A stretch of DNA of 45,678 bases from an uncultured Butyrivibrio sp. (lineage in GTDB: Bacteria > Bacillota > Clostridia > Lachnospirales > Lachnospiraceae): positions 1-45,678 of the forward strand of contig CAMORK010000015.1 in NCBI GenBank assembly GCA_946623755.1. Direction: 5' to 3'. The notes under the pieces are model-generated. The model was given only the letters and a program-made list of their open reading frames with translations, did not search any database and was not told the DNA's origin. The position numbers and the translations under genes are program-made. This document shows positions 1 through 45,678 of the stretch, in pieces. Every line of letters begins with the position of its first letter. Position 1 is the stretch's first letter.

Positions 1-143
1 ATTACTCCATTTCTACTTATTACTACTGTTAACTCACAACATTTTAGACCATTAGCCCCGTACTTGCAAGTAAATATCTCCACGAAAAGAGGTAAAAAAA
101 GGTAGCGATAATGGCAGCCCCATAATGTGCGTTATTTCGATAT

Positions 144-206
144 ACAAAAAATCTTAAGAATTCTACAAAAAATCTTAAGAAATTTCGCAGGTAAATCTTA
201 AGATTT
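144..206. promoter_or_regulatory. Three phased TCTTAAGA palindromes upstream of the nuclease gene
   Basis: The 8-bp palindrome TCTTAAGA occurs at 152-159, 173-180 and 196-203. The first two lie in a direct repeat (ACAAAAAATCTTAAGAA at 144-160 and 165-181). The third extends to a perfect 14-bp palindrome, AAATCTTAAGATTT, at 193-206. Start-to-start distances are 21 and 23 bp, about two helical turns, so the sites face the same side of the DNA. They end about 100 bp before the preferred start of the next gene. An operator for a dimeric regulator is an inference from this geometry. Confidence 0.5.
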
Positions 207-303
207 AGGTGATAACATGTTTCTTGCGCTCCTTCAGAGCACTTTTGCCACATTCTGTGACAAGGCAGCATTCGCTGAATTTTCATCATATGAAAGGAAA
301 CAA

Positions 304-1254
304 ATGTATAAAGAAATTCAAATCAACACTAATGACCACATCACGCCGGCACAAGCCAAAAAGAGTATTTCAAAAATGAACCTGATTAACGGCTTCCTCT
401 TTGACAGCGCTCTTGAGCATGAGGATGAAGCAAAAATTATAGTTGGGAATATCCTGAAAGCTGTATTCTTCAGAAAATTCACAGTCCAATCAGTAACCTC
501 ACAGAAACCGCTTCAATCCATTGACACAAACTATCATGGCATAAGACTTGATGTTCTGATAACCGAAGACGATGACGGCAATAATCCAACCGCCACAGTT
601 TATGATATGGAAATGGAGGATCGGCCATCTGACAAGAATCACCTGCCAAAGCGCCTTAGATACTACAATGCTCTTCATGACACTAAAGCTCTTGAATCAG
701 GCGATGAGTATGATAAGCTTCCTGATTTCATATCCATAGTCATCTTATCCTATGATCCCTTTAACGCCGGAGACATGTACTATGAAGCAAAGACAACACT
801 GATCACTCACCCCCAGGTCAGTTATGAAAATGGTGTCAGAAGCATTTTCCTATACTGCAACGGAAAGCCCAATTTTAACACTCCAAACAGCAGGAGCAGG
901 ATCAATCAACTCCCAGAACATAGCAAAATGCTTCAGGAAATGCTAAAATATATAGTATCAGGGGAGAAACCAGTAGTTACCAATTCTGATATAGAAGAAA
1001 TCGACACCATAGTTACCAAGGTCAAAGGCCGAAAGGAGGTAACCATCGCTTATATGAGACAGTGGGATCGTGAACTATCAATCAAACGTGAAATCAGGCA
1101 AGAGGCCGCCCTCGAAATAATCCGATTCGGAAGAGAGGATGGAATATCGGATGGCAAAACTCGTGCACGTCTGAAAAAGAGCTTTGGTTACAACGACAAA
1201 ACCATCGACGAGCTCTTTGCCATAGTTGATGCAGAAGCATTAGTTAACAATTAA
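304..1254 (+). CDS. PD-(D/E)XK nuclease family transposase (Rpn/PDDEXK_2-like)
   Basis: The protein resembles the PD-(D/E)XK nuclease transposase family, stand-alone nucleases related to recombination-promoting Rpn proteins. It begins with the typical segment in which the target region is re-cloned from an ITPAQ-like start. The nuclease core shows the usual pattern: GIRLDV supplies the first acid (Asp83) and YDMEME supplies the following acidic cluster (around residues 101-105). The C-terminal third is charged and helical (KREIRQEAALEI), as is common in the family. I prefer the ATG at 304, which has an AAAGGAAA ribosome site and leaves the conserved domain at the N-terminus, giving 316 residues. 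An in-frame ATG at 217 with AGGTGA before it would add 29 residues that look non-conserved. The gene stands alone, is on the opposite strand from its neighbours, and has its own terminator. Such genes usually occur in many copies per genome. No terminal inverted repeats were found, so mobility is not shown. Confidence 0.8.
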   Translation: MYKEIQINTNDHITPAQAKKSISKMNLINGFLFDSALEHEDEAKIIVGNILKAVFFRKFTVQSVTSQKPLQSIDTNYHGIRLDVLITEDDDGNNPTATVYDMEMEDRPSDKNHLPKRLRYYNALHDTKALESGDEYDKLPDFISIVILSYDPFNAGDMYYEAKTTLITHPQVSYENGVRSIFLYCNGKPNFNTPNSRSRINQLPEHSKMLQEMLKYIVSGEKPVVTNSDIEEIDTIVTKVKGRKEVTIAYMRQWDRELSIKREIRQEAALEIIRFGREDGISDGKTRARLKKSFGYNDKTIDELFAIVDAEALVNN

Positions 1255-1286
1255 AGCTTCAGCCAAATGACATATTATGACAAGCC

Positions 1287-1325
1287 AAGCCCTGGACTGC
1301 AATTACAGCCCGGGGCTTCATTTTT
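1287..1325 (+). terminator. Rho-independent terminator of the nuclease gene
   Basis: AAGCCCTGG at 1287-1295 pairs with CCGGGGCTT at 1310-1318 (one G-T pair). An inner CTG/CAG pair extends the stem, and a short T-run follows at 1321-1325. It lies about 30 bp after the stop codon. Confidence 0.75.
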
Positions 1326-1377
1326 GCTTTATAGATACCGGCTTTTATAATTCAAATTATCTTTTATCCAAAACAAA

Positions 1378-1411
1378 ACCTCCGGACTGGAAAACTCCAG
1401 ATTCCGGAGGT
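1378..1411 (-). terminator. Rho-independent terminator of mgtE
   Basis: ACCTCCGGA at 1378-1386 pairs with TCCGGAGGT at 1403-1411, and the inner CTGGA/TCCAG also pairs. Read on the minus strand the stem is followed by TTTTGTTTT. It begins 12 bp after the mgtE stop. Confidence 0.8.
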
Positions 1412-1422
1412 AATTCTTTTTC

Positions 1423-2784
1423 TCACGCCACCAGATGCAGCATTCTTGTTGCGATGTTAAAGTAAACCAAGAGCGAGAGCGCATCAACAATTGTTGTAAT
1501 AAACGGGCTGGCCATAACTGCCGGGTCGAAGCCGACTTTGGATGCCAGCATAGGAAGGCAGCAGCCCACGAGCTTGGCGATAAGTACTACGAAGAGCAGT
1601 GTCAGACATATTACTGCAGCTACTAAAACAGATACTCTGTCCAGCAATAGCAATTTGGCAAAATTCGCAATCGCCAGTGTAAGTCCGCACAGTACAGCCA
1701 CTCTTATTTCCTTCCAGATGATCTTGAAGAGGTCTTCAAACTCAATCTCTTTTAGTGAAAGACCACGGATGATGGAAACACTTGCCTGGGAACCGGCATT
1801 TCCTCCGGTATCCATCAGCATCGGGATGTAAGCTGTAAGTACGACATAGGATGAGAGTGCATCCTCAAAGCCTGTGATTATGGCGCCCGTAAATGTGGCA
1901 CTGATCATGAGGAACAGCAGCCACGGTATTCTGTTTTTGTAAGTTTCAAATATACCAACCTTGGGATAGGGCTTGTCGGATGGCACGATAGCTGCCATCT
2001 TCTCGATATCCTCGGTAGCCTCTTCTTCCAGGATGTCCACTACGTCATCGATGGTGATGATTCCGACCATACGGGTCTCATTGTCGACTACAGGCATTGC
2101 AGTGAAGCCGTATTTCTGGAACATACGCGCTGCTTCTTCCTGGTCAGTCATGGTGTTGATACTGATGACATTGGTGTTCATGATGTCTCCGATGATATCA
2201 TCGGGCTTCATGATAAGCAGATATCTGAGAGCCACAGTACCTACCAGAATCTTCTGCTTGGTAACTACGTAGCAGATGTTGATGGTCTCTGAATCAACGC
2301 CCTTTTTCCTGATCCTCTCTATTGCCTCGCCGACAGTCATGTCTTCACGCAGGTCAACGTACTCCACAGTCATGATGGATCCGGCTGAATCCTCAGGGTA
2401 GCGAAGCAGGTGATTGATATCGGCCCTTGTCTCAGGGCTTGCATTGGCCAGGATGCGCTTAACAACGCTGGCAGGCATTTCCTCCAGCAGGTCTGTAGCA
2501 TCATCGGCCATCAGGTTTTCAATTATGTTGGAAGCTTCTCGGTCTGACATGGACTGAATGATATACTGCTGTACGTCCATTTCCAGATCGGCAAAAACAT
2601 CTGCCGCCATATCCTTAGGGAGGATTCTGAACATCTTAAGAGAATCCTCGTCTGCCATCTCACTCATTGCAGCAGCGATATCTACTGTGTTCATCTCCGA
2701 GATGGTCTGGCGAAGCAATGTGTATTGCCTGGATGATAGAAGTTCCTGAAGTGTTTCAACGAGAGTCTTTTCTTCTTTTTCCAT
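1423..2784 (-). CDS. mgtE: Magnesium channel/transporter MgtE
   Basis: This is an MgtE-family Mg2+ channel of the cytoplasmic membrane. At 453 residues it has the usual length. The N-terminal acidic helical domain (about residues 1-125) shows repeats such as RILPKDMAADVFADLE. Two CBS domains follow (about 127-255, with the GIITIDDVVDILEEEATEDI segment linking to the pore). The C-terminal pore domain has about five membrane segments, including the conserved MLMDTGGNAGSQ stretch that lines the pore. In this family the N and CBS domains bind Mg2+ and close the channel when cytoplasmic Mg2+ is high. The ATG at 2784 has a strong AAGGAGAT site. The gene is monocistronic and its leader is structured (see 2802-2876). 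Confidence 0.95.
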   Translation of the reverse strand: MEKEEKTLVETLQELLSSRQYTLLRQTISEMNTVDIAAAMSEMADEDSLKMFRILPKDMAADVFADLEMDVQQYIIQSMSDREASNIIENLMADDATDLLEEMPASVVKRILANASPETRADINHLLRYPEDSAGSIMTVEYVDLREDMTVGEAIERIRKKGVDSETINICYVVTKQKILVGTVALRYLLIMKPDDIIGDIMNTNVISINTMTDQEEAARMFQKYGFTAMPVVDNETRMVGIITIDDVVDILEEEATEDIEKMAAIVPSDKPYPKVGIFETYKNRIPWLLFLMISATFTGAIITGFEDALSSYVVLTAYIPMLMDTGGNAGSQASVSIIRGLSLKEIEFEDLFKIIWKEIRVAVLCGLTLAIANFAKLLLLDRVSVLVAAVICLTLLFVVLIAKLVGCCLPMLASKVGFDPAVMASPFITTIVDALSLLVYFNIATRMLHLVA

Positions 2785-2801
2785 GGTAATCTCCTTTGTA
2801 T

Positions 2802-2876
2802 GTGGTTTTTATGGTACTTCGACCGGGAGCAGAATCACTGCTACATAAATGTGAATCAGACTTCATTAAAAACCAC
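2802..2876 (-). promoter_or_regulatory. Structured 5' leader of mgtE
   Basis: In the mgtE leader, GTGGTTTTTA (2802-2811) pairs perfectly with TAAAAACCAC (2867-2876). This encloses 55 nt that contains a smaller AGCAG/CTGCT hairpin around 2829-2843. The base of the long stem is 17 bp from the mgtE start codon and close to its ribosome site. I compared it by eye with the Mg2+ M-box and the yybP-ykoY Mn2+ riboswitch and did not recognise either. The remaining intergenic DNA up to about 3060 is AT-rich, with a direct repeat TGTTAC at 3005 and 3014. Confidence 0.45.
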
Positions 2877-3151
2877 CACCTTTCTGTTGGAGATTAGTGC
2901 CTTGGAATATCTGCATAGAAAGCAGTAGCACTTCAGCACTCTTACTTTATCACAACTCAGAGAAAAAGTGTATAAATATAATAGGCAAATAAAAAATTAT
3001 AATTTGTTACGAATGTTACATATGTGTTCAAATATGAAATAATTAATAAAAAATTCAGAAAATAAACGCATTTTTATCACATAATACAATTACACTTATC
3101 TTGAGAACTCGTGAGGGGGTGTTTAACTAACACTGACAGGAGGTATCAAAA

Positions 3152-3304
3152 ATGGGAGAAATGAAGGGTTTGGCACAGTACGAGATCGATATGCTCAGGG
3201 AGAAGCTTCACGCAAAAGCACTTCATCGCAGAAATGTCTATTTTATGAAAAAAGAAGTTGAAAGAGAGACCCGGGAATTGAAAAAATTACTTAACACTCG
3301 TTAG
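3152..3304 (+). CDS. Small charged helical protein, 50 residues, unknown function
   Basis: This is a 50-residue reading frame starting ATG GGA GAA and ending TAG. It has a perfect AGGAGG at 3138-3143, 8 nt before the ATG, and a strong terminator 7 bp after the stop. The protein is highly charged (Lys, Arg and Glu dominate) and looks like one or two helices: IDMLREKLHAKALH, then MKKEVERETRELKKLL. It has no signal peptide, membrane segment or cysteines. A possible -10 (TACAAT, 3085-3090) lies upstream. I do not recognise a family. It lacks the SQELD-type signature of Spo0E phosphatases. Own ribosome site and terminator make a real gene likely. Confidence 0.7.
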   Translation: MGEMKGLAQYEIDMLREKLHAKALHRRNVYFMKKEVERETRELKKLLNTR

Positions 3305-3310
3305 GGGCAA

Positions 3311-3349
3311 AAAAATGAGGTGGCGATCATACATCGTCACCTCATTTTT
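3311..3349. terminator. Bidirectional terminator between the small gene and the deaminase fusion
   Basis: ATGAGGTGGCGAT pairs with ATCGTCACCTCAT (one mismatch) around a 5-nt loop. A-runs on the left and T-runs on the right make it work in both directions. It serves the 50-residue gene (plus) and ends the five-gene operon (minus). Confidence 0.85.
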
Positions 3350-3368
3350 ATTTCAGTGAGACAGTGTC

Positions 3369-5825
3369 TCACCCGTTTACGCCCTTCTGCAGTTCTTTGA
3401 TCCTTGCAACAAGGCCATTTTGTTCGTCGAAGGTAAATACGTAGCCACCCAGAGTGCTGGCCTTGGAGCGGAGGTTCTTGGAGTGGCTCCAGACAAGGAT
3501 CGCTGATTTGCCCTTGCCGTTACGAGCTTCCTGGATAAGGTTTCCCGCGGCGCTGTTGCCATCAAAAGCAACTACCATGGATGGGCGTCTCTCAAATATC
3601 TCGTAGTTAAAACTCTTGTAGATTCCCATTCCCTGAGATTCCGTTGACACTCTTATCTGAACAGGATAGGACATGAGCTTATCCCTCTCCTGCCCGGTCA
3701 CAAGAGCCGGAACAACTGCGTATATCCTGAATCCTTTCTTGTTGTGGTCCAAGAGATATTTCTCATACCCGGATACCTTGTGACCGATCACAAAGCACAC
3801 TTCATCGGGGCTTAAAAACTCAAGAAGGGCATCAAGCTCTTTTTTGCCTGCATCCGTAATTCTCGTCGCGCGATTCTCTGTGTTGAAGCTTCCGCCCAAT
3901 AATACAACCGGGAATCTGTCCCATGTGATATCACTGATCCTGTCCTTGAATTCCCTGTTGGAATCAAGTCTTTCTTCGCCGCCTGAGATATTTCCGGAGA
4001 TCCTTACCTTCTGCATCTTTTCAAGAAGGACTTCTTCCATGTCCCTTCCCTTAAGGAGTCTGTTAAAGGCTTCTTTCTTCTGCGAGTACGCATCCTGACT
4101 GGACTTTATGATGGCTGTCTCGGCATCCTTCATAAGCTTCAGCTCTGCATCCGTCAGACCAAGCATAGTCTTTAGTGAGAGCTCCTCATCTATGGAAGAC
4201 GTGCCGTAGAGCGCAGCACCGTCTGTTCCCTGCACACACCAGATTCCCTGCTTCAGGTACTGTTTGAGAGGATGGTCCTTGAGTGAATTTAAGTTGTTCA
4301 GTCTTACATTACTGGATATCTGAAACTCCAGCACCACCTTGTTTTCCTTGAGCTGAGCCAGAACTTCTTTTCCTTTTTTGGACCTTGGGCTGTAAGTATA
4401 AAGACCGTGTCCAAGCCTCATTCTTGGAATCTGCTGCCCCGGCGCCAGACAATCCCGTACGCAGGCTATGCTGTGCGCAATGTTATCTCTTAAGCTGTCG
4501 TTCTCACCGGCATGGACTCTTATGACAAAGCTTGGGTCCTTAGCTGCGATCTTCACAATCTCTTTAAACGCCGGCTTAAGAGTGATGATATCGTTTATCT
4601 CTTCTCCGACAAAATCGCAGCCCGCAACATAGGGATCAAGAGCCGTGGCCTTTAACACCTCCAGGTTCTGTTCCAGATAGTTGGCGGGAGTTACAGCATC
4701 TTTTACGATGGTGAGCGGAATCCTTCTGATAGCAGCAAGAAACCTGATCATGACGCCGGTCTCCTGATAAATCCTGGGCATAACGTCATGGACCTGGCGG
4801 AGCATATCGATGGATTCATACTTCTTAACAAGGGTAGTGTCACTGATCTCTGCATAGCACACGCCCTGCTTCTTGTAATTTCTTGCTATCCACAGGAGCT
4901 TATCCTGGAAGATGGTATTATTGCAATAATCCGGGTTCTCCCTGTCGCGGAGCATCTGCTTAAGATGTCTTTTTACATCCTCATCCGGGATCTGATCGAT
5001 TCCGGTAAGTTCAATCTTCTCCTCACTCTCTTTGCCTTTGCAAAAGACATATCGATATAGATAAACCTTCTCCAGATTTGTAAACACTGCCTGTCCGTCC
5101 TTGATGACAGCAAGCGAACCACGGATCTTGACAATGTTCATCTCTGCATTATCAAGGTTATTAAGGATAAGGTCAGCGAAGTTGATAAAGGTATTGTCGT
5201 CAATCTTTCTGTCCAGATACTTGCCCTTTAAGTCTGATGACGTCCACTGCCAGGCAACCTTTTTTCGCTGGGCAAGGACCTTTTCCCACTGGGCATTTGT
5301 AAGGCCGAGCTGCAGTTTTTTTACATAGTAAAGCGGATACCGTATCTGATGCGCAATCCCAAGCGCAATAAGAATATCGCCGGAGAGATTACCGTTCATA
5401 TGGGTATGAAGGTCACCGGCAAACTTAAGCTCTTTTCTGATATGAGTCTTAAAGACCGTTTTCTTAAGGTCAAAGTCCGGCTCCTTGGTCTGACTCATAA
5501 GTGTCTTAGCAATGGCAGGAATGGAGGCCTTTGTCTCCACCGTACCGTCCTGATAGATATATGCAACCTCGATATCACCGAGACTGAAGATATAGCATTC
5601 TTTATTGTCCGCATCCACAAAACACGGAACTTCTCCCCTTATCTCCAACATCCCATTTTCATTCTGCGAAAGCGGAAGAGAGCAGGTCTGAGCCAGGTTC
5701 CTTATAAGGTTTCCAGTGCCGTGATTGGGAGTTGAGAGCACAAACATAAGCCTGTCCAAATCTTTGTACAGGCTTACAATAATGTCTTTTTCGTTATCGA
5801 GGAAAAAGCAGGTGAAATATGTCAT
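3369..5825 (-). CDS. Adenosine/AMP deaminase-like enzyme fused to a SLOG-like nucleotide-binding domain
   Basis: This 818-residue protein has three parts. Residues 1-120 are an unrecognised N-terminal domain. Residues about 130-600 match the metal-dependent adenosine/AMP deaminase fold: HTH (His140, His142), VHAGEND (His438, catalytic Glu441), LGHG (His473) and GTDG (Asp535). The loop between the first two metal-site motifs is unusually long. Classical deaminases have two aspartates at the last motif, but here Gly536 replaces the second, which in mouse adenosine deaminase contacts the purine, so the substrate may differ. Residues about 635-800 look like a Rossmann-type SLOG/LOG domain: VVLLGGSFNTE near 640-650, a second strand CFVIGHKVSG, and MVVAFDGNSAAGN near 750-762. 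SLOG domains are known to bind or process nucleotides. It is the last gene of an operon, 12 bp after the FNR-like gene, with AAGGGGG as ribosome site. The protein appears cytoplasmic. Confidence 0.75.
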   Translation of the reverse strand: MTYFTCFFLDNEKDIIVSLYKDLDRLMFVLSTPNHGTGNLIRNLAQTCSLPLSQNENGMLEIRGEVPCFVDADNKECYIFSLGDIEVAYIYQDGTVETKASIPAIAKTLMSQTKEPDFDLKKTVFKTHIRKELKFAGDLHTHMNGNLSGDILIALGIAHQIRYPLYYVKKLQLGLTNAQWEKVLAQRKKVAWQWTSSDLKGKYLDRKIDDNTFINFADLILNNLDNAEMNIVKIRGSLAVIKDGQAVFTNLEKVYLYRYVFCKGKESEEKIELTGIDQIPDEDVKRHLKQMLRDRENPDYCNNTIFQDKLLWIARNYKKQGVCYAEISDTTLVKKYESIDMLRQVHDVMPRIYQETGVMIRFLAAIRRIPLTIVKDAVTPANYLEQNLEVLKATALDPYVAGCDFVGEEINDIITLKPAFKEIVKIAAKDPSFVIRVHAGENDSLRDNIAHSIACVRDCLAPGQQIPRMRLGHGLYTYSPRSKKGKEVLAQLKENKVVLEFQISSNVRLNNLNSLKDHPLKQYLKQGIWCVQGTDGAALYGTSSIDEELSLKTMLGLTDAELKLMKDAETAIIKSSQDAYSQKKEAFNRLLKGRDMEEVLLEKMQKVRISGNISGGEERLDSNREFKDRISDITWDRFPVVLLGGSFNTENRATRITDAGKKELDALLEFLSPDEVCFVIGHKVSGYEKYLLDHNKKGFRIYAVVPALVTGQERDKLMSYPVQIRVSTESQGMGIYKSFNYEIFERRPSMVVAFDGNSAAGNLIQEARNGKGKSAILVWSHSKNLRSKASTLGGYVFTFDEQNGLVARIKELQKGVNG

Positions 5826-5837
5826 AGAAACGCCCCC

Positions 5838-6572
5838 TTACTGAGAAACGTATATCTCCTTAAGACTATCGCGGTCCAGCACTCTGATCCTTGCGTGTCC
5901 GAGCCTCTCTATAAGGCCCTCCCTTTCCATTTCGCGGAGCTTTCTTGAAACGGTCTCGGTTCTGAGACTCACGCTGGCTGCGATATCATCGAGCTTTAAC
6001 ACAACATCGTCGTCGATACTTCTGTCGACTCTGTATAAAAGAAATCCCGCCAGCCTCGCCATAGGGTCCTTAGTAGAAAGAAGCATGTTCCTTTCATTGG
6101 CATCATGCAATTTCTTACTGAGAAGTATTATGGTATTCATGGCTGCATGGGGATCGTTGACAACCTTTATGAAATCATCCCTGTGTATCTGACAGATGGA
6201 CGCGTTGGTGAGACAGACAGCAGAATAGGGATAAATACTGCCGTCCAAAAACATACCTTCCCAGATAATATCGTGATCAGCAAGAATGGTTACTATCTGT
6301 TCCCTTCCAACCGAATCATATCTGCAGAGCTTGACTCTTCCCTTGCGGATAATACATATTGAATCAACAGGCTCGCCCTCTCTGAAGAGATAACTGTTCT
6401 TCTTGAGATTCTCATGGATAGAGTGCTCCATCAGGCTCACCTGGGCATTGACAGGAAGCCCCTCCATAAGGGGCACATTCTCGGTACAGAACCCTCCGCA
6501 TTCCTCGCAGATGTTAAGGCCCGAGATTCCTCTCTTTAATTCTTCTCCGATATTACCCATTCTTTTACCCAT
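5838..6572 (-). CDS. Crp/Fnr-family regulator with FNR-like cysteine set
   Basis: This is a 244-residue transcription regulator with an N-terminal cyclic-nucleotide-binding-like barrel (about 40-150) and a C-terminal winged helix (about 190-225, core IAASVSLRTETVSRKLREM). Cysteines at 22, 25 and 29 precede the barrel, and another lies at 120. E. coli FNR ligates its oxygen-labile 4Fe-4S cluster with Cys20, 23, 29 and 122, so a similar cluster is plausible here although the Cys spacing is CX2CX3C. Cys73, 83 and 127 are additional. The start overlaps the NUDIX stop by 8 bp (ATGGGTAA), so translation is probably coupled. A second in-frame ATG at 6560 is possible. Its targets are unknown, but position inside the operon suggests it controls the deaminase/NUDIX genes or is controlled with them. 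Confidence 0.85.
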   Translation of the reverse strand: MGKRMGNIGEELKRGISGLNICEECGGFCTENVPLMEGLPVNAQVSLMEHSIHENLKKNSYLFREGEPVDSICIIRKGRVKLCRYDSVGREQIVTILADHDIIWEGMFLDGSIYPYSAVCLTNASICQIHRDDFIKVVNDPHAAMNTIILLSKKLHDANERNMLLSTKDPMARLAGFLLYRVDRSIDDDVVLKLDDIAASVSLRTETVSRKLREMEREGLIERLGHARIRVLDRDSLKEIYVSQ

Positions 6573-7125
6573 TGATCCAACAGTAACAATATGCCTGAGT
6601 CCTTACAGCAAAAGGCTCCTTGGATAGAAGCTCTTTTACCTCGCTCTTGGTGTACCAGCGGGGCTCTATCTCCTCCTGAAAGGATGTGCTCTCGGAAAAA
6701 GTTCCTCCGGCAACTCCTACACAGCAGGCATTTCTCTCATTTGAAAAGCCGATAGCGCTGTAGCACGGTCCCCACCACTGGTCAATTCGTAAAATATCAA
6801 GTCCGGTCTCTTCCTTGAGTTCTCTCCTTGCAGCCTGCTCCGGAGTCTCACCCGGATCTATAAGGCCTGCCGGAAAGTTATAGACCCAGCTTCCGGTAGC
6901 CATTCTGAATTCTCTGTTAATAAGGATCTTCTCGCCGGACTCATCGTGCATGATGATGGCGACTGCATCCTCCTTGCCGTTCTGAAGGTCTTCAAAGCTC
7001 TTAAGATCAGGGTTTCTGCTTATCATCTCATAGACCTTCTCGTTGCCGTCCACCATCTTGTAATGCACATCGTAGCGATTGATGAACTTACCCTGCTCTT
7101 TCTTTTCTATATATTCAAATTCCAT
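6565..7125 (-). CDS. NUDIX hydrolase, ADP-ribose pyrophosphatase-like
   Basis: This 186-residue protein carries a perfect Nudix box. Gly87 is followed five residues later by Glu93, and RELKEETGL spans 101-109. The preceding segment (VYNFPAGLIDPGE) and overall length fit the ADP-ribose/NDP-sugar pyrophosphatase branch, which cleaves nucleoside diphosphate-X compounds to NMP and phospho-X. That substrate is an inference from family resemblance. It lies between a serine hydrolase gene (12 bp gap) and the FNR-like gene (8-bp overlap). Its ribosome site CGGAG overlaps the upstream stop codon. Being next to a deaminase/SLOG-like fusion supports a role in nucleotide or dinucleotide processing. Confidence 0.85.
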   Translation of the reverse strand: MEFEYIEKKEQGKFINRYDVHYKMVDGNEKVYEMISRNPDLKSFEDLQNGKEDAVAIIMHDESGEKILINREFRMATGSWVYNFPAGLIDPGETPEQAARRELKEETGLDILRIDQWWGPCYSAIGFSNERNACCVGVAGGTFSESTSFQEEIEPRWYTKSEVKELLSKEPFAVRTQAYCYCWING

Positions 7126-7137
7126 TTCTAAACTCCG

Positions 7138-8292
7138 TTAACATGCACCGTATACAATCTGCTTGAGTCCTCTTATGAAGCTGTAGTCACAGCCTCCCTC
7201 AATCTGCTGCATGTATATAAATATAAGTTCCTCATTCGGGTCAACAAAGAAGTATGTTCCGCCACTGCCGTCCCAGCCAAACTCTCCGATACTGCCGTTG
7301 GAGACTGCCTTAGCCGGATCAGTGAGGATCCTGAAGAAATTGCCGTAGTCATATCCGATACATGACTCAAAATCAAGCGTTGTGCGCTGCTGGGCACTCA
7401 GCTGCGGAGATGTCATAAATTCAAAGGTTCTCCTGCCGATAAGCTCCTTGCCGTGGTAAGATCCCTTATTCAAAAGCATCTGTGCAAAGTGGGCATAATC
7501 AGCCGCAGTGGAATAAAGACCTGCTCCGCCTCTTTCAAACCACGGATCTCTTGAAGGATTCTCCATCTGCATGCGTCTTCTTACATCGTCCTCGGCCCTG
7601 ACTACCTTGCCGTTTTTATCTCTTCTGTAAAGAACTGCTGCCCTGAACTCTTTTCCCTCATCAATCTTGAATCCGGTGTCTTCCATGTTAAGCGGCGTGA
7701 AGATTTCTTTTTTGAAAAACTCAGACAGGCTCTTGCCCGTAATAACCTCAATTATTCCGCCCAGAATATCTGCTGAATATCCGTATCTGAAATACTCTCC
7801 GGGCTCAAAAGCAACTCCCGCCTCTGCAAGCTTGTTGCAAATATCGACATTGCTCTTTAAGATTCCTGATTCTCTCTGAGCTCTGGCCTCTTTGACAATC
7901 TTAGCCATAAGTCTCTCGGCTTCGCCAAAGTCTCCCGGCATCACGATACCGGATGTCATATTCAAAAGATCTTTTACAGTAATAGGGATCTGCGCCCTTT
8001 TGATACCTTCGGATGAAACCACATTTACCTTCTCATATGCCGGAAGGTAATCCGAAACCCTGCTCATAAGATCCAGATCTCCGCGCTCATACAGGATCAT
8101 GGCTGCCAGTGCAGTAACAGGCTTGGTCATGCTGAATATCTTGTAGATGCTGTCCTCTCTGTCAGGTTCGTAGTGGTTTTCGTAAACTCTTTTGCCCTTA
8201 TGTTCAACAATTATCTTGGCGCCCTGAAGTGCGCCTGCTTCTCTCTGTTTCTCTATTAATGTGTCAAGCCTGTTCAGCTTTCTAATGTTCAT
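7138..8292 (-). CDS. Serine hydrolase, beta-lactamase class C / esterase EstB family
   Basis: This is a 384-residue member of the beta-lactamase-related serine hydrolases (class C, DD-peptidase and esterase group). The nucleophile motif SMTK is at residues 54-57. The second motif YGYS appears in FRYGYSADILGG, and the C-terminal FGWDGSGGTYFFVDP matches the region that carries the third active-site motif in family VIII esterases. There is no signal peptide, so it is probably a cytoplasmic esterase rather than a periplasmic lactamase or cell-wall enzyme. The ATG at 8292 is chosen because the homologous region starts there. The frame stays open upstream to 8610, but that stretch lies inside the preceding gene and is an antisense-type artefact. 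It sits 25 bp after the transporter gene and 12 bp before the NUDIX gene. Confidence 0.85.
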   Translation of the reverse strand: MNIRKLNRLDTLIEKQREAGALQGAKIIVEHKGKRVYENHYEPDREDSIYKIFSMTKPVTALAAMILYERGDLDLMSRVSDYLPAYEKVNVVSSEGIKRAQIPITVKDLLNMTSGIVMPGDFGEAERLMAKIVKEARAQRESGILKSNVDICNKLAEAGVAFEPGEYFRYGYSADILGGIIEVITGKSLSEFFKKEIFTPLNMEDTGFKIDEGKEFRAAVLYRRDKNGKVVRAEDDVRRRMQMENPSRDPWFERGGAGLYSTAADYAHFAQMLLNKGSYHGKELIGRRTFEFMTSPQLSAQQRTTLDFESCIGYDYGNFFRILTDPAKAVSNGSIGEFGWDGSGGTYFFVDPNEELIFIYMQQIEGGCDYSFIRGLKQIVYGAC

Positions 8293-8317
8293 AACACGTT
8301 TTCCCCGGTAAAAATAT

Positions 8318-10111
8318 TTAGAACTTAACAGCCGGCAGCAGATACTTTCTCTGATAGAAGTCAACTGCCTTCTCGAATTCTTCTCCCTTGTCGGCCTTGA
8401 GGTGCTCAATGTACTCGTGCGCATCGTAAGCGTCCTCATCGACCTCAATAAGACCAACTGCGATATTACTGCAGTGATCGGCGATACGCTCAAAGTCTGT
8501 GCTGATATCAGAAAGGTCAAAGCCCTGCTCGATGGTGCACTTGCCTTTGCGAAGTCTTCTGATATGTCTTCTCTTAACCTCCATGTTGATGCCATCAATG
8601 GTCTCCTCAAGGGGTTCGATCATCTTGGCAAGATCAACATCCTGAGCCTCGAAAGCTCTTATGGCGAGATCCACGATCTCTTTTATCGCGCCGGAGAAAA
8701 TCTCCATCTCTGACTTGGCTTTGGGAGTAAACTCTCTCTTGGACTCGCTCATGTTCCTTGCCTTCTGCATGATGTTGAGGGCATGGTCGCTGATACGCTC
8801 ATAGTCTGTGATGCAGTGCAAAAGAACTGACAGAGTGTGGGAGTCCTTAACACCAAGGTGGTGCGCATTGATCTGCATGAGGTAAGTACCAAGCTGATCC
8901 TCGTAGGTATCAACCTTTCTCTCAAGGTAATCAACATCTGCAGCCTTTTCATCATCAAAGTTCTCGATAAGCTCAATTGCCTCGTAAAGCGCATCCTTAC
9001 TCATGTTGGCCATGGCAATCGCTGCGTTCCTTGCCTGCTCAAGAGCAAAGGGCGGATTTGAAAGGAATCGGGGATCCAGTGTGCGGATACCTTCCTGCTC
9101 CTCCTGTTCCTTCTTTTCCTTGTCGTCGATTGGAATAGTCTTTAGCGCAAGGCTTACCAAAAGATTTGAGAAAGGCAGCATAAGCGGAGTTGCCACAAGG
9201 TTAACCAGCGTATGGATACTAGCGATTCCTACCATTCCGATGTCGTTGTCCATGAACGCAAAGTTCACGATTGAGTGGATCAGGTAGAACAGGATCATAA
9301 ATGTTGTTGCCTTGATCAGATTGAAGTACAGATGCATAAGAGCTGTTCTCTTACCGTTCTTGTTGGCACCAAGAGATGAGAGGATAGCTGTAATACAGGT
9401 ACCGACCTCTGCTCCGACTACAACAGGAATTGCAACACTGTATTTTACCTTGACAGAAAGAGACAGAGCCTGCAGCACACCGATGGTACCGGCAGAACTC
9501 TGGATGGTCATTGTAAAGAGCACTCCGACAAGAAAACCGATTATGGGATTACTGAAGGTTGTCAGTACTGCCTTAAACCCTTCCACGTCCTTAAGAGGCG
9601 ATACAGCGTCCGACATAGTGCTCATTCCGAACATTAAAACAGAAAATCCAAGAAGGATAGTTCCGATATTTTTCTTTTTGTCATTCTTGGAGAACATGTA
9701 AAGAGCTATACCAATAAGCGCCAAAAAAGGCGTAAAGGACTTGGGCTTTAACAGATTGATGATAAAGTTGTCACTGCTGATTGCGTTTAATGAAAGAAGC
9801 CATGCAGTAAATGTTGTACCAAGATTGGCACCGAGAATAACATTGACAGCCTGCTTAAGAGTCATTATTCCGGAATTAACAAGACCAACTACCATTACGG
9901 TAGATGCTGATGAGGACTGAACCAGCGCCGTAACTCCGACACCAAAAAGATATGCTATTACCTTGTGCTCAGTCACTTTTGCAAGCACGCTTTCCAGCTT
10001 GCCACCTGCGGCTTTGGTGAGTCCGCCGCTCATTACATTCATTCCGTAGAGGAACATTGCAAGGCCTCCTACCAGGCCTGCGATCAAACTAAATACTTCC
10101 AGTGAGCTCAT
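8318..10111 (-). CDS. Na+/phosphate symporter with C-terminal PhoU-like domain
   Basis: This 597-residue protein is of the NptA/YjbB type. The N-terminal half (about 1-325) contains two inverted membrane repeats with the signature motifs QSSSAST (65-71) with GANLGTT (94-100), and QSSAGTIG (204-211) with GAEVGTC. These form the Na+/Pi site in SLC34-like carriers. The C-terminal half (about 350-580) is a PhoU-like helical domain with two repeats (CITDYERISDHALNI and STDFERIADHCSNIA), thought to bind metals and regulate transport. Direction of phosphate movement cannot be told from sequence. It has a GGTAGGAGAAA ribosome site and heads the five-gene operon, 74 bp after the GNAT stop. I saw no convincing promoter in that gap, so readthrough is possible. 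Confidence 0.9.
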   Translation of the reverse strand: MSSLEVFSLIAGLVGGLAMFLYGMNVMSGGLTKAAGGKLESVLAKVTEHKVIAYLFGVGVTALVQSSSASTVMVVGLVNSGIMTLKQAVNVILGANLGTTFTAWLLSLNAISSDNFIINLLKPKSFTPFLALIGIALYMFSKNDKKKNIGTILLGFSVLMFGMSTMSDAVSPLKDVEGFKAVLTTFSNPIIGFLVGVLFTMTIQSSAGTIGVLQALSLSVKVKYSVAIPVVVGAEVGTCITAILSSLGANKNGKRTALMHLYFNLIKATTFMILFYLIHSIVNFAFMDNDIGMVGIASIHTLVNLVATPLMLPFSNLLVSLALKTIPIDDKEKKEQEEQEGIRTLDPRFLSNPPFALEQARNAAIAMANMSKDALYEAIELIENFDDEKAADVDYLERKVDTYEDQLGTYLMQINAHHLGVKDSHTLSVLLHCITDYERISDHALNIMQKARNMSESKREFTPKAKSEMEIFSGAIKEIVDLAIRAFEAQDVDLAKMIEPLEETIDGINMEVKRRHIRRLRKGKCTIEQGFDLSDISTDFERIADHCSNIAVGLIEVDEDAYDAHEYIEHLKADKGEEFEKAVDFYQRKYLLPAVKF

Positions 10112-10185
10112 TTTCTCCTACCACTTCTACTTATTATTCATCTATTCACGTTTACAGCTACTATCTTACAAGATTAAGCTAAAAA

Positions 10186-11103
10186 TTACCATAAGAATAT
10201 CATTCTCACATACTTTCCAAACTTAGATCCGCCCATCGAAACCTTCTTGCCGTCATTGTATCCATCTCCGTAGATGTTCTCCTCGACGTCAACTTCATCC
10301 ACTTTTTTAAATCCGAGTTTTTCACATATGTGGATGGATACAGCGTTCTCAGCCTTTACCAGAGTCTGCACCTTGTCGAACATGAGCATATTTCTTCCAT
10401 AGTCCATTATTGCCCTGAGAGCTTCCATGCAGTACCCCTGCCTCTGAAACTCAGTTCCCACCAAAAATCCAAGCTCAGGTTCATCAAAACCGTTTCTTAC
10501 AGAATACCCTGCCCTGCCTATGACTCTCATGTCCTCTTTTCTTACAAGAGTCCACACACCAAAGCCCATAAGGCCATATACCTTTTCGATGTAATCCTTC
10601 TGATATCTTTTTTCGTCCTCGGGATTCTCAAAAAGTCCCTCCATGTATTTTGTCATGTTCGGATCAGCATAGAGCTTGTAGAACTCATCAACATCATCTA
10701 CCGTTGTCTCCCTGATCATGAGCCTCCCGGTCTCGAGGATTTCCCAAGGCTCTCCGGAATATCTCTGGTAAACTTTTACAAATGAGTCTATATCCAGTTC
10801 TGCTATATCTGTAAATACGTACTTAACACCGGGAAAAGACTTATCGGCATTTCTTCCTTGCTGAAGTCCAACACAGTAGTATCCATCATCCATCAGCTCT
10901 TTTGCCCAAGCAGCACTGTCAGTCAAAACCAGCACTTCTCCCGGATTTTCGGACATGGAAAGTGGCAGCGGATCCTTTCCATCTGCCACTACAACTCTGT
11001 ATCCGTTATCTTCAATATAGGCCGCTGTCTCTTTTACGGCTTTTAGAACGCTCTCGTCCGCAGCTCCGTCTTCGCTAAGGACAAACGCTACTGTTTTAAG
11101 CAA
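10186..11103 (-). CDS. GNAT acetyltransferase with an N-terminal HAD/receiver-like domain
   Basis: This protein of about 305 residues has two parts. The C-terminal part (about 125-300) is a GNAT domain of the RimJ/RimL type: it starts ETGRLMIRETTVDDVDEFY, carries the acetyl-CoA loop FQRQGYCMEAL, and ends with the typical NAVSIHICEKLGF segment. Residues 1-115 form an alpha/beta domain (VAFVLSEDGAADES... EVLVLTDSAAWAKELMDDGY) that resembles a HAD-like or receiver fold but lacks a clear DxDxT motif. Its function is unknown. The best start is TTG at 11101-11103. AAGGAGA lies about 9 nt before it, inside the end of the GGDEF gene, whose stop codon is 1 nt away. The two genes are therefore likely translationally coupled. 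The acceptor substrate cannot be predicted. Confidence 0.75.
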   Translation of the reverse strand: MLKTVAFVLSEDGAADESVLKAVKETAAYIEDNGYRVVVADGKDPLPLSMSENPGEVLVLTDSAAWAKELMDDGYYCVGLQQGRNADKSFPGVKYVFTDIAELDIDSFVKVYQRYSGEPWEILETGRLMIRETTVDDVDEFYKLYADPNMTKYMEGLFENPEDEKRYQKDYIEKVYGLMGFGVWTLVRKEDMRVIGRAGYSVRNGFDEPELGFLVGTEFQRQGYCMEALRAIMDYGRNMLMFDKVQTLVKAENAVSIHICEKLGFKKVDEVDVEENIYGDGYNDGKKVSMGGSKFGKYVRMIFLW

Positions 11104-11104
11104 T

Positions 11105-14100
11105 TTAAAGTATCTCCTTCTCGTAAGTGATAATGCAGCCTTCACTCTTTGGCTCTGCATTCCACCTATTTACTATTCTGTCTGCGATCTTACCGGCAGT
11201 ATTAAGATCAACGTCGGTTAGCAGAACAATAACTCTGTTTCCGCTGTCATTGCCGTATACATCGACGTTCCTCAGGTTCTCTTTGAGCATATTCAAAAAG
11301 CTCTCCATTATCTCCGAAGTTACCTGATCTTCTCCATTACCGGTTATCGTAAAGTGTACAAGTGATGAATTGACCACATCGTTGTCACCAAATCGTACAA
11401 GAAGCCTGTAGATGTCCTTCATCCTGTCACGCTCAACCCTGTACGGCTTATCCGACTTACCTCTCTCACCAAGAATTGCCCTTAGCTCTGTTATTCCGGT
11501 GATATTAGTATCTTCTGAGCCAACATTGGCAACGATTTCCTCATAGAACCTGCAGTCATGTTTTCCGGAATTCTTAACCGAATACAGTGCCCTGTCAGCT
11601 TTCCTGAAGAGCTCCTCATACTCAGTCTTCTCTCCCGCAAGAACAGTTACAGCTCCCACAGATACACCCAAAGGAATGCTCATTTCATCGCCCATGTGCT
11701 TCCTGGCTCTCTCTAAAATCTCTTCATTAATAAATTTTATCTTTTCCTTCATCTGATCTTGAGAGGTGTCTATGTAAAATGCCAGGAACTCATCTCCACC
11801 TATCCTGCACAGAATGTCCTTACTGTCAGAGCTTTGTTTTAAGAGCTCGGCCAGATCGATGAGCATACGATCACCCATGTCATGTCCATATATATCGTTG
11901 ACGGGTTTGAAACTGTCAAGGTCCAGTATGGCCAGAATGCCTGAATGCCTGCCTATCACATCACCGAGAGCCTCAGATGATCCCCTCTTGTTCAAAAGAC
12001 CTGTAAGAGGATCCTTGGTCGCTTCCTGCTCCAGTCTCTGGATATTGTTCTGGTCCTGTACCAGTGATGCTATAGCCCAGCCAATATATGCCACCAGCAA
12101 AAAGCCTACCACAAACAGATACAATTTGAAATACCTGCGCTCATAGAGCTGGGACTCTTTGGTGACCTTAAACACTTCTTCTCTGATAACCTGCTTGCCT
12201 GCGGTATCCAGGACCTGAACATGAAGCTTATAATCTCCAAAAGGCAGGTTCGTATATGTCAGGGACTGCATGTTTTTCTGGTAGCAGGTAATACCTTCAT
12301 CGTCGGTTCCCTCCAGGAATATGTGAAGCAGAGGGTTCGAGAGCGAATAGTTCATCACAGCCACATCAAAGACAAGACGTCCCGAAGTCGCAGGAATATT
12401 GTACACGCCATCCACCGGTTCGATCACATCATCGCCTGCCATGATCTCCGAAACTTTGATCTCATACTCATTGCTAAAGGAATCATAATCGGAAATGGAA
12501 ATCTTTCTGACACCGTCTGTACAAGGAAGGTAAAGGTTATCTCCGTTGAGCGAGTAAAAACCGTTCGCTGTGACAGATGTATCAAGTCCCCTTGTCCTGT
12601 TAAGCAGCATATAATTATCAGCCTTATCGGCCAGAAGATCTCTTTCATCCAGCACGAAGATTCCGGCACTTGAAAGAACCCATGCCTTCTTGTTTTCAGC
12701 TATGAATACATCATAGTTGTTGCTGTAAGGGAATGAGTCAAGTGCCTTTATCTGGGCTCCGTTGTTATAATAGATGGCATTACTCGTCACATACAGAAAT
12801 CCGCCTCTGCATGGCACGATCTTCATGACAACCTGCGATTTAAGGCCCTCTTCCGGTCCTATCGTATCTACTACCCTGTAGTTCCTGATGACAAAGATAC
12901 CTCCGCCGTCAGATCCCGCATAGATAGTTCCATCTGCTTCCTCTGCAATGCACAGGACCGAAGCAGTTATACCATCATCTTCTCCAAGCTTTTTGAAGAT
13001 GTGTTCATTCTTTATAAAATTAAGACCTGTAGTTGATAGCGCAGCAATAGTCCCGTCAGAAAGCTCATAAGTCGACCTGTATTTCTCCCCCTCGGTACCA
13101 TCATATTTCCGGTTGTAGGTATTTATCGTCTTATCCGGATGCATGACGACAAGACCCGCAGGTCCGTATGTACTGAACCATAGGTTATTGTTGCTGTCGC
13201 ACATAACTCCCCTGATGCGGACATCGCGCAGCACCTCAGGGTGCGGGATAGGCACTGAATAGAAGGTCTTAAGATCGATCGTCTTAAGGCCGGTTCCTGT
13301 TCCGGCATAGAGAACTCCGTCTTTTACCAGAACACTGTTTACCACTTCATTTTCCAGATGTGCCTTGGAATAAATGTTTTCAAAGGGATTCCATGAAAAC
13401 TTCTTGATACCCTGCTTATTTGATGCAAACCATACGTTGTTCTGATAATCCACAAAGATATCAACAATAGAAGTATTGAAATCAGAGGTGGAAAGATCTG
13501 TAACAACTCCTGTATCCGAGATGAATCCCAGTCCGTTTTCACAGGCTATAAAGTATCCTCTGAAGTCTTTGGAATAAAGGATGTCATTAAAATACGTAAG
13601 CTTTCCGGAAAGATGCTTTGACATGATATCAGTCATGCCTTCTTTTATGAACAGTCTTCCGGTGACATTGCTGCTTGTTCCTATTACATAGTTGCCCTCT
13701 TCCTCTTTGGTTATATCCGTGAAATTACCGGCAAGAACATAGATGATCTTTTTGTCTCTGAATATCATGAGACTTCCGTCACTTCTAACGCCTGCCACGG
13801 TATCGCCGCTGGAACTGAGTTTGCTGACACCGTAAAAGCTCTTTGCCTCGAAAACCTCTATCTCATGATTCCGGTCAATCTTACACAGCTGTTTGATGGT
13901 GGCAACATAGATATTTCCTTCGGAATCTTCGCAGATTGCCCTGATAGCATCCGAAGAAAGCCCCCTTTCAGTATCGTAGAAGTCCACCTCTTTCGTCTCT
14001 ACATCATAGCAGGCCACGCCGGTATCATTGGTTCCTATCCAGAGTCTTCCTTTTGAATCCACAAACAGGACCATAACGTTCTTTATTCGTTCATCAATGG

Positions 14101-14893
14101 CAAAAGAGCTGAACTTGTAGCCATCAAATCTGTACAGACCGGAAAAAGATCCAACCCACATGTAGCCATCTTTTGTCTGCGCCACTGCGTTTATCTCCAC
14201 AGAATCGAGACCGCTGTCTGTATCATAGATGTCTCCTGTATATTCCGATCCAAAATCGATGGCATGCACTTTTACAGGGAACAAAAGAACCGGAACAGCA
14301 ATAGCTGCCGCCAAAAGAACCCCTATGCCCTTGACCGCCTCCCTATGACCTTTGCTAAGGAGTGATACCAGTTTGATGAGCCCGAAAGCAATCAAAAAGC
14401 TTACCACTTTGTCCGGTATATCAACAAATGCTTCACCCAAAAAGGTGTTGATGACCTGAACCTTTATATCAGTAGAGAGCATATCCATGAAGGTATCTCC
14501 CCATGCATTTCCTGTCTTGCCCTCATAAATAATGAGATTGAGCGGAGTTGAGATAGCTGCAGCAAGAACACCGGTCATCACCATGGTCGATACAGCTCTG
14601 AATACATTATTTTTCTTACGTCTCGGATAAAAGAATCCCACAGATAAGCCAATAGCTATAGAAACAAGCATGTATGGCAGGGATTCGGGAGTCTGCAGCG
14701 ATATTATCGCATTGAGAAGAAGGCCACAGAACGCACCGGCAATAGGTCCCAGCGTAACTGCAGCAGCAATAGTCCCAACAGAATCAAGCCAGAAAGGAAG
14801 GGAAAACATAGAAGCAATATTCCTTCCCAGCAGGTTTAAAAGGACGCATATTATGATCACAAACAAGCTAATCAGTAATTTACGCTTACTCAT
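11105..14893 (-). CDS. Membrane sensor with beta-propeller, Y_Y_Y and GGDEF domains (diguanylate cyclase)
   Basis: This 1262-residue protein has at least five parts. Residues 1-205 form about six membrane helices resembling an ECF-type S component or related small membrane module. About 215-800 is a two-component-regulator propeller with repeats such as GYMWVGSFSGLYRFDG, GRLWIGTNDTGVACYD and NNVWFASNKQGIKKF. A Y_Y_Y-like domain follows (about 830-910, YTNLPFGDYKLHVQVLD), then a membrane helix near 923-945. A GGDEF domain (about 957-1125) has an intact GGDEF at 1032-1036 and GHDMGD upstream, so it is probably an active diguanylate cyclase. The inhibitory RxxD site is not kept: Asp replaces the Arg (DSKD). 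Residues 1149-1262 resemble a second, degenerate GGDEF-like domain (RNVDVYGNDSGNRVIVLLTDVD). The start has GAGGGTAAC before it. The propeller is probably outside the cell, and its ligand is unknown. Confidence 0.85.
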   Translation of the reverse strand: MSKRKLLISLFVIIICVLLNLLGRNIASMFSLPFWLDSVGTIAAAVTLGPIAGAFCGLLLNAIISLQTPESLPYMLVSIAIGLSVGFFYPRRKKNNVFRAVSTMVMTGVLAAAISTPLNLIIYEGKTGNAWGDTFMDMLSTDIKVQVINTFLGEAFVDIPDKVVSFLIAFGLIKLVSLLSKGHREAVKGIGVLLAAAIAVPVLLFPVKVHAIDFGSEYTGDIYDTDSGLDSVEINAVAQTKDGYMWVGSFSGLYRFDGYKFSSFAIDERIKNVMVLFVDSKGRLWIGTNDTGVACYDVETKEVDFYDTERGLSSDAIRAICEDSEGNIYVATIKQLCKIDRNHEIEVFEAKSFYGVSKLSSSGDTVAGVRSDGSLMIFRDKKIIYVLAGNFTDITKEEEGNYVIGTSSNVTGRLFIKEGMTDIMSKHLSGKLTYFNDILYSKDFRGYFIACENGLGFISDTGVVTDLSTSDFNTSIVDIFVDYQNNVWFASNKQGIKKFSWNPFENIYSKAHLENEVVNSVLVKDGVLYAGTGTGLKTIDLKTFYSVPIPHPEVLRDVRIRGVMCDSNNNLWFSTYGPAGLVVMHPDKTINTYNRKYDGTEGEKYRSTYELSDGTIAALSTTGLNFIKNEHIFKKLGEDDGITASVLCIAEEADGTIYAGSDGGGIFVIRNYRVVDTIGPEEGLKSQVVMKIVPCRGGFLYVTSNAIYYNNGAQIKALDSFPYSNNYDVFIAENKKAWVLSSAGIFVLDERDLLADKADNYMLLNRTRGLDTSVTANGFYSLNGDNLYLPCTDGVRKISISDYDSFSNEYEIKVSEIMAGDDVIEPVDGVYNIPATSGRLVFDVAVMNYSLSNPLLHIFLEGTDDEGITCYQKNMQSLTYTNLPFGDYKLHVQVLDTAGKQVIREEVFKVTKESQLYERRYFKLYLFVVGFLLVAYIGWAIASLVQDQNNIQRLEQEATKDPLTGLLNKRGSSEALGDVIGRHSGILAILDLDSFKPVNDIYGHDMGDRMLIDLAELLKQSSDSKDILCRIGGDEFLAFYIDTSQDQMKEKIKFINEEILERARKHMGDEMSIPLGVSVGAVTVLAGEKTEYEELFRKADRALYSVKNSGKHDCRFYEEIVANVGSEDTNITGITELRAILGERGKSDKPYRVERDRMKDIYRLLVRFGDNDVVNSSLVHFTITGNGEDQVTSEIMESFLNMLKENLRNVDVYGNDSGNRVIVLLTDVDLNTAGKIADRIVNRWNAEPKSEGCIITYEKEIL

Positions 14894-14928
14894 GTTACCC
14901 TCATAAATGATGGCACATACAAACCAGA

Positions 14929-14948
14929 CATCGCTAAATATAGCGATG
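14929..14948 (-). promoter_or_regulatory. Leader hairpin of the GGDEF gene
   Basis: CATCGCTA (14929-14936) pairs perfectly with TAGCGATG (14941-14948) around a 4-nt loop, about 36 bp before the start codon. Upstream on the minus strand, TTGAGG, an 18-bp spacer and TAAAAT form a plausible but weak promoter. No c-di-GMP riboswitch was recognised. Confidence 0.4.
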
Positions 14949-15013
14949 CGTACTTATAATAATTTTATCACTATTTCGCACGTGTCCTCAACGAATAATT
15001 GTTAAATTACTAT

Positions 15014-15122
15014 TAAAAAAACGTCACGCAGAAGGTGGTAATACCGATCGCGTGACGTTAACAATTTGTTTACAATTAATTAAAAGAATGGTTACTTCAA
15101 ATCATCTTTTAGACATATTGGC
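15014..15122 (-). ncRNA. Candidate small RNA with its own promoter and terminator
   Basis: On the minus strand TTGTCT (15152-15157) and TTATAT (15129-15134), 17 bp apart, could form a promoter. About 70-100 nt downstream lies a textbook terminator: ACGTCACGC (15021-15029) pairs with GCGTGACGT (15050-15058), followed on the minus strand by seven T. No convincing reading frame lies between. The transcript would be about 110 nt. Alternatively this is only a second terminator for the crh operon, which already has a hairpin at 15184-15211. Existence of a separate RNA is inferred. Confidence 0.4.
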
Positions 15123-15183
15123 TTGTTAATATAATATTGTCAGATGAGTTAAGACAATACCAAACAAAAAACTTTTTCATAAT

Positions 15184-15211
15184 ATGCCAGGTAAGGAAGC
15201 TTACCTGGCAT
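15184..15211 (-). terminator. Terminator-like hairpin after crh
   Basis: A perfect 12-bp stem, ATGCCAGGTAAG with CTTACCTGGCAT around a 4-nt loop, lies 35 bp after the crh stop. A T-rich stretch follows only after about 14 nt on the minus strand, so it may be a weak terminator or an mRNA 3'-end stabiliser. Confidence 0.6.
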
Positions 15212-15245
15212 CCTCCCTTTTATAGGGCTTTTTTTATTTATAGGA

Positions 15246-15506
15246 TTATTTCTCTGATCCCTGAAGGAACTTCTCAAGATCTGCAACTGCAGATTCCTCA
15301 TCACTTCCCTCTGCAATAACCGTAACTTCTTCTCCGGAAGCAAGGTTAAGTGTCATCATTCCCATGATGCTCTTGGCGTTCACTTTCTTGGACTGAGCCT
15401 CGATGTGAACTGTGCTATCATACTTGCTTGCAAGCTGCACAAGTTCTGCAACAGGTCTTGCTTCAAGCCCTCTGGGCAGCTTGATTTCGATAGATTTTGT
15501 TATCAT
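15246..15506 (-). CDS. crh: Crh-like HPr paralog (Glu15, Ser46)
   Basis: This is an 86-residue HPr-fold protein. HPr normally carries His15 in GLHARP, phosphorylated by enzyme I, and Ser46, phosphorylated by HprK. Here the motif reads GLEARP with Glu at exactly position 15, while NAKSIMGMM keeps Ser46. This is the pattern of Bacillus Crh, which has Gln at position 15 and acts only in carbon-catabolite repression. A role as a CcpA co-repressor not able to carry PTS phosphate is therefore likely. Glu could also mimic a permanently phosphorylated His. It follows whiA by 10 bp with a perfect AAGGAGG, as in the Bacillus order yvcJ-yvcK-yvcL-crh, and hprK lies in the same cluster. Confidence 0.85.
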   Translation of the reverse strand: MITKSIEIKLPRGLEARPVAELVQLASKYDSTVHIEAQSKKVNAKSIMGMMTLNLASGEEVTVIAEGSDEESAVADLEKFLQGSEK

Positions 15507-15516
15507 AATATCCTCC

Positions 15517-16461
15517 TTAAGATCTCAACTTGTCCGCCAGCTCGCTCAGTTTGCGAAGCCTGTGGTTAACTCCTGACTTACCTACGGGCGGGTCGAGAAA
15601 TTTACCAAGTTCCAACAACGTAGCATCAGGATGTTCCAATCTGACCTCAGCCATTTCTCGAAGGCCTTCCTGAAGCTTATTAAAACCATAATGGTCTCTT
15701 ATATAGGTTATGTCCTCTACCTGCTTGGTAGCGGCATTAACTGTCTTGGTGATATTGGCCACCTCACAGTTGACCTTTCTGTTGATGGAGTTTCTCATCT
15801 CCTTGAGAATTCTGAGATTCTCAAGATTCATCAGACTGATCGGCGCCTCCATAATATTAAGAAGATCAACAATACCGGATCCCTCTTTTATATAGAGAAC
15901 ATAGTACTTCTTGCGCTGTACTGTCCTGGCCTCGATGTCAAAGCTCAGGGTCATCTCGGCAAGCTGCTGTGCCAGTTCAGGACTGCTGCACACATACTCC
16001 AGATGATAGCCTTTATTGGGATCGCTTATTGAGCCTATACACAAAAATGCATCCCTCAGGAACGCTCTCTTACAACAGGAGTTCCTGGTGACCATCTGGC
16101 TGACGCCATCATCGGGATTTCGCAGATTTCCATTCTGATCAATCAGTCTTATTGCCTTTAAAACGGATTCCGCACCATGCTCTGAATCAAGGACCGGGCG
16201 GTAGATTCGGCCTCCCACCTTAACATCGGGAATCCCCTCTAAAATGCTAGTAACTATATTAAATGCTTTTTTTAATAATGTAAAGAACTTTCTAAGCACC
16301 TGAGCGTTATCTGCCTGCAGATAAAGCACTGTTTCTCCGCCTTTTTCCATCTCCACGTGACCTATGCAGGTTACAATAGCAGAGATCTCAGCCAGCTGAC
16401 AATGCCTTGATGAACCTATGCGCTTTGAGAGTTCCTCTTTTACCTCTGAGGAAAAAGACAT
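15517..16461 (-). CDS. whiA: DNA-binding protein WhiA
   Basis: This 314-residue WhiA protein joins an N-terminal LAGLIDADG homing-endonuclease-like domain (about 1-210, not expected to cut DNA) to a C-terminal helix-turn-helix domain (about 225-310, ending SGVNHRLRKLSELADKL). WhiA is a conserved Gram-positive protein involved in cell division, chromosome segregation or sporulation depending on species. The start is the ATG at 16461, with AAGGTGAG just before it. The gene begins 3 bp after rapZ ends, and the rapZ stop codon lies inside the ribosome site. In Bacillus yvcK separates these two genes, but it is absent here. Confidence 0.95.
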   Translation of the reverse strand: MSFSSEVKEELSKRIGSSRHCQLAEISAIVTCIGHVEMEKGGETVLYLQADNAQVLRKFFTLLKKAFNIVTSILEGIPDVKVGGRIYRPVLDSEHGAESVLKAIRLIDQNGNLRNPDDGVSQMVTRNSCCKRAFLRDAFLCIGSISDPNKGYHLEYVCSSPELAQQLAEMTLSFDIEARTVQRKKYYVLYIKEGSGIVDLLNIMEAPISLMNLENLRILKEMRNSINRKVNCEVANITKTVNAATKQVEDITYIRDHYGFNKLQEGLREMAEVRLEHPDATLLELGKFLDPPVGKSGVNHRLRKLSELADKLRS

Positions 16462-16464
16462 ATC

Positions 16465-17334
16465 TCACCTTGCCTGTTTAACGTCCCTATGAGACAGATT
16501 GAGTCCGTAGTCACCGCCGGATGCCTTTAATCTGTCGTATAGTTCATTGGCGATAGTTACACTTCTGTGCTGGCCTCCGGTACATCCGATAGCAACCACC
16601 AGCTGATACTTGCCCTCCTGTACATATCCGGGAATCAGGAAATTAAGCATATCTACAAGCTTGTCTACAAATTCTCCGCAGGCAGGAAAGCTCTTAACAT
16701 AATCCTGTACAGGCTTGTCATTACCTGTCTTGTGCTTGAGTTCATCAATGTAATAAGGATTTGGAAGAAATCTGACATCAAAGACAAGATCCGCATCTGT
16801 AGGGATTCCGTGCTTGAAGCCAAAGCTCATCACATTGACCATCAAAGAGTTGTACTCCTTGTTCTCTACAAATATCTTGTCCAGCTCTTTCTTGAGTTCT
16901 CTTGTAAGGAGGTTTGAAGAATCGATGACATAATCTGCCTTCTTTTTGATCTCGGCAAGAACCTCTCTCTCCTTGGCGATACCGTCCTCCAGTCTGTCTC
17001 CGGCTGCATTCATTGGATGAATACGCCTGGTCTCCTTGTATCTCTTGATGAGTACCTGATCGCTTGCATCCATGAAAAGAACCTCAACCGGTATTCCTCT
17101 CTCCTTCATGGAATCTATGATACCTGAGACACCTTCAAAACTCTGTCCGGCTCTGGCATCAACACCCAAAACAACCTTGGTTATCTCGCTGTTGGGTGCA
17201 GATATAAGCTCGGTGAACTTCTCGATAAGAGAAACAGGAAGGTTATCAACGCAGTAAAATCCTGCATCTTCAAGCATATTTATGGCTGTGGCTTTTCCTC
17301 CGCCACTCATACCTGTAACAATTACAAATCTCAT
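16465..17334 (-). CDS. rapZ: RapZ/YvcJ family nucleotide-binding protein
   Basis: This is a 289-residue RapZ (YvcJ) protein. The N-terminal P-loop reads GMSGGGKA (8-15). The usual Ser/Thr after the lysine is Ala here, with Thr at 16, which may weaken Mg-nucleotide binding. Other hallmarks are present: FYCVDNLPVSL, the Walker-B-like FMDASDQVLIKRYKETRR segment, and the C-terminal GCTGGQHRSVTIANEL, the part that binds RNA or metabolites in E. coli RapZ. In Firmicutes the protein hydrolyses NTPs and affects competence and envelope processes. It sits 22 bp after murB and 3 bp before whiA, a conserved arrangement. Confidence 0.95.
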   Translation of the reverse strand: MRFVIVTGMSGGGKATAINMLEDAGFYCVDNLPVSLIEKFTELISAPNSEITKVVLGVDARAGQSFEGVSGIIDSMKERGIPVEVLFMDASDQVLIKRYKETRRIHPMNAAGDRLEDGIAKEREVLAEIKKKADYVIDSSNLLTRELKKELDKIFVENKEYNSLMVNVMSFGFKHGIPTDADLVFDVRFLPNPYYIDELKHKTGNDKPVQDYVKSFPACGEFVDKLVDMLNFLIPGYVQEGKYQLVVAIGCTGGQHRSVTIANELYDRLKASGGDYGLNLSHRDVKQAR

Positions 17335-17356
17335 AGCTCTGCCCTTTCAAAGCTCC

Positions 17357-18271
17357 TCAGTCAAATTCACCGACCAGGATAACTTCCGGCTCCAACATGA
17401 CGCCGGAATCTTCAAATACTTTTTTCTGAACTTCCTTAATAAGTCTGTATATATCCGCAGAAGCTGCCTTGCCCTTGTTTATGACAAAGCCGCAGTGTTT
17501 CTCTGAAACTGCTGCATCTCCCACACTAAATCCCCTTAGTCCTGCATCCTCAATGAGTTTGCCGGCAAAATATCCTTCGGGTCTCTTAAATGTAGACCCC
17601 GCACTCGGATACTCTAGGGGCTGCTTTTCTTTTCTCTTAAGTGCAAGCTCCGTCATAAGGTCCGTTATGTCTTTTTCATTGCCCTTTTCAAGCTGCAAGA
17701 CTGCTGACAAAACCACGTATCCCCCTCTCTTAAGGGCACTGGTCCTGTAGCCAAAATCACAGTCTGCGGCAGACATCTCCAGAACCTCGCCCTTAGGAGA
17801 TATAACTCTTACGGCTTTTGTGATAAGCTTCATCTCTCCGCCGTAAGCGCCTGCATTCATTATCATCGCTCCGCCAATGGTACCGGGAATACCTGCAGCA
17901 AACTCAAAGCCTGTCAGTGAATTGTTTCTGGCAAAAGAGGCTATTCCGGAATTTAGGACCCCGGCCTGAGCATAAACAGACGTATCTCCCTCAAGGCGGA
18001 TCTCAGTGAGCTTCTCAAGACTTATGACTGTGCCTGCATAGCCCTTGTCAGAAACCAGGAGATTACTTCCGTTTCCAAGGATCATGTAGGGTTCATTTTT
18101 TTCTTTTAACAGAGAAACCACCCTTACCAGCTCGTCCTCATTTTCCGGGCGCAAAAATAAGGTGGCAGGCCCACCGCATCTAAACGTGGTGTGCCTGCTC
18201 ATAGGTTCATCTGTTACTATATTCTCTTTTAAAACTATCTGACTTAAAGCGTTTATAACTTCAATGTTCAC
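17357..18271 (-). CDS. murB: UDP-N-acetylenolpyruvoylglucosamine reductase (MurB)
   Basis: MurB reduces UDP-GlcNAc-enolpyruvate to UDP-MurNAc with NADPH and FAD, the second committed step of peptidoglycan synthesis. The 304-residue protein is the short type II form. The FAD-binding region shows HTTFRCGGPA, ILGNGSNLLVSDKGY and GIPGTIGGAMIMNAGAYGGE. The catalytic serine lies in PSAGSTFKRP and the final glutamate in VMLEPEV. The start is GTG at 18269-18271 with GAGGATAT before it, 18 bp after the ROK kinase stop. It is part of the hprK-to-crh cluster. Confidence 0.95.
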   Translation of the reverse strand: MNIEVINALSQIVLKENIVTDEPMSRHTTFRCGGPATLFLRPENEDELVRVVSLLKEKNEPYMILGNGSNLLVSDKGYAGTVISLEKLTEIRLEGDTSVYAQAGVLNSGIASFARNNSLTGFEFAAGIPGTIGGAMIMNAGAYGGEMKLITKAVRVISPKGEVLEMSAADCDFGYRTSALKRGGYVVLSAVLQLEKGNEKDITDLMTELALKRKEKQPLEYPSAGSTFKRPEGYFAGKLIEDAGLRGFSVGDAAVSEKHCGFVINKGKAASADIYRLIKEVQKKVFEDSGVMLEPEVILVGEFD

Positions 18272-18289
18272 AATATATCCTCAACAAGA

Positions 18290-19225
18290 TCAGTCGATCA
18301 CAAGCTTAGCTGCTCCGAATACGCCTGCATCATTTCCAAGCTTGGCAAGAGCAAACTTAGCGTCAGCACATCCCGGGAATACATATTTCTTGAAGCTTGG
18401 CATAAGAAGGTCAAAGAGCATATCTCCTGCCTTTGAAACACCGCCTCCGAGAACAATGATCTCAGGGTTTGTAACTGAAGCAACTGCTGCGATACCCTTT
18501 CCGAGGTAGTAGCCGTACTGCTCAGCAGCTTTTACTGCAAGCGCATCACCTGCCTTGGCTGCATCGAAGATGTCTCTGCACTCGAAATCTTTGCCGCGAA
18601 GAACGCTGTCTTCTGTTGTTGAAGCAAGAAGTCTCTTTGCAAGTCTTACTGCACCTGTAGCACTTGCATACATCTCAAAGCAACCGTGATTGCCGCATCC
18701 GCATGTCTCAGGCTCGTCATCTACGAGGTGAAGATGTCCTATTTCTCCGCCTGATCCCTTAGCACCGTTTAAGATCTTGCCGTCAATGATGATTCCTCCG
18801 CCCACACCGGTTCCAAGTGTTACAAGGAGCATGTTGGGATAACCCTGTCCGCCGCCCTTCCAGGCCTCGCCCAGAGCTGCAACGTTAGCATCATTACCTG
18901 CCTTAACAGGGAGCTTTAATTTTGAATGAAGCTCATTGACAACGTTTACCTTCTCCCATCCGAGGTTAACTGCCTGATGGCACATACCGTCAGAATTAAC
19001 TGCGCCGGGTACGCCGACACCTGCACCTACAACCTGTGTATCCTCGATGTTCTTTTCTTTCATCTTGGCTCTGATTGACTCAGCGATATCAGGAATGATA
19101 TTTACGCCGTGATCCTCAGTTCTTGTGGGGATCTCCCAAAAATCAACCTTCTCACCTGTCTCTGTAAGAAGACCGATCTTAACTGTAGTTCCTCCAACAT
19201 CTGCACCAAACACGTATCTTGCCAT
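18290..19225 (-). CDS. ROK-family glucokinase
   Basis: This 311-residue sugar kinase of the ROK family most likely phosphorylates glucose to glucose 6-phosphate. The ATP site DVGGTTVK is at 9-16. The catalytic Asp112 lies in AGNDANVAALGE. EIGH (161-164) and the zinc motif CGCGNHGC (175-182) are complete. There is no N-terminal helix-turn-helix, so it is an enzyme, not a NagC/XylR repressor. The 89-bp gap to hprK contains TATAAATTATAG, so an internal promoter is possible. Linking a glucokinase to hprK and crh fits glycolytic control of catabolite repression. Confidence 0.9.
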   Translation of the reverse strand: MARYVFGADVGGTTVKIGLLTETGEKVDFWEIPTRTEDHGVNIIPDIAESIRAKMKEKNIEDTQVVGAGVGVPGAVNSDGMCHQAVNLGWEKVNVVNELHSKLKLPVKAGNDANVAALGEAWKGGGQGYPNMLLVTLGTGVGGGIIIDGKILNGAKGSGGEIGHLHLVDDEPETCGCGNHGCFEMYASATGAVRLAKRLLASTTEDSVLRGKDFECRDIFDAAKAGDALAVKAAEQYGYYLGKGIAAVASVTNPEIIVLGGGVSKAGDMLFDLLMPSFKKYVFPGCADAKFALAKLGNDAGVFGAAKLVID

Positions 19226-19314
19226 TTTTGCTATTCTCCAATCTCTCTATAATTTATACTTGCTAAATTTACTCCGTGATATACGTGAAATTTACATGAC
19301 TTTGAATCCCTTTA

Positions 19315-20265
19315 TCACTCATCGTCATCATCATCCTCTGACCTTCTCTTGGCCAGAGAGTTTTGTACTCTGTTGTAAAGCTCCTGAGCTGCATTGTAGC
19401 CCATTGCTTTCTGTCTGTGGTTAACTGCTGCCGATTCGCAGATGACAGCCAGGTTTCTTCCGGGACGGATGGGGATTCTGTGGCAGACTACCTTATTACC
19501 CAGATACTCTGTATACTCCTCTTCCAGACCCAGTCTGTCGTACTCTTTATCTTTATCCCAGTCCTCGAGCTTGATAACAAGGTCGATGTTCTGAGTCTCT
19601 TTTACACTTGATACACCGTAAAGGGTCTTAACATCAATGATTCCCACGCCGCGCATCTCGATGAAATGCTTGGTTATGTCAGGTGCTGAACCTATCAGGG
19701 TCTCTTCACTTACTCTTCTGATCTCAACAACGTCATCCGATACGAGACGATGTCCTCTCTTGATAAGCTCGATGGCAGTCTCAGACTTACCGATTCCGCT
19801 CTCACCTGTGATAAGAACGCCTACACCGAATACATCCACCAAAACTCCGTGGATTGAAATACATGGAGCAAGCTTGACATTGAGCCATCTGATGATCTCT
19901 GACATGAACGCAGATGTTGATTTCTTGGTAATAAGTACCGGTACTCTCTCCTCAAGGGCTATCTTCACAAAAAGAGGATCCGGAGCAAGCTCTCTGCAGA
20001 AAACTACAGCCGGGATGTCAAAGGATAAGAATTCCCTGTACATCTTCTCCTTATCTTTTTCAGGAAAATTCTCCATGTAGGTGTACTCAACGAAACCGAT
20101 TATCTGAAGTCTCGTGGCTTCGAAGTGCTCAAAATATCCTGCCAGCTGGAGCGCCGGTCTGTTGATATCCGGCTGAGTGATCCTGATCTTCTTGACGTCG
20201 ATCTCCGGGGTCAGGTTTTCAAGCTTCATTTTTTCAATGATGGTTTTAAGGCTTACGCTTGCCAT
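19315..20265 (-). CDS. hprK: HPr kinase/phosphorylase
   Basis: HprK phosphorylates HPr and Crh on Ser46 when fructose-1,6-bisphosphate and ATP are high, and removes the phosphate when Pi is high. The 316-residue protein has the N-terminal domain (about 1-130), the P-loop GESGIGKSE (154-162), His139 in the catalytic region, and the family signature around EMRGVGIIDVKTLYG. The C-terminus ends in an acidic run (SEDDDDDE). The start has AGGAGG 5 nt before it. It heads the ROK-murB-rapZ-whiA-crh series. In related Clostridia uvrC lies directly upstream. Here an insertion with repeats separates them. Confidence 0.97.
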   Translation of the reverse strand: MASVSLKTIIEKMKLENLTPEIDVKKIRITQPDINRPALQLAGYFEHFEATRLQIIGFVEYTYMENFPEKDKEKMYREFLSFDIPAVVFCRELAPDPLFVKIALEERVPVLITKKSTSAFMSEIIRWLNVKLAPCISIHGVLVDVFGVGVLITGESGIGKSETAIELIKRGHRLVSDDVVEIRRVSEETLIGSAPDITKHFIEMRGVGIIDVKTLYGVSSVKETQNIDLVIKLEDWDKDKEYDRLGLEEEYTEYLGNKVVCHRIPIRPGRNLAVICESAAVNHRQKAMGYNAAQELYNRVQNSLAKRRSEDDDDDE

Positions 20266-20329
20266 GTTGTCCTCCTAGCGAAATTTTATGATGATATACG
20301 CATGGCTCCACCCTGTTCCTACTATATCA

Positions 20330-20473
20330 TCACATGTTTACATTGAACAGGTTACGAAGTTCATATCCAATAGTATATACCGAAACTCCAAGACCACCAA
20401 CTATTGGTGTAATTCTTTTGAGTTCATATCCGGCTATCTTCCTCTGGAGCAGCAAAACTTCAGGGTTCATCAT
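20330..20473 (-). CDS. Possible 47-residue hydrophobic protein upstream of hprK
   Basis: A minus-strand frame starts ATG ATG at 20468-20473 and ends TGA 64 bp before hprK. The product is short, with a hydrophobic stretch ITPIVGGLGVSVYTIGYEL that could span the membrane and a repeated GYEL motif. The nearest ribosome-like sequence (GAGAGGAAA) is about 15 nt from the ATG, which is too far. No family is recognised. It may be a real small protein or a remnant of the insertion that separates hprK from uvrC. Confidence 0.3.
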   Translation of the reverse strand: MMNPEVLLLQRKIAGYELKRITPIVGGLGVSVYTIGYELRNLFNVNM

Positions 20474-20550
20474 TGCGATTCAACAAAATTTCCTCTCAAC
20501 AATCTGTGAGATATTATATATTAATCGACCGGAATTTGCATCCATGAAAC

Positions 20551-20850
20551 TCAGTCATTTAAATTCATACAGGCATCTATCAGTGACAAAAAATTCTCAT
20601 CTGTCCACTGGTCTGCACTGGTATACATGTGGTCTCCCTTGGAGATGCCTGCATACTGGTAATAAATGTCATTCTCATCAACGAGTGCAAAATACCATTC
20701 GAAGTCGCATGTGTACAGATATTCCGCAACCACTGAATTAAATTTGTTTACTGAGTAGGTATCTTCAAACTCATTAGGCTCTCTGACTCTGATTCCACAT
20801 CCTTTTTTACCATATCCAAATCCTGACTTGAGCAGGCAGATGTGATCATT
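20551..20850 (-). pseudogene. Gene remnant next to repeat array A
   Basis: A minus-strand frame of about 100 codons (end: GDHMYTSADQWTDENFLSLI and then a stop at 20551) has protein-like composition, rich in acidic and aromatic residues. It has no start codon of its own. Upstream it runs straight into the first 43-bp repeat unit (20857). The frame continues through the array to 21060, but that part simply translates the repeats. The most likely reading is a gene that lost its 5' part when the array or flanking DNA arrived. The family is not recognised. Confidence 0.4.
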
Positions 20851-20856
20851 GCCGGA

Positions 20857-21124
20857 TTTTCTACGCCCAAAGGGCACTTTTCCCAATATAGGTAGAAAAA
20901 AATGGTAAGCTAAATTTTTAAACGCCTGATTTTCTACACCCATTAAGCACTTTTTACCATATATATAGAAAAAGAAAAATCGGACTTCTTCAAATTCTAC
21001 GCCCATAGGGCAGTTTTTGGCATATATGTAGAAAATCCGAGCGTTAAAGATTTTTGTCACATAATTTTTCTACGCCCATAAGGCACTTTTTCGCGTATAT
21101 GTATAAAAAATTTGATGCCTAACA
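20857..21124. repeat. Array A: four 43-bp TTTTCTAC...GTAGAAAA units
   Basis: Four imperfect units of exactly 43 bp lie at 20857-20899, 20930-20972, 20993-21035 and 21066-21108. The spacers are 30, 20 and 30 bp. Each unit starts with TTTTCTAC or AATTCTAC. GCCCA and usually GGCAC follow, then a T-run and an ATATA-like stretch. It ends in GTAGAAAA, the reverse complement of the start. A mini-hairpin GCCC/GGGC lies inside units 1 and 3. The 14-mer TTTGATGCCTAACA follows the last unit (21111-21124). Array B at 37923 has the same plan. The array lies between uvrC and hprK. Confidence 0.9.
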
Positions 21125-21181
21125 TTTTTCCTGATCACAGCGACCGGCCTACGGATTCACCGAGATTAACCCCCCTTCATT

Positions 21182-21291
21182 TGCCCATATAAATACCGGA
21201 GCCAATGGACAGTATAACGGGCGCCGCACTTCGGCGCCCGAGTAGCCTTTGGATCCGGCACTAATATTAGCTTATCCAAAGACAGTGGGCA
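21182..21291. other. Structured intergenic element, possible RNA
   Basis: TGCCCA (21182-21187) can pair with TGGGCA (21286-21291), closing a region with two strong hairpins. One is a 9-bp perfect stem, CGGGCGCCG with CGGCGCCCG (21218-21240). The other is CTTTGGAT with ATCCAAAG (21247-21281), whose loop contains the palindrome CTAATATTAG. The GC-rich stem is not followed by a T-run, so it is not a normal terminator. It could be a structured RNA, a mobile-element end or a remnant. No known family is recognised. Confidence 0.4.
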
Positions 21292-21352
21292 TATAACCCT
21301 CTGCCGTATACACAGTTAACAGCCTCCATCTGTTGCAATTGCTGAAAATAAT

Positions 21353-21414
21353 CCCCTGACTCCGTCCCCGGGGACCATTTGGGGGAAGTCATAGAGAACC
21401 ATCCCCAGTGACTC
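21353..21414 (-). repeat. REP-like GGGGA repeat forming the 3' end of uvrC
   Basis: The stretch contains two related blocks in near-dyad order on the plus strand: GACTCCGTCCCCGGGGAC and AACCATCCCCAGTGACTC. The second lies inside uvrC and encodes its last residues (GVTGDGSL). A related block, GAGTCACCGGGGACG, occurs at 37892-37906 directly before array B. Short GTCACYGGGGA repeats of this kind are dispersed in many Clostridia genomes (from memory, not checked here). Confidence 0.6.
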
Positions 21415-23281
21415 CTTCACCGTGGAAGAAGTCGTAGATCTGCTGCGCAGTACTCATCGGGATCTCGGGAACAGCCGCCAGGTCTTCAACGGAGGACTGC
21501 CTGATATCCTCGATGGACTTAAACGCCTTCATGAGAGCCTTGCGCCTTGCGGGGCCGATGCCCGGTATGTCATCAAGAGAGCTCTTTACCTGTGCCTTGC
21601 TACGCAAAGACCTGTGGTACTCAATCGCGAAACGATGCGCTTCGTCCTGAATTCTTGTTATAAGCTTGAAGCCCTCAGACCTGGTATCTATCGGAAGCTC
21701 CACATTATTATAGTAGAGCCCTCTTGTCCTGTGGTTGTCGTCCTTGACCATTCCGCAGACGGGAATAGTTATGCCAAGCTCATCAAGCACCTGAAGACAG
21801 ATATTTACCTGGCCTCGTCCGCCATCCATAAGGATGAGGTCCGGGAACTTGGTAAAGCTTCCGTACTGAGCATCAATATCCCTGACTTCAAGGTCATGGC
21901 GCTCCTCTATTCCGTGAAGAAGCCTTCTTGTCAGGACTTCCTTCATGCATGCATAATCATCGGGACCGGCAACGGTCTTGATCCTGAACTTACGATAATC
22001 GCTCTTTTTGGGCTTGCCCTTTTCATAGACAACCATGGAGCCAACATTTGCAAAACCGCTGATATTTGAGATATCATAGGCCTCCATTCTGGTAAGCCCC
22101 TTGATACCCAGCAGGTTCTCTATCTCTTTGACTGCTCCGATAGTCCTGCCTTCCTCACGCTTGATCCTCTCCTTGTCCTTTGAAAGGACCAGCTCAGCGT
22201 TCTGAGCAGCAAGCTCCATGAGCTTTTCCTTCTGACCGCGCTCAGGCACGGTAATATACACGCGGCTCCCCTTTCTCTGGGTCAGCCACTTCTCGATAAT
22301 ATCCATGTCCTCGATTTCATCCGGAAGCATAAGCTGTCTCGGAATGAAAGGAGTTCCTGCATAGAACTGCTTGACGAAGTTACCGAGAATCTCCTGCTTG
22401 GGAGTCTCCGAAACATGTGTCATATAGAAGTGTTCTCGGCCTATGAGCCTTCCGTCGCGGACAAAGAATACCTGAACAACGGCATCCTTGTCATCAGCTG
22501 CAATTGCTACTATATCCTTATCCTCCATGGAGGAGTCAGTCATCTTCTGTTTCTGAGCAACCACCTTGACCGAGGCGATGAGATCCCTGTATCTTGCCGC
22601 ATTCTCGAAATCAAGTTCGTCTGAAGCAGCCTCCATCTTCTCCTGTAAATCCTTCAGTATCACAGAATAATTACCATTCAGAAAATCCAGCGCCTTGTCG
22701 ATCCTCTCACGATACTCTTCCTTGGTAACATGCCCGTCACAAGGCCCACAGCACTGCTTCATGTGGTAATTAAGACACGGCCTCTCAAGTCCTATATCCC
22801 TCGGCAGTACGCGATTGCAGGTCCTAAGCCCATATAACTTATTTATCAGTTCAATCGTATCCTTCACAGCAGCCGCACTGGTAAATGGTCCGAAGTATCT
22901 TGACTTGTCCTTCTTCATGAGGCGGGAAAAGAGAATTCGCGGATAATCTTCTGCAACGGTAACCTTTATATAAGGATAAGTCTTGTCATCCTTAAGGAGC
23001 GTGTTGTACCTGGGGCAATGCTCCTTGATCAGGTTGTTCTCAAGAACCAGCGCCTCAAGCTCAGAATCCGTTACGATATACTCAAATCTCGCTATCTGTT
23101 TAACCATGCGGTCGATCTGAGGACCACGTCCAATATTTGCACGAAAATAAGACCTGACACGATTGTGCAGGTTTATGGCCTTTCCGACATACATGATGGT
23201 GTCGTTCTCATCACGCATGATATAGACTCCCGGGTTCTTCGGGAGCTTTTTAAGTTCTTCCTGAATGTCAAAGTTTCCCAT
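21389..23281 (-). CDS. uvrC: Excinuclease ABC subunit C
   Basis: UvrC makes the two incisions of nucleotide excision repair after UvrA/UvrB damage recognition. The 630-residue protein has the N-terminal GIY-YIG nuclease ([18 protein letters not shown] at about 19-36), a UVR motif (about 205-240, [16 protein letters not shown]), the RNase H-like 5' nuclease domain (about 385-545, [11 protein letters not shown] and [13 protein letters not shown]) and tandem helix-hairpin-helix motifs near the end ([18 protein letters not shown]). The last eight residues come from a REP-like repeat, so the native C-terminus may have been replaced or extended. The upstream HPr terminator (23312-23350) separates it from the mannitol operon. 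Confidence 0.97.
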
Positions 23282-23311
23282 GTTCCTAACAATAATATCA
23301 CAAACACGCCA

Positions 23312-23350
23312 TTAAGGCACCGACGAAGTGTGAGGATGTCGGTGCCTTAA
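23312..23350 (-). terminator. Terminator hairpin between the mannitol operon and uvrC
   Basis: A perfect 13-bp stem, TTAAGGCACCGAC with GTCGGTGCCTTAA, has a 13-nt loop. It lies 54 bp after the HPr-like gene's stop. The T-run on the minus strand is weak. Confidence 0.65.
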
Positions 23351-23404
23351 TGATTTGTTAAAGAGGAAAAAAAGGATACTATTAGAGGATGAGGCCATAT
23401 GGCA

Positions 23405-23662
23405 TCAAAGATTATCCTGCAGGTATCTCAAAAGAGCTGCTTCTGCTCTCACCTCGTCTTCTCCGTCGCAGGTGATGGTGATACTCTCTCCGCATTTTAT
23501 GCCAAGTGACATAACACCAAACAAGTGCTTTAAGTCAACGCTGCCGCCGTTTCCCTGCGCTGTTATGCTGCAGTTAAACGTACCGGCAAGTTTTATGAGA
23601 CCTCCTGCCGGAAGTGCATGAATCCCCTCGGGGTCTTTTACTGTATAAGTAAATACTTTCAT
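23405..23662 (-). CDS. HPr-like phosphocarrier (His15, no Ser46) of the mannitol operon
   Basis: This 85-residue HPr-fold protein keeps the phosphoacceptor His15 in GIHALP, although the usual Arg17 is Leu. At position 46, where HprK phosphorylates Ser, there is His (LKHLFGVMSL). It should therefore accept PTS phosphate but escape Ser46 regulation. The loss of Arg17 may slow transfer. The start has AGGAGG 7 nt upstream. It lies 52 bp after the dehydrogenase, at the end of a mannitol-type PTS operon, so it is probably a dedicated phosphocarrier for that system. A standard HPr elsewhere in the genome is not excluded. Confidence 0.8.
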   Translation of the reverse strand: MKVFTYTVKDPEGIHALPAGGLIKLAGTFNCSITAQGNGGSVDLKHLFGVMSLGIKCGESITITCDGEDEVRAEAALLRYLQDNL

Positions 23663-23714
23663 AAACAGCCTCCTGCATGCACATCCGATCCGGGATACCA
23701 GAGATCACCCGAGA

Positions 23715-24977
23715 TTAAATCTCAACTCCGAAGTGATCAAAAAGAATCTTTTCTGCTTCAGGGTTCCAAAGTCCCTGATGAGCTTTGCAGCTCTCTGTAA
23801 GCTTAGCAAAGAGCGGATCACTCTCGCCGAGCTTTTCAAAATCATCTATTGCTGTAAGAGGCATATCGATCTGTGTATAGATCAGCTTCTTACCACCGGG
23901 AATCCCCGGAAGATTACAGGTTGTCTCTGCTGCTGCATCCAGTCCTCCGATGTGAGTAACCATAACCGAAGGATTGATCTCGCCCTTGGCAGCCAGCTGA
24001 AGAGCCTCTAAGAGGTCATCGTTGTTTCCGCCTGTTGTTCCCAGAATATGAGTGCTTGTGTAGTGAGCATTGTAGAGGTTAATGTCAGCCTTGAACTGGT
24101 TGTCTGTAGGGCCTGCAAAGAAATTCATGCAGCCGTCAAAAGCCATAAGTCTGTCACCCATCTCAGCAACGCTTCTTACAGGAACATATACGAATACGTC
24201 ATCATATCCGTGTCCGTCTGTGAGCTCCATGAGCTTCTGCTCTGCATCATCACCTGAAGCATTGAAGTAGATAAGCTCTACACCTTTCTCTTTTGCAAAC
24301 TCAGGGCTGATAACTGATGCAGCTCTTTTAAGCTTGGCATCATCAAGATCTGTTACAACAATTCTCTTTGGCTTATTCTCAAAGCGAAGTCCATAGCTTA
24401 CAGCGCCGAGACCCATAGGTCCGCAGCCGCCCATGATAAGGATGTTTCCTCCCTCTTTTGTTCCCATTGCGTGGTTATAGTTATGCTTGTTGGTGTGATA
24501 GTTTGCATGATAACCACCGATAACACAGCTCATGGGCTCTCCGAGAGATGCCTGGTAGAAGCTCTCACCGTGATAAGGAAGAAGCGCATCCAGCTCCATT
24601 ACTTCGTGAGGCATGATGCAGTATGTTGCATCTCCGCCGCAGAAACGATATGAGTATCCGGGAGAATCAAGCTTGCCCTGATAGTTGAGCGCAGGCTGAA
24701 GTGCCCACTTGTCGCCAACCTTGTACTTGTCCTTCCACTTTTCTCCAACTTCTACTATAACACCTGAACACTCATGTCCTGTGATGATAGGATTTACATC
24801 GATATCCTGAGGTGCTCTCTTGTGCTTCTTGCCCTGCTTGGCAAGCTTATATGTTGACATGCAAATGCTGTCACTGATTACTTTAACAAGTATCTCATCA
24901 TCCTTGATCTCAGGGAGCTCAAACTCCTCAAGTCTAAGGTCCATTTCTCCGTACATTCTAACTGCTCTGGTCTTCAT
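23715..24977 (-). CDS. Zinc-dependent hexitol-phosphate dehydrogenase (SorE-like), replacing MtlD
   Basis: This 420-residue medium-chain dehydrogenase/reductase has the zinc-site region ITGHECSGVIVEVGEKW, a GMGPMG-like nucleotide loop (MGGCGPMGLGAVSYGL) and a second binding segment IVVTDLDDAKLKRA. Length and sequence resemble L-sorbose-1-phosphate reductase and related sugar-phosphate dehydrogenases. In a mannitol PTS operon it most likely oxidises mannitol 1-phosphate, or another hexitol phosphate, to fructose 6-phosphate with NAD. The classical MtlD, from the unrelated long-chain family, is missing. Its ATG overlaps the mtlF stop by one base (TAATG), so the two are coupled. Substrate is inferred from context. 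Confidence 0.75.
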   Translation of the reverse strand: MKTRAVRMYGEMDLRLEEFELPEIKDDEILVKVISDSICMSTYKLAKQGKKHKRAPQDIDVNPIITGHECSGVIVEVGEKWKDKYKVGDKWALQPALNYQGKLDSPGYSYRFCGGDATYCIMPHEVMELDALLPYHGESFYQASLGEPMSCVIGGYHANYHTNKHNYNHAMGTKEGGNILIMGGCGPMGLGAVSYGLRFENKPKRIVVTDLDDAKLKRAASVISPEFAKEKGVELIYFNASGDDAEQKLMELTDGHGYDDVFVYVPVRSVAEMGDRLMAFDGCMNFFAGPTDNQFKADINLYNAHYTSTHILGTTGGNNDDLLEALQLAAKGEINPSVMVTHIGGLDAAAETTCNLPGIPGGKKLIYTQIDMPLTAIDDFEKLGESDPLFAKLTESCKAHQGLWNPEAEKILFDHFGVEI

Positions 24978-25402
24978 TATTCCTCTCCTTCAAAAAGCTG
25001 ACTTATTTCCTGTTCATTCATGGTCAAAACCTTCTCAACACCTGCCTTGTCGCAGAATGTCATTGCGATCTTCTGAAGCACGTCAAGATGCTCATCTCCG
25101 ACCGCAGCGATTCCGATAACAACCTTAACCTTCTCGGGAGCGCCCCAGTCAAGGCCATCAGGAAATGTCATCATTACAAGCCCCGTCTTTAAAATATGTT
25201 TTTTTGCTTCCTCAATACCATGAGGTATTGCTACCTCATTTCCAATATATGTATTAAACACCTTCTCTTTATCCAGCATTGCCTGAGTGTAGTACTCATT
25301 GGTATACCCCTGTGATGCAAAGATATCTCCTATCTTTCTGATGACATCTTCCTTATCACTACTTGCCTGATTTATAAAGATATTCTTAGTTTCCAGTATC
25401 AT
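24977..25402 (-). CDS. mtlF: PTS mannitol-type EIIA component
   Basis: This 141-residue EIIA protein of the mannitol/fructose family passes phosphate from HPr to the EIIB domain. The phosphorylated residue is His61 in AIPHGIEEAK. The preceding NEVAIP and the C-terminal LDVLQKIAM region are typical. Its ribosome site GGAGGT is 5 nt before the ATG, and it lies 14 bp after mtlR. The separate gene is consistent with MtlA here lacking a fused EIIA. Confidence 0.9.
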   Translation of the reverse strand: MILETKNIFINQASSDKEDVIRKIGDIFASQGYTNEYYTQAMLDKEKVFNTYIGNEVAIPHGIEEAKKHILKTGLVMMTFPDGLDWGAPEKVKVVIGIAAVGDEHLDVLQKIAMTFCDKAGVEKVLTMNEQEISQLFEGEE

Positions 25403-25416
25403 GTGTACCTCCGGTT

Positions 25417-27453
25417 TTAAAACGCGCCTAGCTGTTCGCTAAAATAGGCCCTTAGTATCTCCTGTAGCTTGTCCTGTATGCCTTCCTCGTCTCCCCTCTT
25501 AAGAGCCGCAAGAAATTTCTCGTCCTCGATGATGGCACCGGACACCCTCCCAAGCATCTCAGCATTTTGCTGCCTGTGTTCGTCTATTGGCATTGTCATG
25601 CAGAGCGCCGCCTTAATGCCGCTTAGCTTTTGATCTGTAAAAGAGCTTTCTCCTTCCAGTCCCGCTGTTATTATCTGACAGTCTTTTACCGCCTTTGATC
25701 TGCAGTGGAAAAGAGCTATCCCTATCTCCGGGAAAAGCTGGCTCATGACCTGCTCCCTGGCGATGATGTCCGCAGCAAGTACCGCTGCCGCTCTTGGCGT
25801 GTCAGTAATATCCGCAGCTATAAGTTTTATTAGCGATTCAAGGGTCGTATCTTTTGAAACTATCAGGTGATGATACCTTCTTATAACACCTTTTACCCTT
25901 GTAATAACATTGTTGATCTCATCAAGCTGTCTTGTGAAATCATTGTTCTCCTGCCTTGCAGGCATTGATGCATATTCGTCGATCTTAACACTGATCTGCA
26001 AAACATCTCTGTTTGTGATCAGGGGACTCACCTGGCAATAATCAACACCAAGATCATCCACATTTATACTTGATATAAAAAAGTCTGTTCTGGATACGGT
26101 ATGCTGTGTGATCTCATCGACGCCGTATGCCTTCAGAACTATATCCCAATCCGAGAAGTGGCTCTTTAGTTTGGCCATCATAAGCTGCGCTACCCCAAAT
26201 CCGCTGGCACAGATGACACCTATTGTAACCGTACGCTTTTTGCGCTTTCTTGAGTCAATTCTCTCTTTTGCCGCACCGAAGTGCATTGCAAGGTAGCCGA
26301 TCTCAGCCTCATTAGGAGCAAGATCTGTCTTTTCCTTTATGACTTCTGCTGCCTTTTCGCATTTTTCAAACACCTCCGGGTACTCCTGTTTTATCTGCAG
26401 GAGCAGTGGATTGCTGATGGTCATGTCATTCTTCATCCTGTAAAGAGCCGGTTCAAGATGTACCATGAGGCCTCTTATGAAGTCATCATCCACCCTGAGT
26501 TCTCTGGCAAGTTCCGGGTCAAAGACATCTATCATGCCATCGATTATAACCATGAGCTCATCGGTATTAATGCCGCTCTCACCGATGGTCTCGCTGGTAT
26601 AGTTCAGTTTTGCTCCGTTTATGTGAAGCAGTATATTATTGACTTCCGATTCAGGAATCTCTATTGAGAACTCATCCTCCAATGCCTTTGCGATATTCTT
26701 GGCGATATCGTACCCCTTATCAAATCTGGCATCGTAGGTCTGTTCATCCACAAGCTCGCCCTGACCTATTCTCTCAACTGCAACTGCCAGATGAACAAGC
26801 AGTCCGACAAATGCATCGTTTGTCAAAAGATTAAGGTATGGCTCGTCCAGTTTTTCCAGAACCGATTCAACTTCAGAGAGGATCCCTTCATTCATAAGAG
26901 AATATATGTTATCTCCCTCTGCCGCATATTTCTTGCTCTTCATGTTCTCTGTGACATAGCGCTGCATCGCCATGCGATAGCTCTTTTCACTTCCCGAGAG
27001 CATGATCCCGTAGCCGGGTTTTCTGATAATATCCAGATGGCACTCCCCTGCCCATTCACTGATGGCTTCAAGGTCTGTGCTTATGGTCGCTTCGCTCACT
27101 CCGAACATGTCGCTGTAGTAAAAGAGCTTTTGAGGCTCTCTATTTCTAAGAAGCTCAAGCTTAAGAAGGTTCCTTCTTTGATCCTTATCGGATACCACCT
27201 GTTCTTTGCGGGCTTTGACGATCTTAAGAAGCTCTGCCTTTTTATCAGCATCGCCAACAATCAAAGATCCCTCGCCCTTTTTTCTTACAAGGGTCAGATC
27301 ATAGCTCTTTAAAATACTTGAAATATAATCCGCTTCCCTTAAAATAGTGCGCTTGCTTACACCCAGAGCATCAGCGACTTCAGAATCTGTCGCCGACTGC
27401 TCTGCTTCTAACAAATATATTAAAATCTGTCTAATGCGAGGTGTAAGTTCCAT
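25417..27453 (-). CDS. mtlR: MtlR-like PTS-controlled transcription activator
   Basis: This 678-residue regulator of the BglG/MtlR family has an N-terminal helix-turn-helix (about 20-45, SEVADALGVSKRTILREADY), a second HTH-like region (about 110-135), two PTS regulation domains with His221, His277, His332 and His391, an EIIB-like domain with Cys415 in GVICASGFG, and a C-terminal EIIA-like domain with the active-site His in IALFHCRSK. In the family, phosphorylation by HPr and EII components switches DNA binding and activation according to substrate flow and carbon status. Unusually it lies between mtlA and mtlF, 12 bp after mtlA, and so is co-transcribed with its targets. It probably activates the promoter at 28967-28995. 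Confidence 0.9.
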   Translation of the reverse strand: MELTPRIRQILIYLLEAEQSATDSEVADALGVSKRTILREADYISSILKSYDLTLVRKKGEGSLIVGDADKKAELLKIVKARKEQVVSDKDQRRNLLKLELLRNREPQKLFYYSDMFGVSEATISTDLEAISEWAGECHLDIIRKPGYGIMLSGSEKSYRMAMQRYVTENMKSKKYAAEGDNIYSLMNEGILSEVESVLEKLDEPYLNLLTNDAFVGLLVHLAVAVERIGQGELVDEQTYDARFDKGYDIAKNIAKALEDEFSIEIPESEVNNILLHINGAKLNYTSETIGESGINTDELMVIIDGMIDVFDPELARELRVDDDFIRGLMVHLEPALYRMKNDMTISNPLLLQIKQEYPEVFEKCEKAAEVIKEKTDLAPNEAEIGYLAMHFGAAKERIDSRKRKKRTVTIGVICASGFGVAQLMMAKLKSHFSDWDIVLKAYGVDEITQHTVSRTDFFISSINVDDLGVDYCQVSPLITNRDVLQISVKIDEYASMPARQENNDFTRQLDEINNVITRVKGVIRRYHHLIVSKDTTLESLIKLIAADITDTPRAAAVLAADIIAREQVMSQLFPEIGIALFHCRSKAVKDCQIITAGLEGESSFTDQKLSGIKAALCMTMPIDEHRQQNAEMLGRVSGAIIEDEKFLAALKRGDEEGIQDKLQEILRAYFSEQLGAF

Positions 27454-27465
27454 TTAATCTCCGTC

Positions 27466-28869
27466 TTATGCTCTGAGTTCCTCAGCGAGCCGATCATACT
27501 CAGGAGCAGACATGAAGTTGCTGATTGTTATCAGTCTTGCGTTTGGAGCACTCTTTTTTGCTCTTGCAGCAAGATCCTGATGAGTTACTACTATCTGTGT
27601 GCCTTCAGGAATCTCAGAAACTGAAGCATGTGTTACTTCAATATCTCTTCTTCCGACATCGGCAAGTTTCTTTTTGAGAACGGTTGCTCCCATTGCTGAT
27701 GAACCCATTCCTGCATCACATGCAAATACAATGTGCTTAACATCTGCAGCTGCTGTGCTTACAAGTGTGTCAGCTACAGTCTTAACTTCGCTTGCCGCAA
27801 CACCCTTTGACTGTGCCTTCATTTCCTTCATCTGAGAAGTCGACTCCTCAAGAGACTGCTTGGAGTTTGAAAGCTTGATGATAGGAGCTGCAATAACAAA
27901 TGAAACGGCTGCTGCAACTACTACTGAGAGAAGAACCATGAAGGTTGATCCCTTAGGTGCCATTCCAACGTAAGCAAAGATTGATCCGGGTGATGGAGGT
28001 CCTGCAAGACCAAGCTTAAATGCTGTGTTGAAGATCATAGCTGCTACTGATCCACCGATTGTTGCAAGGAGAAGAAGTGGATTCATAAGTACATATGGGA
28101 AGTAGATCTCGTGGATACCACCAAGGAGATGTACGATAAGTGCTCCGGGAGCTGAATCCTTTGTAACCTTATCCTTAGCAAAGAGCCAGTAAGCAACGAG
28201 TACGCCTGTACCTGCGCCGGGGTTAGTCTCGATCATGTAGAAGATTGACTTTCCTGCCTGGCTAACCTGCTCTGCTCCAAGAGGAGTAAATATGCCGTGG
28301 TTAATAGCGTTGTTAAGGAAAAGAACCTTAGCAGGCTCAACAAATATTGAAACAAGAGGCAGAATGCTGTGGCTTACAAGGAAGTCTACACCACCGTTAA
28401 GAACTGCAAGTACTCCGCCCATGAAAGGTCCGATCACATAGAAACCAACGATTGCAAGTAAAAGACCAAGAATACCAACTGAGAAGTTGTTAACAAGCAT
28501 TTCGAATCCTGAAGGAATCTTGCCTTCGATTGCCTTGTCGAACTTCTTGATAACCCATCCGGCAAGAGGTCCTGCGATCATTGCGCCCATGAACATAACG
28601 TAATCTGTTCCGCAGATAACACCAACTGCCATGATGGCACCCATAACTGCTCCTCTTTGTCCTCCGACCATCTTACCACCCTGATAAGCTATAAGCAGCG
28701 GCAGTACATATTTGATCATTGGGTCAACCATTGAACTGAGCTGTTCATTTGGGAGCCAACCTGTTGCTATAAATAGTGCGGTCAAAAGACCCCAAGCAAT
28801 AAATGCGCCGATGTTCGGCATGACCATTCCGCTTAAGAAACGGCCGAAGCTTTGTATTTTTTCTTTCAT
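27466..28869 (-). CDS. mtlA: PTS mannitol-type EIICB permease
   Basis: This 467-residue membrane permease carries the EIIC transport domain (about 1-335, eight or so membrane segments, with the conserved GGIHEIYFPYVLMNP) and a C-terminal EIIB domain with phosphorylated Cys384 in FACDAGMGSS. It imports and phosphorylates mannitol or a related hexitol. The fused EIIA of the E. coli protein is absent and supplied by mtlF. The ATG at 28867-28869 is preferred because AAGGGGA lies 8 nt upstream. An upstream in-frame TTG at 28887 would add six residues and sits on that ribosome site. It is the first gene of the operon. Confidence 0.95.
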   Translation of the reverse strand: MKEKIQSFGRFLSGMVMPNIGAFIAWGLLTALFIATGWLPNEQLSSMVDPMIKYVLPLLIAYQGGKMVGGQRGAVMGAIMAVGVICGTDYVMFMGAMIAGPLAGWVIKKFDKAIEGKIPSGFEMLVNNFSVGILGLLLAIVGFYVIGPFMGGVLAVLNGGVDFLVSHSILPLVSIFVEPAKVLFLNNAINHGIFTPLGAEQVSQAGKSIFYMIETNPGAGTGVLVAYWLFAKDKVTKDSAPGALIVHLLGGIHEIYFPYVLMNPLLLLATIGGSVAAMIFNTAFKLGLAGPPSPGSIFAYVGMAPKGSTFMVLLSVVVAAAVSFVIAAPIIKLSNSKQSLEESTSQMKEMKAQSKGVAASEVKTVADTLVSTAAADVKHIVFACDAGMGSSAMGATVLKKKLADVGRRDIEVTHASVSEIPEGTQIVVTHQDLAARAKKSAPNARLITISNFMSAPEYDRLAEELRA

Positions 28870-28887
28870 TTGGATTTCCCCTTCCAA

Positions 28888-28966
28888 CCTATGCGATAGG
28901 TACGTCCCGGCACGTCTGCCGGATTTTTAAGTGTATAATCCGAACGCATTCGTTTGATGTAAGCCC
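28888..28966 (-). promoter_or_regulatory. Structured leader of the mannitol operon
   Basis: The leader between promoter and mtlA contains three small hairpins on the minus strand: CGAA TGCG TTCG, CCGGCA gacg TGCCGG, and CCTAT cgc ATAGG just before the ribosome site. The last could mask translation. No match to the catabolite-response consensus TGWAANCGNTNWCA was found by eye. Confidence 0.4.
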
Positions 28967-28995
28967 ATTATATTTGTGCGCAATTTGATTTTCAA
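28967..28995 (-). promoter_or_regulatory. Sigma-A promoter of the mannitol operon
   Basis: TTGAAA (28990-28995) and TATAAT (28967-28972) are separated by exactly 17 bp. This gives a near-consensus promoter pointing into mtlA, with start of transcription expected near 28960. Confidence 0.8.
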
Positions 28996-29055
28996 TTCAT
29001 ACATCTTTAACTTTGTCACGAGCAGAAAGTGACAAGTCCTTAAGAGTCAAAAAAT

Positions 29056-29078
29056 GCGCGGTGTACAAGGCACCGCGC
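29056..29078 (-). terminator. Terminator of the S51/EAL gene
   Basis: GCGCGGTG (29056-29063) pairs with CACCGCGC (29071-29078). On the minus strand ATTTTTTGAC follows. The stem begins 7 bp after the stop codon. Confidence 0.85.
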
Positions 29079-29084
29079 TGTGTT

Positions 29085-31451
29085 TTATTTGTCCAGTATT
29101 TTCTCGAATTCCTTCTCGGGCATCGGCTTGTAAAAATAATAGCCCTGAATATAATCACAGTCGTAGTTCCTAAGAAACTTAAGCTGTTCTTCTGTCTCAA
29201 CGCCCTCGGCAGTGACCTTTGCACCTATCATGTGTGCAAGCCCGATTGTTGTAATGATTATTGACTCCGCCTTTTCATTTATTCCTATCTTGCGAATGAA
29301 TCCCAGGTCCAGCTTGATAATATTAAAGCTGAAATTCTCAAGCATTGACAGTGAACTCATACCGCTTCCGTAATCATCAAGCAGTATCTGGATCCCCTGT
29401 TTCTGCATCTTGTTAAGATAGCCCGTAGCCTTGGCCTCCAGATCAGCATAAGCTGACTCCGTGACTTCAAATCTTATCATGGTAGGGTCCAGATCAAGGT
29501 CTTTTATCCTCTCAAAGATACTCTCTATAAAAGGAGAATCATAGAAATCCACTCTTGAGAGGTTCATGGCGCAGGGAACAATCTTTTTCTTTTTGTAGGA
29601 CCTTCTTGCTATCAGTTCCATTCCGCGGCTTACAATAAAATCATCGAGCAGAGGTATTTTCCCTTCTGCCTCAATTACAGGAATGAAGTCGCCGGGCGAA
29701 ACCATTCCAAGATCTTTGTGCCGCCATCTTATCAGCATCTCAGCGCTGACAATCTCTCCTGTTTTGGCATCAACAACAGGCTGATAGTATGGCTCAAATT
29801 CATTCTCATCCAGAGCTCTCTCAAAATCTGCCAAAAGGAATCTCTGCTTAATATAGTTTTCCTTCATTACATCATCGTAGTATGCGTAGAGGAGATTGCC
29901 CTTCCCGGTTTTTATATTCTTCTCAGCCAGCTTTGCCCCTGCCAGAATCTGTGTTATTCTCGATCCGGTGTTATTTATTGCATGGATTCCACATCGTATC
30001 TCATAGTTAAATTCCTTGGATTCAACTTTGAAGGTCTGACTGCACATAGCTTTGAGATTTCTGTCCTTAAGGTTCTCATTGGCAGTTATAAGCGCGAAGT
30101 GATCACTCTCAAGTCTTCCCATTATCACCGGTTTAAGATATTTCCTCAGAACATCTCTGGTCTGGAAGATGACCATATCACCGCTTTGGTCCCCAAAGAG
30201 CTCGTTTACTGCCTTGAATCCCTTTACATTGGTGTATACCAGAGAATATTTTCCCGAATCCGCGAACTCTGAAATAAAGAGCTCTGCCCTGTCCAAAAAT
30301 CCTGCTCTGGAATACTCATCAGTCATGACATCATGATCCAAAGAAGAAGTGATATCAAAAAATACAAACAGTCTCCAGTCGGGATATCCCGGAACTTCCC
30401 TGACTCTGATGTTCTTTGCTCTCCGTCCTCTCTCAACATCTACATGGATGGTCCTTACAAAATTTCCCCTTTCTACAATCTCGTGGCAGATATAGGTCAT
30501 GTTCATGCAATTTAAAAAGTTCTCTCTTTCCTCCTCAACTACCTTTTGAGAAAGCTTGAAAACTATGTCATTGTATTTAAGCTTCGTGCTCTCAAAGACA
30601 CCCCACAGAGACTGATTAAGGTAATAAACCTCGCATACCCCATTAGTTATATTGACAGAGACGATCATGTCGTATCCGTCAGCCAGAATGGTCTTGATCA
30701 CCGGCTGCTCATAGACTCCCATGTACGGAATCACAGCCCCCTCTTTGAGCGGACTTATCACTCCGTCTTCAATCACTTCGCCTTTGCCGCTAAACCTTGT
30801 TCTGCCGTTTTTTACCTTGAAGTAGCTTCCGTCTGTTATAAGATAGAACCTGCCTCCGTAACTGTCGGGCAGCACAATATCCTCGATGACATTTTTGCCA
30901 TCGATGGTCATTTTCTTTATGGTGTCCGCATGGGGAATAATTTCAATGTTGGTAAGGTCAAGTCCGTCAGAAAAACGGACAAAGTTTGGATCCGCAGCTT
31001 CTCCCTTAAGCTCCGGCAAAAGATATACATTATATGCTGCATTCATCGATCCCGAACTAAGCCCTATGACAACGCCATCATAATCTGCAAGCGCATCCTT
31101 AAGGCCTATTCGTTTCATAAATGCCAGCTGTGTGGGCACATGGCCACCTGCCAGATAGATAACATTTGCCCAGGAAACAAGGTCCTTAACAGAACTATCC
31201 GGCTTTTCATCAAGTATTTTTACTTCTCCTACGGGGAGGTTTGTGAACTCAAATGCATCCAAAAGACGCTTCTTCTGATGCTCGTTCTCAGAATAAGCCT
31301 CGGGATCACAGGGAACATACAATAAATTTGCGGACTGCGGCCATTCGCCTCTAAGATCTTCAAAAAAGCCATAGCACTCCTCAGGTGGAATCTTCTCATA
31401 AGATCCCATCTCCTGATAAGGGATGAAACTTCCGGTTAGATAAAGAACCAT
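29085..31451 (-). CDS. Peptidase S51-like / degenerate GGDEF / EAL fusion (c-di-GMP phosphodiesterase)
   Basis: This 788-residue protein has an unusual order. Residues 1-240 resemble peptidase E/cyanophycinase (family S51): VIYLAGGHVP, a nucleophile elbow GLSSGS with Ser132, and IIPHAD with His174. Residues about 250-360 look like a PAS-type linker. About 375-530 is a GGDEF-like domain whose signature is lost (ESDHF in place of GGDEF), so it is not a cyclase. Residues about 543-786 form an EAL domain with the key residues present: Glu571 (EML), Asn630, Glu662 (EVTES), LDDYGSG with Asp692 and Asp693, KLD with Lys713, AEGVET with Glu749, and QGYYF with Gln769. It is therefore probably an active c-di-GMP phosphodiesterase. 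No signal peptide or membrane segment is seen. The gene is alone, divergent from the xylanase. Whether the S51-like part still cuts peptides is unknown. Confidence 0.85.
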   Translation of the reverse strand: MVLYLTGSFIPYQEMGSYEKIPPEECYGFFEDLRGEWPQSANLLYVPCDPEAYSENEHQKKRLLDAFEFTNLPVGEVKILDEKPDSSVKDLVSWANVIYLAGGHVPTQLAFMKRIGLKDALADYDGVVIGLSSGSMNAAYNVYLLPELKGEAADPNFVRFSDGLDLTNIEIIPHADTIKKMTIDGKNVIEDIVLPDSYGGRFYLITDGSYFKVKNGRTRFSGKGEVIEDGVISPLKEGAVIPYMGVYEQPVIKTILADGYDMIVSVNITNGVCEVYYLNQSLWGVFESTKLKYNDIVFKLSQKVVEEERENFLNCMNMTYICHEIVERGNFVRTIHVDVERGRRAKNIRVREVPGYPDWRLFVFFDITSSLDHDVMTDEYSRAGFLDRAELFISEFADSGKYSLVYTNVKGFKAVNELFGDQSGDMVIFQTRDVLRKYLKPVIMGRLESDHFALITANENLKDRNLKAMCSQTFKVESKEFNYEIRCGIHAINNTGSRITQILAGAKLAEKNIKTGKGNLLYAYYDDVMKENYIKQRFLLADFERALDENEFEPYYQPVVDAKTGEIVSAEMLIRWRHKDLGMVSPGDFIPVIEAEGKIPLLDDFIVSRGMELIARRSYKKKKIVPCAMNLSRVDFYDSPFIESIFERIKDLDLDPTMIRFEVTESAYADLEAKATGYLNKMQKQGIQILLDDYGSGMSSLSMLENFSFNIIKLDLGFIRKIGINEKAESIIITTIGLAHMIGAKVTAEGVETEEQLKFLRNYDCDYIQGYYFYKPMPEKEFEKILDK

Positions 31452-31582
31452 ACGCTCTTTCTCCTAAAAGCCTGTGGCCATTTAACATATCGTATATAAA
31501 TCTATTGTATCACGAATTATCAATCCCTGCTGTATTAACTGTTTCTTTTTTCAACAAACTCACGATCAATAAGGCTCGACAT

Positions 31583-31709
31583 CATTACCATAGATCAGGA
31601 CACTGTCCCTCTCTGTACTTCTTGATGGTAATGTTGCAAGAAAGCAGATATTGATTAGTCCATGTACAGTTTTAGGGAGAATCTGTCCGGTCCATAAATT
31701 ATAATGGAC
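31583..31709 (+). promoter_or_regulatory. Xylanase promoter region with two inverted repeats
   Basis: A 9-bp inverted repeat, CATTACCAT (31583-31591) with ATGGTAATG (31625-31633), lies upstream. A second one, GTCCAT (31690-31695) with ATGGAC (31704-31709), encloses a TATAAT-like -10 element (31700-31705). The -35 region is poor, which fits an activated promoter. Repeats overlapping the -10 suggest an operator. Rest of the 31452-31747 gap is AT-rich without other features. Confidence 0.45.
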
Positions 31710-31747
31710 AAAACAATGATCATTCTTTTGAGAAGGCAGGAAAACTT

Positions 31748-32950
31748 ATGGATATTTCACACAGAAAAGTAAATAAAGAACTTGTTTTTACAGACAAAAG
31801 CGGTTCTCCCATTGCAAACAAAGAAGTACATATCGAGCAGACAAACCACAGCTTCCTGTTTGGATGCGGAGCATTTGATTTCATCCCCCATGTAATGAAG
31901 GGTGATGACAGGACAAAAGAGATAACAAAGAGCTGGCTCGATATCTTCAATTACGGTACACTTCCGTTTTACTGGGGCAATTACGAACCCGAGGAGGGTA
32001 AGCCAAACAGCGAAATGCTCATGAAGACGGCCAGATACCTTCAGGGCAAAAACGTCAAAGTCAAGGGTCATCCCCTCTGCTGGCATACTGTATGCGCCGA
32101 CTGGCTCATGAAATACGACAACGAGACTATTCTCAAGAAACAGCTTGAGAGAATCGAGCGCGAAGTCGTAGGTTTTAAGGGCGTTATTGACATGTGGGAT
32201 GTCATAAACGAAGTTGTTATCATGCCTATATTCGATAAATACGACAACGCCATCACAAGGATCTGCAAGGAGAAGGGAAGAGTGGGCCTTATCCGCGAGG
32301 TCTTTGAAAAAGCACACGAGTGTAACCCCAATGCAACTTTGCTGCTTAATGACTTCAACACATCCATAGGCTACGAGATCCTCATCGACGGCTGTCTTAA
32401 CGCAGGTGTGCCCATAAGTGCCATCGGCATCCAGTCCCACCAGCATCAGGGCTACTGGGGAAAAGAGAAACTGGAAGAAGTTCTGGATCGTTTCTCATCC
32501 TTGGGTCTTCCTATCCACTTCACGGAAAACACCCTGATCTCAGGTGAGATCATGCCGGCTCACATCGTTGATCTCAACGACTGGCAGGTAGATGAATGGC
32601 CAAGCACTCCCGAAGGAGAAGAAAGGCAGGCCCGTGAGATTGAAGAGATGTACCGTATCCTCTTTTCACATCCTCTTGTTGAAGCTATCACTACATGGGA
32701 TTTCAAGGATGGCGCATGGCTTAACGCACCAAGTGGCTTCCTGAGAAAAGACCTATCGAAAAAGCCTTCTTATGAGATGCTTAAAAAGCTTGTAAAAGAT
32801 GAGTGGTGGACTGACACCACAGTTAAGACTAACGAGAACGGCCGTGTAAACTTCTCCGGCTTTAAGGGTGAATACAAACTGACCGCCGGCGATATCTGCG
32901 CGGATGTGACTCTCACCGACGATCAGGGAATGGTTGTTAAACTTGTTTGA
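31748..32950 (+). CDS. GH10 endo-1,4-beta-xylanase, intracellular
   Basis: This 400-residue glycoside hydrolase of family 10 hydrolyses beta-1,4-xylan or xylooligosaccharides. The acid/base Glu155 lies in MWDVINEVV. The nucleophile is Glu260 in IHFTEN, followed by TL, where most GH10 enzymes read TELD. KGHPLCWHT, GIQSHQHQGYW and TTWDFKDGAWL are other family landmarks. There is no signal peptide, so it probably acts on imported oligosaccharides. Residues about 1-35 and 360-400 (VKTNENGRVNFSGFKGEYKL) form small beta-rich extensions. The start has AGGAAAACTT before it. It is the only carbohydrate gene in this part and lies apart from the glycan operon at 37-45 kb. Confidence 0.92.
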   Translation: MDISHRKVNKELVFTDKSGSPIANKEVHIEQTNHSFLFGCGAFDFIPHVMKGDDRTKEITKSWLDIFNYGTLPFYWGNYEPEEGKPNSEMLMKTARYLQGKNVKVKGHPLCWHTVCADWLMKYDNETILKKQLERIEREVVGFKGVIDMWDVINEVVIMPIFDKYDNAITRICKEKGRVGLIREVFEKAHECNPNATLLLNDFNTSIGYEILIDGCLNAGVPISAIGIQSHQHQGYWGKEKLEEVLDRFSSLGLPIHFTENTLISGEIMPAHIVDLNDWQVDEWPSTPEGEERQAREIEEMYRILFSHPLVEAITTWDFKDGAWLNAPSGFLRKDLSKKPSYEMLKKLVKDEWWTDTTVKTNENGRVNFSGFKGEYKLTAGDICADVTLTDDQGMVVKLV

Positions 32951-32974
32951 TCAGAACCTGCATATATTAGAATA

Positions 32975-33007
32975 GGGCTTTCGCACTAATTCTTAGTGCG
33001 AAAGCCC
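32975..33007. terminator. Hairpin between convergent xylanase and ftsH
   Basis: A 15-bp perfect stem, GGGCTTTCGCACTAA with TTAGTGCGAAAGCCC, has a 3-nt loop and lies between the two stops. Neither side has a long T-run, yet the strength and position suggest a shared terminator. Confidence 0.75.
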
Positions 33008-33023
33008 CGTATGTCTCTATGAA

Positions 33024-35237
33024 TCAATCTTTCTTATCAAAATCTTCAGGAACGTGAGAAAAAAGTCCCTGGCTCTGAACAGGCTCTGATGTCTCCTTGT
33101 CCTGCGCCTCAGGCTCTTCTACAACCTCGCGAAAATCCTGAACTTCAGGTTCTGCGCTCACCGGCTGCTCGTTAGCTGCTCCGTAGGCGTTCTCTGCCGG
33201 CTGTTCTGTAACAGGTTCTTCTTTCTTGGGCTTTTTAACCGGAACATCTTCACCAACCCTGGCTGACTCAGCCCTTGTGGCATAGATTCTTCCCTCTTTT
33301 GCCTTCTCCTGCTCTTCTTCTGTGGGTTCAGGAAGATTCTCAACCTCGCGATAAATCTTCATGAACTCCTTACCGGTGATGGTTTCTTTCTCAATAAGGA
33401 ACTGAGCAATCTTGTCCATAGCATCAAGATGCTCGCTGATGATCTTTTTGGCCTTGTCATAACACTCTGCAAGGAGCTTCTGAACTTCGGCATCTACTTC
33501 TGCGGCTGTCTGATCTGAGCAGTTAAGTACTCTGTTTCCGTCAAGATACCTGTTCTGTATAGATTCAAGCTGCATAAGTCCGAACTTATCACTCATACCA
33601 AACATGGTGATCATGCTGCGCGCCATGTTTGTCGCTTTCTCGATATCATTCTCAGCTCCGGTGGTTACTGTGTTAAAGATAACTTCCTCGGCAGCTCGTC
33701 CACCAAGGCTGACAATTATGTCATCTATGATCTCATCTTTGGTCTGAAGGAATTTCTCATCCTCGGGAACCTGCATAACATATCCGAGAGCTCCCATAGT
33801 TCTGGGAACGATTGTGATCTTCTGAACCGGTTCTGTATTCTTCTGAACCGCACTGATAAGTGCATGTCCAACCTCGTGATAAGATACGATCTTTCGCTCT
33901 GCCTTGCTGAGGATTCGGTCCTTCTTCTCTTTTCCTACAAGAACCTGCTCAACGGCTTCCATAAGATCCTGCTGGCAGACATATTCCCTGTGAGCTTTAA
34001 CGGCGTTGATGGCTGCCTCATTGATCATGTTGGCAAGGTCGGAACCTACTGCTCCGCTGGTTGCCAGGGCAATTCCCTTAAGATCGACTGTTTCATCCAT
34101 CTTGACATCCTTGGAGTGAACTTTGAGGATTTCCTCACGTCCCTTAAGGTCAGGCTTATCAACAATGATACGTCTGTCAAATCGTCCGGGTCTGAGCAGC
34201 GCCTTATCAAGGATCTCAGGTCTGTTGGTCGCACCAAGAATAAGTACACCCTTGGAGGAATCAAAACCGTCCATCTCTGAAAGAAGCTGGTTAAGAGTCT
34301 GCTCTCTCTCCTCATTGCCTCCACCGTACTTGCTGTCACGGCTTCTTCCGATGGCATCAATCTCGTCTATGAAAATAATGCATGGTGCATTCTTGCTTGC
34401 TTCATTAAACAGATCTCTTACTCTGCTGGCACCCACGCCGACATAGAGCTCGATGAAATCTGAACCTGCCAGTGAGAAGAAAGGAACATGTGCTTCTCCT
34501 GCAACAGCCTTGGCAAGAAGTGTCTTACCTGTTCCGGGAGGTCCAACAAGAAGCGCTCCCTTAGGAAGCTTAGCTCCGATCTTGGCATACTTGGATGGGT
34601 TATGGAGGAAATCCACAACTTCCACCAAAGACTCCTTTGCCTCATCTTCACCCGCTACATCCTTAAATGTAACTCCGGTCTCCTTCTGAACATAGACCTT
34701 GGCATTGCTCTTACCTACACTCAATGGTCCGCCGCCTCGTCCCATTCTCTTAAAGATGACGGAGAGAAGGAGCCACATCAGAAGAATCGGCGCGATATAA
34801 TAAAGAAGAAACGTAAGAATTGCACCTGAGCTGTCGGGAACTTCGCTTGATACCTCGACTCCCGCATCCAGCATTCTCTGAGTCAGGACACTGTCCTCTT
34901 CTGCCTTACCTGTGTAGTAAGTAACCGTGGTATATCCTGTGAGGGAATACCCAAAGCCAAGCTGGTCTTCTGCCTTTGTTTCCTTTGGATAGATGTTGAT
35001 CCTGTCGTCCTCAATAACGATCTTCTCTATCTCTCCGGCTTCTACCTTTGCAATAAAGTCGGAGTAAGAAACTTCACTGTTGGTGTTTTCAGAAAATGCC
35101 CTCAGAAAATAGGTCATGAGAAACATTGTTACCAGTGCTGCCACCAACAACAGTATTAAATTTTGTCGTCTCGGAGAATTGCCACCGCCCCCTCCGAGAG
35201 GGTTGTTGTTATTTCTTTGATTTTGATTATTGTCCAT
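33024..35237 (-). CDS. ftsH: ATP-dependent zinc metalloprotease FtsH
   Basis: This 737-residue membrane-bound AAA+ protease degrades misfolded membrane proteins and short-lived regulators. Two membrane segments lie at about 30-48 and 143-162, with the small domain between outside the cytoplasm. The AAA module shows [19 protein letters not shown] and the pore motif [10 protein letters not shown]. The zinc site reads HEVGH, a usual variant. The last 80 or so residues are an acidic, low-complexity tail ([15 protein letters not shown]...) longer than in most FtsH. The gene is divergent from pyrG, with a 109-bp shared intergenic region. Confidence 0.97.
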
Positions 35238-35346
35238 ATATTTTCCTACTTCCTTAAATGTCCGTTCATGCTATAATAAGAAGGATATTTTAACTATAAC
35301 ATAGAATTATATCGTGTACAATCGATTTAATCAAGGGGAGGCGAAA

Positions 35347-36960
35347 ATGGCAGTAAAATACATCTTTGTGACAGGTGGTGTTGTATCAGGACTTGGAAAA
35401 GGAATCACTGCTGCGTCGCTTGGGCGTCTTTTAAAGGCCCGCGGCTACAAAGTTACAATGCAGAAATTTGATCCTTATATCAACATCGATCCGGGTACAA
35501 TGAATCCGGTTCAGCACGGAGAGGTATTCGTTACCGAAGATGGAACAGAAACAGACCTCGATCTTGGTCACTATGAGAGATTCATTGACGAGAACCTCGA
35601 CAAGAATTCCAATGTTACCACAGGTAAGATATACTGGTCAGTACTTCAGAAGGAGCGTCGCGGTGATTACGGCGGAAGAACCGTTCAGGTAATTCCTCAT
35701 ATCACCAATGAGATAAAGAGCAAGTTCTACCGCAACTTCACAGATGATGAGACACGTATCGCCATCATCGAGGTTGGCGGAACAGTCGGAGATATTGAGT
35801 CTCAGCCATTCCTTGAGGCCATCAGACAGTTCCAGCACGAAGTAGGACATGAAAATGCAATGCTTATTCTTGTATCTCTCATCCCTTACCTTCGCTGCTC
35901 ACAGGAGATCAAGACAAAGCCCACACAGTCTGCTGTTAAGACTATGCAGGGAATGGGACTTCAGCCCGATGTAATCGTCTGCAGAAGTGAACTTGAGCTT
36001 GATATTGAGACCAAAGAGAAGATAGCTCTTTTCTGTAATGTTCCTTCAAGCCATGTACTTAACAACCTTGACCTTGAATACTTATATGAAGCACCGCTTG
36101 CCATGGAAAAAGAGCATCTGGCTCAGGTTGCATGTGAGTGCTTAAACCTTGAATGTCCCGAACCTGACCTTACAGACTGGAAGGCAATGGTTGACACTCT
36201 CTACTCACTCAAGCATGAAACAAGGGTTGCCCTTGTAGGTAAATATACTCAGCTCCACGACGCATACATAAGCGTTGTTGAAGCCCTCAAGCACGGTGGT
36301 ATTTCCAATCAGACCGCAGTTGATATCAAGTGGGTTGACTCAGAGGAAGTTACTGAGGACAATGTAGCCGAGATCCTTTCAGACGTTGACGGACTTATAG
36401 TTCCCGGCGGATTCGGCGATCGTGGTATCGAAGGTATGATAACCTCCATCAAGTATGCAAGAGAGAACAACCTTCCGTTCCTTGGTCTTTGCCTTGGAAT
36501 GCAGCTGGCAATCGTAGAGTTTGCCCGCGATGTTGTTGGTTACACAGATGCTCACTCAATTGAGTTTGATCCCAATACACAGCATCCTATGATAGCTCTT
36601 TTACCTGATCAGAACGGTGTTGAAGATATCGGCGGAACACTTCGTCTTGGTTCATACCCTTGCGTTCTTGATAAGGACTCCAAGGCTTATGAGCTCTTCG
36701 GAGATGAGAATATCACAGAGCGTCACCGTCACAGATATGAGGTTAACAACGATTACAGGAACGTACTTGTTCAGAACGGCATGAAGCTCTGCGGAATGTC
36801 ACCTGATGGCAGGATCGTTGAGATGATCGAGCTTCCGAGCAATGATTTCCACATGGCAACTCAGGCTCATCCGGAGCTTAAGAGCCGTCCAAACAGACCT
36901 CATCCTCTTTTCAAGGGATTCATTAAGGCTTCCCTTGAACACGAAAGCAAGAGAAAATAA
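35347..36960 (+). CDS. pyrG: CTP synthase
   Basis: PyrG aminates UTP to CTP using ATP and glutamine-derived ammonia. The 537-residue protein has the N-terminal synthase domain ([32 protein letters not shown]) and the C-terminal class I glutamine amidotransferase, with its active cysteine in FLGLCLGMQ and the His/Glu pair in [13 protein letters not shown] AHPELKSRP. The ATG at 35347 has GGGGAGG 7 nt upstream. An in-frame GTG at 35314 would add eleven residues but has no ribosome site. A TATAAT at 35272-35277 is a plausible -10. A terminator follows 16 bp after the stop. Confidence 0.98.
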
Positions 36961-36976
36961 TATTATTGCGACGATA

Positions 36977-37013
36977 AAGGCTTTCCTCTTGGCGGAGGAA
37001 AGCCTTATTTTTG
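36977..37013 (+). terminator. Rho-independent terminator of pyrG
   Basis: AAGGCTTTCCTC pairs with GAGGAAAGCCTT (12 bp, 6-nt loop) and ATTTTT follows. It also faces the end of the discoidin-domain gene. Confidence 0.9.
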
Positions 37014-37054
37014 GGTTTGGGGTTATTATGATCCGGATGAGTGTTCTGATTCGG

Positions 37055-37864
37055 TCAGTTGTTCGGATTTTGTTGCTTGGATTCCGTGCCGTAGACTTCG
37101 ATCTGGGTCAGCGCCGGGAAGGGGCTTGGGTCATCGGCTTTTATCAGGTTTCCGAGCTTGATCCATTCGATTCCCTTTCTCTTAATATCGAATATGTGCG
37201 GCTTCTGAACTTTCTTGTCCATATTTATGATCTCGCTGCTGCCGTTGGAGAAGGTAAATGTTCCCTGAATCCACCAGTTGTCGTGGGGGAAATCCGCTCT
37301 TGTGTAGAGCACGATCCTGTCTATATCCACCTTTCTTCCAAAGTCCAGCGTGATCTCTGCATCGTCCTGTCTGTTTATACCCCAGGATTCGTATGGCCAC
37401 TCGCCATGGGAAAGGGTTGCTTTGCATCCGTCTATTGCGTTACGTGCTGCAAACACGGCTTCGCCTCTGGTCTCAACGTTGGCGCTGGCATGCGGATAAA
37501 CTCCTGATACTTCATGCTGGTCAAAGGGATTAAGGGCCAGGTTTCTGTAGGCTTTAATCTCGTATTCTTCTGCCTTTCTGATAGTGACTATATGCCTGTT
37601 ACCAAAGAATGACAGGGGATTGTAGCTTGTCTTTTTCTCATAAAACGGAACAGTGAAAAGAACTGTCTCCTCTTTTATCAGTACCAACGCAGGATCGATG
37701 GTTGCATCCACCTTCACCACATAGAACTCACCGGGAGTTATTCCGGAGAACTCGATGATGTCGCCCTTCCTGTACTCTCCATCCCAGGCAAGGATTACTT
37801 CTTCCTCGCCGGTAGCTTCTGCTTTCGGAACATGGTCCCAGTCGTTATATATGCTAATCTTCAT
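37055..37864 (-). CDS. Cytoplasmic discoidin (F5/8 type C)-like domain protein of the glycan operon
   Basis: This 269-residue protein has no signal peptide. Residues about 108-260 resemble a discoidin/CBM32-like beta-sandwich: RNLALNPFD, then ETRGEAVFAARNAIDG, DAEITLDFGRKVDIDRIVLY and the ending ALTQIEVYG. Residues 1-105 are a second beta-rich domain of unknown type. Discoidin folds usually bind sugars. A cytoplasmic one downstream of intracellular lyases may bind or help process imported glycan fragments, or it may be an unrecognised enzyme. It is the last gene of the cluster but is separated from the DUF2264 gene by 321 bp filled by repeat array B, so it may not share the transcript. Confidence 0.7.
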   Translation of the reverse strand: MKISIYNDWDHVPKAEATGEEEVILAWDGEYRKGDIIEFSGITPGEFYVVKVDATIDPALVLIKEETVLFTVPFYEKKTSYNPLSFFGNRHIVTIRKAEEYEIKAYRNLALNPFDQHEVSGVYPHASANVETRGEAVFAARNAIDGCKATLSHGEWPYESWGINRQDDAEITLDFGRKVDIDRIVLYTRADFPHDNWWIQGTFTFSNGSSEIINMDKKVQKPHIFDIKRKGIEWIKLGNLIKADDPSPFPALTQIEVYGTESKQQNPNN

Positions 37865-37891
37865 ACTTTTCCTCTCTTCTGTTGGTCGCGT

Positions 37892-37920
37892 GAGTCACCG
37901 GGGACGTTTCAGTTTGACTC
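37892..37920. repeat. Second copy of the GAGTCAC-GGGGA repeat
   Basis: GAGTCACCGGGGACG followed shortly by TTTGACTC lies directly before array B and about 30 bp upstream of the discoidin gene start. It resembles the block at the 3' end of uvrC (21395-21414), read in the opposite strand. Confidence 0.5.
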
Positions 37921-37922
37921 AT

Positions 37923-38178
37923 TTTTCTTTGCCCACGGGGCACTTTTTCAACTATAGGTAGAAAGATTTAAAGGTTAAAATTTTCAAATGCCCAATTTTC
38001 TACGCCCACAGCCAGTTTTTTGTTATATGGGTAGAAAATGAAGAATCAAATTCTACGCCCACAAGCATCTTTTACTCATATAAGTAGAAAATATGTCCAA
38101 GATTACTTTTTAATCAAATTTCCTTCTACGCCCACGGAGCATTTTCCCCGCTATAGGTAGAAAATTTGATGCCTAACA
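37923..38178. repeat. Array B: four 43-bp TTTTCTAC...GTAGAAAA units
   Basis: Units lie at 37923-37965, 37996-38038, 38049-38091 and 38122-38164, each exactly 43 bp, with spacers of 30, 10 and 30 bp. The plan matches array A: the third unit again begins AATTCTAC, the first spacer shares an AAATTTT-AAA-GCC pattern with that of array A, and the same 14-mer TTTGATGCCTAACA follows (38165-38178). The array starts 7 bp beyond the stop of the DUF2264 gene and fills the gap to the discoidin gene. Confidence 0.9.
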
Positions 38179-38185
38179 CTTTGGC

Positions 38186-40228
38186 TTAAACTGAGAATCT
38201 GCCTTCGATGCCATAGAAGTCAATCACTCTTACTTCTCCGCTCTTTAAATAAATCTTCACAGGGCCGTAGCCGCCGCAGTTCTGGGAATCTGTGTATTCC
38301 ACTTTCTTTATAGGAAAGATTTCATCCTCAGTAAAATCCTCAAGTGACTCCTTGGTAATAACCTGTGAGATGAGGAAGTAGGGCTCGTACCCATACTGCT
38401 TCTCTCTGATTGTCTTGGCGTACATGACGACGGACTTTTTGCTGTCGGGATTTGTCCCTTCAGAGTCGATGCGCTCTATACTGCTCCAGCCGTCAAACAC
38501 AGTAAAGGCCATCTGCTTCTCTTTTCCCGTGTGATCATGTCCCTTAAGGACTGCAGCTCTGGCACCGTCCTTCTCCAAAAATGTGACATCTGTGCCATTA
38601 TCAGGAAAGCCAAATGCACCCAGGGTAATCTCAATCGGCCTTCTGTACATACGTATCTTGTCGGCTCTTATGATTCCGTAGGGAACAGCAAAGTCTGCCA
38701 GATCAATGGCTGTGCGCCAGTGACACTCTGTCTCCATCTCGTAGTCAAAGAACTGTCTCCTGTAGAGAACATCATCCTTTTCACCCGCCCAGTAGGTGAC
38801 ATTACCGCGAAGAACAGTATCCTCATCCGTGTACCTTATCACATACTGCTGGGATTCCACCGCTCTGTCCACGGTTGCCTCCCACGGGAATTTGGTGTTA
38901 AAGACAAGCTTGGAATAATTGTTCATACCATGCTCATCATCTTTATGCTTAACAACCTTACCTGTCCTGAGCTCTGTTATACCATTAGCTTCATGGTTTG
39001 CCATGCAAAGTCCGGGACCATCCAGCGTCCATACCTTTGTCTCATTCTCTTTAAGTTCATCCCACAGGCCGTTATTCTCCCTGGCTGTCCAGAATGGATG
39101 ATCCTCCGGAAGATGCAGGCACAAAAGAGCTTTTGCCAGCCAGAAGGGTGATTCCGCGCAGGAGTAGCCCTGAAGGAGCGGCGAAAACGGTCCGTAGAAC
39201 CCAAGAGTCGGCACGCCTTCCCACAAGAAGTCATCTCTTGTAAAAAACTGCAACAGTGATCCTGAGCAGATACGCCTTGCCTGTCCCGGATCCACTGATG
39301 GATTTCTCATCATGAGATTCCCGTCGATTGCACTGGTGGCTGCGTTTCTGTAAATCCCGCTCCTGCCCCACATATTGGTAAATCCGTCCCTGTCAAAGAA
39401 ATACGGATATGTCTTCATTAGTTCATTAGAGTTCTCTTCAAATCTCGCTGCGATAAACGGCTCTTTTTCATAGCCATACCAGTTGTTCCAGATGGCTGTG
39501 TACATGTTAAAAGCCCAGCAGGAGTAATAGTCAAAAGAATGCCCATCGCGATACCAGCCATCGCCAACGTAATAATGAAGAATATTCTCGGCGTGATCTC
39601 TCATGATATCCTCGTCGATCTCATATCCGTTCATATAAAGGAAAGCGAGATCCAGCATGTTAAAGAGCCTCCAGTTTTGGGGCACTGTGTTTGCATGTGC
39701 AAAGTCAGACAGAAAATCTGCGATCCTGTCCTTCTCCTCTTTACTGTACTTATCCCAGATTTCCTCCGCTGACATCCACAGGCAGATGACAAGAGCCGCA
39801 GTCTCCACAGTCTGCTGATAGGCAGCAAACAGATTTCCGCTCTCATCTGCGCTCTTCATATCTGTGTAGTTCAGGACGTAGTTCGCATCCCCCGGAGTTA
39901 CTGCAGAAAGTACCTGCTTTGCATAGTAGTCCCTGACATTTATTCCGTTAAGCTCAAGGTCCGGCTTGATATGCAAAAGAGGCGCAGCAATGAAAAAAGA
40001 TCTTGCCAGTCCCTCAAACACTTCCGCCTTATAGCGCCACTGAGGATGTCCCGGCTGCGGGTATGTTATCTTAGTCTCATACCTTGGCATAACCACCGGA
40101 TCTTCGATTGATTTCAGATTATTAAACACTCCGGAAAGAAGGTACTCTGCCGCTTCTATCCAGCTCTCTCTGGTAAGCCCTGTGTAAGGGCTGAGTTCAA
40201 AGTCTGTATGTTCAGGTTTAAATACCAT
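38186..40228 (-). CDS. DUF2264-family protein, probable uronate-acting glycoside hydrolase
   Basis: This 680-residue protein resembles the DUF2264 family. The N-terminal two-thirds (about 10-400) is an alpha/alpha-barrel-like region with DANYVLNYTDMKSADESG, RLFNMLDLAFLYMNG and GWYRDGHSFDYYSCWAFNMY. The C-terminal part is beta-rich. Some DUF2264 proteins are, as I recall, assigned to CAZy family GH154 with beta-glucuronidase activity, which would fit this operon, but I cannot confirm it here. No signal peptide is seen, so it acts in the cytoplasm. It lies 18 bp after the GH88 gene, and GGGGGAG precedes the ATG. Confidence 0.75.
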   Translation of the reverse strand: MVFKPEHTDFELSPYTGLTRESWIEAAEYLLSGVFNNLKSIEDPVVMPRYETKITYPQPGHPQWRYKAEVFEGLARSFFIAAPLLHIKPDLELNGINVRDYYAKQVLSAVTPGDANYVLNYTDMKSADESGNLFAAYQQTVETAALVICLWMSAEEIWDKYSKEEKDRIADFLSDFAHANTVPQNWRLFNMLDLAFLYMNGYEIDEDIMRDHAENILHYYVGDGWYRDGHSFDYYSCWAFNMYTAIWNNWYGYEKEPFIAARFEENSNELMKTYPYFFDRDGFTNMWGRSGIYRNAATSAIDGNLMMRNPSVDPGQARRICSGSLLQFFTRDDFLWEGVPTLGFYGPFSPLLQGYSCAESPFWLAKALLCLHLPEDHPFWTARENNGLWDELKENETKVWTLDGPGLCMANHEANGITELRTGKVVKHKDDEHGMNNYSKLVFNTKFPWEATVDRAVESQQYVIRYTDEDTVLRGNVTYWAGEKDDVLYRRQFFDYEMETECHWRTAIDLADFAVPYGIIRADKIRMYRRPIEITLGAFGFPDNGTDVTFLEKDGARAAVLKGHDHTGKEKQMAFTVFDGWSSIERIDSEGTNPDSKKSVVMYAKTIREKQYGYEPYFLISQVITKESLEDFTEDEIFPIKKVEYTDSQNCGGYGPVKIYLKSGEVRVIDFYGIEGRFSV

Positions 40229-40246
40229 CTTCTCTCCCCCGCGCTG

Positions 40247-41380
40247 TCAGAATATCCTAAGCGCCTTGTCATCAAGCTTCATCAGTGCTTCTATAAAGTA
40301 ATAGTCACCATAGATAATTGACATATTGTGGCCATCGCCGTGATAATCAACGGCGCAGTTGTTAAGGAGATTGTCAGTATCAAGGCCCCAACTGCATCGC
40401 TTTTCGTCCAGTGTCTTAAGAAGCTTAACAGCAGCATCCAGATATTTATCTCCTCCGTCCTCCAACTGCTGTGCCAGTTCGATAAGACCGGAAGCCGTGA
40501 TTGCTGCTGCCGTGGAATCCTCAAGGTCCACGTCTTTGGGCTGTCTGTAGTCTATCGGCACAAGGAAGCTTTCAGGCATTTCAGAAAGTACATAGTCTGC
40601 GATCTTCTTTGAGGTCTCCAGATATTTCTTTTCCCCGGTATAACGGGCCGAGAGCGCAAAACCGTAAATTCCCCAGCTCTGTCCTCTTGTCCAGGAGGAG
40701 CCTTTCGCGTATCCCTGGCCTCCAAGTGTTTCTGTCATCACGCCTGTGAAAGGATCAAAAACCACAATATGATTGACGGATCCGTCCTCTCTTACAAATT
40801 CCTTCATGGCTGTGTCCGCGTGAGCAACAGCCATCATCTTAAACCTGGGGTCCGTGGTCTCTTCTGATGCCCAGTAAAGGAGCGGAAGATTCATCATACA
40901 GTCGATGATGGCATAGCCTCTTCTGTCCACATTGTCCCAGTTGTTCCATGCTCTGATAAAGTTGCCTGCAAGGTTAAATCTTCCTGCCATGTTGTTTGCA
41001 GCCAGCATGGCCCTGTTAAGGGACTCTCCGTTCTTTTCAAGCTTGTATCTGATCACGGAAGTCGGCAGCCACTTAAAGCCATTATCGTGATCCAGCCCCT
41101 CTGAAGTCATGAGGTTCTTATCAAGCTTCTGTTCAACTCCGATGGCCTCCTGCCTGAACATCTCATTTCCTGTCAGGGCAAAGAGCTGCCACATTTCGCC
41201 GCCCCAGAAGCCGTTAGTCCACCAGCAGGGGTCAGATACGCTCTTGTCATCGAACTTTCCGTCAACTGTAGTGTATGGAATCTTGCCCAAGTTTCTCTCC
41301 GTGACAGGAACCATCTTGTCTTCTATCTTTTTAAGGGTCTTAAGGACCCATGCTCTCTCGTCATCTTTCAGAGCTCTCAT
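40247..41380 (-). CDS. GH88 unsaturated glucuronyl hydrolase
   Basis: This 377-residue alpha/alpha-barrel enzyme is of family GH88. It removes the unsaturated uronic acid left at the non-reducing end after polysaccharide-lyase cleavage. Landmarks are WWTNGFWGG (53-61), LDHDNGF with Asp99, IID with Asp160 (these match the two catalytic aspartates of Bacillus unsaturated glucuronyl hydrolase) and SWTRGQSWGIYG. GH105, acting on rhamnogalacturonan, is a related alternative. It has no signal peptide. The gene follows the heparinase II/III gene by 24 bp with GGAGG upstream, so the lyase product is its likely substrate. Confidence 0.85.
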   Translation of the reverse strand: MRALKDDERAWVLKTLKKIEDKMVPVTERNLGKIPYTTVDGKFDDKSVSDPCWWTNGFWGGEMWQLFALTGNEMFRQEAIGVEQKLDKNLMTSEGLDHDNGFKWLPTSVIRYKLEKNGESLNRAMLAANNMAGRFNLAGNFIRAWNNWDNVDRRGYAIIDCMMNLPLLYWASEETTDPRFKMMAVAHADTAMKEFVREDGSVNHIVVFDPFTGVMTETLGGQGYAKGSSWTRGQSWGIYGFALSARYTGEKKYLETSKKIADYVLSEMPESFLVPIDYRQPKDVDLEDSTAAAITASGLIELAQQLEDGGDKYLDAAVKLLKTLDEKRCSWGLDTDNLLNNCAVDYHGDGHNMSIIYGDYYFIEALMKLDDKALRIF

Positions 41381-41404
41381 TTGTATATTCCTCCGTTTTG
41401 TCTT

Positions 41405-43336
41405 TTAACTGATATGCATCCTGAGCCTGCCACCTGCGCTCATCCTGATCAAAGTCCTGTAAACTTCATGTTTCCAGGATATCTTAAGTCTCTCATCGGT
41501 TATGGGATAAGTCTGGATATCAATGACTTCTCCTCCCGACACACTTACTCTGCCAAGGCTTCCTACACTGATCACACACTCTCCCGATATGCCCTCTTCT
41601 CTCTCCGGCCTCTCATATGTCATCAGTGTCAAAAGAGCTGTCGCACTTCCGTCATACTCATCCCAAATATCAATGCCGCTTCCCTTCTCATGGGTAATGG
41701 TCCTATGGTATCTCCGGACCTCTCCATCTCCGTAAGCTCCTGCAATATCCATGGACAGCATGCTACTATCTTTTGATCCTTCGGATGGCAAACAGCATAT
41801 AACATCCCTTGCAGCAAACTCTTTTCCATCGCTCTGCATAAGGATATTACTGTCATGATAGTCCTCTGCAGCATCACTTCCAAGCCGGGATATTTTTAAT
41901 TCAGTATCATTTTTTATAAATGTAGGTACGTTATGGAACTGGGACTGCATGGTCCAGATCTCATAGCGCCTGTCGGAAAACGTCTCCCTTGTATATGTTC
42001 CAACCCCGAGATCGATGATTAAAGGCTTCCCGTCCTTATATATGGTAAAGGATCCCGCATCGTTATGGTTGTGGCTGTCTGCATTGTTTCCCGCTTTGGC
42101 GGCACAAACGTAAGTCTCATCCCTGCTGATCAATAGCCCTGTGCTCTCAAAGAATGCATCTTCGCACAGGCTTGTACTTACCGGATACCCCATCATCTCC
42201 TCATAGTTCATGGCCTGAAGCACATGGTAAAAGAGATTTATCTCTTCCTTGAGGATCCTGTCCTGATTGTCAGCCTTTCTGAAGTCAGCAGCAGCAAAAG
42301 ACGAGAGCACCTCATCTCTGCAGAGCTTTCCAAAAAGGAACTCCCTTGAAGTCCTTCTGGGACACACGGCTGCGCAGTCCGCGAAGTTCACGTATATATT
42401 GTCAGTCACATTCATCCTGACGATGTAGCTTGCAATGTTCTTTATCAGAGGTTCTTTGAATATCTCCTCAAAGCCGCTTCCTTTAAGGGCATCAGACATA
42501 AGGTACAGAGCACCGAACAGGCAAAGTCCTGCGTGGGAGTAATACTGCGCCCCCTCGTTACAGCACCCGTCGTCCCCGTACTCATCAAGGAAGAAATCCA
42601 GAGATCTTGCCGAACTCTCAAGGTACTGCTTTAGCTCTTTTTCCTCAAAAAGTCCTTCCGGCCTTGTGAGCGCACAGATAAGCACGTTCTGGATGATCCA
42701 GGGTGTCCAGTTGCACATGGGCTGCCTGCCGTCTCCCATCCACCAGAAATGCTCGGTTTCATAGGGCGTAAAAATTCTCTCTTTCAAGGCGCGTTCTATG
42801 ACTTCGCTGATATCAGAGCTCTTTTCCCTAAGGACAGGGCGAAGCAGATACTCAGCAAATGCCAAGAGTGCTCCCGTCTCAGCGGCAAAAAGATCAATTA
42901 TCGGGTGAAGGACATCGGGCATCACCTGCTGCTTCTGATCCCTGACATGTGTGTTATGGGCAGGAAGACACCATGAGCTCTCCGACAGGATCAGATATAT
43001 CCCGTCAAGGATATCCGGAAGAAATCTCTCCTTGTTCTCTGCAAGCTCCGCCATTACAAGGCTGCAGAGCTTTCTCCTTCTGGAAAAATACAGCTCCTCA
43101 AACCTTACCCTGTTTCCATTATTTGAAAACTCCAGATAGTCGGACAAGAGGATAACTGACCAGGGCTCTGCCATAGCTTTTGTGCCCTCATCTATAAGAA
43201 TATCTTTTAGCGAAGCGGGAAGTGAATCGTATTCCTTCCTGCCTGTGATGTCAGGACACAAAGAAAACGCGCACAGTGAGCGCGTTTTCTGAAAGTAGTT
43301 GTATACAAGATGTCTGTGTGAAATCTCTTTTGCCAT
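41405..43336 (-). CDS. Heparinase II/III-like polysaccharide or oligosaccharide lyase
   Basis: This 643-residue protein has an N-terminal alpha-helical toroid (about 1-370) and a C-terminal beta-sandwich with the heparinase II/III hallmark HNHNDAGSF (422-430). A Tyr/His pair in EGAQYYSHAG (261-270) fits the catalytic region. The family eliminates uronate-containing glycans such as heparin, alginate or related polymers and yields a 4,5-unsaturated uronate. There is no signal peptide, so it probably acts on imported oligosaccharides. It lies 4 bp after the second permease and upstream of GH88, a logical order. The exact glycan is unknown. Two cysteines in KTRSLCAFSLC are unexplained. Confidence 0.85.
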   Translation of the reverse strand: MAKEISHRHLVYNYFQKTRSLCAFSLCPDITGRKEYDSLPASLKDILIDEGTKAMAEPWSVILLSDYLEFSNNGNRVRFEELYFSRRRKLCSLVMAELAENKERFLPDILDGIYLILSESSWCLPAHNTHVRDQKQQVMPDVLHPIIDLFAAETGALLAFAEYLLRPVLREKSSDISEVIERALKERIFTPYETEHFWWMGDGRQPMCNWTPWIIQNVLICALTRPEGLFEEKELKQYLESSARSLDFFLDEYGDDGCCNEGAQYYSHAGLCLFGALYLMSDALKGSGFEEIFKEPLIKNIASYIVRMNVTDNIYVNFADCAAVCPRRTSREFLFGKLCRDEVLSSFAAADFRKADNQDRILKEEINLFYHVLQAMNYEEMMGYPVSTSLCEDAFFESTGLLISRDETYVCAAKAGNNADSHNHNDAGSFTIYKDGKPLIIDLGVGTYTRETFSDRRYEIWTMQSQFHNVPTFIKNDTELKISRLGSDAAEDYHDSNILMQSDGKEFAARDVICCLPSEGSKDSSMLSMDIAGAYGDGEVRRYHRTITHEKGSGIDIWDEYDGSATALLTLMTYERPEREEGISGECVISVGSLGRVSVSGGEVIDIQTYPITDERLKISWKHEVYRTLIRMSAGGRLRMHIS

Positions 43337-43340
43337 CCTA

Positions 43341-44177
43341 TTATCCCTTTACAGCACCGGTAGTAATTCCGGCAACAAAGTACTTCTGAAGTGAAATAAA
43401 CACAATAAATACCGGTATTAATGATAACACAGATGCTGCCATGATAAGGCCATACTCGGCGGAATACTGCGAAATAAACATCTTCAGTCCTATCTGCAAT
43501 GTCTTCTTGGACTCAGTGGTCAGATAGATGAGTGGTCCAAGGAAGTCATTCCAGGTATTAACGAAGGTAAAGATGATCAGTGTAGACAGCGCCGGCTTTG
43601 AGAGCGGAAGCATGATCTTGGCATAGATCTCGTACTCGCTCATTCCGTCGATCCTTGCTGCCTCGCAGAGTGAATCAGGGATTCCCTCGTAGAACTGCCT
43701 CATCAGGAAAACTCCGAAAGCGGAGAATGCCTGAAGTATGATGATGGCCAGGTGTGTATCTGCAAGTCCCAGGCTTCTCATGAACATGAACTGAGGAACC
43801 ATGTATACCTGCCACGGTACAGCTATGGTTGCAACATATGCAAGGAACAAAAGATTTCTTCCCTTGAACTCAAGCTTGGCGAACGCATAGGCTGCAAAGC
43901 TTGATGTCAGCAGCTGAAGGCATGTTACGATAATGGTCAGCTTGGCAGTATTTAGTGTGAACTTTGCCAGAGGGATCTTGGTCCAGATATCAATGTAGTT
44001 CTGCCATCTGGGCGCCGTTGGTATCCACTCGAATGGTATTACAAATACGTCTTTGTTAAACTTCAGCGATGCGGAGATCATCCAGACGAAAGGCACAAGC
44101 ATCATAAGTGCCAGGAGGATCAGCAGCGCATAGATTATGATATTTCCTATTATGCGATTGTTCTTTTTGCTCTTCAC
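43341..44177 (-). CDS. ABC sugar transporter permease (MalG type)
   Basis: This inner-membrane permease of about 278 residues belongs to the carbohydrate-uptake CUT1 class, with six predicted membrane helices and the ATPase-contact loop EAARIDGMSEYEIYAKIMLP. I choose GTG at 44175-44177 because GGGGAGGA lies 7 nt before it and the family begins there. The frame is open to 44246, but that stretch overlaps the end of the other permease. The gene starts 16 bp after that gene's stop. No ATPase gene is in the window, as is usual for Firmicutes that share one MsmK/MsmX-type ATPase. Confidence 0.92.
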   Translation of the reverse strand: MKSKKNNRIIGNIIIYALLILLALMMLVPFVWMISASLKFNKDVFVIPFEWIPTAPRWQNYIDIWTKIPLAKFTLNTAKLTIIVTCLQLLTSSFAAYAFAKLEFKGRNLLFLAYVATIAVPWQVYMVPQFMFMRSLGLADTHLAIIILQAFSAFGVFLMRQFYEGIPDSLCEAARIDGMSEYEIYAKIMLPLSKPALSTLIIFTFVNTWNDFLGPLIYLTTESKKTLQIGLKMFISQYSAEYGLIMAASVLSLIPVFIVFISLQKYFVAGITTGAVKG

Positions 44178-44193
44178 TTTTGTTTCCTCCCCG

Positions 44194-45117
44194 TCAGTCG
44201 TTAGCGTAATTCTTCTCACCCCTGAACTGGATGAGCGTAACAACAAGAACTATGGCAAAGAGCACCAGTGCTGACGCAGAAGCTCTTCCCAGCTTCCAGT
44301 TTCTGAAAGCCTCTTCATAGATGTAGTAAACAAGAACGATGGCGCTCTTATTAACAACACCGTTGGAACCTCCTGCCAGCATATAAACAATGTCATATAC
44401 CTTGAAGCAGTTGATTGTAAGCATGATCGTTACAAAGAATGTGGTGGGCTTAAGCTGAGGAACAGTGATGTTCAAAAATTTCTGCCATGCATTTGCCCCG
44501 TCAAGGGAAGCAGCTTCGTACAGATCTTCGCTTATTCCCTGAAGTCCCGCCAGATAAATTACCATATAATAACCCATGTTCTTCCACACGGAGAACATGA
44601 TAATTGTCAACATTACTGTACTGGATGATGCTGCCCATTTAAGCGGCTGTCCATGAAGTACGTTCATAATAAACTGATTCACTATTCCGCCCTTGGCCGG
44701 TGTAAAGAGCATGTTCCATACAGCGGCAACGGCAACAAGTGAAGCAACATAAGGGAAGAAGGCAACAGTCCTGAAAAAACTCTTTCCCTTTATCTTCTGA
44801 TTGAGAAGTATAGCAAGTGCCAGCGCCATAACCAGAGTTATGGGCACCGTGAATATACTGTAGATAATTGTGTTTTTCAGAGCAGATGTAAATCTGTCAT
44901 CTGCAAATATCTGCGTGAAGTTGCTAAGACCCACAAACTTCATCGCATTACTTCCGTCCCACTCAGCAAAAGACATAAGCAGAGCCAGGATTATAGGTCC
45001 AAGGGTAAATACTGCAAACCCTATAAAGTTCGGTGCAATAAATGAATAGGCAACCAGATTTCTTTTCCTCTGGCGTCTCTTCATATTCTGTTCCATAGCA
45101 GTAAGTTCTGCAGCCAT
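44194..45117 (-). CDS. ABC sugar transporter permease (MalF type)
   Basis: This permease of about 307 residues has six membrane helices and the EAA loop YEAASLDGANAWQKFLNITVP. It pairs with the MalG-type permease to form the channel. The start is ATG at 45115-45117 with GAGGAAA before it. The alternative TTG at 45192 would run through a hairpin and has no ribosome site. A stem-loop (45160-45198) separates it from the binding-protein gene. Confidence 0.92.
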   Translation of the reverse strand: MAAELTAMEQNMKRRQRKRNLVAYSFIAPNFIGFAVFTLGPIILALLMSFAEWDGSNAMKFVGLSNFTQIFADDRFTSALKNTIIYSIFTVPITLVMALALAILLNQKIKGKSFFRTVAFFPYVASLVAVAAVWNMLFTPAKGGIVNQFIMNVLHGQPLKWAASSSTVMLTIIMFSVWKNMGYYMVIYLAGLQGISEDLYEAASLDGANAWQKFLNITVPQLKPTTFFVTIMLTINCFKVYDIVYMLAGGSNGVVNKSAIVLVYYIYEEAFRNWKLGRASASALVLFAIVLVVTLIQFRGEKNYAND

Positions 45118-45159
45118 GTGCGTTTCCTCGTTTTCCTTCGATAGCGTTTTTCCTAAAAA

Positions 45160-45198
45160 GAGCACTTGAATTAGGGCTTTCCTGAAATTCAAGTGCTC
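45160..45198 (-). terminator. Intra-operon hairpin between binding protein and permeases
   Basis: GAGCACTTGAATT pairs with AATTCAAGTGCTC (13 bp perfect, 13-nt loop), followed on the minus strand by TTTTTA. It probably stops part of the transcripts after the binding-protein gene, or protects that mRNA, giving more binding protein than permease. Confidence 0.8.
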
Positions 45199-45226
45199 CT
45201 TCTTTTTGGTATCTGATTATAATTTA

Positions 45227-45678
45227 TTACTGAGCAAGAACTGCCTGAACACCTTCGTTCATTGCAGCGATACCATCATCAACACTTACTTCCTCGTTCA
45301 TGATAAGGTCGTGCTGCTCGTTGAGAACTGTCTCGATCTCAGATGACTTGTCGTTTGCAGGCATCTCAAGATATGTGTGGCTTGTCATAAGAGCTTCCTT
45401 GGAAGCTTCATCTGTTGGGAAGCCATCCATTGATGCGATGATGTCAACGATTGTCTTGTTTGTCATAGCAGGGATGTTACCTGTAGAAGCCATAACCTCT
45501 GCACCCTCAGCGCCACTTACAAACTTAACGAAATCCCAAGCTGCATCCTTGTTAGGAGCTGATGTAGGAACTGCAAGAGCTGTGATTGTTGAAAGAGTTG
45601 ATCCTGCCTCAACACCGTCAGCGTGAGGATACTTAACAATACCCCAGTTTGTGCAGTCTGTGTACTCGCCGTCTTTGA
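45227..45678 (-). CDS. ABC sugar-binding lipoprotein, C-terminal part (truncated by window end)
   Basis: The frame is open from the window end to the stop at 45227, giving the last 149 residues. They resemble family 1 extracellular solute-binding proteins: GSTLSTITALAVPTSAPNKD, AAWDFVKFVSG and EVMASTGNIPAMTN are typical of the second half of CUT1 binding proteins. The N-terminus, including the expected lipoprotein signal, lies outside the window. It is the first visible gene of the glycan operon, so it should recognise the oligosaccharide processed by the enzymes downstream. The full gene extends upstream on the minus strand. Confidence 0.9.
   Translation of the reverse strand, partial: KDGEYTDCTNWGIVKYPHADGVEAGSTLSTITALAVPTSAPNKDAAWDFVKFVSGAEGAEVMASTGNIPAMTNKTIVDIIASMDGFPTDEASKEALMTSHTYLEMPANDKSSEIETVLNEQHDLIMNEEVSVDDGIAAMNEGVQAVLAQ

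Follow-up and report, generated by a model that had tools for sequence, protein, structure and literature searches.

The stretch of uncultured Butyrivibrio DNA analyzed here (the window, 45,678 nucleotides) raises the question of what a short run of dyad repeats, array A, is for and how it came to lie where it does. The first-pass annotation knew no named element with this plan and offered three readings: a family of small palindromic elements, protein-binding DNA, or RNA hairpins. We used searches of related genomes, the genes beside the repeats, and the presence or absence of the repeats in relatives to weigh these readings.

Anatomy of the Two Arrays in the Window

Array A holds four units of exactly 43 bp, all on the + strand, as had been described. 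Unit 1 (TTTTCTAC...GTAGAAAA) lies at 20857..20899, unit 2 at 20930..20972 (starting 73 bp after unit 1), unit 3 at 20993..21035 (63 bp after unit 2, with first bases AATTCTAC), and unit 4 at 21066..21108 (73 bp after unit 3). Of the span first given, 20857..21124, the start stands and the end falls 16 bp beyond the last unit. The 8-bp inverted repeats said to bound every unit are exact only in unit 1 of array A, with units 2, 3, and 4 keeping 7, 6, and 7 of the 8 arm pairs, and the inner GCCC/GGGC mini-hairpin is perfect only in units 1 and 3 and imperfect in units 2 and 4. Unit 4 is followed on the + strand by a tail, AATTTGATGCCTAAC...ACCGGCCTACGGAT (21109..21156, end approximate), which resembles the sequence downstream of the arrays on contigs C17 and C36 and is possibly part of an inserted module. 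On the other side, the remnant of a small gene on the - strand (20551..20852) has its 5' end cut off at the array.

A second array, array B, is also on the + strand and has its units at 37923..37965, 37996..38038 (73 bp after unit 1), 38049..38091 (53 bp after unit 2, with first bases AATTCTAC), and 38122..38164 (73 bp after unit 3). The start-to-start steps, on which the first-pass annotation had not remarked, are 73-63-73 bp in array A and 73-53-73 bp in array B. A REP-like repeat, GAGTCACCGGGGACGTTTCAGTTTGACTCAT (37892..37922, +), abuts array B, and the array B tail, TTTGATGCCTAACACTTTGGCTTA (38165..38188, approximate, +), ends a stretch that is missing in relatives. The exact dyad pattern had two matches in the window and none in 100 dinucleotide shuffles; with up to three mismatches it had 31 matches in the genome, where the reversed control pattern had none. 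Downstream of array A lies a second REP-like repeat (TGACTCCGTCCCCGGGGA and TGACTCCTTCACCGTGGA; window 21357-21426), and similar sequence adjoins the arrays on C13, C17, and C61.

Copies in the Genome and in Relatives

A sequence-only model built from 41 units (R1) found 47 matches at E <=1 and 44 at E <=0.001 in the window's assembly (60% complete, 2.30 Mb), where the good-unit matches sit at 15 loci. Under a stricter filter, which loses weak matches, R1 matched 6 of 79 Butyrivibrio genomes: the window's own (44 matches), XPD2006 (G198, 40), NC2007 (G003, 40), G217 (7, diverged), G225 (4), and G013 (1, weak). With one genome per genus across the wider family, again under the stricter filter, 1 of 150 genomes matched, namely the window's own. 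A search with the unit pattern found 11 stretches in genome_contigs, all from Butyrivibrio, and none in viral_contigs.

The module of four units at 73-(63 or 53)-73 bp was present in 25 of the 29 arrays with at least two good units from four genomes (73-63-73 in 15 and 73-53-73 in 10, four with one step off by 1 bp), and the remaining four read 63-73-73, 73-73-63-73, 73-73, and 63; orthologous arrays were counted in each genome, and hence these counts are not independent. A single good unit was found at ten further places, four of them contig ends. The middle step of the module varies by 10 bp, about one helical turn, and at 10.5 bp per turn the left half-sites agree within 34 degrees, as do the right half-sites. 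Third units start with AATTCTAC in several arrays (array A, array B, C15B, and C20), which suggests that position in the module is inherited and the module is copied whole. What is copied thus seems to be the set of four dyads, not the individual 43-bp repeat.

A Gene Flanked by Arrays and Its Protein Family

In G198, G000, G217, and G003, an ORF of 263 aa flanked by arrays occupies the same locus, between two genes that, from their protein sequences, we take to be tex and metK. The flanking arrays are mutually inverted in G198, where they share 94% identity across 243 bp, and in G217, are represented in G000 by one decayed inverted unit, and have direct orientation in G003. Those of G217 and G003 belong to a diverged type (roughly TTTYCATAC / TATATATAGAAA). 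At several loci, window-type arrays are stacked beside units of the diverged type that have decayed (TTTTCCATACCCC...), and 63/73 spacing again prevails (L083, L085, L086, and L088 in NC2007; L104 in G225), possibly two generations at one site. The 3' end of tex beside the gene carries in-frame repeats (ATSSARRPA..., 42/48-bp periods) whose number varies between species (L071, L093, L106, L109).

Related proteins were found in 69 of 79 Butyrivibrio genomes, with up to nine in each, and in 99 of 299 Lachnospiraceae genomes (a sample from 298 genera). In a phylum sample, profile matches occurred in 24 of 398 genomes, five of them Lachnospiraceae; outside that family no match spanned the whole profile, most being long ORFs that matched its C-terminal half and six being short ORFs that matched the N-terminal part alone. 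These six are ORFs of about 90-200 aa in G712 (L265), G755 (L267), G667 (L273), G546 (L268), G438 (L269), and G507 (L270), and the N-terminal part of the family may exist also as a separate small protein. Eight long proteins (723-1332 aa) in viral contigs share the C-terminal domain. As for a plasmid or phage origin, one paralog protein matched 9 of 72,556 plasmid records, with no single place in any of them covering 80% of the query, and 3 of 50,697 phage records, all unannotated faecal contigs and one covering 95%; both origins were rejected.

The 263-aa protein had no Pfam or NCBIfam match above cut-off, and no Pfam family was matched by more than two of the 41 family members. In a structure model, the C-terminal domain shows the alpha-beta-beta-beta-alpha-beta core of the PD-(D/E)XK nuclease superfamily, and the N-terminal part forms a helix, three strands, and a long helix. 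The model is modest (mean pLDDT 68.9, pTM 0.46, linker 103-146 below 50), and a Foldseek search with it gave no match below E 0.001. E161, D191, and E206 are invariant in 41 of 41 members and K223 is nearly so; H207 occupies the lysine place of E-x-K, and the motif reads WEH, which counts against the assignment. By their positions, E161, D191, E206, H207, and K223 are putative active-site residues, and we predict a PD-(D/E)XK-type nuclease domain. An arm-binding AP2-like domain had been expected for the N-terminal part, whose listed matches (residues 1-109) are coiled coils such as prefoldin; this part would be at most a candidate for DNA binding. The one match in a PDB sequence search (E 0.038) was taken as chance.

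Arrays Beside Other Members of the Family

The flanks of the paralogs carry tandem arrays with unrelated inverted half-sites, among them GGTATTAC/GTAATACC, GGGTACAAA/TTTGTACCC, TGCATCAC/GTGATGCA, TGGGCAAG/CTTGCCCA, CGTGGGCCTG/CAGGCCCACG, and TGCGTCGGA/TCCGACGCA. We scored arrays by a self-match of at least 20 at lags of 45-80. This main test was positive at 30 of 54 paralog loci (L125-L178) and at 1 of 40 control loci, which lay about 20-30 kb from family members in genomes with the family (p 8.6e-9). The discovery set, L121-L124, was excluded from the comparison. Loci inspected before the test was designed (L125-L150) were positive in 13 of 26 cases and the later ones (L151-L178) in 17 of 28 (p 7e-8 against the controls). 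Some of the 30 positive arrays are short, more than 1 kb from the gene, or coding-like; arrays that are at least half non-coding were present at 21 of 54 loci and 1 of 40 controls.

Counted per non-coding base, the first control gave only p 0.03, with just 16 kb of non-coding DNA in that control. In a larger control, 800 kb with 87,589 bp of non-coding DNA, 12 arrays scored at least 24, of which 11 were coding with periods divisible by 3; the sole non-coding array had a family gene, the only one detected in this control, at a distance of 75 bp. When a single ORF caller was applied to both sets, there were 20 arrays in 62,580 bp of non-coding DNA at family loci and none in 107,263 bp elsewhere (p 2e-9; 19 against none when two different ORF callers were used). 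The later loci alone gave 9 arrays in 28,270 bp under the single caller (p 7e-7).

At the 30 positive loci, the best periods form three groups, 51-54, 61-63, and 70-75 bp, and periods near 52, 63, and 73 bp are five, six, and seven helical turns. For spacings of 9-12 bp, the period concentration of these loci was equalled by none of 2000 uniform draws, with the best spacing at 9.85 bp and a Rayleigh p of 3e-6 at 10.5 bp. The gene has repeats on both sides at 21 of 69 loci, in inverted orientation at 12 and direct at 9, and this holds for 1 of 40 controls, with L149 and L227, which are one locus, and the nearly identical L228 and L229 all included in this and in the position and 7-mer counts below. 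Two arrays deserve separate mention: L230 has a clean array of about 13 units of 64 bp (TGCGTCGGA...TCCGACGCA; 455-1296), 354 bp downstream of a family gene, and L167 has a 14-bp tandem repeat (CTGTTGGAATTTGC; 2432-2719), 143 bp upstream of a family gene and unlike the usual dyad arrays.

The sequence of the array changes with the protein, as judged from comparisons of the loci. GTCGGA/TCCGAC is common to L228-L230, whose proteins are 84-99% identical, and GGTATTAC is common to L134 and L135 (85% identical proteins) and to L132 (55-58%); L142, with a protein 50-54% identical to these three, has a different array. Repeated 7-mers were common to 7 of 8 pairs at 75% or more protein identity (one pair being a locus fetched twice), to 3 of 28 pairs at 50-75%, and to 40 of 705 below, a fall-off to which the near-identity of DNA between close orthologs is expected to contribute. 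The one miss at 75% or above was L121/L122, where the score had picked a different 48-bp repeat. That sharing drops already at 50-75% identity counts against the explanation favored below. A model of the GTCGGA type (R2) had matches in 3 of 79 genomes, solely beside its gene; of the two array types tested for dispersal, R1 is dispersed and R2 is not.

Probable Binding Platforms or Possible Operators

We think it likely that the arrays are cognate binding platforms of the nuclease-like family, that is, DNA sites held in helical register. Each 43-bp unit would be an inverted pair of half-sites (TTTTCTAC / GTAGAAAA) to which a small nuclease-like protein binds as a dimer, and the 263-aa ORF between tex and metK would be the cognate gene of the window arrays. 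The register of 73-63-73 or 73-53-73 bp would let four dimers line up next to one another. This plan, in which a gene adjoins a phased dyad array of its own half-site, recurs at many Lachnospiraceae paralogs, where the array beside a gene would serve as the platform of that gene's protein. We infer that the protein binds the array and that it cuts DNA. Several observations count against this explanation: the main test found no array at 24 of 54 paralog loci; paralog loci L221 and L222 of the window's own genome have no dyad array; in NC2007, the arrays beside the gene are of the diverged type and the solo arrays mostly of the window type; and G225 has four good units, yet its assembly, 64% complete, contains no ortholog that reaches 71% identity.

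The arrays could instead be operators, with the protein, its fold no longer cutting, a regulator of its own gene and, in this clade, of the neighbors of solo arrays. Arrays do adjoin the gene, with 11 of the 29 that lie within 150 bp being upstream of it, and a gene starts 58 bp downstream of array B. The other 18 of these 29, however, are downstream (one locus counted twice and two loci near-identical). Solo arrays sit between convergent, tandem, and divergent genes alike, and the genes next to those in the window look unrelated (HPr kinase and UvrC around array A; DUF2264 and a weak F5/8-type C match around array B). The acidic residues, moreover, are invariant in all 41 members. We consider operators unlikely.

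Presence, Absence, and Probable Movement of the Module

At the array B site, about 322 bp (37868..38189) are absent from NC2007, where the flanks are contiguous, and about 305 bp of the same stretch are absent from XPD2006, where they are nearly so. The missing stretch comprises the REP-like repeat, the array, and the tail of about 24 bp; no clear target-site duplication was seen in the two relatives compared, the module ends being approximate. At the array A site, G198 lacks window 20650-21181 and G225 lacks most of 20296-21387. Homology in G217 stops at window 20852, 5 bp short of the array and inside the small gene that is truncated in the window; in G217 the start of this gene comes next. 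In NC2007 the corresponding position, which falls at contig ends, does carry an array. Other arrays are common to several species at one locus and differ in unit number, as on C22, with one good unit against four in G198 and G003. With array B missing in two relatives and array A in two, the module probably spreads by insertion; insertion is the simplest reading, and loss in the relatives could be another. In the window's Butyrivibrio clade the module has probably been copied to more than 10 sites, the one resolved case being an insertion of about 300 bp. In G217, contig C186 (L287) closes with its final stretch repeated in inverted orientation, which probably reflects misassembly.

If the platforms are bound and cut as proposed, breaks at arrays and their repair would change unit number and, in this clade, bring about dispersal; copying of the module would have produced solo arrays such as A and B. 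We infer such a homing-like process, in which cutting and repair spread and resize the arrays. That the nuclease itself drives dispersal is a possibility to which we give somewhat less than an even chance.

The main alternative for the spreading and resizing step is hitch-hiking on REP-like repeats. Carried further, solo arrays would be passengers of such repeats moved by a Y1 (RAYT-type) transposase, with the nuclease-like gene uninvolved. The REP-like repeat GAGTCA..GGGGACGTTTCAGTTTGACTCA has dozens of copies among the matches listed in G003, G198, and G225, and arrays on C17 and C36 also have it upstream. In array B and on C17, no gap separates its end from unit 1, and the stretch missing at array B includes it. 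Of 38 arrays, 16 have a REP core no more than 150 bp away and 22 have none nearby; the background gave 7 of 580 windows, a contrast that is inflated because these windows are mostly coding. We regard passage on REP-like repeats with an idle nuclease gene as improbable.

Helical phasing would also suit satellites that scaffold chromosome organization through a bound protein; passages of PMC8161180 propose a protein polymerizing on constant-size repeats and a stabilization of the nucleoid. Against this stand the small number and patchy distribution of the arrays (6 of 79 genomes have R1 hits and 3 of 79 have R2 hits) and the apparently intact predicted nuclease domain of the neighboring protein. 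We give a structural role a slim chance.

Probable DNA Sites Rather Than RNA Hairpins

The conserved blocks of the unit are TTCTACGCCCA, CACTTTT, TATA, and GTAGAAAA. CCC at positions 10-12 is invariant and its partner drifts (the GCCC side nearly invariant, the GGGC side drifting). Such blocks are expected of a protein site with an asymmetric core, and we read the units as DNA and not RNA. That each unit is transcribed and folds as a structured hairpin is very hard to credit: although standard pairs fill 82.3% of cells in the proposed structure, that share is attained by every one of 500 shuffles and the covariation score by 494 of them, none of the 12 proposed pairs changes on both sides among 41 units, RNAalifold predicts no pairs in them, and Rfam 15 has no match in the window at gathering score.

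Of the three initial readings, RNA hairpins are not supported. A family of small palindromic elements and protein-binding DNA both agree with the many copies, the fixed geometry, the neighboring gene family, and the presence or absence between relatives. A covariance search had been suggested as a check, and its counterpart here, the sequence-only model with the genus search, returned the many copies and not the compensating changes.

Comparison With Known Systems

Regular repeats of similar length and spacing recall CRISPR, which had already been excluded from the look of units and spacers. Judged by the repeats themselves, we agree: the units are degenerate (84% mean column identity) and the spacers are 10, 20, or 30 bp, in contrast to near-identical repeats with unique spacers. 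Another of the nearest known systems is the homing endonuclease I-Bth0305I (catalytic domain, PDB 3r3p), from which the present arrangement differs in that putative sites form tandem arrays next to the gene and are dispersed in one clade, with no intron or occupied target gene. The C-terminal region (~1090-1220) of PDC-S68, a candidate defense family of PADLOC, matches the C-terminal domain of all 41 family members (best 9e-33), but the PDC-S68 models are ~1200 aa, whereas the family proteins are ~260 aa with a different N-terminus.

REP/REPIN elements with RAYT (TnpA-REP) resemble our loci in outline, with a gene bracketed by repeats at part of the loci (21 of 69) and, for R1 and not R2, short intergenic palindromic elements that are dispersed while the gene stays at one locus. 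RAYT is a Y1/HUH transposase, whereas the domain here is predicted to be of PD-(D/E)XK type, and our units show strictly helical spacing and no covariation of the kind that marks a hairpin by compensation. The main text of PMC3733652 mentions neither Butyrivibrio nor Clostrid-, and that of PMC6749651 does not mention Butyrivibrio. Among the top-ranked literature matches, no paper links such arrays to a gene family.

A close published likeness is to bacterial satellites of constant size and variable sequence, a puzzle that the present arrays may help explain. A 2020 paper by Subirana and Messeguer reportedly covers many bacterial genomes. Passages of PMC8161180 (Subirana and Messeguer) describe non-coding tandem repeats (52 nt) in Bacillus and other Firmicutes, of several families and partly conserved between strains; the Bacillus repeats of 51-53 nt are constant in size and variable in sequence, with a short motif and its reverse inside one repeat, and the same passages state that there is no evidence for a protein interacting specifically with them. 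A family with a predicted nuclease domain beside arrays whose sequence tracks the protein makes this puzzle directly testable. If binding is true, the family would offer a naturally occurring set of DNA binders, each with a sequence specificity that can be read off, and short repeats would have another route of spread in bacterial genomes. We tentatively suggest, as a view that is more doubtful than not, a large unnamed class of nuclease-plus-array systems in which each protein reads its own half-site on a helically phased array beside its gene, specificities arise as paralogs diverge, and arrays gain or lose length and, in certain lineages, disperse through the genome; this protein, or one equivalent to it, would then explain the constant-size repeats of Bacillus and Paenibacillus.

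The likeness to the 52-nt repeats lies in the constant period, the variable sequence, the existence of several families, the motif with its reverse, the partial conservation between strains, and the lack of a known partner when they were published. It holds for part of the paralog arrays, with best periods of 51-53 bp and unrelated sequences at 11 of 30 positive loci; the window arrays, at 73-63-73 and 73-53-73 bp, have no single constant period of about 52. The published repeats are from Bacillus. Our arrays differ in having periods near 63 and 73 bp as well, in lying beside one gene family, and, for one type, in forming a fixed four-unit module that is dispersed in the genome.
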